Part shown: positions 1 through 49,490 of the stretch, piece by piece
Numbering within the stretch: position 1 is the stretch's first letter
Layout: every line of letters begins with the position of its first letter
Source of the DNA: a virus
Virus record (IMG/VR): IMGVR_UViG_3300028394_000109
Coordinates: 1 to 49,490 of that record
Direction: 5' to 3' (one strand)
DNA length: 49,490 bases
Position numbers and translations under genes: made by a program
The notes under the pieces: model-generated
The model's input: the letters and a program-made list of their open reading frames with translations, nothing else
Databases searched by the model: none
Told to the model about the DNA's origin: nothing

Positions 1-53
1 AAATAAAAACCAAAAAAAAAAACAAAAAACCAAAAAACCAAAAAAACAATAAT
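1..53 (+). promoter_or_regulatory. A/C-only leader of the gp32-like gene, probable autoregulatory operator
   Basis: The 53 bases before the gp32-like ATG contain no G and almost no T. They are runs of A broken by CC pairs, with CCAAAAAA repeated at 30-37 and 38-45. Such RNA cannot fold. T4 gp32 is known to repress its own translation by binding an unstructured A/U-rich leader cooperatively, so by analogy this is a candidate operator. No Shine-Dalgarno sequence is present. The feature may begin upstream of the window. Confidence 0.5.
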
Positions 54-896
54 ATGCTAAATACAACAATGTTTCAATCAATTAAAGCCGCTCTAAATAA
101 AAATAATGATAAGAGCGGCGGTGGTCTTTATAATGAAATTATGAAAACTGCTGTAGGTAATACATATACGGTTAGACTACTACCTGATAGTAAGTCTCCT
201 GCTGATACCTTTCTTCACTATTATGTACATGGATGGAATTCCTTTGCTACTGGTGCTTATGTTCAAGCTATTAGTCCTCAAACCTTTGGTGAGAGAGATC
301 CGATCTCTGAAGAACGCTTTAGAGCTAAGCGTACTGGAACTGATGATGAAAAGTCAAAAATGGAAGCTGTACGTCGTTCAGAGAAATGGCTTGTAAATGT
401 ATATGTTATTGAAGATCCAGCTAATCCTGAAAATAACGGTAAGGTTAAGATTCTTCGTTATGGTAAACAACTTCAGAAAATTATCCTTGAAGCTATTGAG
501 GGTGAAGATGCTGAAGAGTATGGTGTTGAGCGAGTATTTGATCTAGGACCTGAAGGAGTTAATCTAAAGATTAAAGTAGAGCAACAAGGCGATTATCCGT
601 CATATGTTTCTTCCCGCTTTACTGCAGCTGGTAAACTAAAGTTATCTGAAGATGAGCAGCAAAAGATTTACGATAGTGTAAATACTCTTAAAGATGTATT
701 TACTGTTAAGTCTTTTGATGAGCTCAAGCAAATGGTGGATGAGCATGTCTATGTTAAGCTTGATAAACCTGCAGCTCCTGCTGTAACGACTCCTACTGCA
801 TTTACTAATCCTACTAGTCAATCAACAAGTGACTTTAAGGATCTAAATGAATACAATATTGACGACGATCTCGATAACCTCCTAAAAGACCTCTAA
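54..896 (+). CDS. 32: Single-stranded DNA-binding protein, T4 gp32-like
   Basis: 280 residues, against 301 in T4 gp32. The central part has the gp32 core pattern: TYTVRLLPDSKSP near residue 40, then SEKWLVNVYVIEDPANPENNGKV around 110-130, which parallels the T4 stretch ending VVKDPAAPENEGKV. The C-terminus is an acidic tail (DDDLDNLLKDL) like that of T4, which recruits partner replication proteins. The protein should coat single-stranded DNA during replication and recombination. Oddly, it contains no cysteine at all, so the structural zinc site of T4 gp32 (His and three Cys) is missing. A second Met at residue 6 is an alternative start. It heads a replication cluster with the clamp, RNase H and primase. 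Identification is firm on pattern and context. Confidence 0.9.
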   Translation: MLNTTMFQSIKAALNKNNDKSGGGLYNEIMKTAVGNTYTVRLLPDSKSPADTFLHYYVHGWNSFATGAYVQAISPQTFGERDPISEERFRAKRTGTDDEKSKMEAVRRSEKWLVNVYVIEDPANPENNGKVKILRYGKQLQKIILEAIEGEDAEEYGVERVFDLGPEGVNLKIKVEQQGDYPSYVSSRFTAAGKLKLSEDEQQKIYDSVNTLKDVFTVKSFDELKQMVDEHVYVKLDKPAAPAVTTPTAFTNPTSQSTSDFKDLNEYNIDDDLDNLLKDL

Positions 897-897
897 T

Positions 898-1320
898 ATG
901 ACCCCAGAAGAAAAACAGACTTTACTCCAGTTTATGGGAGTAACATACGGACAAGCACTTAAAACTGATCGTGATATTGTTGCTCATGCTGGTAATTTAC
1001 GACCTGTAAGTGAACAGTTAAAGCAGCAATTTGAGCAAGTAATGGCAACGCCAGTAGACAATAATACTACATCTCCTGCTCAATGGTCTCCTCCTCAGGT
1101 ACAAAATATCCCTATTGTAGCTGAGGTTGCTGCTGCTTATATTCCACCAATTATTAGTACTCCTCCTGTAGTACCTATTATTAATAATGACGATAGTAAA
1201 AAGTTAATTAAGGTTTTAACAAATATACAAGTAGCTTTAGAGAATATTGCTACTATACTTGATAAACAACCAACATCTAATGTCAAAGCAGCGAAACCTA
1301 AAGCTAAAGAGCAGGGCTGA
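898..1320 (+). CDS. Hypothetical protein between gp32 and the clamp
   Basis: 140 residues, not recognised. It starts one base after the gp32 stop, so the two are probably co-translated. The N-terminal 45 residues look helical, residues about 55-95 are rich in Pro, Ala and Ile and probably unstructured, residues about 100-122 (KKLIKVLTNIQVALENIATI) could form an amphipathic helix, and the tail is basic (KAAKPKAKEQ). Position suggests a replication accessory role, but I see no similarity to T4 gp59, gp33 or UvsY. Its 3' end overlaps the clamp gene by about 40 bases in another frame. Confidence 0.6.
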   Translation: MTPEEKQTLLQFMGVTYGQALKTDRDIVAHAGNLRPVSEQLKQQFEQVMATPVDNNTTSPAQWSPPQVQNIPIVAEVAAAYIPPIISTPPVVPIINNDDSKKLIKVLTNIQVALENIATILDKQPTSNVKAAKPKAKEQG

Positions 1321-2005
1321 ATTTATAAAGTTTATAGATTCTTTTGCAAAAGTAAATGATTCATTTATTGCAGAAGTAACTACAGATAAAATATCAGTTA
1401 TCACATCCTCTCCGGATAATACTTTAATATTATTCGGAGAGCGTGAATGCTCTTCAGAATATAATACTAATCTAAATATACCTGATAGTAAAAAGTTAGT
1501 GCGAGTTCTAGATACGCTTAATTGCGCTGATCTAGAGTTTACTCTTAATAATAACAATCTTGAATATAAAGATTCCAATATTAAGTTTAAGTATCATCTC
1601 TTCGATGATGGATTTTTAAGTAAGCCTGCTCTTAGTATAGAAAAAATTAAAAACTTTACCTTCGATGTTAGCTTTAAATTAACTAAGCAGCAAATACAAA
1701 CTATTATAAAAGGTAGTACTTTTGCGACTGAAACTAATAAGGTTTATTTGTATACTGAAGAGGGTCGATTAGTAGCTGAGTTAACTGATAAAGCAAGACA
1801 TAATACTGATTCATATGTAATGTCGTTAGGTGAAACAGATATTACTCTTGCTCCAATACCAATTAACTTTGAAAATATTAGACTTCTAACATTGCTTAGT
1901 GATGAGGTTTCTGTAAATATCAATACTAAGCATGGTGTTATTATTATCAATACAGCGGTTAATACTACTAAATTGTCTTATGTTATTACTTCTCTTACTC
2001 AATGA
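1280..2005 (+). CDS. 45: Sliding clamp, T4 gp45-like DNA polymerase processivity factor
   Basis: About 241 residues from the ATG at 1280 (T4 gp45 has 228). The PCNA-like two-domain pattern is visible: AEFIKFIDSFAKVNDSFIAE at the N-terminus resembles the first helix and strand of gp45, PDSKKLVRVLDTL is the first-domain helix, KLTKQQIQTIIKGS opens the second domain, and VSVNINTKHGVIII precedes the last strand. The trimeric ring should tether the polymerase and, in T4, also activates late transcription through gp33/gp55. An in-frame ATG at 1247 would add 11 residues and lengthen the overlap with the previous gene; 1280 is preferred because gp45 has almost no N-terminal extension. Neither start has a Shine-Dalgarno. 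Confidence 0.85.
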   Translation: MSKQRNLKLKSRAEFIKFIDSFAKVNDSFIAEVTTDKISVITSSPDNTLILFGERECSSEYNTNLNIPDSKKLVRVLDTLNCADLEFTLNNNNLEYKDSNIKFKYHLFDDGFLSKPALSIEKIKNFTFDVSFKLTKQQIQTIIKGSTFATETNKVYLYTEEGRLVAELTDKARHNTDSYVMSLGETDITLAPIPINFENIRLLTLLSDEVSVNINTKHGVIIINTAVNTTKLSYVITSLTQ

Positions 2006-2316
2006 ATAAACATACAAAAAATAAATTATCAACGCCTGGTTATTTCTTAAAGCGACTTAAAGACAATCAATTTACTACCTTTAAGATCTTTCAAAATTAT
2101 TCTAGTGCTGATCCTCGTAAATGGACAGTATTAGTAGATCCGGGAGGAGCTTCAATTTATATCACTTGTTATGAAAATAAAACCCATGCTAATGAAATAT
2201 TGTTTGAGTTTTCTGATGGTAATCAACTCTTTAATAAAAATATTTTTATTAAAACCGATTCTATAGAAGTAATAGTAACTATGTTGCTTGAAGCAGGCGT
2301 ACAACAGCGTCAATAG
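2002..2316 (+). CDS. Conserved-looking small protein coupled to the clamp gene
   Basis: 104 residues; function unknown. The ATG overlaps the clamp stop codon (ATGA), so translation is probably coupled. The sequence is compact and globular: FLKRLKDNQFTTFKIF, then DPRKWTVLVDPGGASIYITCY, then a hydrophobic helix near the end (IEVIVTMLLEAGV). A role with the clamp or replisome is inferred only from position. It is the last gene before a strong terminator. Confidence 0.65.
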   Translation: MNKHTKNKLSTPGYFLKRLKDNQFTTFKIFQNYSSADPRKWTVLVDPGGASIYITCYENKTHANEILFEFSDGNQLFNKNIFIKTDSIEVIVTMLLEAGVQQRQ

Positions 2317-2328
2317 CCTATCTACATA

Positions 2329-2366
2329 AAACTGCTACAATATTTTTTATTGTAGCAGTTTTTTTT
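2329..2366 (+). terminator. Rho-independent terminator after the gp32-clamp operon
   Basis: A perfect 14-bp stem (arms 2329-2342 and 2348-2361, core CTGCTACAATA) with a 5-nt T loop, followed by a T run to 2366. It lies 13 bases after the stop at 2316 and separates the gp32/clamp unit from the RNase H/primase unit. Confidence 0.92.
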
Positions 2367-2376
2367 GCTTAAAAAT

Positions 2377-2673
2377 ATGTTAAATAAAATATCTAAAAAA
2401 ATAATACCAGCACAAAAAAACATCTTTGCATGTCTTCATGGTGATTATGTAGGAGAGATGTTTATATACATAGATAAAAAAGATGATAACTATTTATTTT
2501 TATCTGTACCTAAAAATATTAATCGAATTATTCCAATAAAATCCTTTGATTCCGGAATGAACTTGGGTATACTTGAGTTTGTAGAAGTTACTCTTAAAGA
2601 AATTTATGATGTAGCAAAAGCTCAATATATATACAACGAAACAAATGAAAACACTACTGATAGATGCAAATAA
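2377..2673 (+). CDS. Hypothetical small protein upstream of RNase H
   Basis: 98 residues from the ATG at 2377. An in-frame TTG at 2365 lies inside the terminator T run and is unlikely to be used. The sequence has a basic N-terminus (NKISKKIIPAQKN), then FACLHGDYVGEMFIYIDKKDDNYLFLSVP, which reads as a small beta-rich domain, and an acidic helical end. It overlaps the RNase H gene by 29 bases, so the two are co-expressed. Function not recognised. Confidence 0.6.
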   Translation: MLNKISKKIIPAQKNIFACLHGDYVGEMFIYIDKKDDNYLFLSVPKNINRIIPIKSFDSGMNLGILEFVEVTLKEIYDVAKAQYIYNETNENTTDRCK

Positions 2674-3505
2674 TTTAATTCATCGCACATATTGGATCGC
2701 TAAAAATAGATCATCTGAAACTCCAGAACAAGTTAATAATTTTCATATCTTTTTAACTCTAAATGCTATTTTTTCATATGCCAGCGCGTATGTTCCGGAT
2801 GCTATTTACGCAGCTTGGGATGAAAAACCTGATTACGAAGCTAATGTTCGTAAGACAATGCTTACTGAATATAAAGGTAATCGATCTAATGATATTTCTC
2901 CGCATCAAAATAATGAGATTATTAAACTATTATTTAGCTGCCTATCTATTAAATCTATCTTTCCACGAGAGTTAGAAGCAGATGATGTTATTGCATATAT
3001 TTGTAATGAGACTCCTGGACATAAAAAGATTTTGTCTGTAGATAAAGATTTCCTTCAGTTAGTTAATGAAAATATTGTTTGGTTCGACCCTATTCGTAAA
3101 GAAGAGATTAATATCCATAATTTTGCTGCAAAAACAGGGTATCCTAATACTAAAGAATGGATGGCAGCTAAATGCTTAAGTGGTGATAAGTCAGATAATG
3201 TATCAGGTGTACCTAAATTTGGTAAAGTAACCATTCAAAAATATCTTAATGGATCTATTGAACTAAATGAAGAGCAAAAAGAGATCTTTCATAGAAATCA
3301 AGAAATTTTCTCATTATCTAAATACTCTACTATGGAAAGAGAGATGACATACTATGCAGACCAGCTTAAAGATGGAATTGATCCAGATTGGGATAAATTT
3401 ATGGATCTTTGTAATGAAAGAGAGCTATTTAGCATTACAAAAAATAAAACTAAATGGTATAACTTGTTTTTCTTAAAGTCTAAGCTATCATCAATGTTTA
3501 GCTGA
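2645..3505 (+). CDS. rnh: RNase H / 5'-3' flap exonuclease, T4 rnh-like
   Basis: 286 residues (T4 RNase H has 305). It shows the motifs of the 5' nuclease (FEN) family in order: LLIDANNLIHR at the N-terminus, YKGNRS near 80, the acidic helix ELEADDVIAYI near 112, SVDKDFLQL near 132, and the helix-hairpin-helix region LSGDKSDNVSGVPKFG near 180-195. The conserved aspartates and glutamate bind two metal ions that cut RNA primers and 5' flaps during lagging-strand synthesis. Its stop overlaps the primase start (TGATG), consistent with a replication operon. Confidence 0.88.
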   Translation: MKTLLIDANNLIHRTYWIAKNRSSETPEQVNNFHIFLTLNAIFSYASAYVPDAIYAAWDEKPDYEANVRKTMLTEYKGNRSNDISPHQNNEIIKLLFSCLSIKSIFPRELEADDVIAYICNETPGHKKILSVDKDFLQLVNENIVWFDPIRKEEINIHNFAAKTGYPNTKEWMAAKCLSGDKSDNVSGVPKFGKVTIQKYLNGSIELNEEQKEIFHRNQEIFSLSKYSTMEREMTYYADQLKDGIDPDWDKFMDLCNERELFSITKNKTKWYNLFFLKSKLSSMFS

Positions 3506-4569
3506 TGTTACCTAAAGATTATGTTATTTTAAAGTTTTACGAGCTTGGTTACTACCCTAAGTATAACAAGTTTAATAATACTTATCAATGTGGCTGTCCG
3601 ATATGTAGAGAAGGTACATCATCTGGTAAAAAGCGTCGCTGTTATTATCTGCCAGAAAAGGATAATATCTTTTGTCATAACTGCGGATGGTCAAGTAAAC
3701 CTACTAAATGGATTTGCGAAGCTTCTGGCTGTACTCCTGCTGAAGTATATGAAGAAGCTAAAGAGTTTGTACCAACTCTGACTGACTCTCCGGCTGCAGT
3801 AATACAAAAGGTTAAGAGTGAGACCTTACCTCAAGATAGTATTAACTTATCAGATAGTAATCAGCTTGAATACTATAAAGATAATGATACTTTGCGTGTA
3901 TGTCTTCAAATTATTAAGCAAAGACGATTAGATGTAGCTATAAATCGACCTGATAACTTGTATATCTCTTTAACAGATTATACTCATAAAAATAGACTAG
4001 TGATACCATTTGTAAATGAGCATAATGACATAGAATTTTATCAGTCTCGTACAATACTATCATACGATAATAAAAAGAAGCCTAAGTATCTATCAAGAAT
4101 CAATGCTGAGAAGACCTTATTTAATATTAATAAGGTTGATATCAATAGTGACTTTGTTTATATCTTTGAAGGTCCTTTAAATGCGTTCTTTACTAAAAAT
4201 AGTGTAGCTGTTGCAGGTATTACGGAAGGTAAGAACACTTTTACTCCGCGGCAACAAGAACAACTCGATACAGTTCTTAAATTACAGAGTAAAATATGGG
4301 TTCTTGACTCGCAATGGATAGATAATGCGAGTTTTACTAAATCGAGAGTATTACTTGATCAAGGTGAAAGAGTTTTTATTTGGCCTGAAAAAATCGGAAA
4401 GAATTTTAAGGACTTTAACGATATAGCTATCAGAGGTAAATTAAATGAAATAAAAGAAGAATTTATACAAAAAAATTCCTACAGCGGTATTGTAGGAATT
4501 TTAAAGTTAACAGAGATTGCTAAGTTTAGAGATTTAACTAATGTTAAATACCTTTCAACTGAGTACTAG
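3505..4569 (+). CDS. 61: DNA primase, T4 gp61-like
   Basis: 354 residues (T4 gp61 has 342). An N-terminal zinc finger is clear: CPIC at about 31-34 and CHNC at 57-60. A Toprim-type core follows, with FVYIFEGPLNAFF (catalytic Glu) around 215 and KIWVLDSQWID (Asp) around 270. The enzyme should lay down RNA primers for lagging-strand synthesis with a helicase that is not in this window. The start overlaps the RNase H stop. The last 26 bases overlap the convergent gene at 4544-4978, and the 3' part of the coding sequence also carries the terminator of that opposite-strand gene. Confidence 0.85.
   Translation: MLPKDYVILKFYELGYYPKYNKFNNTYQCGCPICREGTSSGKKRRCYYLPEKDNIFCHNCGWSSKPTKWICEASGCTPAEVYEEAKEFVPTLTDSPAAVIQKVKSETLPQDSINLSDSNQLEYYKDNDTLRVCLQIIKQRRLDVAINRPDNLYISLTDYTHKNRLVIPFVNEHNDIEFYQSRTILSYDNKKKPKYLSRINAEKTLFNINKVDINSDFVYIFEGPLNAFFTKNSVAVAGITEGKNTFTPRQQEQLDTVLKLQSKIWVLDSQWIDNASFTKSRVLLDQGERVFIWPEKIGKNFKDFNDIAIRGKLNEIKEEFIQKNSYSGIVGILKLTEIAKFRDLTNVKYLSTEY
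4471..4502 (-). terminator. Terminator of the 4544-4978 gene, inside primase coding sequence
   Basis: A perfect 12-bp stem (4472-4483 with 4491-4502, core TTCCTACA/TGTAGGAA) and a 7-nt loop. Read on the minus strand it lies about 40 bases after the stop at 4544 and is followed by a run of eight T. The same bases encode primase residues NSYSGIVGIL on the plus strand. Confidence 0.75.
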
Positions 4570-4978
4570 TAGGTGCGAGAGCAACCTGGGAGTGAAGATC
4601 TTGCACAAAACTAGATAAATCTCCAGCTATAGCTGCAAGGTCTCCTGCAGATTTAGTCTTTATTACATCCATGATAGTCTTAGATTCTGCTCGTCCTAAT
4701 ACGTTGGTAATAGCGTTTGGATTATCTCCATTTAAATATGCAATAAATCTATTACACTCTTCTATCCATTGCTTCATCTGAGCAATCATCTCTCGAGTTT
4801 GTGCAGCTGCCGCTTGTGCAGCTTGTTGAGTTAGATCTGCATATTCATTTTCTGCTGGCACATTATCAACATCAAAATCAGCTGGATTTGTATCTTTATC
4901 TAAAGAAGCTTCCATAGCCGCTCGTTCATTGTCTTGCTCCATGATGTGCTGGAAAAATCTATTTTGAAACTTATTCAT
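4544..4978 (-). CDS. Hypothetical protein, probably late-expressed
   Basis: 144 residues, not recognised. N-terminus MNKFQNRFFQHIMEQD; an acidic stretch around 27-45; an Ala/Gln-rich helix around 50-75 (QQAAQAAAAQTREMIAQM), likely coiled coil; and a helical C-terminal half. This composition would suit a head-core or other small virion component, but that is inference. A late-type promoter element (AATAAATA) ends 5 nt before its ATG. It is transcribed against the primase gene and overlaps its 3' end by 26 bases. Confidence 0.65.
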   Translation of the reverse strand: MNKFQNRFFQHIMEQDNERAAMEASLDKDTNPADFDVDNVPAENEYADLTQQAAQAAAAQTREMIAQMKQWIEECNRFIAYLNGDNPNAITNVLGRAESKTIMDVIKTKSAGDLAAIAGDLSSFVQDLHSQVALAPTSTQLKGI

Positions 4979-4983
4979 ATGAA

Positions 4984-4991
4984 TATTTATT
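4984..4991 (-). promoter_or_regulatory. Late-type promoter element for the 4978 gene
   Basis: AATAAATA on the minus strand, ending 5 nt before the ATG at 4978 (spacer TTCAT). It is back to back with the plus-strand element at 4997-5004 in a 31-bp divergent gap. Confidence 0.6.
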
Positions 4992-4996
4992 CTTAA

Positions 4997-5004
4997 GATA
5001 AATA
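4997..5004 (+). promoter_or_regulatory. Late-type promoter element for the 5010 operon
   Basis: GATAAATA, 5-nt spacer ATTAT, then GTG at 5010. The fixed spacing supports the GTG as the true start; an ATG two bases upstream is followed at once by a stop. Confidence 0.65.
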
Positions 5005-5009
5005 ATTAT

Positions 5010-5336
5010 GTGAATATTTCTCAAAATCCCTATAGTATATCTAAAGCTAGTAACCCTATCTTTAAACAGAATATTTCTCCAGATAGTTTTAAAATTATGC
5101 AGGATGAAGAGAATAAAAGTAAAGCTCCAAAAACTTTACCTGAACCACTTCCTAAGCTAACAGATATACTAGGTAATGTATATGTATCTATGCTACAAGC
5201 AAAAGGTATAGTTAGTCAAACCGCCAGCAATGTTACTTCAAATTCTAAAAAATTAGATATTATAAAAAGCAAAATTGATAATATCAATAAAGAGATAGTT
5301 GATTTATCATATCATCTATCTATAATGTCATTATAA
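5010..5336 (+). CDS. Hypothetical protein, first gene of a late-type plus-strand operon
   Basis: 108 residues, GTG start fixed by the promoter element 5 nt upstream. The N-terminal half is polar and Pro-containing (PKTLPEPLPKLTDILG around 45-60) and the C-terminal half is a probable coiled coil (NSKKLDIIKSKIDNINKEIVDL). Not recognised. Its stop overlaps the start of the membrane protein gene at 5336, so they are probably made together. Confidence 0.6.
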   Translation: MNISQNPYSISKASNPIFKQNISPDSFKIMQDEENKSKAPKTLPEPLPKLTDILGNVYVSMLQAKGIVSQTASNVTSNSKKLDIIKSKIDNINKEIVDLSYHLSIMSL

Positions 5337-5761
5337 TGACTTTTATTTTTAAATCTTTACTAATTACGCTCTGTATTAGTATAACAGCTGGTTTTGCACT
5401 TCGTACTATTTTAGGATTTACTGAAATATTTTTATTAGCTACGATTATACAGTTTCTTCTTTTTTACTACCTTAATTTATTTTTTAATAAACAAACTTTA
5501 GCTGAATCTCTTTCAGCTGAGTTAACTGAATTAACAACTAACATGGATACTTTAGTATCTAAGCAAGAAGTTCAAATTGAATGTCCGTGTGGTAATAATA
5601 CAATACCTGTTGTGTTGTTTATGGATGAGGAGCTAGTAGTTAAATGTACTAAATGTAACAATAAACTTAAAATTGTACCGGAAGTTAATGTATCGTTAAT
5701 AACAGAACCAATTAATCTCGAAAATATAGAACCTATATTTAATAAATTAAAAACGAACTAA
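5336..5761 (+). CDS. Small membrane protein with a zinc-ribbon-like tail
   Basis: 141 residues. Two hydrophobic segments at about 5-25 and 28-50 should form a membrane hairpin. A short coiled linker follows (SAELTELTTNMDTLVSKQ), then a C-terminal domain with CPCG near 83 and CTKC near 103, spaced like a zinc ribbon. Function unknown; an inner-membrane role is inferred from the hairpin. The ATG overlaps the preceding stop, so it belongs to the 5010-6844 operon. Confidence 0.65.
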   Translation: MTFIFKSLLITLCISITAGFALRTILGFTEIFLLATIIQFLLFYYLNLFFNKQTLAESLSAELTELTTNMDTLVSKQEVQIECPCGNNTIPVVLFMDEELVVKCTKCNNKLKIVPEVNVSLITEPINLENIEPIFNKLKTN

Positions 5762-5775
5762 TATATAATATCTAT

Positions 5776-6018
5776 ATGAAACAGTTTAGTTTTGATTTAA
5801 AAGATGGTACTACAAAAGTAATGGAATTCGATGAGTTTACTCGGTGGATGTGTTTAGTAGAGGGATTAGATGTTATTTCTAGAGCGTGTGAAGATCGTAA
5901 TATTAAAGCTAGTAATGATGATTGGATTAAGCCTCTTGCTATTCAAAACTATATTGATGAACGTTTCCACTCTATGAAGCATGACTTAACTGTTGAAACT
6001 TTACTTGGTAATATTTAA
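5776..6018 (+). CDS. Hypothetical small protein
   Basis: 80 residues, not recognised. It starts KQFSFDLKDGTTKVMEFDEFTRWM, which reads as a small mixed alpha/beta fold. It lies 14 bases after the membrane protein gene and 7 bases before the glycosyltransferase start, with no promoter element of its own, so it is most likely part of the same operon. Confidence 0.6.
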   Translation: MKQFSFDLKDGTTKVMEFDEFTRWMCLVEGLDVISRACEDRNIKASNDDWIKPLAIQNYIDERFHSMKHDLTVETLLGNI

Positions 6019-6025
6019 TATAGTT

Positions 6026-6844
6026 ATGAAATTTGTTACTGTTACCGATGACAATCAGTGGCGCTATAGTTTAGTTAATATTTTTGCTTTGTATGCTTTA
6101 AAATTAAAGTATACTTTTTACATATATACAACAACTCAGTATGCGAAAGAGTGTATATTAGATACACTGAGTAAGTTTCCTCAGCTGTTTAACTTTTTTG
6201 GTCAAGTACATGTAAATGTAATACCTAGTTTTCAGGAGACATTTAATATTGAAGTAGCTAGCACTAATCATGAATGGATTAGTATTGCTACTTTAGATCG
6301 ACTAGTAATACCTACATTGGAGCGACATAAAAATGATCGACTTGTCTGGCTAGATGTAGATACACTAATTTTTAATTCTGATATCGGTAATCTTTACTTT
6401 AATACTAAAACCTCAGATAAAGGAATTGCAGCTGTTCCTACGGCAAATTTATTACATAAGCATATACTAAATTTTAGTAATTCTCCGAATCTTTTAAGTC
6501 TTGCTAATGCAAATAGAAGTACATTTAATGCTGGAGTATGTGTATACGATATAGATAAATTTAATATTCCTGAATATACTCAGCTTATAAGAGATATATT
6601 CGAGCGTAATAATGGTGAATATATCAATGATGAACTTATTTTAAATTTATACGATCAAGAGTATATATCTCTTCCTGGTAAATATAACTGTCAACCACAC
6701 ATTAAATATATACCAGCACAACAATCTATTATTCATTTTACAGGAGCTGAATATAAGCCATGGAATAAAAACATATATACATCTGGTGTATATCTTAAAT
6801 ATTACAAACTTTGGGAATATTACTTTGCTTGCTTATTTTCTTAA
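6026..6844 (+). CDS. Glycosyltransferase, GT8 (glycogenin/galactosyltransferase) type
   Basis: 272 residues from the ATG at 6026; an in-frame TTG at 5993 inside the previous gene is unlikely. GT-A/GT8 hallmarks are present: RLVWLDVDTLIF with the metal-binding DVD at 110-112, TFNAGVCVYDID at 167-177, NDEL at 201-204, and HFTGAEYKPWN at 237-247, which matches the family's C-terminal HxxGxxKPW motif. It should transfer a sugar from a nucleotide sugar; the acceptor (phage protein, DNA or host surface) is unknown. A weak TTTAATA sits 5 nt before the ATG. Its stop shares bases with the convergent virion gene at 6841. Confidence 0.8.
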   Translation: MKFVTVTDDNQWRYSLVNIFALYALKLKYTFYIYTTTQYAKECILDTLSKFPQLFNFFGQVHVNVIPSFQETFNIEVASTNHEWISIATLDRLVIPTLERHKNDRLVWLDVDTLIFNSDIGNLYFNTKTSDKGIAAVPTANLLHKHILNFSNSPNLLSLANANRSTFNAGVCVYDIDKFNIPEYTQLIRDIFERNNGEYINDELILNLYDQEYISLPGKYNCQPHIKYIPAQQSIIHFTGAEYKPWNKNIYTSGVYLKYYKLWEYYFACLFS

Positions 6845-7887
6845 GCTTCAGACCAACTATAATTTATATAGTAATTAAAAAAGTTTATTAAGCTTGAAAC
6901 TCCTATATAGCTTGTGTTTCCTGAATATATATCACTTGACTCACAGCATTCGCAGTTAATATTAAGGCTACTTACAGCGTTAATGGGTGTACGATATAAA
7001 ACAAGCGGAAATTTTAATCTTGATATAAAGAATTTACTTGTTCTGTCTATCGTATTATCTCTTGTTAGTATTAAAGAGTTAATATCTTTATAAATCCCTA
7101 ACGGAGTAGAAGATATATTATAAAAAGCTGTAGAAACTGTATAGGTACGTGTATTATGGTTAATAGAATTGCCTAATTCAGTAGAATTGAAAGTAGAATA
7201 CGACTTATTTATTATACCATAAATTATAGGATCAGGATAATTACGTCCAAATTGTGGTAAACTTTCATTATTTTTACAAAGAATTAAAGTACTACCTGAT
7301 TTATACGTTCTATCATTATAAGGCACTTGATATACTTGACTTGTAATAGGTACATAGTATGTATAATTATCTAGAGTATTAAATTGTAGTGATGTTTTAC
7401 TGTTTGTATTCCAATTTAATTTAAGCCTATATGTAAATTCTAAACTATCGTCTTTACTTATTAAAATAGGGTTAGTAAACACATTTCTTGCAAACGAGCT
7501 AGAATTTATATCTCGTTTAATACCAAATTCATTTAGTTCTAAATCTGTAGTTGCTCGATAGGTATTATATACATTATAATGTATAACTGTACTTAAGTTT
7601 TCATAAGATGTATTCGCTGTACTCCGTTGAACATTAAGAAAATTACTATCTAATTGAGGCGCAATGACGCCAGAAAGTTTATATCCTAAAGAACCTTTTA
7701 AATCAGTACTCGTACCAAAATCTACGTACGTTAAAAGATCAGTAATATTATTATTATATAAAGAAGCTAATCCTCCAGAAAGAATAGTATTTTTACACCA
7801 TGCACTTTCATATTTTACAGTATTTTTATTGGTAATTTTTACCTTATACTCACCTAATAATCCTATGTTAAAATTTAATTTATTCAT
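6841..7887 (-). CDS. Probable virion (tail fibre/baseplate-associated) protein
   Basis: 348 residues, not recognised by name. It opens with GEYKVKITNKNTVKYESAWCKN, then a glycine-rich turn (LSGGLASLYNN), an arrangement common at the N-terminus of phage tail appendage proteins, and is otherwise rich in Asn, Ser, Thr and Tyr with predicted beta structure. Four cysteines cluster near residue 310 (CECCES). It is the last gene of the long minus-strand tail block and overlaps the preceding gene by 8 bases. Confidence 0.6.
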   Translation of the reverse strand: MNKLNFNIGLLGEYKVKITNKNTVKYESAWCKNTILSGGLASLYNNNITDLLTYVDFGTSTDLKGSLGYKLSGVIAPQLDSNFLNVQRSTANTSYENLSTVIHYNVYNTYRATTDLELNEFGIKRDINSSSFARNVFTNPILISKDDSLEFTYRLKLNWNTNSKTSLQFNTLDNYTYYVPITSQVYQVPYNDRTYKSGSTLILCKNNESLPQFGRNYPDPIIYGIINKSYSTFNSTELGNSINHNTRTYTVSTAFYNISSTPLGIYKDINSLILTRDNTIDRTSKFFISRLKFPLVLYRTPINAVSSLNINCECCESSDIYSGNTSYIGVSSLINFFNYYINYSWSEA

Positions 7888-9130
7888 TTGCGTATGTAAT
7901 AGTAAAAGCTGTTAATAAAGTAGTCGCACTTGAATATATACCCACTGGTCTAATATTATTCTCACTATAATATATACCTGTCTTAGTTACTAATTGCCAC
8001 TTACTACCCACATCTAAACTAGATAGAGACAATAGTAACGAATTATCTACAGACGCATAATTAAAATAATCTGTTCTATATAAAGCAGTATTTGTACACG
8101 GTCCAATTATATTTAATTTATACCCGTAATTAAAATAGTCATGAGATGTAGTATAAACAACTGTATTTTCAGTTATACCATAACTACCATTTATAGCATA
8201 TTTAAACTGCAGAGAAATATTAGCATTATCTGCTGCCTGCTCTATATTATCGTTATTAACTACAGTACTAGGATCTACAATCAATAATTTAGGTAGAGCT
8301 GTTGGTGTTACTAATATTGGATCAACATACGGGCAGCCAGATATTAAACAAGCTGTAGTATTTAAAGAAAATGTTGTTAGCGGTTGAAATGTATTAATAT
8401 ACTGTATTTCAGGACTTTCATATTTACCTTCTACCGTTAGATTTCCAAAAAAGACTCTAGTCACACTACTACTGCCAGAGACCTGCGTAGCGAAGGTTAT
8501 TCCGGGTCTTATCCTACTGCTAGGGGCAATTGTAAAAGTAACATCTTGTGTTAAAATGTTTATAAAATCCTCGTTAGCAGAATACCGATAGTCTATATAT
8601 AATGTTCTACCTACATTACCTAAACGCGCTCTTATTGTTTTTTTATTGCTATCAACAACATTAAAATTATAAGCTGATAATCTCCGATTAATGTTATATT
8701 CACTATATTTATAATATGGAGCAGCACCTCTTATAGAAATAGAATTGCTAATACGCTGATTATCCGATACACCATCACGTACTGCAGACAAGCTAGAAGT
8801 AGCTGATACAGCAAAACAACCCGTACTATCAAAGCCAACACCTATTAAAGCTCCGGATAAACCTGCACTTAATGACGAAGCAATCGTCCATGATGTATTT
8901 TTAGCTGATAACCCTGAATAACCTAAATCTATTGTTCTATTACCACCTAAATACGCTGAAAGAGGTAAATTATAAGCATCTTGCAGGAATATGCAGAATC
9001 CTAACTGAGTATCTGCTGCTATATTTGCGACATAGTAATCAAATGACCAGACGATATCAGAATACGGTGTAAAGTCTTTTTCAAAGAATTGAATGACTTT
9101 CGTATTAGAATTGCTAATCGGATACTCCAT
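7880..9130 (-). CDS. Virion protein with an L-type-lectin-like (ConA-like) domain
   Basis: 416 residues. The first half reads like a legume-lectin/ConA-like sandwich: VIQFFEKDFTPYSDIVWSF at the start, LGFCIFLQDA around 45, and ALIGVGFDSTGCFAVS around 95-110, the typical GVGFD-type strand, followed by RLGNVGRTLYIDYR. The C-terminal half is beta-rich and unrecognised. By analogy it could bind host or virion glycans as a tail appendage; this is inferred. ATTAAATA lies 6 nt before its ATG. It overlaps the next gene by 8 bases. Confidence 0.6.
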   Translation of the reverse strand: MEYPISNSNTKVIQFFEKDFTPYSDIVWSFDYYVANIAADTQLGFCIFLQDAYNLPLSAYLGGNRTIDLGYSGLSAKNTSWTIASSLSAGLSGALIGVGFDSTGCFAVSATSSLSAVRDGVSDNQRISNSISIRGAAPYYKYSEYNINRRLSAYNFNVVDSNKKTIRARLGNVGRTLYIDYRYSANEDFINILTQDVTFTIAPSSRIRPGITFATQVSGSSSVTRVFFGNLTVEGKYESPEIQYINTFQPLTTFSLNTTACLISGCPYVDPILVTPTALPKLLIVDPSTVVNNDNIEQAADNANISLQFKYAINGSYGITENTVVYTTSHDYFNYGYKLNIIGPCTNTALYRTDYFNYASVDNSLLLSLSSLDVGSKWQLVTKTGIYYSENNIRPVGIYSSATTLLTAFTITYANE

Positions 9131-9136
9131 ATATCA

Positions 9137-9144
9137 TATTTAAT
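9137..9144 (-). promoter_or_regulatory. Late-type promoter element for the lectin-like gene
   Basis: ATTAAATA on the minus strand, ending 6 nt before the ATG at 9130; it directly abuts the stop codon of the preceding gene (9145). Confidence 0.5.
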
Positions 9145-9357
9145 TTAAGAATCTTTTATAAACACACATGTAACAGTATTAGATTCAGCAAAGCTACTAG
9201 AGTGTACTAATTTATAATTAAGTTTTTTATACTCTTTAACTAAAGTCTTTAATAACTCCGTCTTTAAATTAATCACAATACTACCTCGCTTAGGATCTAC
9301 AATAAGAGAATCAGTAAATTCTTCTCCTAAGGCTACTATGCGACTTTTAACTTTCAC
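9145..9357 (-). CDS. Hypothetical small protein
   Basis: 70 residues with a GTG start (MKVKSRIVALGEEF). The start is supported by ATTAAATA ending exactly 5 nt upstream. The sequence alternates hydrophobic strands and a basic helix (LLKTLVKEYKKLNYKLV). Function unknown. It sits between the fibre genes and the lectin-like gene and has its own late-type promoter element. Confidence 0.6.
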   Translation of the reverse strand: MKVKSRIVALGEEFTDSLIVDPKRGSIVINLKTELLKTLVKEYKKLNYKLVHSSSFAESNTVTCVFIKDS

Positions 9358-9362
9358 ATAGT

Positions 9363-9370
9363 TATTTAAT
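9363..9370 (-). promoter_or_regulatory. Late-type promoter element for the 9357 gene
   Basis: ATTAAATA, 5-nt spacer ACTAT, then GTG. The TAA inside the element is also the stop codon (9366-9368) of the 53-residue gene upstream. Confidence 0.6.
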
Positions 9371-9527
9371 AATCAAAACAGCTTATAACTTCTTCTAATT
9401 TTTTTATCAATTTTGTAACATCATTTAATTTTTGATTATCATGTACAGTAAACGTCATATTTGATAGACATTCATGCATTAATAAAAAATCTGCCTTCTC
9501 AATACCCTCAACTATTAATTCATTCAT
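9366..9527 (-). CDS. Short hypothetical protein coupled to the collar-domain fibre gene
   Basis: 53 residues. The ATG at 9527 overlaps the stop of the fibre gene as ATGA, and the stop lies inside the next promoter element, so the frame fits tightly between its neighbours. It begins MNELIVEGIEKADFLLMHEC and has a helical, Lys/Glu-rich C-terminus. Function unknown; the position suggests a small fibre-assembly or accessory protein, but nothing in the sequence proves it. Confidence 0.5.
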   Translation of the reverse strand: MNELIVEGIEKADFLLMHECLSNMTFTVHDNQKLNDVTKLIKKLEEVISCFDY

Positions 9528-11266
9528 AATGTATAACCTACTATTCTTATTTTAGCTGTAATCAGATGATTTAAATTCATTCTTAATCCAAATATCAATT
9601 TTCCAGAACTATCTCCTGAAAGAGGTATAAATGTTTGTGTTAGGTTTGCTTGATGATCAAAGTTACCTTCTGCCCAACCAGTAGCTAAACCATATTCATC
9701 ATCAGTTGGACTTCCAGTATTTCCACTATCTAATAAATCAAAATTTGGAGCCGCTACAATATATAATTGAGAGGGTGGCCCCCAAGCATCCTTACGAATG
9801 CTTGTTTCAATAATTAAATTCTTTGCATTATATGGTACTGATGCTGCAGGCGTAACAGATAGACCAGTAACGAGTGTAGTATTTACACCCATAGGATCCG
9901 TTATCCCTGTAATATATGGATATGCAGTAACTGCAGTCTTAAACGAGTAATATGTTTCCACTGGTGGGGGAAATCCTGCGTCTTTGTTATATATAGTAAC
10001 CGGATTTTTAAAAAATACTATAGGTGATGTTTGATTAATAACTTGAGTATTTTGTGGTAATACTGTAGTAATCTTACCTGCAGAACTAACATCTTGTGAT
10101 ACAACCTGAGTTACTCTACCATAAGTATCGACTAAAAAATCATCAGTTTTACAATGTACTGTAACCGCTGAAAGTAGAGGTGGCAGCCCAACAGCTAAAT
10201 TACCGGTTAGTGTAGATACTGTAGATCCGGTAGATGCTACATTATTTACTGTCGCTGTTAAACCATTACTAATTGTTATGGTTGACTGTACAATATTATC
10301 AGGAACCGCTTTGATAATATACAACATACCTGTTGCACTTAATGCTCCTGTAGTTGTTGTGCTCGCGCAAAGTGTATATACAGTTGAACTACCAGGGTTG
10401 TTCGACACTCCATATATTGTCTTATTAATTAAATTAGGAACATTAAAACTTGCACCACTACCACCAAATGTCGTTTTAATTACAGCAGATAAATAAGGAT
10501 ATGCTGAACCTAATACTAATTGACCGTTACATAATAACCAACCGGTTGGAGCATTAGCGGCTGACACAAACGGCATTATAGTACCTACTGGTATTTGACC
10601 TGCAGTACCCGCAACAAACAATGTTGTATTAACTAATGATGGTTTCCATGATAAATTACCTGCTATATCAGTAGTTAATACTAACTCTGTGCCAACACCA
10701 CCGGTAGGCCAGTTATAATTAATTGAATTAATCGATAAACCTGCAGGTAGTGTCAGATAAGACGAATCATATGTAGATATACGGTTTGTCTTAATATTAG
10801 TAGAACTTAAAGATATTTTATTGTTAGAATCAAGTTCAAGTGAGTTACCTAACGCATTTGAAGAAAAATTACCTGCAGATAGAGTACCTACACTAATACT
10901 ATTAGCGGAAGATATAACAATACTATTATTAGCTTTTGAATAAACACCACCTACTTCTTCCCAATTTGCTAAAATAGCACTATTGGAATTTTTTAATCTG
11001 TATAACTTGTTTGTACTTGTAGAGTATGCTAAATCTCCTATTAAAACATTAGCTAATAATGTAATATCTGCAACAGAACCTTTAAAAAGGTTACCTACAA
11101 GATTACCGCCAGGATTTTGATTATCTCCTACATACAACCGTTCTGTATCAGTAGTATAACCTAATTCACCTTCTGATAATACAACTTGCTGTCTGTCTGC
11201 ATCGGAACCTCGCCGTACAAGTAGTTTTAATAAAGTATTTTCAAGAATTTCTATTTTTTTCGCCAT
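9524..11266 (-). CDS. Tail fibre with Mtd-like N-terminus and tail collar domain
   Basis: 580 residues. Residues about 10-60 (RRGSDADRQQVVLSEGELGY, then TDTERLYVGD) match the short N-terminal domain seen in Bordetella phage Mtd and many fibres, which attaches the fibre. Around 225-290 is a phage tail collar domain: VGTIMPFVSAANAPTGWLLC, then NGQ and FNVPNL. The rest is repetitive beta structure ending in a possible receptor-binding tip. The protein should be a receptor-recognising appendage at the baseplate. No Shine-Dalgarno; a TTAAATA lies 15 nt upstream. It shares its N-terminal domain with the gene at 11278. G+C looks higher than in the baseplate genes. Confidence 0.78.
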   Translation of the reverse strand: MAKKIEILENTLLKLLVRRGSDADRQQVVLSEGELGYTTDTERLYVGDNQNPGGNLVGNLFKGSVADITLLANVLIGDLAYSTSTNKLYRLKNSNSAILANWEEVGGVYSKANNSIVISSANSISVGTLSAGNFSSNALGNSLELDSNNKISLSSTNIKTNRISTYDSSYLTLPAGLSINSINYNWPTGGVGTELVLTTDIAGNLSWKPSLVNTTLFVAGTAGQIPVGTIMPFVSAANAPTGWLLCNGQLVLGSAYPYLSAVIKTTFGGSGASFNVPNLINKTIYGVSNNPGSSTVYTLCASTTTTGALSATGMLYIIKAVPDNIVQSTITISNGLTATVNNVASTGSTVSTLTGNLAVGLPPLLSAVTVHCKTDDFLVDTYGRVTQVVSQDVSSAGKITTVLPQNTQVINQTSPIVFFKNPVTIYNKDAGFPPPVETYYSFKTAVTAYPYITGITDPMGVNTTLVTGLSVTPAASVPYNAKNLIIETSIRKDAWGPPSQLYIVAAPNFDLLDSGNTGSPTDDEYGLATGWAEGNFDHQANLTQTFIPLSGDSSGKLIFGLRMNLNHLITAKIRIVGYTL

Positions 11267-11277
11267 AAAATTATATA

Positions 11278-12369
11278 TTAATATTTAAAGATGGGTATAG
11301 CTACTCTGCCCATAGGAGTAAGTAATGACATAAATCCTGCTGAGCTTAATGTTATAGTAGACGATATCGCTGGATTAACAGGATTTGCAGACATTGCAGT
11401 TAATAATGTTTGGTTACTATATACTAACTGATCTATATGTCCATTAAATATTGACAATGGTGATGATAGATTTTTACCTGATAAATTTGCATATATTAAC
11501 GATGATTTACCTGTTATTTGTCCGTACTGATTATAGGTTACATTATCAAAGAGCGTTCCGCCATTAGTAATGATTTGTTTTAACTTAACGGCATTTGATG
11601 CAAGCTCAATAGTTACACCATCTACAGCTTGTAAATTAGTTACAAGCTTATTACTAGATATAGATAAGCCAGCTCCAATCATTCCGCTACTTAATGAGGT
11701 TGTTGTTACAATACCCGCAGGTAAAGCTGTTAATGTAAGTTGATTAGAGCCATTATAACCAAATGTAGCGGGATCTTCGTTAATTTGCACAACACTACCA
11801 CTACCACCTTCTAACCCTCTGCCTAAAATTGAATTAGGTATATTACTTGCATTTATAGAGCCAACCGCTAATTTATATTGGTTACTAGAGTTTAATACAA
11901 TAGTACTATTATCAACATTTGCAGATAAGCCATTAGTTTTAGTAGCAACTAAGCCACCAGATGCATAAGCTGCAGTACTTGCAAATTTAATTCCGCTTAT
12001 TCCATTATCCTTAATAATTAACTCATTATTACCGTTATATTGTAGTGATATATTATCAGTAATTGGGCTTAAGATAGTCCATGAGCCCGTCTGAGTATAA
12101 TCTGGACTTGTAAGCTGATATAATATATTTTGATCTTTCACTATATCGCCTAATACAGCAGATGTAAGCGTCAATCTATAATTAGGAGTTGTACCTGGTA
12201 AGTATGCAATATTACCTACTGCAGTACCACCTGGTAATAAACCATCTCCCACAAATACTCGTTTTGTATCTGTAGTATATCCTAATTCGCCCTGCTCTAA
12301 TATAACTCCCTGACGTTGTGCATCAGATCCGCGTCTTATTTTTAACTTTACAATTGTTATGTCTGGCAT
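11278..12369 (-). CDS. Tail fibre protein with Mtd-like N-terminus, paralogue of the 9524 gene
   Basis: 363 residues. The first 60 residues (KIRRGSDAQRQGVILEQGEL, then GYTTDTKRVFVGDG) are clearly homologous to those of the neighbouring 580-residue fibre, including the GGxxVGN turn, whereas the remainder diverges and lacks the collar motif. It is therefore a second fibre that probably docks on the same kind of site. A perfect TATAAATA lies 7 nt before its ATG. Confidence 0.72.
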   Translation of the reverse strand: MPDITIVKLKIRRGSDAQRQGVILEQGELGYTTDTKRVFVGDGLLPGGTAVGNIAYLPGTTPNYRLTLTSAVLGDIVKDQNILYQLTSPDYTQTGSWTILSPITDNISLQYNGNNELIIKDNGISGIKFASTAAYASGGLVATKTNGLSANVDNSTIVLNSSNQYKLAVGSINASNIPNSILGRGLEGGSGSVVQINEDPATFGYNGSNQLTLTALPAGIVTTTSLSSGMIGAGLSISSNKLVTNLQAVDGVTIELASNAVKLKQIITNGGTLFDNVTYNQYGQITGKSSLIYANLSGKNLSSPLSIFNGHIDQLVYSNQTLLTAMSANPVNPAISSTITLSSAGFMSLLTPMGRVAIPIFKY

Positions 12370-12376
12370 TTATATT

Positions 12377-12384
12377 TATTTATA
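12377..12384 (-). promoter_or_regulatory. Late-type promoter element for the 12369 fibre gene
   Basis: TATAAATA, exact T4 late consensus, ending 7 nt before the ATG. Its internal TAA is the stop codon (12380-12382) of the preceding gene. Confidence 0.65.
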
Positions 12385-12874
12385 AGCTTAATGGTGGTTG
12401 CATTAAAGATAAGGTTTTTTCTTCTTGTTCTGTTACAAATAACGTCTCAGGATCATCTTTATATTCTACAATTGTGTCTTTTAGGTGATTTAGCTCTGCT
12501 GTTATAGTCGTATGCATTTTTTCAAAAGCTGGAGTAGATAGAGAATTAGGTGCTTTTAAGTTAAATAGAGCTTCTCTAATAATATTAAGCTGAGTATACA
12601 CATCATAACCGTGTTTTTGAATAATACGCTCATGAGTTTTTTGCTTTAGTTCTGATTCATGTATAATAGCTATATTTGACTGAATTATTTTCGCATATTC
12701 ATCAGTCTTTACATTATATAGCTGACCTGTGTCAAAATCACCTATGTAATCATACAGAGTTAAATCAGTATGTTCTGGATATTCTTTAATTAAAAAATTA
12801 GTACTAATATGCCAATCTGCTTTTTCTGTAAAGAACAAAAATTGCTTATCTGATGAATTAAATACACCTACCAT
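12380..12874 (-). CDS. Hypothetical protein in the fibre cluster, possible fibre assembly factor
   Basis: 164 residues, not recognised. It starts VGVFNSSDKQFLFFTEKADW, has a Tyr/Asp-rich middle (LTLYDYIGDFDTGQLYN), then a helical C-terminal half. Small helical proteins beside fibre genes are often fibre-assembly chaperones, but no family signature is visible. ACTAAATA, a one-base variant of the promoter element, lies 5 nt before the ATG. Confidence 0.55.
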   Translation of the reverse strand: MVGVFNSSDKQFLFFTEKADWHISTNFLIKEYPEHTDLTLYDYIGDFDTGQLYNVKTDEYAKIIQSNIAIIHESELKQKTHERIIQKHGYDVYTQLNIIREALFNLKAPNSLSTPAFEKMHTTITAELNHLKDTIVEYKDDPETLFVTEQEEKTLSLMQPPLSL

Positions 12875-12879
12875 ACATC

Positions 12880-12887
12880 TATTTAGT
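12880..12887 (-). promoter_or_regulatory. Late-type promoter element (variant) for the 12874 gene
   Basis: ACTAAATA on the minus strand, spacer GATGT (5 nt), then ATG. Confidence 0.45.
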
Positions 12888-12891
12888 ACAA

Positions 12892-13368
12892 TTAATTAAC
12901 AAGTCCAATAACTAAAGTATATCTGACTTCACCTCTTGTAGGGTGTACCCAATGATATGCGTTTCTATTAAATTTAATTTCACTTCCAGCTATATCTTCA
13001 TAGAATTTATATGCATCTTTTTCTTGGATTGTTAATCCATTGAGCGTATTAGTACTTAATTGAAATAATCTTAGCTTAGATAAATAGTTATCCTTATGAG
13101 GTAAGATATAATCACCTTCTTGATAACGTTGTATTTGCATAAAATCAAATACAACGCGTTCACTGTCAGAAAAATTAGAGTTTATTAAATTATATAGCGT
13201 ATCGTCAAAATTAACCGATCGAAGAGAGGAAAATCTACTAGATCCAAAAACATCTTTAAATTCGAGTCTTTTTTCTTCGTTTACTTCTCTATTATCAAAT
13301 ATAAAATCTTTAGAATTAATATATTTGATAATATCTTGACTATTTTTAATTACATTATTAATTCTCAT
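12892..13368 (-). CDS. 2-oxoglutarate/Fe(II)-dependent oxygenase
   Basis: 158 residues. The double-stranded beta-helix motifs are complete: IQRYQEGDYILPHKD with the iron ligands H91 and D93, then AYHWVHPTRGEVRYTLVIG with the distal H139 and the 2-oxoglutarate-binding R149 exactly ten residues later, as in the prolyl-hydroxylase-like family. It should hydroxylate a protein side chain or small molecule using O2 and 2-oxoglutarate. Its ATG overlaps the stop of the fibre-like gene upstream (ATGA), so it is made with virion proteins; modification of a tail protein is an attractive but unproven idea. Confidence 0.8.
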   Translation of the reverse strand: MRINNVIKNSQDIIKYINSKDFIFDNREVNEEKRLEFKDVFGSSRFSSLRSVNFDDTLYNLINSNFSDSERVVFDFMQIQRYQEGDYILPHKDNYLSKLRLFQLSTNTLNGLTIQEKDAYKFYEDIAGSEIKFNRNAYHWVHPTRGEVRYTLVIGLVN

Positions 13369-14210
13369 GATATTAAATAATTTGTAGCTGAAAAAGTAGT
13401 AGTAGTAGCAAATGTTTGATAAGTTGTATCTGTATAATAATTTGTATTTGCATAACCATTATTCACCCAATCAGTTGCCAAATTTGAACTACCTGTTCTT
13501 TTAAATACGGCAGTGGATATGTATGTTTCAAAATCATAAAAATAGAAACTAATTCTACTTTGATTATTTACTTTCTTGCCGTACTGAGTGACAATAGCTA
13601 TATCACCCACAGTTCCAGTAATGTTTGGAGAAACTCCTAATGGCCAAACACTATGTAAGAATGTCTGCAGACTTGCTGTCTGAACATCTCCTTCAATACC
13701 AGGAATACCATCAACGGTGCCGTCAGCGAAATACGGATACACAGCGCCAGGAGCACGCGGAACAACTCTCCAAACATAATTACGTACTGCTCCACGACTT
13801 TGAATACTAGTAATCAGTCCATTAGAGACAGTAATTCGAGGATTTATATATGTTCCATCTGGTAAACTACTATTTACAGCATTAAATACATCATTAAAAT
13901 TAGCTAAAGCAAGAGTACCTGCACCAGACCGAATTACAATATGGTTATCAACTCCAGTATCTATTCTCGGCATAGTCAATTCATTAGCAACCAATGAATT
14001 TCCTTTAATAATCGCATTACCGGAGAGCAATCCTGTTATACTTGCTCCCTGATTTTGTCTGCCTAAAGATAATGCTGATACCTCACCAGAACCGTCATGA
14101 ATTTTTGTTTGCCCTGTAGCTGATAGAGGTACTCCTCTTGCGTGTAATACGCCTAAATACGTATCACTAATGTTAGTATTGGTAAGTTGCGGTGTGTTAA
14201 TGGTTGCCAT
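13365..14210 (-). CDS. Probable tail fibre protein
   Basis: 281 residues. The beginning (ATINTPQLTNTNISDTYLGV) and the Gly/Ser/Ala-rich repeats after it are typical of an elongated trimeric fibre. A segment near 160-185 (GAVYPYFADGTVDGIPGIEG) and the Tyr/Thr-rich C-terminus may form a tip domain. No family name can be given. Promoter element ATTAAATA lies 5 nt before the ATG. It is co-translated with the oxygenase. G+C looks higher than in the baseplate genes. Confidence 0.6.
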   Translation of the reverse strand: MATINTPQLTNTNISDTYLGVLHARGVPLSATGQTKIHDGSGEVSALSLGRQNQGASITGLLSGNAIIKGNSLVANELTMPRIDTGVDNHIVIRSGAGTLALANFNDVFNAVNSSLPDGTYINPRITVSNGLITSIQSRGAVRNYVWRVVPRAPGAVYPYFADGTVDGIPGIEGDVQTASLQTFLHSVWPLGVSPNITGTVGDIAIVTQYGKKVNNQSRISFYFYDFETYISTAVFKRTGSSNLATDWVNNGYANTNYYTDTTYQTFATTTTFSATNYLIS

Positions 14211-14215
14211 ACAGT

Positions 14216-14223
14216 TATTTAAT
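14216..14223 (-). promoter_or_regulatory. Late-type promoter element for the 14210 fibre gene
   Basis: ATTAAATA on the minus strand, spacer ACTGT (5 nt), then ATG. Confidence 0.6.
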
Positions 14224-14227
14224 ACAT

Positions 14228-16114
14228 TTAATCTATTACTAATGTTCCTGCTAATGTGAATACAGGTGTAAGTTTATTACCGTAATCAGTATTAGTTATA
14301 TTAACTAGTGCATACTGCAACTTATAAATATTTGATAATATTCGATTTACTACACCTAATATATTTTTTTCATTCTCATGGATATAATACTGATTTTGTT
14401 CTATAATCGGTAAGTCTTTTAAATTTACATTGTAATTATAATCTGTTAAGGTAAATATATTACGAGAATCATAATTACCGGTAAATCTACCTACTAGGTT
14501 GTTTTGAATAGTTAATAAGTCGCTTATAATTTTATAAACTTCTTTATTTATTGTAGATGCTTGAATATATTCATTTGTTGATAGTGAAAAATTATTAATT
14601 CCATAGTTTTCATAATTTTCAGCTTTTGTTACTCGTTTAAATACATAAGGCTCTTCAAAAATATAAATTCTTGAGGGAGTAAGCAAGATTACATTGTCAT
14701 AGCTTGCAGATGTCTGCATAATGTTAAGACTTTTAAAACTATTACTTAAATAAGCTGAATCTTCTACATTTCCACCTGGTGATAATTTATTCCATATAAA
14801 ATTAGCGGTTTTAAACGGTATTTCTACATAATTCCATATATTAGTAGTTTCAGTCGTATCACCATCTTCCGCTAACAGTCGTTTAGCTTGATATCTACCT
14901 ACAATTTTATCAGGCCGATTTTTTAAATGCTGGTAAACATTAAAGTTAGTACATATATGCCAATAGTTATTATTACTATTAGAAAAAGCTATGTTATTAA
15001 CTTTTTCATCTTGTACTAGCTTTTCTTCTAATACATATGTTTCCTGTAACTTATACTCACTATCATAAATATAGACTTTTAGAGTATCTTTATAATACGT
15101 TAAGACGTAGAGTCTATTTTCTAACTTATCAAACTCTGCTGCTGCTAAAGGTTCACTCTTAAATCGAGGACCAGCTAACCGTAACTTATAATTAAAGTTT
15201 ATACTAAATATTTTACATACATAGTTACCAGAATCATATACTAACAGATCATTATTATTACAGCATATAAAAGTAGGTGTGTTAAATCTTGACGGATCTG
15301 TACTACTACCTGTACCTCCTATTAATTCTATTAAGTTTCGTTTATTAGCTAACGCTTTATCATTGTTATAATATCCAGCGACCTCATACTTAATAATTAC
15401 ATTATTAGCTGAGTCAGATATAAATACATGAGTATCATTTAAGCATATATTTTCTAGCTTACCAAATGTTAGTTCGTTTTCTATGGTCTCTATCTTATTT
15501 GATATCTCTATATAGTTTGTTTCTACACTATTAGTAGATAAACTTACAAAGCTACTACTTGTTATACCAAATATAGTAAAAGTATCTGTATTATCATCAT
15601 ACTGCTTTGATACACAATGTGTAATATTACCAAGATCTATAAAATTAGGATTTTTATTAAACCGACTCGCTTGATTGTAGTTGTCATATAGATCTAACTT
15701 TGTGGCGGAAAGCTGACTATCACCTATTCCCGATAGACCTATAAATTTAACATTATTAGAAGAAGGTAAATCGTTGTTGGGAATAAACATTCTAGAGTAA
15801 ACATATGAATTATTTATGTGTAGCTTCTTTAATTTATCACTTATAAGATTATAAGTTAAATAATCATTAGCACTTACATTTATATCATGTAATGTATAAG
15901 GTAGTGAAATTATATCTGATATTAATCTATCATAGGTTAATTCAGATGCTAATATATCTGATGCAAATGATTGTTGAATAGTTAACGGGTAATTAGTTAT
16001 ATATGTGTGTATATCTCCATCATTTATCTCTACTTCACCTATATAATTCTCATTATTTAGTAAAAACTCTCCGCCATTAGTGTAGAATTTTTTGTATTTA
16101 GTATAATTTATCAT
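14228..16114 (-). CDS. Large virion protein with propeller-like repeats
   Basis: 628 residues. Between about 170 and 400 there are repeated strands of the NHL/beta-propeller kind, such as NICLNDTHVFISDSANNVII, then ICCNNNDLLVYDSGNYVCKI, then LENRLYVLTYYKDTLKVYIY. The C-terminal 120 residues look helical and may anchor it to the baseplate. It overlaps the 1078-residue gene by 4 bases (ATGA), and both carry propeller-like segments, so they may work as a pair in an outer baseplate or appendage. No T4 counterpart recognised. Confidence 0.6.
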   Translation of the reverse strand: MINYTKYKKFYTNGGEFLLNNENYIGEVEINDGDIHTYITNYPLTIQQSFASDILASELTYDRLISDIISLPYTLHDINVSANDYLTYNLISDKLKKLHINNSYVYSRMFIPNNDLPSSNNVKFIGLSGIGDSQLSATKLDLYDNYNQASRFNKNPNFIDLGNITHCVSKQYDDNTDTFTIFGITSSSFVSLSTNSVETNYIEISNKIETIENELTFGKLENICLNDTHVFISDSANNVIIKYEVAGYYNNDKALANKRNLIELIGGTGSSTDPSRFNTPTFICCNNNDLLVYDSGNYVCKIFSINFNYKLRLAGPRFKSEPLAAAEFDKLENRLYVLTYYKDTLKVYIYDSEYKLQETYVLEEKLVQDEKVNNIAFSNSNNNYWHICTNFNVYQHLKNRPDKIVGRYQAKRLLAEDGDTTETTNIWNYVEIPFKTANFIWNKLSPGGNVEDSAYLSNSFKSLNIMQTSASYDNVILLTPSRIYIFEEPYVFKRVTKAENYENYGINNFSLSTNEYIQASTINKEVYKIISDLLTIQNNLVGRFTGNYDSRNIFTLTDYNYNVNLKDLPIIEQNQYYIHENEKNILGVVNRILSNIYKLQYALVNITNTDYGNKLTPVFTLAGTLVID

Positions 16115-19100
16115 TTAAAATCTACAAAGTTTATGTTGTTTATTGTTACCCCAATAGGTAGTAAGGAGGTTGCTTGCGCTAAAATATTATTTATAATATT
16201 ATTACGAAAATCAATATTAGTAATATTTAAGTTCTTAATATATATATCAATAAGCTTACTTGAATTAGTTTGTGAAAATTTAAAAAATCTTTCTATCTGT
16301 TCAAGATTATTACGCTGACCTGCTGGCATTGATAACACTAACTGATCAATTTTCTTACCTAATAATGTAAGAGCAGCAACTATATCATTAGATACCGGTC
16401 GATTATATATTAAAAGATTCTTTATTCTAAAATCTTTAGTATAGTAATATCCTGGTTGTCTAAGATATGTTGCAAGATCAATACCATTAAAGAATCCTGT
16501 AGTTCCAATAAATAAATCATCGTTAAATATATTTTGTATTTTATATTTACCAGGTGTTACATTTACTGTTTTATAACTAACTCCATTTACAAATAATGTA
16601 ATGTTACCTTGTAAAGAATCAAATCTATATGTCAGAGTATGATAACCTGTATCAATATTTGATGTATCAAAATTAATACTAGTGTCTAATATATCTTCGC
16701 TTGATAGATAATTAGTTAATGTTAATTCAAAGCTAATATTTTTAGGCTTATATATATTATTAAAGTAGTTATAATTAGTTTGAGTATATCTTCTTGCCGT
16801 TAAGCTGTTATATTCACTATACTTACCTGTACCGCTTAATTTAGCAAATCCGGCTGATGCGTTACCAGAAGTGATGTACTTAATAACATTTAAATTATTA
16901 TTAGTGTCTGCTACTAAGTTGGTAACATATGTATTAGTTGAAGTAGAAGTGTATTCTTTACCAAAATCAATATTTAAAACTTTACCGCCAGCCGATAATG
17001 CTGGTATATAAGCTGATAAAGGATAAGAAGATACAAACTGCCTTAACGTAGTATATACACTAATCTTATTATTATGTCCTATATAAATATTTTTATTACT
17101 ATCTATGTTAAAGTCAGTAATTCCAGCCTGACTAATAAGAAATACCTCAGATTCATTATTGAGCAAATTATGCTTTATAAGATTTACATCGCGTATTGTA
17201 TAATATATATAATTTGAACCATATCCCTCATACTTTAACTTTTCACCGGGCAAGTATAGTAAAGTATCATTATATCTAATTAAACTTTTTGCATAATCAT
17301 ACTTTGTATCTTTATATTTGTCAAACGGTACAGCATTTGTTACATTAGTAGGTTGCAATGTCTTAAGATTGACCTCTATACAGCTACCTGAACTCGAAGT
17401 TAAAAATGTAATTCTATCTGCTTCTTGTAAATAATTAATATAATTATTAAGATTAGGGATTGTTTCTAATTTTATTTTATTTGCTTGTGCATTTAGCTTA
17501 TATATTTCGCCCGCAGAACACACTACAAAAAAGTCTTGTAGCGGTTCATATATAATAATATCTTTTATATCTGAATTAAATACACTGGTTGTTATTAAAG
17601 TATAATCGCTATTATATACATATAAAGTCTTACCACTATATGTATATATAAACGGCGTTATAATTTGATTATTTCTAACGCCAAACCCCGCGTTAGTTTT
17701 ATTACCAAGGAGTTGAAATCCATAATCTTTATTAGGTTGAATATATATATCAAACGATATTGTAAATTGGTTAGTTTGATTTACTTCCGCTGCAATTAAA
17801 TATTTGCTATAGTTTGTACCATCGTATACTACCTCTGTATCCGTATACGCTGTTTGAACATTGTTTATATCATATATAAATGGGAACCCGCTAACGATAG
17901 GGTTACTATTATTAATAAAATTATTAATATCTGCTTCGCCTAAGCGTTCGTATTTATATGACGCATTAGGTTCTATTGCTAATGAGCTTTTATAATCTAT
18001 TATTGGAGTATCTATATTTGTATTCTCATCATAATATCTATCAACCCACAAACCAGCTGATCCGGGATTATCAGCCGATAACCAAGTGCACATGTATCTA
18101 CCATTATTATTCTGTGTACTATACTTTTGATTTATATAAATTTTGTCTGATACAAATGGTGACGTACCTCCTAAGCTTCCATTTTGCACAAAATCTGTGT
18201 CATTTATATTAAGTTTATCATATGGATATATACTAGATGGTGCTTTAAAAAATGTATCTGTACCGTTCTGTATTATTATATCTTTATTATAAAAAACATA
18301 ATTTAATGCTATCTTACTATTTCCTCCCTCCTGATTATTGCCTGTAAATATATTAGTATATTCACGGAAATCTACATCAGGATGATTTACATTACCTATA
18401 AGCATGTTTGTACCACTCTTTATATAATTTTTCTCTGAACGTTGATTGTTTAATGTAATATAATTTAAATCAAAAGAACTTAAACAAGTATTATAATTAG
18501 TATGTAGTAAATACTGTGACTTTAAGTCATAAACACTTTTTTCCTCGTTAGCTATTAAATCATTTAAACGTTTAGTATCATACGTTATCCAACTTGTTCC
18601 TGTTTTATACTGTATATCTTTATAGTTATAATCTATTTTAATTAGACTACTAACTCTAGAAATTGTCTGCCCTGCTTTAACAGGACTAAAAAATAGTTTA
18701 TCGTTATCATATATTAAGACGCGCGTATCACCACTACTAATATTTTTATATAATGTTAAATATCCTATATCATCTATTTCATACGTAAACATGTCATTTC
18801 TTTCGTATGTTATCGTTCGTGGATCACTTTCATAATTATAAAAACAAATCCTATTACTAGTATAATTTAAATAGTAATCTGCTGTTCCGTTATTATGTTT
18901 TATTCTGACATATTTACCGTTTATAAACTCTAATTCAAAAATAGCGCTATTATCAAAAATATTAACAGGTATAGTATATATACCTGCTGGTTTAATATCA
19001 TTGCTATATGATGAATTGCTCTGCTTAAATGTATATAAATACTTGTTAAATTGTAAATTTCTAGATGAACTTAAACTCGCAAAAATTAATGACGTTGTTA

Positions 19101-19347
19101 ACGTATTAATTGTGTTTTCTTTTGTAAGTATTTTAAAGACATCACTAATACTCTTTTTACCTGTTAAATAATGTGATGTATAGTTATTTATAGAACTATC
19201 ATAGATTCCAGACAGTGCATCTATCTCTGTAAATTTAAACCCACTATCATAAGAGATACTTCTTTGATTATAAGTAAAAAATGGATCGCTATATACAGCA
19301 GAAGGCGTATATATAGATGCAACGCTATATTTTTGAAGAGTAGTCAC
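16111..19347 (-). CDS. Large virion protein with propeller-like and LamG-like regions
   Basis: 1078 residues, GTG start supported by ATTAAATA 6 nt upstream. Residues about 560-800 contain propeller-like strands (LLYLPGE, DSNKNIYIGHNNKISVY). From about 870 to 995 there is a LamG/ConA-like sandwich: DTGYHTLTYRFDSLQGNITL followed by FVNGV, and KDFRIKNLLIYNRPVS near its end. The last 80 residues are helical. Such LamG domains in phage appendages are usually adhesive or trimerising. It lies downstream of the tailspike gene after a 153-bp gap. Probably a side-fibre or outer baseplate component; the exact role is not known. Confidence 0.62.
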   Translation of the reverse strand: MTTLQKYSVASIYTPSAVYSDPFFTYNQRSISYDSGFKFTEIDALSGIYDSSINNYTSHYLTGKKSISDVFKILTKENTINTLTTSLIFASLSSSRNLQFNKYLYTFKQSNSSYSNDIKPAGIYTIPVNIFDNSAIFELEFINGKYVRIKHNNGTADYYLNYTSNRICFYNYESDPRTITYERNDMFTYEIDDIGYLTLYKNISSGDTRVLIYDNDKLFFSPVKAGQTISRVSSLIKIDYNYKDIQYKTGTSWITYDTKRLNDLIANEEKSVYDLKSQYLLHTNYNTCLSSFDLNYITLNNQRSEKNYIKSGTNMLIGNVNHPDVDFREYTNIFTGNNQEGGNSKIALNYVFYNKDIIIQNGTDTFFKAPSSIYPYDKLNINDTDFVQNGSLGGTSPFVSDKIYINQKYSTQNNNGRYMCTWLSADNPGSAGLWVDRYYDENTNIDTPIIDYKSSLAIEPNASYKYERLGEADINNFINNSNPIVSGFPFIYDINNVQTAYTDTEVVYDGTNYSKYLIAAEVNQTNQFTISFDIYIQPNKDYGFQLLGNKTNAGFGVRNNQIITPFIYTYSGKTLYVYNSDYTLITTSVFNSDIKDIIIYEPLQDFFVVCSAGEIYKLNAQANKIKLETIPNLNNYINYLQEADRITFLTSSSGSCIEVNLKTLQPTNVTNAVPFDKYKDTKYDYAKSLIRYNDTLLYLPGEKLKYEGYGSNYIYYTIRDVNLIKHNLLNNESEVFLISQAGITDFNIDSNKNIYIGHNNKISVYTTLRQFVSSYPLSAYIPALSAGGKVLNIDFGKEYTSTSTNTYVTNLVADTNNNLNVIKYITSGNASAGFAKLSGTGKYSEYNSLTARRYTQTNYNYFNNIYKPKNISFELTLTNYLSSEDILDTSINFDTSNIDTGYHTLTYRFDSLQGNITLFVNGVSYKTVNVTPGKYKIQNIFNDDLFIGTTGFFNGIDLATYLRQPGYYYTKDFRIKNLLIYNRPVSNDIVAALTLLGKKIDQLVLSMPAGQRNNLEQIERFFKFSQTNSSKLIDIYIKNLNITNIDFRNNIINNILAQATSLLPIGVTINNINFVDFK

Positions 19348-19353
19348 TTTAAT

Positions 19354-19361
19354 TATTTAAT
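19354..19361 (-). promoter_or_regulatory. Late-type promoter element for the 1078-residue gene
   Basis: ATTAAATA on the minus strand, ending 6 nt before the GTG at 19347. The rest of the 153-bp gap (19348-19500) holds only a weak long-loop inverted repeat (GTACTCTAT at 19383 and ATAGAGTAC at 19455). Confidence 0.55.
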
Positions 19362-19500
19362 AACTAAAACCTAAAACACAGGGTACTCTATAAATTATAA
19401 GATAGAATAAACTTATAATAAATTTAACTTTACAAAGCTGGATGCAGGATCTCGATAGAGTACATTAAGAGTAATGATATTATATGAGTATACAGTTAGG

Positions 19501-22353
19501 TTAGGAATACGGAGTGCATAGTACCTTGTATGCAGTCCCGGTCGAGTCATACAAGGTGATAAATCCAGTGGCGCTCAGTCCCGGAACGGCAGAGAAAGCG
19601 TTGTCGGTGGTGAGTTTGCCCTTAATTGAATTACTTACATAGACACTACCGCCTGCTGAAAGAGAACCTTTTAACGTAATTGCTGAAAATGATGGACTAT
19701 CAGTCGTTCCCAGCCCAATATTAGTACGTGCACCTGATGCTGTCGGTGAGCCAGTACCTCCTGCTGATAACGGTAATATGTATGTATCTGCTGGAATAGT
19801 ATCAGTACTAATCATTAAGGAGTTTCCGCGTCTCCACAGCGTTCCGGGTGCTCCTAAACCGGGATCGGCAGTTAGAATAGCAGCAAGCGATAGATTAATA
19901 GAGTTACTACAAAGTGATACGGTAGTGGTTCTATTTGGTCTTAAATACATAGGTTTATTCTCAGCTGTTCCAATGCATAAACTATCTGCGTTTCCTGCTC
20001 CATCGATATAATTATTACTTCCTGGTGCCGCAAACATTTGTAGAACAGAATCATCAGACCCTATTACAGGATAGCTATATATTAATGTATTATGCCGCAT
20101 ACCTCTTAATACTAAAGTCTTTACTGCGGCAATTGATACATTACCCGTTCTACTTTCAAAAGATCCATCAGTGAGAAAACTAACACGATCATCCAAGCGA
20201 GGGACATTAGAATATTTGCCTATAGCAGATCCTAATAAACTGCCTACTATATTATAAGCTGTATTTGTTTTATTAAAATATGCCCATGTAGAGGAACCGA
20301 TATGTAAACCAAGTTCAATCATATCACTATCTACATTTAATACTCCTGCATTATTACCAGGAAGATAAACACCTCCTCCAGTGTATGCAGCATTACCAGA
20401 TAATCCAGTTAATGCAAATGTATTGATATCTATAGCACTAATAGATGCATTAGTCACATTTGCATTAGTATTCCCTTGAACTCCAGTAATTGTTACCTTA
20501 TCACCAGTAGATCTTCCGTGACCAGATGCTGTTACAAACATGGTAGAGGTGTTTGTGACGTTAGTAATTGCTGTGGTGTATTTACCTGCCTGAAAAACCG
20601 GTATATTTACCCCATTACAATTTACAAATTGTGCTCCGTTGACTGCATCTTCTGCCTGAAATGCTTGAATATTAGTTCCTTGACAATTTTTAGCATAGAG
20701 TGCAGGATAATAATCCCCATTACTGTCCTTTGCCCATTGGTATCTGTTAATAAATGATGAAACTATTTGATTCGCTGAAAAATTATAACATGTATATAAA
20801 CTTATTCCTGGACCACGAGTAATACCCTCAACGTTTAAGTATCCTACATCGATAGAACCTCCGTTAATTTCGGTCACAAATCCTCTTAGACTACATTCAT
20901 AAACTCCTAACCATTCAATTACCCCTCTTTGCGCACATGAAAATCTTAATCCACTACTGTATGCGTTATAGTCTCTATTACCCCTAATACTTATGTTATT
21001 GATATATGCATTAAATGTATTTGCAGCACCAGGACCGTGTGATTCATTAGATAACATATACACTACATATTTTTCAAAAGCAGTTGCAACATTATTTTTA
21101 AAGTTAATAAATACATGTTTGTTTTCTCCTATTAACCCAACTCCACCGTAAATATACCAAGTATCTGAAGTGTAATAAATAGTGCTTACACAAGATTTTG
21201 CAGGAAAATATATAGTTCCAAGACGAAGAGGGGTACCCTGACCTTTTATATATACTACCGCATTAGGCGGAATAGCCTGTATTAAACCGGGAGAAGCGAT
21301 GGTAATAGTTCCTGGTGCAGATACTCCAGCGGTCACAGTATATTCATAGCTGTCACTATTAAAGGTAATAATATCACCAACAAGAACATTGCCAGTACCT
21401 GCGATAACAGGAATAGAAGTCGTACCTGCTGCAAATCCCACTGCTGTAGTAGTATATTCTGTTCCATTTCCTTTAAGTGGTGGAGGAGTTTCCCCAGACC
21501 ATGTACCGGTGATAGGCTTAGGATTATCTCCATCTAAATAACGTGGTAACGAATTGTATGCAGATTTAAGAGCAGATAAACAGTCGACAGCCGTAGCACC
21601 TGCATTAAAATCATCAGAAGTCGGCAATGCTCCAAAATTCAATACATTTCTAGGACCTGTGTAAAATGCATAATCTGATGTAGCATCTTCTGGATTTTCA
21701 TAATCGACAAAAGAACCTTCACTAAATTCAATTACCGTATTTGATACATATGTGGATAAAGGAAATCCTGAAGGAATTCTAAAACCCCCTTGTGACAGTT
21801 CTGCAACAGCAGGAATTGATGGAGTAAGTTGTGCATATTGTAATGCCTTTTTCAATGCATCCATTCTAGCAACATTAGTATCAGCAGACGATTCGAATTT
21901 TTTGACATTGTTACCTTGTTTCAATAATACATATCCATACTCCGGAGGATTAAAGTCTGATACCCACTCATTCAATCCATTACTATTTAAACTTGGAGAT
22001 GCATATGGTATGTTTATAACTTTACTAGAAGCTCCATTAATAGTAGCAGCACCAGCATATAAAGTAGCATAATTGGTAGTATTTAACAGACCATTAACAT
22101 CTGAAAATATTAATGTATTTCCATTAGGATAACTAGCAGGGCTAGGTAAAGTATATATTCTAGGTTGTGTTAATGTTGCAGTTAATCTTGCTATAGTAGT
22201 ACCAGCAGCAATAGTTGCATTAGCATCTCCAAGGTTTTGTATTTTAATAGGAAGTAGCCCGAGTCTGGTTTGTCCCCATGCTTGATCACTACTAGTTGGT
22301 GTTAGACCTTCGACAAAAAGTCTATCTGCTTCTGGTTTTAAGTATGTACTCAT
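19501..22353 (-). CDS. Tailspike/tail fibre with pectate-lyase-like beta-helix
   Basis: 950 residues. Residues 1-130 form an adaptor-like start, with the sequence WGQTRLGLLPIKIQNLGD. From about 390 to 620 there are stacked short beta-strand repeats (NAYINNISIRGNRDYNAYSS, INGGSIDVGYLNVEG, YAKNCQGTNIQAFQA) typical of right-handed parallel beta-helix spikes that bind or cleave polysaccharide. Near 870 the fibre motif AGGTGSPTASGARTNIGLGT occurs, followed by a short C-terminal domain. Base composition is visibly richer in G+C than the neighbours, most strongly in the last 120 bases, suggesting acquisition by recombination. Its start overlaps the previous gene's stop. Catalytic residues were not identified. 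Confidence 0.75.
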   Translation of the reverse strand: MSTYLKPEADRLFVEGLTPTSSDQAWGQTRLGLLPIKIQNLGDANATIAAGTTIARLTATLTQPRIYTLPSPASYPNGNTLIFSDVNGLLNTTNYATLYAGAATINGASSKVINIPYASPSLNSNGLNEWVSDFNPPEYGYVLLKQGNNVKKFESSADTNVARMDALKKALQYAQLTPSIPAVAELSQGGFRIPSGFPLSTYVSNTVIEFSEGSFVDYENPEDATSDYAFYTGPRNVLNFGALPTSDDFNAGATAVDCLSALKSAYNSLPRYLDGDNPKPITGTWSGETPPPLKGNGTEYTTTAVGFAAGTTSIPVIAGTGNVLVGDIITFNSDSYEYTVTAGVSAPGTITIASPGLIQAIPPNAVVYIKGQGTPLRLGTIYFPAKSCVSTIYYTSDTWYIYGGVGLIGENKHVFINFKNNVATAFEKYVVYMLSNESHGPGAANTFNAYINNISIRGNRDYNAYSSGLRFSCAQRGVIEWLGVYECSLRGFVTEINGGSIDVGYLNVEGITRGPGISLYTCYNFSANQIVSSFINRYQWAKDSNGDYYPALYAKNCQGTNIQAFQAEDAVNGAQFVNCNGVNIPVFQAGKYTTAITNVTNTSTMFVTASGHGRSTGDKVTITGVQGNTNANVTNASISAIDINTFALTGLSGNAAYTGGGVYLPGNNAGVLNVDSDMIELGLHIGSSTWAYFNKTNTAYNIVGSLLGSAIGKYSNVPRLDDRVSFLTDGSFESRTGNVSIAAVKTLVLRGMRHNTLIYSYPVIGSDDSVLQMFAAPGSNNYIDGAGNADSLCIGTAENKPMYLRPNRTTTVSLCSNSINLSLAAILTADPGLGAPGTLWRRGNSLMISTDTIPADTYILPLSAGGTGSPTASGARTNIGLGTTDSPSFSAITLKGSLSAGGSVYVSNSIKGKLTTDNAFSAVPGLSATGFITLYDSTGTAYKVLCTPYS

Positions 22354-22994
22354 TGAATTTTAGTTTGTATTTTTAAATTAGTCGTAGGACTATAAATGAT
22401 TTGCTCATAGGATGGACTATAAAGAAATTGATAACCATTATCCGGATTTATTAATTCAATACTAGTTGGCAACTGTAGAATACTGACGTATGTTTGTTTA
22501 TTTATCTTGCCTTCTAAGTTAACAAATGTATTATTAGTAGATAAAGGAGATATCTGACTGCTTATTATACTCAATTCACCGATTTCATCATAATATGATG
22601 AATTATATATATTAAGAGGCTGTATAAATAGAGTTTTACTACCGTCTTTAAATGTAATTAAAAACTGTACCGTTATAGGCTTATTAAAATTTGCCGTATC
22701 ATTAGAATATGTATTTGTATACATACTCATTATTGTCCCGCCAGTCTTATTAAAAAGAACTTCATTAAAGATACTTTTATTTTTATAATCGTATATTAAA
22801 TCCTTTTTTATATGTATATTATTAGCCGAGTCTCCGTAATTAATAATAAGATAAGTAGCATAATTACTCGTTTCATTTATACCAGTAAGTACAAAAGTGA
22901 TTGAAGTCTTACCTTTAACAGAGACCGTCGGCAGTATTTTCTGCATATCTCCTGTAGTACTCGTTAAATTGTAATATATACTAATATTTTTCAT
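22350..22994 (-). CDS. Hypothetical virion protein, beta-sandwich-like
   Basis: 214 residues, not recognised. It alternates hydrophobic and polar residues over the whole length (KTSITFVLTGINETSNYATY, PITVQFLITFKDGSKTLFIQ), as in Ig-like or similar beta-sandwich domains. Both ends overlap neighbours by 4 bases, so it is translated between the 985-residue protein and the tailspike and may connect the spike to the baseplate. That role is inferred from order only. Confidence 0.55.
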   Translation of the reverse strand: MKNISIYYNLTSTTGDMQKILPTVSVKGKTSITFVLTGINETSNYATYLIINYGDSANNIHIKKDLIYDYKNKSIFNEVLFNKTGGTIMSMYTNTYSNDTANFNKPITVQFLITFKDGSKTLFIQPLNIYNSSYYDEIGELSIISSQISPLSTNNTFVNLEGKINKQTYVSILQLPTSIELINPDNGYQFLYSPSYEQIIYSPTTNLKIQTKIQ

Positions 22995-25948
22995 ATTATG
23001 ATTTGATTTCCAGATAATGTATATGTACCCAAGTTAGATTTTATAGTTGCAAAAGTATAATTAACAAAATCTGACGTCCTTACAGTATTATTGTGATTAA
23101 AATATTTACAATCAATAAACGTGACAACTTTATTTTGATCTATATTAAAGCTGTAGTCGAGTAAGTGGAAAAGATTATTATTATCAGTGCATATATAGGT
23201 TAACTTATATATATCGTTTAATGAGTTATAAGTTATTATAGGTTTTTGAATTTTTACTATATTAAAGTTAGTATCGCTATTAAACACAGCAGATAAAGTA
23301 AACACACTTGATATAATAGGTATTTGAGAAGTAATTGGAAATATTTTCTCAGTAATATTATCAGTAATATTATATTGGTATATATCCGGTATAAAGATTT
23401 TATTATTATTATTATAAATTTTTATAATATTATCTGCAGTATTTTCTGTTATAAGACCTGTTGAAGACTGAATCCTCGGATACATAACACAGAATGTAAC
23501 TGTTTTATCTTTTTCGATAAATAATCTATTAGAAAAAGCTTGTAGAGTAGAGCTTGAGCTAATAGTATAAACTAGATTAGAAGTAGATGGTTTTTGGAAA
23601 CTTCCATCTTCATACAGAACTTTATCAAAAACAAGATAATTAGGAGTTTCTATACATATTGTATTATAAAAAATCTCTAAGTTTTTAGCTGCTGTATATA
23701 CTTCCGTTTGTACACCAGCATTATACTTACTAAACGTACTAGTAAGTGCAGTAGATAAAGGAATAGACAGTGTACTTGTGCCTTGCTGTATAAAAATACT
23801 ACCTTGGAGTCGATCTTTTACAGCTTGTGACTTTAATTCATTTACACCTGATAGAGTAGATAGAGTTGTAAGACCATAATCGTAAACTGTATTATTAAAA
23901 GGAATTTGATCTTTATAAATATTATCATTTGGTATCACTATTTCATCACTATAGTAACCACAGTTATACTCTTCAACATTAGCAGCAGATAAGACAGATC
24001 TTACATCATAAACAAAAGATGCAGTTAAACTCGGTGTTATAGATAGATCTATTGCCCGGGTTACAGGATTTAAACTCGAAACACCTGCTTCAGCTAATTC
24101 ATTATAGTAATAAGTACCGTTACCATAATCATCTGGCCACAAAGTAGCATAACTATCAGGCAATGCCATATTATCTGCGAACGTAAACTCACCCCCGTCT
24201 TTAATTTTAGGTATTATATTTCTCGAGTTCTGTATTAATTCTGTATATGGTGTAAATTCTCTAAAGAATAAAGTAAGATAAGATGAACTAAGAGATGAAA
24301 ATCCACTAGCACTTAAACTATTAGTAGTAATAGTAGATAGACCGCTTCTAAAAGTATTACCAACTACAGAGGCAGTACTATAGTTAAAATTTATACCTTC
24401 TACTTCATCGCGAAATACGTGACCATCTAACAGTAAACTCTTAATAGCTTCATCTTCTAAAGTTTCTACAGATTTAAAAGTGTGTCCTAATTTATCCTTA
24501 AATAGTGCATAACTATTACCATATATATCATACTGTAATGCAGTTATATAGCCTTTATTATATAAATCACTAAAGTTTAAATTTATATCATTTGTTATAG
24601 ATTGAGTATATGATTGCTCAGAAGCATAATAAGGTGCAAATGTTTGATCGCTACTGTTTATTTTAGGAGTACCACTCGCAAATCCACTCGATACGTTTTT
24701 TACATCAAATCTATAATCATAAATATATACTAAAGGATAATCTAATTGGTTATTAATAGTTACGTTACCATATTTATTTGGATCTGGAAATATATAAATT
24801 TTGTTAGGTTCAAGCTTAGTATAATCAATACTATATGTAAAATTATTAGCATTTAACTGAAATATACCTTGACTGTCTGTATTAAAAAATAAACCTAAAT
24901 TTCTGAGCAATATCGCTTCGTTAGACTGTACTGTAGCTGTATTTGCTTGCTGTAAATTATTAATATTATTAAAAGGCGTCTCCGCTCTAACTAATATACC
25001 TGTAACAGTGGTGTTATTACTAGTATCTATATAATGTAGATCTGCACCCAAATATTTCTCGAGAAGTTTCTTTCTATATACAATAACATCACTTGTAGAT
25101 ATTCCACTTATGTCATTATTTTGTAGTAAAGCTAACGGATTATCAGTATTACATATTGCGTCAAACTTTAACGTAACGTTTACTATTAGAGGTATTTCAT
25201 TTAAAAATGCAGTACTACCAAATATTTGCTGGTAACTATCACTTAAAAATAAAGCTGTATCTACTTCATTTATATTTGAAGTATAGTAATTTATTCTTTG
25301 CAGGCTTGTTTCTGTAGATTTAGGTAGATTTGGAATATCAAAGTAATTACCGTATACATCTACATATTCGAGTATATCAATATTAAGAGACTCTCTTATA
25401 CTTGCTAACGATTTACCTAGATCAGAATATTGCGGTTGATCTTGAGCTGCAAATAGGTAATTGTATATACTATCAAATAATCCCTTCTCAATTGATGTAG
25501 AACTACCTTTTATTTTATTTCTATCAATAACGTACTTTGCATCATCACGCTTTGATTTATAAAAGAGAATAATTTGTCTAATTTTGTCTGTAAAGAAAGG
25601 TATTGCTACGTCTAAATCAGCTGGATCATCAAAGTTAATAGTAGATAAAAATTTACGTTCTTGGTTTGTTGCGTATGTTAGAACAATCTCTTTTAAGAAC
25701 TCTACATAATACTCAACAAAACTTTTTTGTTCTGTTGTGCTACTGTTGTTCTTTATTTTCGACCAATCTTTTAAATATGATATATAAAAGTTATTATACT
25801 CTTCAGGAGTATAATCTACACGCGTTATTGTTATAAACTGTAAAAATGAATAAGGACTACTATTATCTGCAGCAGCTGATTTATCTACATCTGGATTAGT
25901 AATCGAGTTACTAATTATAGCAGAATTATATGTTATTACTGATGACAT
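22991..25948 (-). CDS. Large baseplate-region virion protein (possible wedge component)
   Basis: 985 residues, unrecognised. N-terminal half is mixed (TPEEYNNFYISYLKDWSKIK near 50-70; helices to about 230), the rest is beta-rich with many Asn, Ser and Thr. It lies two genes after gp6 in an order recalling T4 6-7-8, and its size is close to T4 gp7 (1032 residues), which makes a wedge or wedge-peripheral role plausible, but I see no direct motif. AATAAATA lies 6 nt before the ATG. It overlaps the next gene by 4 bases. Confidence 0.55.
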   Translation of the reverse strand: MSSVITYNSAIISNSITNPDVDKSAAADNSSPYSFLQFITITRVDYTPEEYNNFYISYLKDWSKIKNNSSTTEQKSFVEYYVEFLKEIVLTYATNQERKFLSTINFDDPADLDVAIPFFTDKIRQIILFYKSKRDDAKYVIDRNKIKGSSTSIEKGLFDSIYNYLFAAQDQPQYSDLGKSLASIRESLNIDILEYVDVYGNYFDIPNLPKSTETSLQRINYYTSNINEVDTALFLSDSYQQIFGSTAFLNEIPLIVNVTLKFDAICNTDNPLALLQNNDISGISTSDVIVYRKKLLEKYLGADLHYIDTSNNTTVTGILVRAETPFNNINNLQQANTATVQSNEAILLRNLGLFFNTDSQGIFQLNANNFTYSIDYTKLEPNKIYIFPDPNKYGNVTINNQLDYPLVYIYDYRFDVKNVSSGFASGTPKINSSDQTFAPYYASEQSYTQSITNDINLNFSDLYNKGYITALQYDIYGNSYALFKDKLGHTFKSVETLEDEAIKSLLLDGHVFRDEVEGINFNYSTASVVGNTFRSGLSTITTNSLSASGFSSLSSSYLTLFFREFTPYTELIQNSRNIIPKIKDGGEFTFADNMALPDSYATLWPDDYGNGTYYYNELAEAGVSSLNPVTRAIDLSITPSLTASFVYDVRSVLSAANVEEYNCGYYSDEIVIPNDNIYKDQIPFNNTVYDYGLTTLSTLSGVNELKSQAVKDRLQGSIFIQQGTSTLSIPLSTALTSTFSKYNAGVQTEVYTAAKNLEIFYNTICIETPNYLVFDKVLYEDGSFQKPSTSNLVYTISSSSTLQAFSNRLFIEKDKTVTFCVMYPRIQSSTGLITENTADNIIKIYNNNNKIFIPDIYQYNITDNITEKIFPITSQIPIISSVFTLSAVFNSDTNFNIVKIQKPIITYNSLNDIYKLTYICTDNNNLFHLLDYSFNIDQNKVVTFIDCKYFNHNNTVRTSDFVNYTFATIKSNLGTYTLSGNQIII

Positions 25949-25954
25949 TTAATT

Positions 25955-25962
25955 TATTTATT
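25955..25962 (-). promoter_or_regulatory. Late-type promoter element for the 25948 gene
   Basis: AATAAATA on the minus strand, ending 6 nt before the ATG. Confidence 0.5.
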
Positions 25963-25968
25963 CATTCA

Positions 25969-28023
25969 TTATTGTATTAGCTGTAAGCTTTTGTATAATT
26001 GATTTGATAGAATGTTTGAAATCACACCATTTTCTTTCGACCAGTCATTGTATGAAGATGTATTAAAACTAAGTGTGTTATTTTGATCTGTAAAATTTAT
26101 AACACTATCATATATAGTGCCCTCTGCGCCTGTTATATATTTATAAAAAGTATAATACTCATTGAGTCTTCTACCGCTCGCTGTTGGATCTACTACAAGT
26201 CCCCATCCCCAGGTATTATTATATGCACTTATAACATAAGTTTTAGACATCACTCCAACAGCACTAACGGGTTGATAGGTGTTTAGTCGTTTATATGTGT
26301 TACTATATTTTTCATAAGCAACAATATCCTGTCCTGCAGTAATCTTATCATAAATTGATAGTTCAGCTCCTAAATTAAAGCCATATATATTACTATTAAC
26401 ATATCCATAATTATTAAAGTTCTCTGCATACTGATTTTGTGAACCATAAAGTCTACTTTTGTTTATAGATAGTATATCTATAAGTCTAGTTAACTCAGCT
26501 GGATAGTTATAGTTAGAGGAATTATATCGCTGATAATCAATATTATATTCTTGAAGAATTGATATTAAATTACTAATATTAGCGTAATCTAATACACTAT
26601 TATTAGATATAAAGTTAGTAATCTTTTCATACGTAACTTTACCTAAACTAGATTGATCTGAGGAGATAGTTCCAACAGCATAGTCTAAAAACTTATTGTA
26701 TAGATTATAATTATCATTAAATAAGGGTTGAATAGATATCTCTCTAAATTTCTGACCCATATCTATATCCTCTCCATGTTTCGCAATAGTATAAACTCCG
26801 CCAGATGGATATATGGTAAATGTGCTTGATCTACCTGTTAAGGCACTCCCATTAATAGTAGTTCGCGCTGATAAAAATAAATTAGCTGTAGTCTGGGTTG
26901 TGTTATATTTAAACGTACCTTTTAATACGCCACTTAAATTAAAATTAGATGAATATAAAAACTGAGCCGAAAATATACTCGCACCATTCGTTAGTACAAC
27001 CGTTGTATTAGAGCTATTAAGAGATAGACTATTTTTTATAGTGTAGTTTTCTGTATCTTTTACTTTTATAACAAAACTAATAAGAGAATTACTAAATTTT
27101 ATAGGATTAATATCAAAAGACGTACTTGTATTACCTTCCGCATCTACGCCATTAGAAGTAATAGATAAATGATTGTAATCCAGATTTTTAACTACTTTTG
27201 CAGTTACAGAAGCTGTTGCTGTATTTGTATATGGTAAAAGTTCACTAGGCGAATAACCAAAACAAAGTTTAACAGAACTTAATGGCATATCACTTTTAAA
27301 GTATACTAAAGCATCGCCTGATGTACCGTATAAAAATGAATCTTCATCTGTTTCTAAACAATTTATAATTACTTTACCTGCTAACTTACAATATAATTTT
27401 TCTGACGTTGTCTTAAATGAAGTTATCTCAACAAACTCTGTTAAATTTTTTAACCCTGTCTCTAATGTATAGAATGATGAGTATGGATATAAATGATTAT
27501 AATAAGTATTGTCAATATTAGTATCAAAATAGTTATCTGTAGCACCGTCTGCAAAAGGTATTATATCTAGATTATTTAAAGTATTATATGATTGATAAGA
27601 AGTAGATCTTATAACTTTAACTGGATTAGTAATTTTACCTGCTGTTAATATCAAATTACTACTCGTAGATAATGTTATATTATTTGTAAGATAATTGTAT
27701 ACCGTAACATGCTGAGAAAAGGAATCTATATAAGATTCACCTACTCTATCATATAAATAGCATGTTACTTTATACTCTCCAGGTAGTAAGTAAGCGTGTC
27801 GACCAGTTACAGACTCTGATATTGTACCATCACCATAATCCCACACTATACGCTTACTTGAAAATACATCATCAATACCCTGTAATCTCGGTACAAAGAC
27901 AAACTCTGCAAATGGCAAAGCGTAACTTGATAAGGCTAAATTACCTGTGTAGTTATATGTATAAAAATACGAGTACGTTGTATTTATAATTCCATAATCT
28001 TGATATATAGAGGTACTCGCCAT
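25969..28023 (-). CDS. Baseplate-region virion protein with an N-terminal PKD-like domain
   Basis: 684 residues. Residues about 30-110 form a PKD/Ig-like domain: RIVWDYGDGTISESVTGRHA, then YLLPGEYKVTCYLYD, which has the WDYGDG...H.Y..pG.Y.V signature. The rest is unassigned beta-rich sequence with a helical segment around 480-560. PKD domains in phage tails often mediate subunit contacts or surface adhesion. It follows gp6 directly, so it probably belongs to the wedge or its periphery. Two overlapping TATAAATA boxes precede it. Confidence 0.62.
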   Translation of the reverse strand: MASTSIYQDYGIINTTYSYFYTYNYTGNLALSSYALPFAEFVFVPRLQGIDDVFSSKRIVWDYGDGTISESVTGRHAYLLPGEYKVTCYLYDRVGESYIDSFSQHVTVYNYLTNNITLSTSSNLILTAGKITNPVKVIRSTSYQSYNTLNNLDIIPFADGATDNYFDTNIDNTYYNHLYPYSSFYTLETGLKNLTEFVEITSFKTTSEKLYCKLAGKVIINCLETDEDSFLYGTSGDALVYFKSDMPLSSVKLCFGYSPSELLPYTNTATASVTAKVVKNLDYNHLSITSNGVDAEGNTSTSFDINPIKFSNSLISFVIKVKDTENYTIKNSLSLNSSNTTVVLTNGASIFSAQFLYSSNFNLSGVLKGTFKYNTTQTTANLFLSARTTINGSALTGRSSTFTIYPSGGVYTIAKHGEDIDMGQKFREISIQPLFNDNYNLYNKFLDYAVGTISSDQSSLGKVTYEKITNFISNNSVLDYANISNLISILQEYNIDYQRYNSSNYNYPAELTRLIDILSINKSRLYGSQNQYAENFNNYGYVNSNIYGFNLGAELSIYDKITAGQDIVAYEKYSNTYKRLNTYQPVSAVGVMSKTYVISAYNNTWGWGLVVDPTASGRRLNEYYTFYKYITGAEGTIYDSVINFTDQNNTLSFNTSSYNDWSKENGVISNILSNQLYKSLQLIQ

Positions 28024-28024
28024 T

Positions 28025-28038
28025 TATTTATATTTATA
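28025..28038 (-). promoter_or_regulatory. Double late-type promoter element for the 28023 gene
   Basis: Two overlapping exact TATAAATA boxes on the minus strand (28031-28038 and 28025-28032), ending 7 and 1 nt before the ATG. Confidence 0.65.
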
Positions 28039-28051
28039 GTCGGATGAGGTA

Positions 28052-29872
28052 TTAGCCGTTCTCAATAATTATATTATTAACTATATCAGACACTTTATAA
28101 AAATATGCATATTGAAAGTCTTCTAATTTATAGTCCTTTGATGTTATCATTATATCATTATACTGATATAATGGGTTCCAAACAATAAAACTTAGTAACG
28201 GTGTTTCATAGGTCACACCTGCAACAACACGTCTTGTACCTACTCTTTTTACACCGTAGATATTTAAAATATTGTTTTGTATTTCACTTACATTAACTGT
28301 CGAGCCTAATAATATTTTATTAAAAGCAGATTTAAAAATACCCTGTATATTAGATTTTAAATTAGATACATTAACAACATTATCACGGTCTTTATATATA
28401 ACTAATTTTGTTTCTGCTAATACTTCAGTTAATACAGTTTCACTATTAGATGCAACACCTAAAGCAAATGCTTTAAAAATCGGATCTGCAAATACTATAT
28501 TGTGAGTAATGTCCTTAATATTATTACACTCACTAAGAATTAATTGTTTTTGCGTAGGATTTGTATAGTTTGGAATTTGTTCGTTAATAATTGAATTCTT
28601 AGGTACAGAAAATAAGTTTACATTATTAAATGAAGTCGAATTTGCATATCTTACTTGGTTGAATAGTACTCTACTATCTTCGTTAGGTCTATTGAGACCT
28701 ATATCATAGTAATATTTTAATACTTTATTTGTATAAATATCATTTGATATTGCTTTTACAGATTGAATAAATCCATTAAACTTTTTAGTTATGAAATTCT
28801 CATAGTCTACACTTGTAACTAATCTATTTTGTAGGGAAAATAATTTTGGCGCGTTATTTTTAATTTCTTCCGCCGTTTCAGCGCTAGATACGGCTATAGA
28901 TTCATTTAAGTTATTAGCTGTTATATATGATGTATTTAAAGAGCTTATAAAATTATTATCCGCACTATATATATTTGAACTTATTTCACTAAATGTAGGT
29001 GTATTATAGATGATAAAGTTGCTACCGTTTAAACCATTAGCAGAAACATATCCTATGGTATCATCAGATTTAATATAAAATATTTGAACTTTATCATCAA
29101 CTTGAAGTTGTTTACCATTTAAACCATTACCAAATTTAAATTCATAATTACCATTCTCATTATAACGTTTTTCAAACTTTAAACTTCCAGCTGACTCCAA
29201 GAATAAAGAAGATGTTTCCGTCCATTCCTGCCAAGTGTCCGTATTCCGACTTTTAACAAATATAGTAAAAGTATTATCTGCAATAAATTTATTATCTGTA
29301 TTAGTTTTAATATCAGTATTCCTATTAATTATTTTAATAACTTCAAAAGGTTCTCCAATAGATGTATAAACTGGATGCTCTATAATATTTCCTTGATAAA
29401 GCATACTATTACTAATAGATAATCCTTCATTACTTGCAGTTGTTTTCTCAAATGATATGTCTTTAAGTGTCGTGTAGCTAACACCGTCTTTAGACAAATA
29501 TGAAAACCGCTTAATGCTATATTGACCTGGTCCTAATGAAGATGATCCAGTCAAATCTATATTAACGAGCGAGGTTTGTTTACCGGTGGGCTTATAGCCA
29601 ATATTGGATACTAGTTTATTTATATTTTCATATAATTCTGCTGTTGTAAATGTAGATTCTGATGCAGTTGTATTCAAATAAAATAATAATACATGATACA
29701 TGTACGCTACTATATCTATAAAAGAATTTATATTTGAACCTTCAAAATTTTGATCTCTAAAAACTTCAGATTCATTTAATTTATTTATAATTAAAGCCTT
29801 TAACGTTGTTGCGTCAAAAGTCGCATACGCTTCTTGAGGTAAGTTATACTCAGTAAAATTTTTAACACTCAT
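28052..29872 (-). CDS. 6: Baseplate wedge protein, T4 gp6-like (baseplate J family)
   Basis: 606 residues (T4 gp6 has 660). N-terminal pattern DATTLKALIINKLNESEVFR followed by SNINSFIDIVAYMYHVLLFY and NINKLVSNIGYKPTG is the gp6/baseplate-J opening in which long helices dimerise around the tube. The middle has FEKRYNENGNYEFKFGNGLN, the FGDG-like turn shared by J proteins. It should form the hexameric wedge ring with gp25 and a gp53-like protein. It directly follows the gp25 gene, as expected for these partners. Confidence 0.82.
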   Translation of the reverse strand: MSVKNFTEYNLPQEAYATFDATTLKALIINKLNESEVFRDQNFEGSNINSFIDIVAYMYHVLLFYLNTTASESTFTTAELYENINKLVSNIGYKPTGKQTSLVNIDLTGSSSLGPGQYSIKRFSYLSKDGVSYTTLKDISFEKTTASNEGLSISNSMLYQGNIIEHPVYTSIGEPFEVIKIINRNTDIKTNTDNKFIADNTFTIFVKSRNTDTWQEWTETSSLFLESAGSLKFEKRYNENGNYEFKFGNGLNGKQLQVDDKVQIFYIKSDDTIGYVSANGLNGSNFIIYNTPTFSEISSNIYSADNNFISSLNTSYITANNLNESIAVSSAETAEEIKNNAPKLFSLQNRLVTSVDYENFITKKFNGFIQSVKAISNDIYTNKVLKYYYDIGLNRPNEDSRVLFNQVRYANSTSFNNVNLFSVPKNSIINEQIPNYTNPTQKQLILSECNNIKDITHNIVFADPIFKAFALGVASNSETVLTEVLAETKLVIYKDRDNVVNVSNLKSNIQGIFKSAFNKILLGSTVNVSEIQNNILNIYGVKRVGTRRVVAGVTYETPLLSFIVWNPLYQYNDIMITSKDYKLEDFQYAYFYKVSDIVNNIIIENG

Positions 29873-29874
29873 AA

Positions 29875-30363
29875 TTATTTAAATATATATCCTCCATTAT
29901 TTAAGGCTGTTTTTAAAGATACCCCATAAACGTTTAAGGAGGGTACAGATAGATTTATATCAATATCATATTCCATTTCATCTATTAAAGCTACAACATT
30001 AATATACTCTATTACTACTCTTGGTTCTTGTGCTGGTAAACCAAATAAGATTTTTTGAGCTAAAAAATATGCCTTTACTTCTGATACTGTTTCAAATAAA
30101 TAATCACGTAAATCGAGACCAAAAGTTGGATTTAAAAGCTTTTCACCAGGTGATGTGGTAAGTATATTTTTTAAAGCTGTAATAACTGCATTAACATCAT
30201 ATATTGCTTCTAAATCTTTTACACTACTTGATCGTAGTAGCTCACCTCCTTTTGCACCGTATGATGTTTTTAAGTCAAACCGAATATCTTTATATAAGTA
30301 TCCTGCTTTACGCGCTGTTTCTACTGCTGTTGTTGGTTTAACTATATCTAATCTTATAGCCAT
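29875..30363 (-). CDS. 25: Baseplate wedge protein, GPW/gp25 family
   Basis: 162 residues (T4 gp25 has 132). The family core is clear: DVNAVITALKNILTTSPGEK near 75-95, then LLNPTFGLDLRDYLFE, the conserved GxRxxxFGxxL-type segment. The N-terminal 60 residues are a short extension with RFDLKTSYGAKGGELLRSSS. gp25 joins wedge to sheath and starts sheath contraction; older annotations calling it lysozyme are not supported by the sequence. ATTAAATA lies 7 nt before its ATG. It is the first gene of the minus-strand wedge and appendage block. Confidence 0.88.
   Translation of the reverse strand: MAIRLDIVKPTTAVETARKAGYLYKDIRFDLKTSYGAKGGELLRSSSVKDLEAIYDVNAVITALKNILTTSPGEKLLNPTFGLDLRDYLFETVSEVKAYFLAQKILFGLPAQEPRVVIEYINVVALIDEMEYDIDINLSVPSLNVYGVSLKTALNNGGYIFK
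29876..29883 (-). promoter_or_regulatory. Late-type promoter element for gp6
   Basis: TTTAAATA on the minus strand, ending only 3 nt before the ATG at 29872; weaker because the spacing is short. Confidence 0.4.
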
Positions 30364-30370
30364 TTATAAT

Positions 30371-30378
30371 TATTTAAT
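30371..30378 (-). promoter_or_regulatory. Late-type promoter element for gp25
   Basis: ATTAAATA on the minus strand, ending 7 nt before the ATG at 30363. Confidence 0.5.
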
Positions 30379-30443
30379 AACAACATCAGGCATACTATAT
30401 AAATTAATTGTTAGTTTTAAACGAACTAAGATATAATTAAATT

Positions 30444-30734
30444 ATGAAAATTCCGGTTACCTATATTGAAAAGAAAGATATTACTGTTGAAGTCACTCCT
30501 ATCTCACTTGTAAAGTATCTTGATGAGTATATAACTAACTCATTTAATATGACTATTGGAGCATTTATAACGAATGTTAATTCTATTCCTTGTTGGGTAA
30601 GAGGTGTCTATAGTTCGCATGGTCATGATGAATTTGTTCAAACTGCAACAGCAGAAGAAATTAAAATTATGGAAGCTCTAAATATCGTTAGAAGCTATGT
30701 ACGGAGTAAGCGTATATTACCAGTTAGCGCATGA
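30444..30734 (+). CDS. Hypothetical small protein
   Basis: 96 residues, not recognised. It has strand-rich start KIPVTYIEKKDITVEVTPIS, a central CWVRGVYSSHGHDEFVQT and a helical end. No late-type element precedes the ATG, unlike its neighbours, so it may be an early or middle gene. Its 3' end overlaps the convergent gene by 18 bases. Confidence 0.55.
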   Translation: MKIPVTYIEKKDITVEVTPISLVKYLDEYITNSFNMTIGAFITNVNSIPCWVRGVYSSHGHDEFVQTATAEEIKIMEALNIVRSYVRSKRILPVSA

Positions 30735-30989
30735 TAATGCTTTAGCAGTACCTGGTTTAGCAGAAGAACACTTATGTCTAGCCCTGAAAGCCTTGCGCTT
30801 TTTAGGGTTAGATTTTTTTATTCTTAAATTTGGGTCACCGTAATGTACACGTTTAAGCTTACCGTCTACTCTAACACATCTCATATATTTTTTATCAGAT
30901 CTAGTAGATGATTGTTGCTTTGTAACTTTTGTACAGCGCGATCCTGCTTTTTCTAGTAAAATCTCTGCTACTAGTTTATTAAATTCCAT
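30717..30989 (-). CDS. Small basic Cys/His protein, conserved-looking phage domain
   Basis: 90 residues, very rich in Lys and Arg. The C-terminal half has a compact pattern: VHYGDPNLRIKKSNPKKRKA, then FRARHKCSSAKPG, ending CANW. I recall this GDPxxxIKKxxPxRRxxFRARHxC pattern from small proteins of other large myophages but cannot assign a function; the basic charge and Cys/His suggest nucleic acid or metal binding. AATAAATA ends exactly 5 nt before the ATG, so it is probably late. Divergent from the gene at 31022. Confidence 0.65.
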   Translation of the reverse strand: MEFNKLVAEILLEKAGSRCTKVTKQQSSTRSDKKYMRCVRVDGKLKRVHYGDPNLRIKKSNPKKRKAFRARHKCSSAKPGTAKALSCANW

Positions 30990-30994
30990 ATAAT

Positions 30995-31002
30995 TATTTA
31001 TT
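30995..31002 (-). promoter_or_regulatory. Late-type promoter element for the 30989 gene
   Basis: AATAAATA on the minus strand, spacer ATTAT (5 nt), then ATG; divergent from the element at 31009-31016, in a 32-bp gap. Confidence 0.6.
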
Positions 31003-31008
31003 ATATGG

Positions 31009-31016
31009 CATAAATA
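31009..31016 (+). promoter_or_regulatory. Late-type promoter element for the 31022 gene
   Basis: CATAAATA, spacer AAGTT (5 nt), then ATG at 31022. Confidence 0.6.
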
Positions 31017-31021
31017 AAGTT

Positions 31022-31606
31022 ATGGGGAAAAAATATTTAACTTTAGTTGAGACGTACTTATCTAGATTTGAGAGAGGAGGGTTTCTTGTTGGTGATGTGT
31101 TTAAGTTTAACGATAACTTTAAGTCATCTGAAGGTTATAAAAAGCTTGGCTATAATAGTCAAGAGCTTATAGATCAAATGATAGAAACTGGTCTACATGT
31201 CAGAGTGGTCGGAATAAAAGACACCACTTCTCCTAGATTTCCCGGCAATCCTCAAACCTCCTCTGCTGATGTATCTTTAACACTCGCTGTTGATAATGGT
31301 GGAGGCCGTTATTCTCATTACGTTAATATTTCTCCAGAGTTAGGTACTCCTGTTTCTTACTACCCTAATTTACCTCCCATTCCTGACGCTATGCGGCGCC
31401 CTAATGATGTTAATGTTAAACCTAAAGAACTTGAAAAGCAAGACCATATCTCAAATAAAACAGATAAAGGTAATGGTAAACTTAGTGATACAAATATTAG
31501 TCTCGCTATGTCTAACACAGACATTAAATCTAGTTCAACTTCTGCAGATCCGGCTGTAAGTGCAAATAACCACGAATACTTAAAAGGTTTACAAGATTAT
31601 AAATAA
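31022..31606 (+). CDS. Hypothetical, probably virion-related protein
   Basis: 194 residues. The N-terminal 110 residues look folded: KYLTLVETYLSRFERGGFLV, then GDVFKFNDNFKSSEGY, and a strand pair ending YSHYVNISPELG. The last 80 residues are polar and low-complexity (Ser, Asn, Lys, Asp) and probably disordered. Function unknown. Late-type promoter element 5 nt upstream. Its stop codon lies inside the promoter element of the next gene. Confidence 0.6.
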   Translation: MGKKYLTLVETYLSRFERGGFLVGDVFKFNDNFKSSEGYKKLGYNSQELIDQMIETGLHVRVVGIKDTTSPRFPGNPQTSSADVSLTLAVDNGGGRYSHYVNISPELGTPVSYYPNLPPIPDAMRRPNDVNVKPKELEKQDHISNKTDKGNGKLSDTNISLAMSNTDIKSSSTSADPAVSANNHEYLKGLQDYK

Positions 31607-31609
31607 ATA
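31602..31609 (+). promoter_or_regulatory. Late-type promoter element for the 31615 gene
   Basis: AATAAATA, spacer ATAAT (5 nt), then ATG; an overlapping exact TATAAATA is at 31598-31605. The TAA at 31604-31606 is the stop codon of the preceding gene. Confidence 0.65.
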
Positions 31610-31614
31610 ATAAT

Positions 31615-32070
31615 ATGATTAATCATAAACTAGATGAACAAAAATTAATAGGAGCTTACGATCAAATCCTTGAAGAGGGATTGTTCGATAGATTAAAAGC
31701 AAGAGGATCTCAAGCCATGGGTGCCGTACAAGGTGCCGGACAACAACTTAAAGGTAAATTAAAACAAAAAGCAGGTAGTGCAATTACTGGTGCTGCTACT
31801 GGCGTCGCACGAGGTCTTGGCATTGACCCTACTGCAGCAACAGGACCTGGTACATTAGCAGCAAAAGGTGCTGAGATGTCAGCCGCAGGACAAGAAGATA
31901 TTGCTCAAGGAGCAACAAAAGGTAACGACGCAAAATATGAATCTTATATTAAGAATTCAGCTAAAACGATTGTTAATGATTTAAAAAAACTTGGTATGCC
32001 AGTATATGATGAATTCGAGTTAGAAACAGCTATTATTAATGCTGTACAATCAAATTTAAAACATTCATAG
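31615..32070 (+). CDS. Ala/Gly-rich hypothetical protein, possible virion-internal protein
   Basis: 151 residues. Start INHKLDEQKLIGAYDQILEE, then a long Ala/Gly/Gln/Lys region around 25-110 (AMGAVQGAGQQLKGKLKQKA) and a helical C-terminus (YIKNSAKTIVNDLKKLGMPV). The composition suits an internal head or tail protein; EEG near residue 20 could be a processing site but this is speculative. Late-type promoter element 5 nt upstream, strong terminator 20 bases downstream. Confidence 0.58.
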   Translation: MINHKLDEQKLIGAYDQILEEGLFDRLKARGSQAMGAVQGAGQQLKGKLKQKAGSAITGAATGVARGLGIDPTAATGPGTLAAKGAEMSAAGQEDIAQGATKGNDAKYESYIKNSAKTIVNDLKKLGMPVYDEFELETAIINAVQSNLKHS

Positions 32071-32089
32071 TTAGTATTTTAAATTTTTT

Positions 32090-32122
32090 AAACCTCGTAA
32101 TGATATATCATTACGAGGTTTT
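32090..32122 (+). terminator. Rho-independent terminator after the 31615 gene
   Basis: A perfect inverted repeat 32090-32121 (arms AAACCTCGTAATGATA and its complement) followed by TTTTG. The symmetrical stem could stop transcription on either strand. Confidence 0.85.
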
Positions 32123-32141
32123 GTCTATATTAGTTTCGAAT

Positions 32142-32149
32142 ATTAAATA
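32142..32149 (+). promoter_or_regulatory. Late-type promoter element for the nuclease gene
   Basis: ATTAAATA, ending 6 nt before the ATG at 32156. Confidence 0.5.
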
Positions 32150-32155
32150 ATTATA

Positions 32156-32584
32156 ATGTATCAATATAAATGTACAATCTTAGAGGTAATTGATGGTGAT
32201 ACTGTAAAGGTTGATATTGATGCTGGTTTTAATATATGTATTAAAAATCTTAATATAAGACTCTTAGGTATTGATACTCCTGAGAGTAAAACAACTGATT
32301 TAATAGAAAAAGTCTTTGGTTTAGCTAGTAAATCAGTTGTGCAGCAACTCCTACCTGTCGGTAGCACTCAAATTGTTAAAACAACAATTGATGATAAGTA
32401 TGGTAGGTTATTAGGTGATTTTTTAATAGATGGTAAGTCACTATGTCAGTTATTAGTAACTGATGGATACGCTGTAGAGTATCACGGTCAAAATAAAACT
32501 GATATAGCTAGCTTACATTTATTAAATAGAGAGAGACTAATTAAAGAAAATAAAGTACATCTACCTAGCACAGCTCCAAAGTAA
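32156..32584 (+). CDS. Staphylococcal-nuclease-like (thermonuclease) protein
   Basis: 142 residues, the length of the SNase domain alone. Motifs: CTILEVIDGDTVKVDID (calcium-binding Asp), IRLLGIDTPESK with the catalytic Arg and Glu, and IDDKYGRLLGDFL with the second catalytic Arg. No signal peptide is visible, so it should act inside the cell, perhaps on host nucleic acid. Its promoter element suggests late expression. Its last 20 bases overlap the convergent clamp-loader gene. Confidence 0.83.
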   Translation: MYQYKCTILEVIDGDTVKVDIDAGFNICIKNLNIRLLGIDTPESKTTDLIEKVFGLASKSVVQQLLPVGSTQIVKTTIDDKYGRLLGDFLIDGKSLCQLLVTDGYAVEYHGQNKTDIASLHLLNRERLIKENKVHLPSTAPK

Positions 32585-34169
32585 TAAAACAAGCAAAACA
32601 GTTAATTTCCTTATCAGTTACAAACGAGCTCTTATACAAATGATCTGCAATAATTGATATCATCTTCTTCTTTCTTAGATCGTCAATATTTTGAGCATAG
32701 ATATGCTCTAACAATTCTACAAGAAGATTATCATAATCACTATTAAATCTACTCTCATTTTCAATGAGATATTTACGCAAAGTAATAACGTCTTTATTCG
32801 TAATATGATTATAGATATTTTTTAGCAGCTCACTATCTACATGTATGTTTTCTATACAGAGCTCTTTGTCTACGCAGTTCTTTTGAAGTTCATTGATAGT
32901 CTTCCTAATATCAGGAAAATTGACTTTGACGAGCTCTATGAACTTCTTTTTCTGTTCTTCGCTAACAGTAATATCTTCACTTTTAAGTATAGAATAGCAC
33001 CTACGTACAGCAGCTTCGATTACTGGCTTAATCTCAATCGATTGACATCTTGACTGAAGAGCTGGGATAATTTTATGCTTATAATTACCTGTTAAGATAA
33101 ACCGTGTAGTCTTGGAATATGACTCCATAGTATTACGGAGCGCTGCTTGTGCCGGCCCGGTCAAACCATCACAGTTTCCAGTTAATATCTGACTTTTACC
33201 TACAAAAAAATTGTTTGTCTTATTAACACCGATATCATAAACTACGACAGACTCACTTAATTTTTTTATTGTTTTAATTTTTAGTTGAGCTAGCATAGTT
33301 ACATCATCTGTCTTGGTGATTATATCTGTTATACCTTCATTAATAATATCTTTTAATTTTTTACGCTCTATTTTACCATCTATATGTACATACCATTTAT
33401 GAGTATCAGTACAAATAATTTTTTCACCATTTTCAAACTCTATCTCATATACTTCACGCTCACCTTGACATGCATGATTAAAGGGTCGCCACTCTATAGT
33501 ATCTGTCGCTACATTATATGTTTTTACTAGATGGTTTTTATCATCTAAGTTTTTTATAGGTAATTGCTTTACAACACCATCTGCAAGCACAGTTACGAGT
33601 GTATTTTCTTCTAGACATTCATCCAGAATAACCACCTTAATACCTCCATCAAATGACTTAGTCTGAGCAAAGTTAGTGATATTATGTCTGATTGTATCAA
33701 TACCTGACTCATCTGACGCATTAATATATATATAGTTACACTTCAATATATCATTTACAATAATACGAGCAAGAGAAGTATTGTGATGAATTACATTGTT
33801 AGGTGTTACATATAAATGTGGATCACCAATAGAAATATCATACACGTCGCCATATTTAACAAACTCCTTATTAATAATTTGCTGGTTACCATCTAACGTT
33901 AACACCGTAGTAGCATCTTTAGCTAACACTTGATTATCTTTATCTATGATAATGTGGTTTTCAGAACATTTAAATGATGTTTTATTTTCTAATGTAATGT
34001 CAATAATTTTATTATTACACTTTTTAACATACCCTAAAATTGGTGTGAGTGTACCAGTTGGTGTCTGTACATAGATGTTATTTGTAACATGCTGTACTAC
34101 TTCATATTGTGTATTATCGATTTGTAAATATGCAAATAGGTCTTTGATTTTAATTGATAATTTTTTCAT
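32565..34169 (-). CDS. 44: Clamp loader large subunit (gp44-like), C-terminal gene half: C-intein, extein, mini-intein, extein
   Basis: 534 residues in four parts. Residues 1-130 are the C half of a split intein (block B SENH at 69-72, block F VYDISIGDPHLYVTPN, end VIHHN). Residues 131-184 are extein, beginning TSLARII, which completes a Walker A motif, and ending VVILDE, the first half of Walker B. Residues 185-332 are a second intein. Residues 333-534 are extein, resuming CDGLTGPAQAALRNTMESYS and including FILTGNYKHKIIPALQSRCQ (sensor 1 and SRC motif). Joined to the N part at 35180-35446, the spliced protein has 311 residues, against 319 in T4 gp44. It loads the clamp onto DNA using ATP. 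The gene starts inside the 3' end of the endonuclease gene and has no promoter element of its own. Confidence 0.9.
   Translation of the reverse strand: MKKLSIKIKDLFAYLQIDNTQYEVVQHVTNNIYVQTPTGTLTPILGYVKKCNNKIIDITLENKTSFKCSENHIIIDKDNQVLAKDATTVLTLDGNQQIINKEFVKYGDVYDISIGDPHLYVTPNNVIHHNTSLARIIVNDILKCNYIYINASDESGIDTIRHNITNFAQTKSFDGGIKVVILDECLEENTLVTVLADGVVKQLPIKNLDDKNHLVKTYNVATDTIEWRPFNHACQGEREVYEIEFENGEKIICTDTHKWYVHIDGKIERKKLKDIINEGITDIITKTDDVTMLAQLKIKTIKKLSESVVVYDIGVNKTNNFFVGKSQILTGNCDGLTGPAQAALRNTMESYSKTTRFILTGNYKHKIIPALQSRCQSIEIKPVIEAAVRRCYSILKSEDITVSEEQKKKFIELVKVNFPDIRKTINELQKNCVDKELCIENIHVDSELLKNIYNHITNKDVITLRKYLIENESRFNSDYDNLLVELLEHIYAQNIDDLRKKKMISIIADHLYKSSFVTDKEINCFACFITLELC
33174..33617 (-). 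other. Mini-intein in the Walker B motif of the clamp loader
   Basis: 148 residues from CLEENTLVTVLADG to SQILTGN. Block A starts with Cys1; block B is CTDTHKW; block F is VVVYDIGVNKTNNFFVG; block G ends with Gly-Asn and is followed by Cys+1. There is no room for an endonuclease domain. The penultimate residue is Gly rather than the usual His. It separates VVILDE from CDGLTG, so excision restores the DECD Walker B. Confidence 0.88.
33780..34169 (-). other. C-terminal half of a split intein (130 residues)
   Basis: Starts MKKLSIKIKDLFAYL and carries block B (CSENHIII), block F and block G (NNVIHHN) before Thr+1. It contains every intein block except the first strand region, which is encoded at 35183-35281. 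The long C half with a short N half is the atypical split known from AceL-TerL. Confidence 0.88.
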
Positions 34170-35175
34170 GTATTTTTGTTAAAAGTTGGTTAATTGTGTT
34201 GTTTGGATCTTGTTTATATGTTTGTTCCCAAACGGTTATTATATGATATCCTCGTTTAATTGCTAGTTGATGTTTGATGTGATCTTTATTCCATGTCTCT
34301 AAAGCTGTTTTCATGGTAACTTTATTAATATCAGTTGAAGTATATATAGTTGGGTTCATATGCCAAAAATCTCCGTTAAATTCAACAATAACATTTTTAT
34401 AACAAAAATCATATTTGTAATGAGTATCATTTTCCCAAAGATGTAGTTCATTTTCCCCGTATTTACAATCAGTATCTTTAAATTTACTAGTTGTAATTAA
34501 ATTTGAACAAAATTCGAGTTGGATTTTACTTATACCTGTAAAGTTATGTAATCGTTTCTTGCAGATCTGTTTAGCGCCATCGTAACCATGTTTTTTTACT
34601 AGTTCATGAAACGTCTTACCTTTACGCTTGTTTATAGATGGGTCATTTATAATCGCGATCTGTAAAGATTGTTGCCATTTTTGGTTTCTTGTAGCTAATT
34701 TTATTAATATTTCATCTTTATCAATACCAATATGTTTGTAGAACATATACCCACGACCAATTTTATTACCTATTTTATGTTTACCTGCTACAGCGTTAGC
34801 TTTAAATGTCAACCCCTTCTGCGTTTTGGATTCAACAGTCTGTTTTAAAGATTTTGACTGTTGAATCAATTTTAATGCTTTTATTGCATCAACATGGTTA
34901 TATCCTCTAATTAACCAATAGTTTATATTACACACCTTATTACAGTGTATTCCAAATTTTAATTTTAAAAACTTTGCAAATTTAGATTTAAATATTGTTA
35001 ATCTAATAGGTGTATCTTCAACTATATCGATAAACTCGCTTATCGTTGGTTTAATAAAATCTATATTAGTTATAGGTATACGGTAATAACTGTTTAATAA
35101 ATCAATAAAGTTATTAATACAACTACTATCGTAGTATATAATACTACTATGTTTTTTACCACGTTTTAATTTCAC
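34150..35175 (-). CDS. Vsr-like homing endonuclease between the split clamp-loader halves
   Basis: 341 residues, GTG start supported by ATTAAATA 5 nt upstream. The C-terminal 110 residues have a Vsr-like nuclease pattern: HYKYDFCYKNVIVEFNGDFW, then H, then WNKDHIKHQLAIKRGYHIIT and VWEQTYKQD. Residues about 70-110 include YWLIRGYNHVDAIKALKLIQ, a WxxRG-type module likely to bind DNA. Endonucleases of this type located between split-intein gene halves were described by Dassa and colleagues (2009). It should cut intein-free alleles of the clamp loader gene and so spread the split intein. The gene lies 4 bases after the N-half stop and overlaps the C-half start by 20 bases. Confidence 0.82.
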   Translation of the reverse strand: MKLKRGKKHSSIIYYDSSCINNFIDLLNSYYRIPITNIDFIKPTISEFIDIVEDTPIRLTIFKSKFAKFLKLKFGIHCNKVCNINYWLIRGYNHVDAIKALKLIQQSKSLKQTVESKTQKGLTFKANAVAGKHKIGNKIGRGYMFYKHIGIDKDEILIKLATRNQKWQQSLQIAIINDPSINKRKGKTFHELVKKHGYDGAKQICKKRLHNFTGISKIQLEFCSNLITTSKFKDTDCKYGENELHLWENDTHYKYDFCYKNVIVEFNGDFWHMNPTIYTSTDINKVTMKTALETWNKDHIKHQLAIKRGYHIITVWEQTYKQDPNNTINQLLTKIHEKIIN

Positions 35176-35179
35176 TTAA

Positions 35180-35446
35180 TTATTTAATCTCTGGAGCCAC
35201 AGGTGTGTGTAAGTACATCATAATTTTCTCATATTCATAATCATCAACATATAATAGTAATTCCTCCTCCCCATCAAGGCATTTACCTGTTCCAGGATTA
35301 CCGACAAATAGTAGGTTAGGTATTTCTGACTTAAATCCCTTAATAATATCTAATGTTCGATCATCAAGAATAATATCATTTAAGGTATGTGGTCTATACT
35401 TTTCACACCAAATACCATTAAATACACCCTTTACATCTAAATTCAT
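35180..35446 (-). CDS. 44: Clamp loader large subunit (gp44-like), N-terminal gene half with N-intein
   Basis: 88 residues. Residues 1-55 are extein: the RFC/gp44 opening NGIWCEKYRPHTLNDIILDD, then LLFVGNPGTGK, a Walker A cut just before its Thr. Residues 56-88 (from CLDGEEELL to PEIK) are a 33-residue N-intein ending at the stop codon. It can only be functional by trans-splicing to the protein encoded at 32565-34169. It follows dUTPase by 16 bases and has no promoter element of its own, so it is probably co-transcribed with dUTPase. Confidence 0.9.
   Translation of the reverse strand: MNLDVKGVFNGIWCEKYRPHTLNDIILDDRTLDIIKGFKSEIPNLLFVGNPGTGKCLDGEEELLLYVDDYEYEKIMMYLHTPVAPEIK
35181..35188 (-). 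promoter_or_regulatory. Late-type promoter element for the Vsr-like endonuclease
   Basis: ATTAAATA on the minus strand, spacer ATTAA (5 nt), then GTG at 35175. The element overlaps the last codon and stop of the N-intein gene. It would let the endonuclease and the C half be transcribed separately from the N half. Confidence 0.6.
35183..35281 (-). other. N-terminal half of a split intein (33 residues)
   Basis: Begins with the catalytic Cys1 (CLDG) right after Lys55 of the Walker A motif and stops after 33 residues, far short of block B. Most natural split inteins have N halves of about 90-120 residues. Confidence 0.87.
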
Positions 35447-35462
35447 ATATGTTTTCTATCAA

Positions 35463-35909
35463 TTATTTACCAGAAGAACCGAACCCTTTAGCTCCACGTT
35501 CTGACTCTTCTATATTTTCAGCCCATTCGAATTTAGGTTGTATTAATTTATGAAATTCAAGTTGTGCAATTCTATCTCCGATTTTAACTTCATAAGATGT
35601 ATTAGAAAAATTAAATAATTTTACTCCTATGTCACCTCTATATTGATTATCAATTCTTCCTAGATGTGGTTGTATATCATATTTAAATCCAAGACCAGAT
35701 CTCGGTGAGATTATAAAATAGTAGCCATGTTGTATATAAGCTACAGTTAAACCAACAGGTACAATATTACTACCTTTCGCGGGTATAGTTATATTCTCTA
35801 CGCTATAGATATCCGCTCCAATATCGCCTGTAAGAGGATCTTCTATATTAAATTTCGGTAGCTTTGCATCTCGATGTTTTTTTATAAATTTAACTGATAT
35901 ATTACTCAT
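35463..35909 (-). CDS. dut: dUTPase, trimeric type
   Basis: 148 residues, full length for the trimeric family. All five motifs are present: GDIGADIYS (I), SPRSGLGFK (II), GRIDNQYRGDIGVKL with the catalytic Asp (III), GDRIAQLEF (IV) and RGAKGFGSSGK (V, the flexible P-loop-like tail). It hydrolyses dUTP to dUMP, keeping uracil out of phage DNA and feeding dTMP synthesis. AATAAATA lies 1 nt before the ATG. The clamp-loader N half follows 16 bases later. Confidence 0.93.
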   Translation of the reverse strand: MSNISVKFIKKHRDAKLPKFNIEDPLTGDIGADIYSVENITIPAKGSNIVPVGLTVAYIQHGYYFIISPRSGLGFKYDIQPHLGRIDNQYRGDIGVKLFNFSNTSYEVKIGDRIAQLEFHKLIQPKFEWAENIEESERGAKGFGSSGK

Positions 35910-36748
35910 ATATTTATTATAAAGTATTTTTTTAAAAAATCAATAAACCCTTTTACACAAATATGATGTGTCTTAATATTTTGAGATTTCAAAAAATGAA
36001 AAATCTCTAAACTAGATTTATATGGTATCATATTACATACTGTGGTAATATACTCATACATTCCATTCTTTTTATACATTGTTGTTCTGTATAATTTAAT
36101 AATATTTTTTTTATCTTCAGTAGATAAAGATGCCTTGTATCGTCTTACTCCATCTGATACTTTCTGACAGTAAGTTATTCTATCTTCAGGTGTTCTATTT
36201 AATGACGTAGACTTAGCCGCTTGACTCTTAAGATAAGATTCATGATCTCGCTGCTCTTTAGTGCGTTTTGATTTCGTTAATAACTCTCTATATTTTCTCG
36301 CTTTCTTTTCTTCATCTGAATACTGAGATATAGCGTATTTTACTGCATTAGAAATATTTCTTGAAATCTCTAACTTTTTATTAGCTGAAAAACTAGCCCT
36401 AGTTTTTTTATAAGAATTTATTCTTTTTGGTGAGGCCATACGCAAAGATGTTTTCCATTTATCTTTGTTTATTATTATAGCTCCTCCGGAACTATATCCC
36501 TGTATATTTAAATAATTCTCACTAATAGAGCATTTTAATTTTTTAAGCCAAAAATTTTCCCGTTCTATAAGCTCATTTTTTGAATTAACACTTTCAATCG
36601 TAATTTTCTGTGTATAAATACTGTTTCGGATAAACCACGGTAATAATTTTCCTGAACCTAAATATTTTTTATTATTTTTTATATCTTTACCAACGTAGTA
36701 AAAAATCTTTCCGTTAGGAAGTACAAATTTTGTTCTATAAATAATCAT
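35906..36748 (-). CDS. GIY-YIG homing endonuclease (Seg-like)
   Basis: 280 residues from the ATG at 36748. The GIY-YIG module is at the very N-terminus: IFYYVGK, then KKYLGSG, then WFIRNSIY, and the catalytic Glu in LIERENFWLKKL. The middle is basic with repeated short helices (KKTRASFSANKKLEISRNIS) that could be NUMOD-type DNA-binding modules. The start was chosen because an exact TATAAATA lies 5 nt upstream; a TTG at 36778 would add ten residues. It is free-standing, between dUTPase and the possible small terminase, and overlaps dUTPase by 4 bases. Confidence 0.78.
   Translation of the reverse strand: MIIYRTKFVLPNGKIFYYVGKDIKNNKKYLGSGKLLPWFIRNSIYTQKITIESVNSKNELIERENFWLKKLKCSISENYLNIQGYSSGGAIIINKDKWKTSLRMASPKRINSYKKTRASFSANKKLEISRNISNAVKYAISQYSDEEKKARKYRELLTKSKRTKEQRDHESYLKSQAAKSTSLNRTPEDRITYCQKVSDGVRRYKASLSTEDKKNIIKLYRTTMYKKNGMYEYITTVCNMIPYKSSLEIFHFLKSQNIKTHHICVKGFIDFLKKYFIINI
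35911..35918 (-). promoter_or_regulatory. Possible late-type promoter element near dUTPase
   Basis: AATAAATA on the minus strand ending 1 nt before the ATG at 35909; the spacing differs from the usual 5 nt, so this one is uncertain. It lies inside the 3' end of the GIY-YIG gene. Confidence 0.3.
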
Positions 36749-36753
36749 ATTAA

Positions 36754-36761
36754 TATTTATA
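36754..36761 (-). promoter_or_regulatory. Late-type promoter element for the GIY-YIG gene
   Basis: Exact TATAAATA on the minus strand, spacer TTAAT (5 nt), then ATG. Confidence 0.65.
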
Positions 36762-36777
36762 TCTATCCTAGAATTCA

Positions 36778-36807
36778 AGACATATTTATTAATAGATAAA
36801 TATGTCT
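36778..36807. repeat. Perfect inverted repeat in the divergent gap
   Basis: 12-bp arms (AGACATATTTAT and its complement) with a 6-nt loop, between the divergent GIY-YIG and possible small terminase genes. Each arm contains an ATAAATA-type box. There is no long T run, so it is more likely an operator or RNA hairpin than a terminator. Confidence 0.5.
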
Positions 36808-36836
36808 TTTATAGTAGTTGAAATGAATAAATCAAG

Positions 36837-36844
36837 CTTAAATA
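36837..36844 (+). promoter_or_regulatory. Late-type promoter element for the 36853 gene
   Basis: CTTAAATA, ending 8 nt before the ATG at 36853; the spacing is longer than usual. Confidence 0.4.
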
Positions 36845-36852
36845 AGTAATAA

Positions 36853-37293
36853 ATGGATACCGACATAGATAATACTGTAAATGATATAATCTCACAGTTA
36901 AAGACAAGCAGTTTATCAAATGCTTCACCTCAAAAAGAAGAGGTTAAATTAACTAAAGATAATCTTGAGGAGTTTATTCTAACCAACTCCGGTAAACTTG
37001 TTACCAAATCATTAGGACTTATTGATAATATAGAATCTTTTGTTTCTACTTCTCCTGAACCTGATGATGTAGCTGCTTTATCCGAATTAATAAAAGCCGC
37101 TGCATCTGCAGTTGAATCGCTTAATAAAATATATATCGCTGATAGTAAAAATGATAATCAAATGAAGATGAAAAAATTAGATATTGCTGCTAGAGAAAAG
37201 TTATCTTTAATGGATAATCAAACTAAGATTTTATTATCTCGTGAAGATATTATGAAAGCACTTATAAATCCTAGTGACGTTATTGATGTTTAA
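36853..37293 (+). CDS. Possible terminase small subunit (gp16-like)
   Basis: 146 residues (T4 gp16 has 164). Central helix pair LVTKSLGLIDNIESFVSTSP, then AALSELIKAAASAVESLNKI, then a long helix and a C-terminal LLSREDIMKALINPS. This layout of coiled helices with an end resembling SREEIMK recalls gp16-type small terminases of T4-like phages, which assemble into rings and regulate DNA packaging. No DNA-binding motif is certain and the large terminase is not in the window, so the call is tentative. Its stop shares bases with the convergent gene at 37290. Confidence 0.45.
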   Translation: MDTDIDNTVNDIISQLKTSSLSNASPQKEEVKLTKDNLEEFILTNSGKLVTKSLGLIDNIESFVSTSPEPDDVAALSELIKAAASAVESLNKIYIADSKNDNQMKMKKLDIAAREKLSLMDNQTKILLSREDIMKALINPSDVIDV

Positions 37294-39188
37294 TTTGTAG
37301 TTGGAAATAATGTGCTATCTGGTTGACCAGTACCTGCTTCAGCTGTATTTGGTAATGCGGGTAAATCTATATTTTTAACTGTATTTGATGGTTGATTAAT
37401 TGAATCTATATTTGTATTCGGGTTATTAATTGCAGCTAAAACTTGAGACTTACTACCTACACATATTTTAACATACATAGAACCTACATTAGGTACTCCA
37501 GATACTGTTCTTTCTGTCCACGTTTTATAAGGTACAGATTGTCTACTTATAGGTTTTTGATTTGTTACTTTATAGAAAGCATACGGTGTAAAATCAATAA
37601 TACGTTCTCCTCCGTTAGAAGATCCTTTTCTATCAATTAATTGAATAAGCTCAGATTTACCGTTATATCTAACATAAGCAAATAAATTATTATTTCTAGC
37701 TAAAGTTGAAAACCTATTCAAGCTTAGTGTTATGCCTGTATTTGCAATTAAGGCGTTTACTAACGATTCATTAAATGCTACTCCGTGGTTAAACTTATCA
37801 GTATTAATAGTTGTAAGGTCAGTATTGTTATCTGTACCCCTACTCCATCTACCTGAGTATCCATTATTTTTATCTGTTTCTGATCTACTCATACAATTAT
37901 CTACTAATTGTGCATCTCCTGTTATACCTTGAATACTTGGAGTTAATACTTGACCTATGTTTGCTACGCCCATCCGCGTTTCGACATCACTAGCTGTTGC
38001 TGCATAGCTATCTATCCATATTGTCTTATCGTCTGCATCAATCCAACTAGCAAATATTGTGTATTTATAACCCGAGCTCGAAGACGCTAATAATTCAATT
38101 TCGTCAGAAACTAATACTTCATCAGTATACGGTTTATTTGTAATGTTTGCTTTTTTATAACCTAGTGCAATATTATCTGATGTAGAAGGTCGATCCGATT
38201 GACCTATAGAGTTACCTGAATATGCTGCTCCATTAACATTATAAGTAATAGGGGTAACGCTTACAGATTTTCGATTCTGCATAGGGTCGTAAGGATTATA
38301 CTTCAACGCATATTCATATCTATTAAAACACGGTCCGAGATTCTTTGAGATATTAGCAAGTATTTCAGGAGCAGCTGTACTAATATCTATATATGATTTT
38401 ATATCAGGAGTATACTTATAAGGTGAACTTTCTTTTCTTAAAGTCTCACCTGTACCTGCTGCATTAATAAAAGTAGATTTATCTTCTTTGTCTACCATAC
38501 TGCCTTGTATAACTCCCCAGGCATCACTACATGTCTTAGATAATGACATAATACCGTGTTGAAAAGCTTCCGGTATTTTATGGAAAACAGCTAAATCTAT
38601 ACCATTTATTACTGACGCCATTGAATCCTTTAAACTATCCATTGATAGCATAGACGCGCTATTCATTGAAGGTAGTATTTGAGTTGTTTTACCTATACTA
38701 TTAGATTGAGGACTAAAAGGATTACAGGGAGCATTTATACAATCCTTAATAGCTGATTTAAGTTTACTATTGAAGTCACCATTAGTTGTGCTATTCGGAT
38801 TGACCAGATTACCTGCACTATCTTTCACATTTCGTCTATCAGCATTTATACCTTGAAACGTTTTTGGTAAATTATCTATATTATTAAATGTCTCTATTAT
38901 CCTATCTATTTCATATGTGAATATAGGGTAATTCAACATTTTAGTTGTATAGAAGTTAATAGTAGCAGGGTCTAAATAACCTCCACACAACATAAATGTA
39001 TTAGTGAATGTCTCTCTTGCACTTAAGTTTCCATTTATAGCTTGATTAAAATTTATAGCTAAATCAAAATCTAAACTTAAGCTTGGATCATCAAGCAAAT
39101 CACATAAGGGAGAACTATATTTAATAAATTCTCTACTTATAGCGTAGCCGAATAATTTTTCAGCTAAATTTGTTTCATAGATGAGCAT
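37290..39188 (-). CDS. Baseplate hub-region virion protein, unassigned
   Basis: 632 residues, not recognised. N-terminal 110 residues are helical (NLAEKLFGYAISREFIKYSS). A middle part around 170-240 is rich in Ser and Met (PSMNSASMLSMDSLKDSMAS), and the C-terminal third is beta-rich, ending in a Pro/Asn/Thr tail. It follows the hub-like gene at 39227, which suggests a hub or central-spike-associated role. ATTAAATA ends 5 nt before the ATG. Confidence 0.55.
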   Translation of the reverse strand: MLIYETNLAEKLFGYAISREFIKYSSPLCDLLDDPSLSLDFDLAINFNQAINGNLSARETFTNTFMLCGGYLDPATINFYTTKMLNYPIFTYEIDRIIETFNNIDNLPKTFQGINADRRNVKDSAGNLVNPNSTTNGDFNSKLKSAIKDCINAPCNPFSPQSNSIGKTTQILPSMNSASMLSMDSLKDSMASVINGIDLAVFHKIPEAFQHGIMSLSKTCSDAWGVIQGSMVDKEDKSTFINAAGTGETLRKESSPYKYTPDIKSYIDISTAAPEILANISKNLGPCFNRYEYALKYNPYDPMQNRKSVSVTPITYNVNGAAYSGNSIGQSDRPSTSDNIALGYKKANITNKPYTDEVLVSDEIELLASSSSGYKYTIFASWIDADDKTIWIDSYAATASDVETRMGVANIGQVLTPSIQGITGDAQLVDNCMSRSETDKNNGYSGRWSRGTDNNTDLTTINTDKFNHGVAFNESLVNALIANTGITLSLNRFSTLARNNNLFAYVRYNGKSELIQLIDRKGSSNGGERIIDFTPYAFYKVTNQKPISRQSVPYKTWTERTVSGVPNVGSMYVKICVGSKSQVLAAINNPNTNIDSINQPSNTVKNIDLPALPNTAEAGTGQPDSTLFPTTN

Positions 39189-39193
39189 TTAAT

Positions 39194-39201
39194 TATTTAA
39201 T
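39194..39201 (-). promoter_or_regulatory. Late-type promoter element for the 39188 gene
   Basis: ATTAAATA on the minus strand, spacer ATTAA (5 nt), then ATG. Confidence 0.6.
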
Positions 39202-39226
39202 TACATTAATTAGCATTCTAAGTATT

Positions 39227-40630
39227 TTAATTCAATGTTATACCTTTTGAGCCGCTTGTATTACTTAGTTGAGTACAGAACTTAACCGCTGTAATTTCAT
39301 TTTGATACATTTCATTCTCAAAAATATGTTTTATGCTAACTATAAACCAATAACCTGTTGGTGATTCTGATTGATCTTGTTTACTACCGTTTATTAAAAT
39401 AAACATACCTGGATTTCGATAAGGATTACCTGTAGTTCTAAAAGTAATCGCTGAATTATCGAATATAAAACTCCTTGTTACCATCGCCTTTATACCCGCT
39501 TCAATTATTTTGACAATATTTGTGCTACTTTCTTTAAAATCACAAATATATTCCGAGGTTTTCAGATCATCATTATTAGATTCTGTCTGATCTTTTGGTA
39601 CATTTATTTCTTGTTGTGAATTAAGTGCTGCTGATTTAAACAGATCTCTCATATCACTATACTTTATAATGTTGGTTGTTACATCATTAATATTGTTATC
39701 TACCATATAAACTACTTTATGATTCGTCCATGTTGTTAAAAGTAATTTATCTAAATCTGCTTCTGCTACGACATACTGCTCTATAGTATTTTCTCTAAGT
39801 ATTGGATTTGCTTCACCTTGACCGCCTATTACAAACGTTTCAGATACATAATCTTGCAGATCTTTTTCATTTCTCTCTAGCTTAGTATTGAAGTCTTTTA
39901 TTATTTTAAATAAAGGTCTCATTGTAAAGCGTCTTTGTATATTACTATTAGCTTCATTTAATTGAAAGTTCTCCAACTGTAATAATCCCGGACTGCTTAG
40001 TTGTCCGTCTTCATACCATAGATATTTATATAATAATCCAATTAAATCATAATAACTTTGCATTGGTTTAATTACCTGATCTAAAGGTACAATAAGATTG
40101 GTATGCTGAAATTCTTCTTTATGTACATAAAAATTTGCACCATTTTTATCGAGACATGTTGTTAATAAATTTTGAATAACCTCTGTAAGATTTTTATTAC
40201 CAGTTATCTCCCGTGGATTAACTTTACGCTCTCTAAGAAGCCTAACTGCATATTCTTCAAAGTTATATGTTAAATTTTTATCAACAGGGTTCTTTGAGTC
40301 ATCATCGCCTAAACCTAACTGTACAACTACTTGTAGGCCTTTATCAACAATACTTACTTTATCTCCGAAATCTTTATTTTTAAAATTAATATCAAATAAC
40401 GTAATGCCTTGATTAACACCTCTACCTAAACCTAATTTATCCAAAATACCAAAAAAGTTATTAAACACAACTTTACCCTGAACTCCAAAATTAGCTAAAG
40501 TATCTTCTATTTCGAGATACAGCACCATTGCCTTACTAATCGGAATAAAGTTGTAATCATTCTCAACAACTCTTGTTAAGGATAAATCAAATTCATAGAT
40601 ACTACTACCTATATTTACTAGTTTATTCAT
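39227..40630 (-). CDS. Baseplate hub protein (gp27/gpD-like)
   Basis: 467 residues. The N-terminal half has the beta-rich start of hub proteins (SKAMVLYLEIEDTLANFGVQ, then GKVVF), a central helical part (LTEVIQNLLTTCLDKNGANF), and a C-terminal barrel with the recognisable pattern GNPYRNPGMFILING, then SPTGYWFIVSIKHIFENEMY and QNEITAVKF. Comparable patterns occur in the hub ring of contractile tails, which connects the tube to the spike. Its ATG overlaps the stop of the gp53-like gene (ATGA). Confidence 0.68.
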   Translation of the reverse strand: MNKLVNIGSSIYEFDLSLTRVVENDYNFIPISKAMVLYLEIEDTLANFGVQGKVVFNNFFGILDKLGLGRGVNQGITLFDINFKNKDFGDKVSIVDKGLQVVVQLGLGDDDSKNPVDKNLTYNFEEYAVRLLRERKVNPREITGNKNLTEVIQNLLTTCLDKNGANFYVHKEEFQHTNLIVPLDQVIKPMQSYYDLIGLLYKYLWYEDGQLSSPGLLQLENFQLNEANSNIQRRFTMRPLFKIIKDFNTKLERNEKDLQDYVSETFVIGGQGEANPILRENTIEQYVVAEADLDKLLLTTWTNHKVVYMVDNNINDVTTNIIKYSDMRDLFKSAALNSQQEINVPKDQTESNNDDLKTSEYICDFKESSTNIVKIIEAGIKAMVTRSFIFDNSAITFRTTGNPYRNPGMFILINGSKQDQSESPTGYWFIVSIKHIFENEMYQNEITAVKFCTQLSNTSGSKGITLN

Positions 40631-41004
40631 TTGTTAATTTGGTCTGATATATTATTGAGTACTATATCTAAGTATTGAGGTAATATATATTTATATGCTG
40701 TGCCAGCTTCCGCATAAAATATATTATCTGGACTATTCGTAATAAATATTAACCACCATAAGTTAATATCTTTATATAGTTTGTAAGCTAATGTAGTCCA
40801 AGGCAATTTAGAGTTTACTACTATAGTGCCAAATAAATCTGAGTTTAATGAAGTAGGTACTATTACTTTATTTAAAATATTAAAAAATGCATAGCTATTA
40901 TCTTCATCTTTAACAATTTTATACAACTTAAAAATTTGTTCATATCTTGTTTTATCAAAAGATGTAATTATAGGAATCTGATTAATGGAGGTTGTTGTAC
41001 TCAT
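40627..41004 (-). CDS. Baseplate wedge protein with gp53/LysM-like domain
   Basis: 125 residues. The C-terminal half reads LPWTTLAYKLYKDINLWWLI followed by FITNSP and YKYILPQYLDIVLNNI, the WxxLAYxxYGDxxLWWLIxxxN pattern of gp53/LysM-like baseplate proteins. In T4, gp53 clamps wedges onto gp25 and gp6. N-terminal 60 residues are beta-rich and unassigned. It starts 1 base after the tube-cap-like gene and overlaps the hub gene by 4 bases, so all three should be translated together. Confidence 0.65.
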   Translation of the reverse strand: MSTTTSINQIPIITSFDKTRYEQIFKLYKIVKDEDNSYAFFNILNKVIVPTSLNSDLFGTIVVNSKLPWTTLAYKLYKDINLWWLIFITNSPDNIFYAEAGTAYKYILPQYLDIVLNNISDQINK

Positions 41005-41005
41005 A

Positions 41006-42196
41006 TTATTGTTGACTCGCGCGTATTTTAGAACCTGTAAAGCCTTTAGCGACCATCATATTACTTACGTCAGATATTAAACTCTTAAATGTGATTGATA
41101 CATTATACGCTTCAGGAATTGCTGTACTGACTATATCACCTGTAGGTAATGTAACAGGTAAATTACGTCTAGTACCTTTAAAATCTACAGTAAGACTTTC
41201 TATAAAACAATATGGAAAAAATTCTTGACCGGGAATTGTAAGAGTATACATTTTAGCTGGTGATACTCCAGAGAATGATGTTCGGTAGGGTTTATTTTGG
41301 AATGCTAATATCCAAAGAAGTTCATAGTTCTGCTGATAAGGCAGTTTATTATTCGATATACTACCAGTACCTCTTGTTACTGTATTAAAGAGAGGAAAAG
41401 TAACTGTAACTGATTTATTATCAGTATTATATTGAAAATATTTTGGCTTCTCTATAAACGTACCAGGCTGATTAATATTAATTGTATTAGAAAGTCTTTC
41501 TCCTGCGTTTTCTAGACCTTCTACAATTTCTTTAGCAAATCCTGGTCCTTGTGCTGCTTCTCCCCAAGAATTTGAAACAGCTTTACTATTATTATCAAAA
41601 TAAGGTAATGCATACTCAAATTTTGTTACTTCAGTCTTATATATACCTATGTAAGACTGAAGATCTTCTAATAGTGCTATATCACTTTCACTTCCAGCTT
41701 TAAAAACATCTATAGATTTTATAAATTTTTCTGCTCCAGTCGATAAATTGTTTATTGCATTTGGTAATAATGTACTTATTTTTGTCGCAATATTATTAAT
41801 TTTATCATAGGTCGCTGCATCCGGAGAAGCTCCCGCTGCTATTGTAGCACCCGCGCTAGTTACTATACCAGCTATACCAGCCGCCGCGTTAGTTGCTAGA
41901 CCAGCTAGACCAGCCGTCGCGTTAGTTGCTACATTTTTAGTTGCATTTTCACCTGCGTTTAAATAATATAGTGCTGACGCCAATAAAGAATTGAGAGTTT
42001 GCTTTCTCTCAGTAAGGTATAATATAGGAACTTTTTTAAATTTATTAATCTGTGGAGATGCTGTCCACATAAAATCATTAATAACATCAATAACTCCAGG
42101 TCCACTTGGTATTAATATTTTTTCAGTAGTGCTTGTACCAAGGAGATCTGATTTAGTTTGAGAGTTTTCTATTTTAGCGTAATATGGTCCTGGCAT
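41006..42196 (-). CDS. Baseplate/tube junction protein (gp48/gp54-like), tentative
   Basis: 396 residues. The C-terminal third has a tube-like fold signature: SPAKMYTLTIPGQEFFPYCF, then IESLTVDFKGTRRNLPVTLP and IPEAYNVSITFKSL, as in gp48/gp54-type proteins that cap the baseplate and start the tube. Residues about 85-125 are an Ala/Gly-rich low-complexity insert made partly of 11-residue tandem repeats. It begins 2 bases after the tape measure stop, and its position between tape measure and hub supports the role. Confidence 0.55.
   Translation of the reverse strand: MPGPYYAKIENSQTKSDLLGTSTTEKILIPSGPGVIDVINDFMWTASPQINKFKKVPILYLTERKQTLNSLLASALYYLNAGENATKNVATNATAGLAGLATNAAAGIAGIVTSAGATIAAGASPDAATYDKINNIATKISTLLPNAINNLSTGAEKFIKSIDVFKAGSESDIALLEDLQSYIGIYKTEVTKFEYALPYFDNNSKAVSNSWGEAAQGPGFAKEIVEGLENAGERLSNTININQPGTFIEKPKYFQYNTDNKSVTVTFPLFNTVTRGTGSISNNKLPYQQNYELLWILAFQNKPYRTSFSGVSPAKMYTLTIPGQEFFPYCFIESLTVDFKGTRRNLPVTLPTGDIVSTAIPEAYNVSITFKSLISDVSNMMVAKGFTGSKIRASQQ
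41864..41929 (-). repeat. Two 33-bp tandem repeats in the tube-junction gene
   Basis: Units 41864-41896 and 41897-41929 differ at a few positions and encode ATNAAAGIAGI and ATNATAGLAGL. They build the Ala/Gly-rich insert of the 396-residue protein. Confidence 0.8.
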
Positions 42197-42198
42197 AA

Positions 42199-44184
42199 TT
42201 ATATAGGCTGAAGGTTATGTGAATTATTAAAGCTGCTTCTTAAAAAAGTAGCTGCAGGTATTTCCTTAGTATCTTTACTGTTTGTTTGGTATGTGTTGTT
42301 AGAAGCAGAGCTTTCTTTATTTTTTGTTAATATAATTATACCGTCGCGTATTTGTTCAAGAATTGAAACTTGCTTACTGGCTACAAATAGTTGCTTTTCA
42401 TTATTAATAGAGCTACTTTGTAATAACTCATTAACAGCTCCGCCATTTTTCATACCCAGTATTTCATCTTTATTATTAAATTTATAAACTTGATTATTTT
42501 TGATAATAAAGTCTTGCATCTCACCAGTCTCACCAGCTGGTAATATATTACCAGTTACAATTGCTTTACCTACACTACCAATATCTGACTCAGGTATGAT
42601 AGATGAAGCAATTGTAGCAGCATACCGACCTACTTTATCACCTAAAAATCCACCAAGCAAAGCACCAAGTGGTCCCAATACTGCTGCACCTGGACCTGTT
42701 AATGTGCTAAGAGCCGCACCAAGAGCTGCTCCTGCAGAACCTCCTAATACTCCGCCTATACCTTGAAGTAGTCGATCTCCTGATTTTTTATATAATTCTT
42801 GGTCCGTTATTAAGTTTTCTGCTCTTTCTGCCTTATATTTTTCAATATCACCTTTTGCAAAAAATAGCTCTATAAGAGGTCCAACAATTGGTAGCTTACT
42901 GGATATCGACTTTATACCTTTACCGAGCACTTTTAAAAATTTTAATACTCCGCCACTTTTAGTAATAGAACCTCTTAAAGCTGAAAGACCAGTATCTACT
43001 ACAGCTTTACCTACAGCCTTGACAGGCTTTACCACATACGTATTTACAGCCTGTTTACCTACATCAACGGCCTTGCTGCCAAAATTCCATGCTGAATTTA
43101 ATATAGCGCGACCGGTTGATATAGCAGGTGCTACTGCTGTTTGAACTTTTGATATAACAGGCGCGGCATACTTCGCAATAGCACCTCCTACAGAACTAGC
43201 TTTATTCATAAAAGCAGATCCTGCACGAGTTGCAGCACTTTTTATACTAGCAAAAGTCTCACCTACACTAGTAATTAATGAACTAAAACGCTCTCCTATA
43301 CTCTTACTAATTGATTTAAGAGTCGTTTTAATTCCTTGATAAATTTTACTAGAGGTTAATTTAGTTTTTAACTTACTTAAGTTAGTTTTAAGTTTACCGT
43401 ATTGTTTTGATACAGCAGCAGCTACTCGTCCAGCTACTTTCATTGCGGCTTGAGCACCTGTTTTAATTCCTTGCCATACTCCTTGAGCTACAGACTCGAA
43501 GTTACCAGACAATACATCAGCTAACATCCAACCTAGTCCTAAATCTGTTAACAAATCCAGAAGACTTGTGCTTTTACCCTTTTCACCAGTAGACATAGCA
43601 GGTACCGCAATACTACCCTTTGTTACTTCTTTTATTTTAGATTCTTTTAGATTTGCTTGTAGCCGACCTGCTTCTGGTCCTTCAGCAAATTTACCAATTC
43701 CAAGCACCTTTCCTAATATTGTAAATACTCTCGTATAATATTGTGTTTCATTACTTGACGCGCTAGCAGGATATTGTTTATCTAATACTGTAGATAAAGA
43801 TTTTGCTGGTATATCTAATGCTTTAGATAAGTTTTCTTTAGGAGTATTGACTCGATCTATTTTCGATTCTTTCTTATCTGATATACTAGTACTTTTTGTT
43901 TCTGTGTCTGGCTTAAGTGTGCTTTTTATTATTTTATCTAAAGCTTTATAGTTGCTATTTACTACTTTATCTAAAGCTTTATAGTTATTGTTAATTAAAG
44001 CTTCAGAATTTTTTTCTGCAGTATTGCTTAAGCTCTTTAAAATAGCATTAATAACATCAGTAGGACTTTTTTTATTATCATCGATAACATTAACAGTGCG
44101 ATTAGCTGATTCTACCTGTGCACTATTTGACGCATTAACTAAAGCTGTCGCTGCTGAAATTACATCTGTTTCGTTATTACTCAC
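42199..44184 (-). CDS. Tail tape measure protein
   Basis: 661 residues, GTG start fixed by ATTAAATA 5 nt upstream. It is mostly helical: a repeat-containing N-terminus (NNNYKALDKVVNSNYKALDK), long Lys/Ala/Ser helices around 230-420, and a hydrophobic Gly/Ala segment around 475-535 (GGVLGGSAGAALGAALSTLT) that may enter the membrane at ejection. Near the end is a typical tape-measure C-terminal strand pair (FIIKNNQVYKFNNKDEILGM, then KNGGAV). Length sets the tail length; T4 gp29 has 590 residues, so a similar tail is expected. Chaperone-like genes lie directly upstream, as is usual. Confidence 0.78.
   Translation of the reverse strand: MSNNETDVISAATALVNASNSAQVESANRTVNVIDDNKKSPTDVINAILKSLSNTAEKNSEALINNNYKALDKVVNSNYKALDKIIKSTLKPDTETKSTSISDKKESKIDRVNTPKENLSKALDIPAKSLSTVLDKQYPASASSNETQYYTRVFTILGKVLGIGKFAEGPEAGRLQANLKESKIKEVTKGSIAVPAMSTGEKGKSTSLLDLLTDLGLGWMLADVLSGNFESVAQGVWQGIKTGAQAAMKVAGRVAAAVSKQYGKLKTNLSKLKTKLTSSKIYQGIKTTLKSISKSIGERFSSLITSVGETFASIKSAATRAGSAFMNKASSVGGAIAKYAAPVISKVQTAVAPAISTGRAILNSAWNFGSKAVDVGKQAVNTYVVKPVKAVGKAVVDTGLSALRGSITKSGGVLKFLKVLGKGIKSISSKLPIVGPLIELFFAKGDIEKYKAERAENLITDQELYKKSGDRLLQGIGGVLGGSAGAALGAALSTLTGPGAAVLGPLGALLGGFLGDKVGRYAATIASSIIPESDIGSVGKAIVTGNILPAGETGEMQDFIIKNNQVYKFNNKDEILGMKNGGAVNELLQSSSINNEKQLFVASKQVSILEQIRDGIIILTKNKESSASNNTYQTNSKDTKEIPAATFLRSSFNNSHNLQPI
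43933..43986 (-). repeat. Direct repeat in the tape measure gene
   Basis: A 21-bp identical segment at 43933-43953 and 43966-43986, period 33 bp, encoding YKALDK twice. Confidence 0.75.
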
Positions 44185-44189
44185 AAATA

Positions 44190-44197
44190 TATTTAAT
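44190..44197 (-). promoter_or_regulatory. Late-type promoter element for the tape measure gene
   Basis: ATTAAATA on the minus strand, spacer TATTT (5 nt), then GTG at 44184. Its TAA is the stop codon (44193-44195) of the preceding gene. Confidence 0.6.
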
Positions 44198-44930
44198 CAT
44201 TAGTCAGAAAACTAGCATCTATTGTTAGTTCAATATTTTCATTGAAACAAAAATTCTTCTGATCTGCAATTTTATAGCTAGCAATATACTCAATTATATC
44301 ATTATTAAGCTTAAGAGGTATGTTATCTAATATACTCTTTCTTTCACTTATATTATATTGATTTAAATCAATAAGTGTATCATCTATCTTAATGGTATCA
44401 ACAAACTTTATCATTTCATAAGTCAGTAATGTAGTAATATAATCACTATCCTGTTTAGTTTCATTTTTTGTCTTTGCTATCTCTAACAAGCATTTATCAA
44501 TAACCTGACTTTCAAAATCCAATGTAGGTATCTCAACAGTAACACTTATATTCTGATATGATAAAGTGTTTGGCTTATCTGTAGACATTACAGTATGAGC
44601 TGGTAATTCATTTAAATCATATTCTTTATTATCAATTTTAATAATTGGACCCACATTAGCTTTTCTCATTTGCACTAAAATATAATTTCTATCAGATAAT
44701 TTAAAGGAAATAGGTTCAATTGAATTCTCTTTGATAATATTATTAAAGATACGATTTAATCGCACACTCCCTTCAAAACCATCCATCGCACATTTTATTA
44801 TATCTTTGTGTTGTTTTACAGTTATAGATTTAAACTTACATACTTTACCTGTAGAGGGTATCTCAATTGCTGTAATATCATTATTATTAATATTCTGCAA
44901 TTCTAAAACAAGGTCTTTTATGTTACTCAT
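44193..44930 (-). CDS. T4 gp26-like baseplate hub/tail assembly protein, tentative
   Basis: 245 residues. The pattern IPSTGKVCKFKSITVKQHKD near 25-45, then RLNRIFNNIIKENS, then LSDRNYILVQMRKANVGPII resembles the T4 gp26/gp51-type baseplate assembly family (LPSxGxxVxxRxLTxxEEK followed by a DRxxLLxxLR-like stretch). These are assembly proteins that precede the tape measure gene in many myophages. It sits immediately upstream of the tape measure gene. The homology is from pattern memory and is not certain. Confidence 0.5.
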   Translation of the reverse strand: MSNIKDLVLELQNINNNDITAIEIPSTGKVCKFKSITVKQHKDIIKCAMDGFEGSVRLNRIFNNIIKENSIEPISFKLSDRNYILVQMRKANVGPIIKIDNKEYDLNELPAHTVMSTDKPNTLSYQNISVTVEIPTLDFESQVIDKCLLEIAKTKNETKQDSDYITTLLTYEMIKFVDTIKIDDTLIDLNQYNISERKSILDNIPLKLNNDIIEYIASYKIADQKNFCFNENIELTIDASFLTND

Positions 44931-44946
44931 TTGATTAATTATGTTA

Positions 44947-45759
44947 TTATTGCTGCGATTTCAACTCTTCATTCCTTTTTTCAATTTCTTTATTACGTAT
45001 ATTCACAATTATTTTTGTTTCAAGAGGTGACAAATTGTTATAAAAATCTATATCAGAACTTATATTAGTAAGATAACTATATATTAATTCATAACAATGT
45101 AATAAGCTAGTTGTATATATGGAGCTTAAAAAAGTAATTATTCCATTCGAAATTATATCTATTTTATGCTGCTTTATATCAAATTCTTTAACTTCATCTA
45201 TTAAGATAAAATCTGTCAATATATTAGAGAGTTTAGCTACATATTTTTTTAGACTATAGAAAACTTTTGAGGGTAAGTATGTCATTACTAATTCTTTTTC
45301 TTTATCGCTTAAAAGTGTAAAATCAGTAAATTTATCGTTATATTTAATAGATTTAATAATATTATTGTATATATCATCAATGCTTGTAAAGTATAAAGTA
45401 GTAGGTAACCCAACTGTTAAAGATATATCATTAACATCTATTACTTCTACAAAATCCTCATAAATGTTATTAATTTTATCTAAAATAGTATTTAAGTTCA
45501 AATCTAATACTCTATCTTCTACTTGTAGATGCATATTTTCATCTACGAAAATCATTCTATAATATACAAGAAGATAAAATCTATCTAAGATATCTAAATT
45601 TTTAGGAATATTTAAATGTTCATTTATAAGCTCATTAAATCCTTCATAATCTTCATTTTCACAATACTTTACAAGTACTAAGTAAATTTTATTATCTAAT
45701 TCTGGTACTCTAATTGTTGTACCGCTTGGTAGCACTACTTTAATACTAAAATTCATCAT
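44947..45759 (-). CDS. Hypothetical protein, possible tail assembly chaperone
   Basis: 270 residues. It opens SIKVVLPSGTTIRVPELDNK, which resembles the start of the neighbouring gp26-like protein, followed by helices and ISLTVGLPTTLYFTSIDDIY in the middle. A diverged second chaperone of the same kind is possible. No frameshift site joins it to the next gene, since 16 bases separate them. The C-terminus is a charged helix. No promoter element; it is inside the tail operon. Confidence 0.5.
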   Translation of the reverse strand: MMNFSIKVVLPSGTTIRVPELDNKIYLVLVKYCENEDYEGFNELINEHLNIPKNLDILDRFYLLVYYRMIFVDENMHLQVEDRVLDLNLNTILDKINNIYEDFVEVIDVNDISLTVGLPTTLYFTSIDDIYNNIIKSIKYNDKFTDFTLLSDKEKELVMTYLPSKVFYSLKKYVAKLSNILTDFILIDEVKEFDIKQHKIDIISNGIITFLSSIYTTSLLHCYELIYSYLTNISSDIDFYNNLSPLETKIIVNIRNKEIEKRNEELKSQQ

Positions 45760-45772
45760 AATATTAAAAAAA

Positions 45773-46984
45773 TTAAGTTAATGGGGATACTGGCTTACTT
45801 TTATATTTTGACGTAGGATTAGGCAAAGTAGATTTTATCGGTGCAGGAGTCAAACCATCTAAAAGGCCTGGTATAGATGGAGTGTCAAAAAACGACGGCT
45901 TATTATATGTAGCTGACGGGTTAGTGGGTATTCGATTGAGAAGTTGGCTACGAGTGGGTGTTGTGTTTGGTGTTGAAGCTACAGGGCTAGGTATAGGTGA
46001 CTGGAAAGGACCTATCGGCATACCATCAAGAAGATTTGGTATAGCTGGTGCATCGAAGAAGCCTGGCGCTGTGCTAGGGTCACCTTTATATGTTGCAGCA
46101 GGGTTAGTGGGTATTCGATTGAGAAGTTGGCTACGTGTAGGCGTTGTGTTTGGTGTTAATTGCATTGGACCTACAAACTCTGACTCTTGTACTGCTTGCG
46201 GTTTAATTACTCTTGCAGCAGGTACCGGAAGTGATGTAGACCCTTGTGGTGATACTTCACTACCATAATAAAGTTCTACAGTATTATAATGAGAGAAAGC
46301 AAATGATACTATCTTATTACTTATTTCTGTAAAACTCATTTCTCCATAACTTACAGCATCTCCTGCTACATTAAAAGGTACAGCGTTAAAAAACACTATT
46401 TTCTTTCTAGGTTCAAGTTTAGCGTTTGCAGAATTAAACCGACTTGTAGAACTACTCGCATTTTTGTCTCTAGTATAAAGTGTTATAGTTATAGTGCATT
46501 TAATGTCTTCGTCTGCATTACCATCTTCTATTAAACCTTTATGCGAATTAGCTATAATCCACGGTTTAATAAAATAATCTATAATATCAATATTAGTCTC
46601 TAAAAACGTTATATCAAGTTTATTTCCTGAACCATAAGACGCTCTATCTCCTGATACATATCCCATTAAAAATCCTCCACTATTTCGTAGCTCTTCTGTT
46701 GATATACTATAGCTTTCAGTTGGAAACCCAATTGCTTGTGCTAATAAATACCCATTATTTCCAGAACTATCTGTTTGATCTTTTATAAGACTCTCTTCTA
46801 TCTTCCAATCTCTCGCTTCACGTCTTTCATATTGTGAAAAAACGGTATTTATACGTTTTCCAAGAGTAGCAGTATCGTTACCATCACGAGTTGCAAAATC
46901 TATAGTCCATAGAGATTTTAAAGGAAGATCATTCTTCCAATTCTTATGTAAACTGAGTCTTGTTTTAATAGGTGAATTAGCCAC
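45773..46984 (-). CDS. Tail protein next to the tube gene, with a duplicated C-terminal 61-residue unit
   Basis: 403 residues, GTG start fixed by CTTAAATA 5 nt upstream. N-terminal about 250 residues look like a beta-rich tube- or baseplate-type domain (LKSLWTIDFATRDGNDTATL near the start, YGEMSFTEISNKIVSFAFSH near 220). The last 130 residues are two copies of a Pro/Asn/Thr-rich unit beginning TPNTTPTRSQLLNRIPTNP and ending FFDxPxIPxLLDG. The repeats are probably flexible binding modules for another tail component. Tube-like function is inferred from the adjacent gp19 gene and fold pattern; no certain T4 counterpart. Confidence 0.6.
   Translation of the reverse strand: MANSPIKTRLSLHKNWKNDLPLKSLWTIDFATRDGNDTATLGKRINTVFSQYERREARDWKIEESLIKDQTDSSGNNGYLLAQAIGFPTESYSISTEELRNSGGFLMGYVSGDRASYGSGNKLDITFLETNIDIIDYFIKPWIIANSHKGLIEDGNADEDIKCTITITLYTRDKNASSSTSRFNSANAKLEPRKKIVFFNAVPFNVAGDAVSYGEMSFTEISNKIVSFAFSHYNTVELYYGSEVSPQGSTSLPVPAARVIKPQAVQESEFVGPMQLTPNTTPTRSQLLNRIPTNPAATYKGDPSTAPGFFDAPAIPNLLDGMPIGPFQSPIPSPVASTPNTTPTRSQLLNRIPTNPSATYNKPSFFDTPSIPGLLDGLTPAPIKSTLPNPTSKYKSKPVSPLT
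45918..46157 (-). repeat. Direct repeat, period 183 bp, inside the tail gene
   Basis: 45918-45952 and 46101-46135 are identical over 35 bases and remain nearly identical for about 20 bases more. The period equals 61 codons, so the reading frame is kept. Confidence 0.85.
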
Positions 46985-46989
46985 CTAAA

Positions 46990-46997
46990 TATTTAAG
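46990..46997 (-). promoter_or_regulatory. Late-type promoter element for the 46984 gene
   Basis: CTTAAATA on the minus strand, spacer TTTAG (5 nt), then GTG. Confidence 0.55.
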
Positions 46998-47010
46998 AGA
47001 CTAACTACTT

Positions 47011-47553
47011 TTATAGAGTTTTTTCGTAAAAGTGGTAGGATAATGTAACTTGAACATCTACAGTAGCGCCTGTACCACCTGATATATTGTAATCTATATC
47101 AGTAATATTTTTTAACTGTACTCCTATGAGTTTGTATTCAGATATAACACTTAACTGTTTATTAACCTGACCTAAGACAATATAAGAATTATCATCAGGA
47201 GTACCATAAGCACCAGTAGATGTTGTATCGTCAAATAACTTGCGTGAAGCTTCTTCAAAGAAATTACGTAGTTCACTGTTTTGATCTAAGAAGAAAGTAA
47301 TATTATATGCTTCAGATCCAGGATATGTTGCTGTACCTGCAGAATTAAGATTTAACCCCATGTATGGTACAGCAATATTAGTAATATTACGACCAGGTAA
47401 TTTAGCCGTCTTAGCGTATACAAGCTGATCTTCAGATAAAGGCGGCATTCCGTCTAGTTTAAAATCGAGTACTCTAAAAAGAAAGTCTCTTGAGAAGTCT
47501 TTAGTTGCAGCAACTCTGTAAAAGTTTTGTATATTTTGATTAACGCTAGCCAT
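47011..47553 (-). CDS. 19: Tail tube protein, T4 gp19-like
   Basis: 180 residues (T4 gp19 has 163). Tube signatures: SRDFLFRVLDFKLDGMPPLS, then LVYAKTAKLPGRNITNIAVP and YMGLNLNSAGTATYPGSEAY with ITFFLDQNSELRNFFEE, matching the gp19/Hcp-like order of strands, and a C-terminal VDVQVTLSYHFYEKTL. Stacked hexamers form the inner tube through which DNA passes. TATAAATA lies 5 nt before the ATG. A homing endonuclease gene separates it from the sheath gene. Confidence 0.87.
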   Translation of the reverse strand: MASVNQNIQNFYRVAATKDFSRDFLFRVLDFKLDGMPPLSEDQLVYAKTAKLPGRNITNIAVPYMGLNLNSAGTATYPGSEAYNITFFLDQNSELRNFFEEASRKLFDDTTSTGAYGTPDDNSYIVLGQVNKQLSVISEYKLIGVQLKNITDIDYNISGGTGATVDVQVTLSYHFYEKTL

Positions 47554-47558
47554 ATTAT

Positions 47559-47566
47559 TATTTATA
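47559..47566 (-). promoter_or_regulatory. Late promoter for the tail tube gene
   Basis: Exact TATAAATA on the minus strand, spacer ATAAT (5 nt), then ATG at 47553. This is the best single example of the motif before an abundant structural gene. Confidence 0.7.
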
Positions 47567-47604
47567 TCTGTATACGTAATATTTATTATTTTTTTTGCTA
47601 AATC

Positions 47605-49314
47605 TTAAGTAACAGTCTTAGTATATAAAAAAACTAAATTACCACAATCATATATCTTACGATATCCTTCCTCATACATAATTTCTGTTTCTGTTTTAAT
47701 ATTGTCGAATGCTTGAAAGTGTTTTAATTTATGTTTTTGAAAATTGAGTCTACTAAGTAGATTTATAGTATCTTTTGTATAAAAAAAGTTAGGTTTAGAT
47801 GTTCTTATTAATTTAAATCCATTTTTTAAATATGATTTACCATCTGAATATCTTAAATCGCAGTAAGATATAATATCTTCATTTATTTGACTAATACAAT
47901 GTTTAAATAACTTACTAAATCCTCCAACTACACTAGTATTTAGTTTACAACAATATCTGACTAGTTCCACTTGATTATTTGCATTTATTTTCCTATGTGA
48001 AAAAGACATAGCTGCGTAAATTTCATTATCTATTTTTAGTCCATAATCTAAAAAACTTTGACAGTTACCTTGTATGTGGTTTTGTATATAAAATTGCTTT
48101 TTTTCATCTTTTGTAAGTTTTACAAGGCTACATTTTCTTGCGTATTTTCTGTTTTCTAATTTATTTAATTTAGCTAAAATAATTGATTTCACGATGTCTT
48201 TCTTTAAAATCCATTCATTCTCAAATACGGTAATTAAATTGATGTTATTAGTTTGACATATTTGATTTTTAATTGAATGTTTTTGACGACCTGATGTTTC
48301 ATGATGACTATTACAAGGATAAGTAGTACCATATGAATGCCAAAGAACACCATTATATTCAATACCTACTGCTTTATCAGGTATAAATAAATCGATTTCA
48401 ATACCATTAACTTTTGCATTTTTTATAGTATTAATATTGTATTGTTGTAAAAATTCATTAATTTCATCTTCAGCCCGACTTCTGTTTTTGCCATACCCGG
48501 TGCAATTGTTACAACAAATTTCCTGCCATAACCCGCAAATAAATAATTGTTGTTTTACACTGTTACATTTTTTGCATTTAATATCTATCACACGTTGCTT
48601 ATTAATATTGCTAATATCTGTTAAAATGATAAAGTTTTTTGTTACTTCTTTTTTTATCTGCTCTATCTCATAACTATGTTTATTTTCTTTAGAACTAAAC
48701 TTACTATATCCTAATGTACTATTAATATAATTACAAAATCCTTTATCATATGATATTTGTCGCTGATCTATATTATTTTTTAAACAATAAAATCTTTCAC
48801 CCCACTGTGCATCTATTGGTAGAAAGTCTGTCCAATATCTAACACTACATAATAGATCTATATTTTTTTCTATATCCCAAGCTTTAATATTAGTTTTAAA
48901 TTTAACAATTTGCTGTGTAACAGCATCTTTAGATATAATATTAAAAGTGTGTGTTTCATAGCACTTATTAAAGTGGTTTTTAATATCAGAATATCGTTGC
49001 TTTATTGAAGATGTGTTAACTATTCTATTTTTATACATCATTGTTTTACTTTGACTGTACTTTTGAGCGTTTGGTGACCACTTTAAGTATTCACTAGTCA
49101 TTTCACAAACACATCGATTAGTTATATTATTTCGTATACAGTAAATTCGCTCAGACGCACTTGCAGTACTTGGTAAAAACTCTGTAGCTTTACATATATT
49201 AGTTTTTAAACTGATATTATCTTTAGCATTATATTTAGTTGTTGAGATTGTACCTACAGATGAATATATTTTGTGTATATTATCTAAGATATGAGTCCTC
49301 AATAGTGTGTTCAT
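47605..49314 (-). CDS. Free-standing Vsr-like homing endonuclease between sheath and tube genes
   Basis: 569 residues. Two diverged copies of an N-terminal module (TEFLPSTASASERIYCIRNN near 45 and TDFLPIDAQWGERFYCLKNN near 175) are probable DNA-binding units. A zinc ribbon follows (CKKC near 250 and CCNNC near 270). The nuclease core is RAEDEINEFLQQYNINTIKN, then GIEIDLFIPDKAVGIEYNGV with LWHS, and NLITVFENEW, a Vsr-like fold also seen in the 34150 protein. The C-terminal 200 residues (VGGFSKLF, GKSYLKNGFKLIRTSKPNFF, GYRKIYDCG) form a domain common in large-phage endonucleases. It lies after the sheath terminator with its own ATTAAATG box. Confidence 0.75.
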   Translation of the reverse strand: MNTLLRTHILDNIHKIYSSVGTISTTKYNAKDNISLKTNICKATEFLPSTASASERIYCIRNNITNRCVCEMTSEYLKWSPNAQKYSQSKTMMYKNRIVNTSSIKQRYSDIKNHFNKCYETHTFNIISKDAVTQQIVKFKTNIKAWDIEKNIDLLCSVRYWTDFLPIDAQWGERFYCLKNNIDQRQISYDKGFCNYINSTLGYSKFSSKENKHSYEIEQIKKEVTKNFIILTDISNINKQRVIDIKCKKCNSVKQQLFICGLWQEICCNNCTGYGKNRSRAEDEINEFLQQYNINTIKNAKVNGIEIDLFIPDKAVGIEYNGVLWHSYGTTYPCNSHHETSGRQKHSIKNQICQTNNINLITVFENEWILKKDIVKSIILAKLNKLENRKYARKCSLVKLTKDEKKQFYIQNHIQGNCQSFLDYGLKIDNEIYAAMSFSHRKINANNQVELVRYCCKLNTSVVGGFSKLFKHCISQINEDIISYCDLRYSDGKSYLKNGFKLIRTSKPNFFYTKDTINLLSRLNFQKHKLKHFQAFDNIKTETEIMYEEGYRKIYDCGNLVFLYTKTVT

Positions 49315-49319
49315 ATAAA

Positions 49320-49327
49320 CATTTAAT
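49320..49327 (-). promoter_or_regulatory. Variant late-type promoter element for the 49314 endonuclease
   Basis: ATTAAATG on the minus strand, spacer TTTAT (5 nt), then ATG; differs from the consensus in its last base. Confidence 0.4.
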
Positions 49328-49336
49328 ACTCTAAGT

Positions 49337-49375
49337 TAAAAAAAGCGCGGATTTAATTTAAATTAAATCCGCGCT
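49337..49375 (-). terminator. Rho-independent terminator after the tail sheath gene
   Basis: A 32-bp perfect palindrome at 49344-49375 (AGCGCGGATTTAATTT and its complement), with seven A on the left that read as a T run on the minus strand. It lies 13 bases after the sheath stop. It is G+C-rich at the base and should work well. Confidence 0.9.
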
Positions 49376-49388
49376 ATAGTTAACTTAA

Positions 49389-49490
49389 TTAATTACTACC
49401 TACAAGCTCTTCAAACTTAGTATCTGTTCTTGTAGCATAGAAGTTAACCTGTATAAACTCTACTGTTCTAACAGGTTTCAAGTAAATATC
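49389..49490 (-). CDS. 18: Tail sheath protein, T4 gp18-like, C-terminal end (partial)
   Basis: Only the last 33 residues are in the window; the gene continues beyond the right edge. They read KPVRTVEFIQVNFYATRTDT followed by KFEELVGSN, matching the T4 gp18 C-terminus (RSINYITLNFVATSTG, then FDELIG). This end inserts into the neighbouring sheath subunit and forms the contractile mesh. Sheath next to tube is the T4 order 18-19. Confidence 0.85.
   Translation of the reverse strand, partial: DIYLKPVRTVEFIQVNFYATRTDTKFEELVGSN

Follow-up and report, generated by a model that had tools for sequence, protein, structure and literature searches.

The occurrence of 2-oxoglutarate (2OG) oxygenases in cyanophages is well established. 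In one study they are described as having the highest copy number of the auxiliary genes in its phage, and as genes that may have multiple functions (PMC10436341). Another paper calls the use of prolyl 4-hydroxylases by viruses cryptic, recalling the case of PBCV-1 and the presence of collagen in viral tail fibres (PMC9301287).

Several described arrangements resemble parts of the locus considered here. Tail-fibre assembly proteins (Mu U/gp50, P2 G, T4 gp38) are encoded by a small gene situated after the fibre gene, and Mu U/gp50 is exchanged with the fibre C-terminus. In Synechococcus phage Sf-FP1, the genes for a short tail fibre, a 2OG oxygenase, a 'tail assembly chaperone' and another 2OG oxygenase form a row; this row (L126:1346-7371; Sf-FP1 45345-51370) also holds a prolyl hydroxylase-like gene and possibly represents an independent association between a fibre and an oxygenase. 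A row of four genes of the 2OG/phytanoyl-CoA dioxygenase type is seen in HTVC008M (L123:7443-9682; HTVC008M 57442-59681), with putative ferrochelatase and neck genes beside it and a tryptophan halogenase gene nearby. No description of a cassette comprising a fibre, an oxygenase and a partner was found in the open-access literature searched.

The oxygenase gene and its neighbours

The window, that is, the whole stretch of DNA analysed here, is a 49,490-base IMG/VR virus record (IMGVR_UViG_3300028394_000109, positions 1 to 49,490). It carries T4-like genes, encoding a gp32-like protein, a 5'-3' exonuclease, baseplate wedge proteins and a clamp loader. The oxygenase gene is located in a run of appendage genes, listed below; L004 is a close relative.

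9524 to 11266, minus strand: appendage gene, tail collar and Mtd_N domains (PF07484, E 2.7e-14; 75% identical in L004)
11278 to 12369, minus strand: next appendage gene, Mtd_N domain (PF18454, E 1e-11; 75% identical in L004)
12380 to 12874, minus strand: small partner protein, 164 aa, phrog_13209 family (an oxygenase is nearby in all 20 partner-scan loci)
12892 to 13368, minus strand: 2-oxoglutarate/Fe(II) oxygenase, 158 aa, ATG start (assigned by active-site residues, conservation and predicted fold)
13365 to 13368, minus strand: ATGA stop/start overlap from the fibre-like gene to the oxygenase gene (plus-strand bases TCAT, minus-strand ATGA)
13365 to 14210, minus strand: fibre-like gene, 281 aa, presumed substrate (no family match; position in the appendage run)

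The ATGA overlap between the stop of the fibre-like ORF and the oxygenase, described in the initial annotation, is indeed present at 13365-13368. It had been interpreted as translational coupling, but as a signal it has little weight: from 6841 to 30363, five of 16 junctions on the minus strand have an overlap of -4, the oxygenase junction counted in. Such coupling is frequent in the window and is not informative here.

The protein encoded at 13365-14210 matches no Pfam or PHROG family, even with E values up to 1 allowed. We infer that it is fibre-like; it lies in one run with two genes whose Mtd_N and tail-collar domains exceed the cut-off. It is related to the gene preceding the oxygenase in locus L077 (phmmer 5.1e-8, among 17 sequences), probably via its N-terminal part, as the L004 fibre matches the L077 fibre too. 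The suggestion that this fibre could be Pro/Asn-rich or collagen-like had to be dropped, as the fractions of proline (0.039) and asparagine (0.085) are not high compared to the neighbours, and the longest G-X-X run has three units. The other fibre in which the run was measured, that of L146, does contain a collagen-like run of 56 consecutive G-X-X units.

The partner gene at 12380-12874 was missed by the initial annotation. Its product matches phrog_13209 with E 0.0029; a weak match to Imm42 (E 8.4e-4, 20.3 bits; cut-off 27.2) was not taken as meaningful, and three relatives of the partner have no Pfam match at E up to 0.1. We also considered and rejected homology of the partner to the tail-fibre assembly proteins of Mu, P2 and T4, as the hhalign match covered 11 columns with a score of 17.9, reached by one of 100 column shuffles. 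Elsewhere in the window, a large tail-region protein (19501-22353) shows a weak match to E1_FCCH (PF16190, E 2.6e-5, 24.6 bits; cut-off 29.5).

Active site, predicted fold and enzyme class

The complete H91-D93-H139-R149 site claimed for the oxygenase was confirmed, with all four residues at these positions in the translated ORF:

13090 to 13098, minus strand: HxD metal-binding motif H91-K92-D93 (H and D kept in all 27 aligned sequences)
12952 to 12954, minus strand: H139, distal metal ligand (invariant in 27 of 27)
12922 to 12924, minus strand: R149, presumed to bind the carboxylate of 2-oxoglutarate (arginine in 25 of the 27, lysine in the other 2)

Viral contigs were scanned with the motif YxxGDxxxPHKD (69 loci) and with an alignment (13 loci). 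Besides a near-identical contig, nine of the 69 motif loci contain clear relatives (phmmer E < 1e-20). In 12 aligned sequences, the window included, 27 columns are invariant, H91, D93, H139 and R149 among them, and hence the ORF at 12892-13368 is more than a chance one. Over the set of 27 aligned oxygenases, again with the window, the invariant residues include Y82, G85, H91, D93 and H139; the first four are part of the search motif, so they are kept by construction in part of the 27. These four residues are also kept in sequences reached by tblastn or via the partner (L135, L138, L140, L141, L144, L145, L146). The PhiPA3 oxygenase is annotated with a late start and was therefore excluded from the 27; its frame shows H-x-D and H...RRY. 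Four distant oxygenase matches (L013, L025, L042, L071; 1e-3 to 1e-5), having no partner match in the fetched DNA, were left out of the count of metagenomic loci given below.

Single sequences were of little use as queries for this family. No match was obtained by tblastn with the window oxygenase in 50,697 phage records at E up to 10, nor with two of its relatives at E up to 0.1, nor with the first oxygenase alignment against genome contigs. All Pfam matches of the single oxygenase are sub-threshold: the top one is PF18350, 'Restriction endonuclease SH3 domain' (E 0.0082, 16.5 bits; cut-off 27.7), and the others include PF05118 Asp_Arg_Hydrox (E 0.0095) and PF13640 2OG-FeII_Oxy_3 (E 0.16, 13.4 bits, below the curated cut-off of 27). 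PF13640 is passed, with 34-55 bits, by all five distant phrog_2297 members scanned (S-ShM2, S-CRM01, HTVC008M and two of Sf-FP1). The phrog_2297 profile itself matches the window oxygenase with E 3.6e-4, its relatives with 5.3e-6 and 9.8e-6, and gp222 of phage 201phi2-1 with 1.1e-49. This profile is labelled 'DNA endonuclease', which appears to be wrong, as the Pseudomonas phage proteins bearing the label belong to the oxygenase family studied here; an endonuclease catalytic domain (Pfam) is absent from the window oxygenase and from the four related oxygenases scanned, and the oxygenase fold extends over the entire model described next.

The AlphaFold model built from 23 sequences (mean pLDDT 92, pTM 0.87) has the double-stranded beta-helix of 2OG oxygenases, and this predicted fold is well supported; a single-sequence model (pLDDT 31.8) was not used. 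Foldseek yielded 139 PDB matches at E <= 0.001, and the 50 listed are 2OG oxygenases or named oxygenases. By E-value, the first place goes to a Shewanella oxygenase, and entries for AlkB and PiuC come next, with AlkB third (E 4.7e-6) and ahead of prolyl hydroxylases. The top rows of VIA-align are prolyl hydroxylases: PHD2 (Z 15.7), P. putida P4H (15.1 alone, 14.4 when solved with EF-Tu), T. adhaerens PHD (15.1) and algal P4H with (Ser-Pro)5 (14.8); AlkB (Z 14.1) is within about 1.6 Z of the best of them. The AlkB-like family PF13532 is also the best Pfam match of three distant relatives, below the cut-off. AlkB dioxygenases have an RxxxxxR motif. Its second Arg is absent from all 27 aligned oxygenases, where position R+6 is G, L, A or I. 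As to the substrate class, the model gives no more than a hint: prolyl hydroxylases are nearest by VIA-align, and AlkB is ahead of them in Foldseek.

Exchange with a relative and recurrence in other phages

Comparison with L004 shows that a segment containing the oxygenase has been exchanged:

12384 to 13802, minus strand: segment without a blastn match at the equivalent place of L004 (fibre C-terminus, oxygenase and partner)
13365 to 13730, minus strand: exchanged C-terminal part of the fibre, residues 161-281 and the stop codon, a candidate tip domain (no detectable similarity in L004)

The DNA identity to L004 is 88.0% from 16210 down to 13803, then there is no match, and then the identity is 78.5% from 12383 to 11278. 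Residues 1-160 of the fibre are 74% identical, and the similarity of the proteins reaches residue 160 (base 13731). L004 has another fibre C-terminus and no oxygenase or partner, and only 24 bases separate its fibre gene from the following one; phrog_2297 has no match in the whole L004 contig (27,654 bases, a fragment). As L004 lacks all three elements together, the oxygenase and the partner come or go with the fibre C-terminus. This joint exchange, seen in one comparison, is what a fibre-specific modification predicts.

The window and the 12 loci L077-L088 (L083 and L084 having the same sequence) share one gene order, with the fibre-like gene first, then the oxygenase and then the partner. 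The gap between the fibre-like gene and the oxygenase ranges there from -4 to 39 bases, and the oxygenase and partner often overlap by 1 or 4 bases. A different order is observed in L146, L047 and L074, where the fibre-like gene is followed by the partner and then the oxygenase, in L146 with a third gene between them. Altogether, the oxygenase-partner pair adjoins a fibre-like gene in 18 of 21 distinct metagenomic loci (the window and L076, L083 and L084, L141, L142 and L143, and L047 and L061 being each counted as one, the last two merged on equal scores). In these loci 'fibre-like' is assigned mostly from position, tandem arrays and composition; formally, Mtd_N is above the cut-off in L078 and L146 has the collagen-like run, while L083 and L077 have no Pfam or PHROG match. 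In L138, L140 and L144, the oxygenase and the partner are 2.5-4.3 kb apart and the flanking DNA that was fetched contains no fibre-like gene; these loci are the main counter-evidence to the fibre being the substrate. The pair is situated there (L138:2970-6471, L140:3004-6471, L144:1185-6483) among genes that by eye are DNA methylase-, von Willebrand A- and phosphatase-like.

The small partner proteins can be aligned over their length across loci. A scan with the partner alignment yielded 20 loci, each with an oxygenase of the family within about 5 kb; 11 of them are the contigs from which the query came, and the nine new ones (seven distinct: L135, L138, L140, L141-L143, L144, L145, L146) all have the oxygenase. 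For scale, ten T4-like phage records comprising 1.83 Mb contain 20 phrog_2297 matches, about 0.13 per 12 kb. The phrog_13209 profile has no match in these ten records, and it also misses the partner in three of six contigs that carry one. The distances between oxygenases and between partners are correlated (r 0.79, 26 taxa, 0 of 5000 permutations as high; L135, whose partner is cut, was omitted), for which the common descent of the cassette is a sufficient explanation.

Queries from L047, L146 and L074 reach Pseudomonas phage records, 61 with the oxygenase and 72 and 70 with the partner. In all seven phages hand-picked from these 61-72 records (Milchi, PhiPA3, 201phi2-1, Churi, Psa21, Noxifer and QdP_Psa3), the phiKZ-like ones included, we observed a fibre or virion gene followed by the partner, the oxygenase and a third gene. 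The upstream gene of QdP_Psa3 has a Phage_tail_fib domain above the cut-off; that of Churi bears no fibre or virion name but is related to the one of Psa21. The cassette was identified by a PHROG scan in 201phi2-1 and Milchi (phrog_13209, phrog_2297, phrog_14616), and in the other picked phages its genes were placed by tblastn and alignment. According to the PhiPA3 record, the proteins at the fibre position are similar to phiKZ gp131-135, the partner to gp136, and the oxygenase to gp137.

Six of the seven records call the oxygenase a 'DNA endonuclease' (L149:8484-8966, L148:9025-9342, L151:7460-7912, L147:8920-9414, L152:5575-6063, L153:5896-6378), and that of Churi calls it a '2OG-Fe II oxygenase'; the former name is also used in several further records of Pseudomonas phages. 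The third gene beside the pair belongs to phrog_14616 in all four Pseudomonas-type phages scanned (L148:9351-9836, L149:8975-9463, L147:9411-9887, L146:1749-2243, L074:4503-4973 and L047:3836-4357 are its positions). The PhiPA3 representative, gp157, matches the oxygenase model by fold, and the aligned third proteins show no HxD by eye; hence this gene may encode an inactive sister domain. In 201phi2-1, gp216-220 and gp224 are annotated as virion proteins found by mass spectrometry, and gp221, gp222 and gp223 have no such note, as expected of helpers. This absence is weak evidence, since gp225 has no virion note either.

A shared fibre C-terminal domain across the four aquatic groups looked plausible by eye and was not supported, as the hhalign scores (8.7-15.3) are no better than those of shuffled window C-termini, which reach 18.5 (60 shuffles of the window C-terminus only, against each of two profiles). 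Within one group, L080-L088, the domain is recognised in the L085 fibre (hhalign E 8.7e-9). The fibre C-termini of the Pseudomonas phages, L074, L047 and L146 have weak pairwise phmmer links (E < 0.01, Z 1000) and different shafts. A tip profile made from them finds no fibre of the window lineage above background among 1,946 ORFs, the high scores being those of its own seeds and of one further L074 ORF (1.5e-7). A scan with one fibre family yielded 13 loci, nine of them contigs already known to have the pair; the four new contigs end inside the fibre array, so the scan decides nothing about fibres without an oxygenase. Separately, the third fibre-like gene of the array in L086 (3590-4906) and L162 (3269-4207) contains an in-frame stretch that by eye is a candidate Hint (intein/hedgehog) domain; in L086 it ends with VHN before a glycine run, and the L162 contig ends within it.

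Possible roles and comparison with known systems

The presence of the enzyme-partner pair beside fibre-like genes in many phages suggests that phages chemically modify the fibres used for host recognition. Specifically, while fibres are being assembled in the infected cell, a working 2OG/Fe(II) oxygenase would hydroxylate at least one residue of the neighbouring fibre, whose C-terminal tip is the most likely site; the dedicated partner encoded just downstream would probably present or fold the tip, and the two genes would form a cassette swapped jointly with fibre tips. We give this reading about an even chance of being correct. It builds on the active site, the predicted fold, the gene neighbourhood, the constant partner and the joint replacement in L004, from which we infer the fibre as the substrate, hydroxylation over other 2OG chemistry, the site modified, and the role of the partner. 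The wider proposal, of a hitherto unrecognised system of fibre maturation common to phages as different as T4-like and phiKZ-like ones, consisting of a peptidyl 2OG hydroxylase and a substrate-presenting partner, with exchange linked to the tips, is tentative, and we lean somewhat towards doubting it.

The initial annotation had derived the hydroxylation of virion proteins from the position in an appendage run. The recurrence of the appendage link in 18 of 21 loci and seven of seven phages shows that this link is no local accident and speaks for the derivation, and the exceptions L138, L140 and L144 speak against it. These same three loci, keeping the pair with no fibre-like gene nearby, fit a different substrate, namely a host protein such as EF-Tu, the target in P. 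putida; the fibre operon would then provide late expression, and the partner would be an adaptor. The P. putida P4H is among the nearest folds both alone and with EF-Tu. However, the pair's adjacency to fibre-like genes in most loci, its position after fibre or virion genes in all the picked phages, and its loss in L004 together with the fibre C-terminus make a host substrate rather unlikely, if still the likeliest of the alternatives.

The neighbourhood could also be an insertion site, with the oxygenase as a passenger in a hypervariable receptor-binding locus serving general auxiliary metabolism. 2OG oxygenases can be numerous in T4-like phages from aquatic habitats, with up to 8 phrog_2297 matches per genome, and DNA is presumably exchanged frequently at fibre loci. 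On the other hand, we would not expect a passenger to be found with one and the same partner throughout the nine new partner-scan loci, or with the same neighbours in phages both T4-like and phiKZ-like, and we regard this possibility as rather improbable.

The preference of the initial annotation for proteins over nucleic acids stands in part: VIA-align places prolyl hydroxylases closest in fold, with AlkB not far behind. An enzyme acting on nucleic acids like AlkB, or one of DNA metabolism in line with the 'DNA endonuclease' label of phrog_2297, would agree with the third place of AlkB in Foldseek, with PF13532 as the best, sub-threshold, family of three relatives, and with the restriction endonuclease SH3 domain as the top sub-threshold Pfam match of the window protein; moreover, broader phrog_2297 matches are located between uvsX and gp41 in S-CRM01 and S-ShM2. 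These replication-module enzymes, however, are outside the family model at 1e-4, phrog_13209 is unmatched in the ten T4-like records (with a profile that overlooks half of the six carrier contigs), and no Pfam endonuclease family is found among the relatives scanned. Together with the gene position and the missing second Arg in all 27 sequences, this leaves a role on nucleic acids with a small probability. Finally, a non-catalytic fibre-assembly chaperone or structural subunit with the oxygenase fold, for which the post-fibre position, like that of the Mu, P2 and T4 assembly genes, and the phiKZ-like third gene of the same fold without visible HxD could be invoked, is improbable given the invariant iron ligands in 27 of 27 sequences and the absence of a virion annotation for 201phi2-1 gp222, unlike most of its neighbours.

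If the fibre is indeed hydroxylated, the receptor-binding surface of the virion would be chemically modified, fibres might need host oxygen and 2-oxoglutarate to become infective, and recombinant fibres of such phages would be devoid of a modification possibly relevant to host binding. The cassette turns post-translational modification of receptor-binding proteins into a testable hypothesis, which extends to phiKZ-like laboratory phages.

Among known enzymes, the P4H/PHD hydroxylases (PHD2, P. putida, algal) are the nearest solved folds (Z 14.8-15.7) and have the same HxD...H...R/K site, but their identity to the window oxygenase in these rows is 11-17%, and there is no Pfam match above the cut-off. 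AlkB is alike in fold (Z 14.1), and differs by the second Arg of RxxxxxR, which is missing from all 27 aligned oxygenases. The collagen prolyl 4-hydroxylase of PBCV-1 (PDB 5c5t) is likewise a viral 2OG oxygenase of related fold (Z 13.8); however, PBCV-1 is a eukaryotic algal virus, the chain has 228 residues versus 158, and the window fibre has no collagen repeat.

As for gene arrangements, the cassette resembles the tail-fibre assembly genes in having a small gene after the fibre gene and, as in Mu, an exchange with the fibre C-terminus, whereas the partner has no homology to the Mu, P2 and T4 proteins by hhalign. In the Sf-FP1 row, the chaperone is unrelated to the partner, and one oxygenase matches the family model weakly (7.9e-6). 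The phiKZ-like cassette (gp221-gp222-gp223 of 201phi2-1 and gp155-gp156-gp157 of PhiPA3) has the same two families directly after virion genes at the fibre position; it differs in that the partner precedes the oxygenase and that a third oxygenase-fold gene without visible HxD is added, and there the oxygenase is labelled as a DNA endonuclease and the other two products as hypothetical. Thus, the kind of enzyme is known, and what is new is that the cassette is conserved and extends from T4-like phages to phiKZ-like ones.
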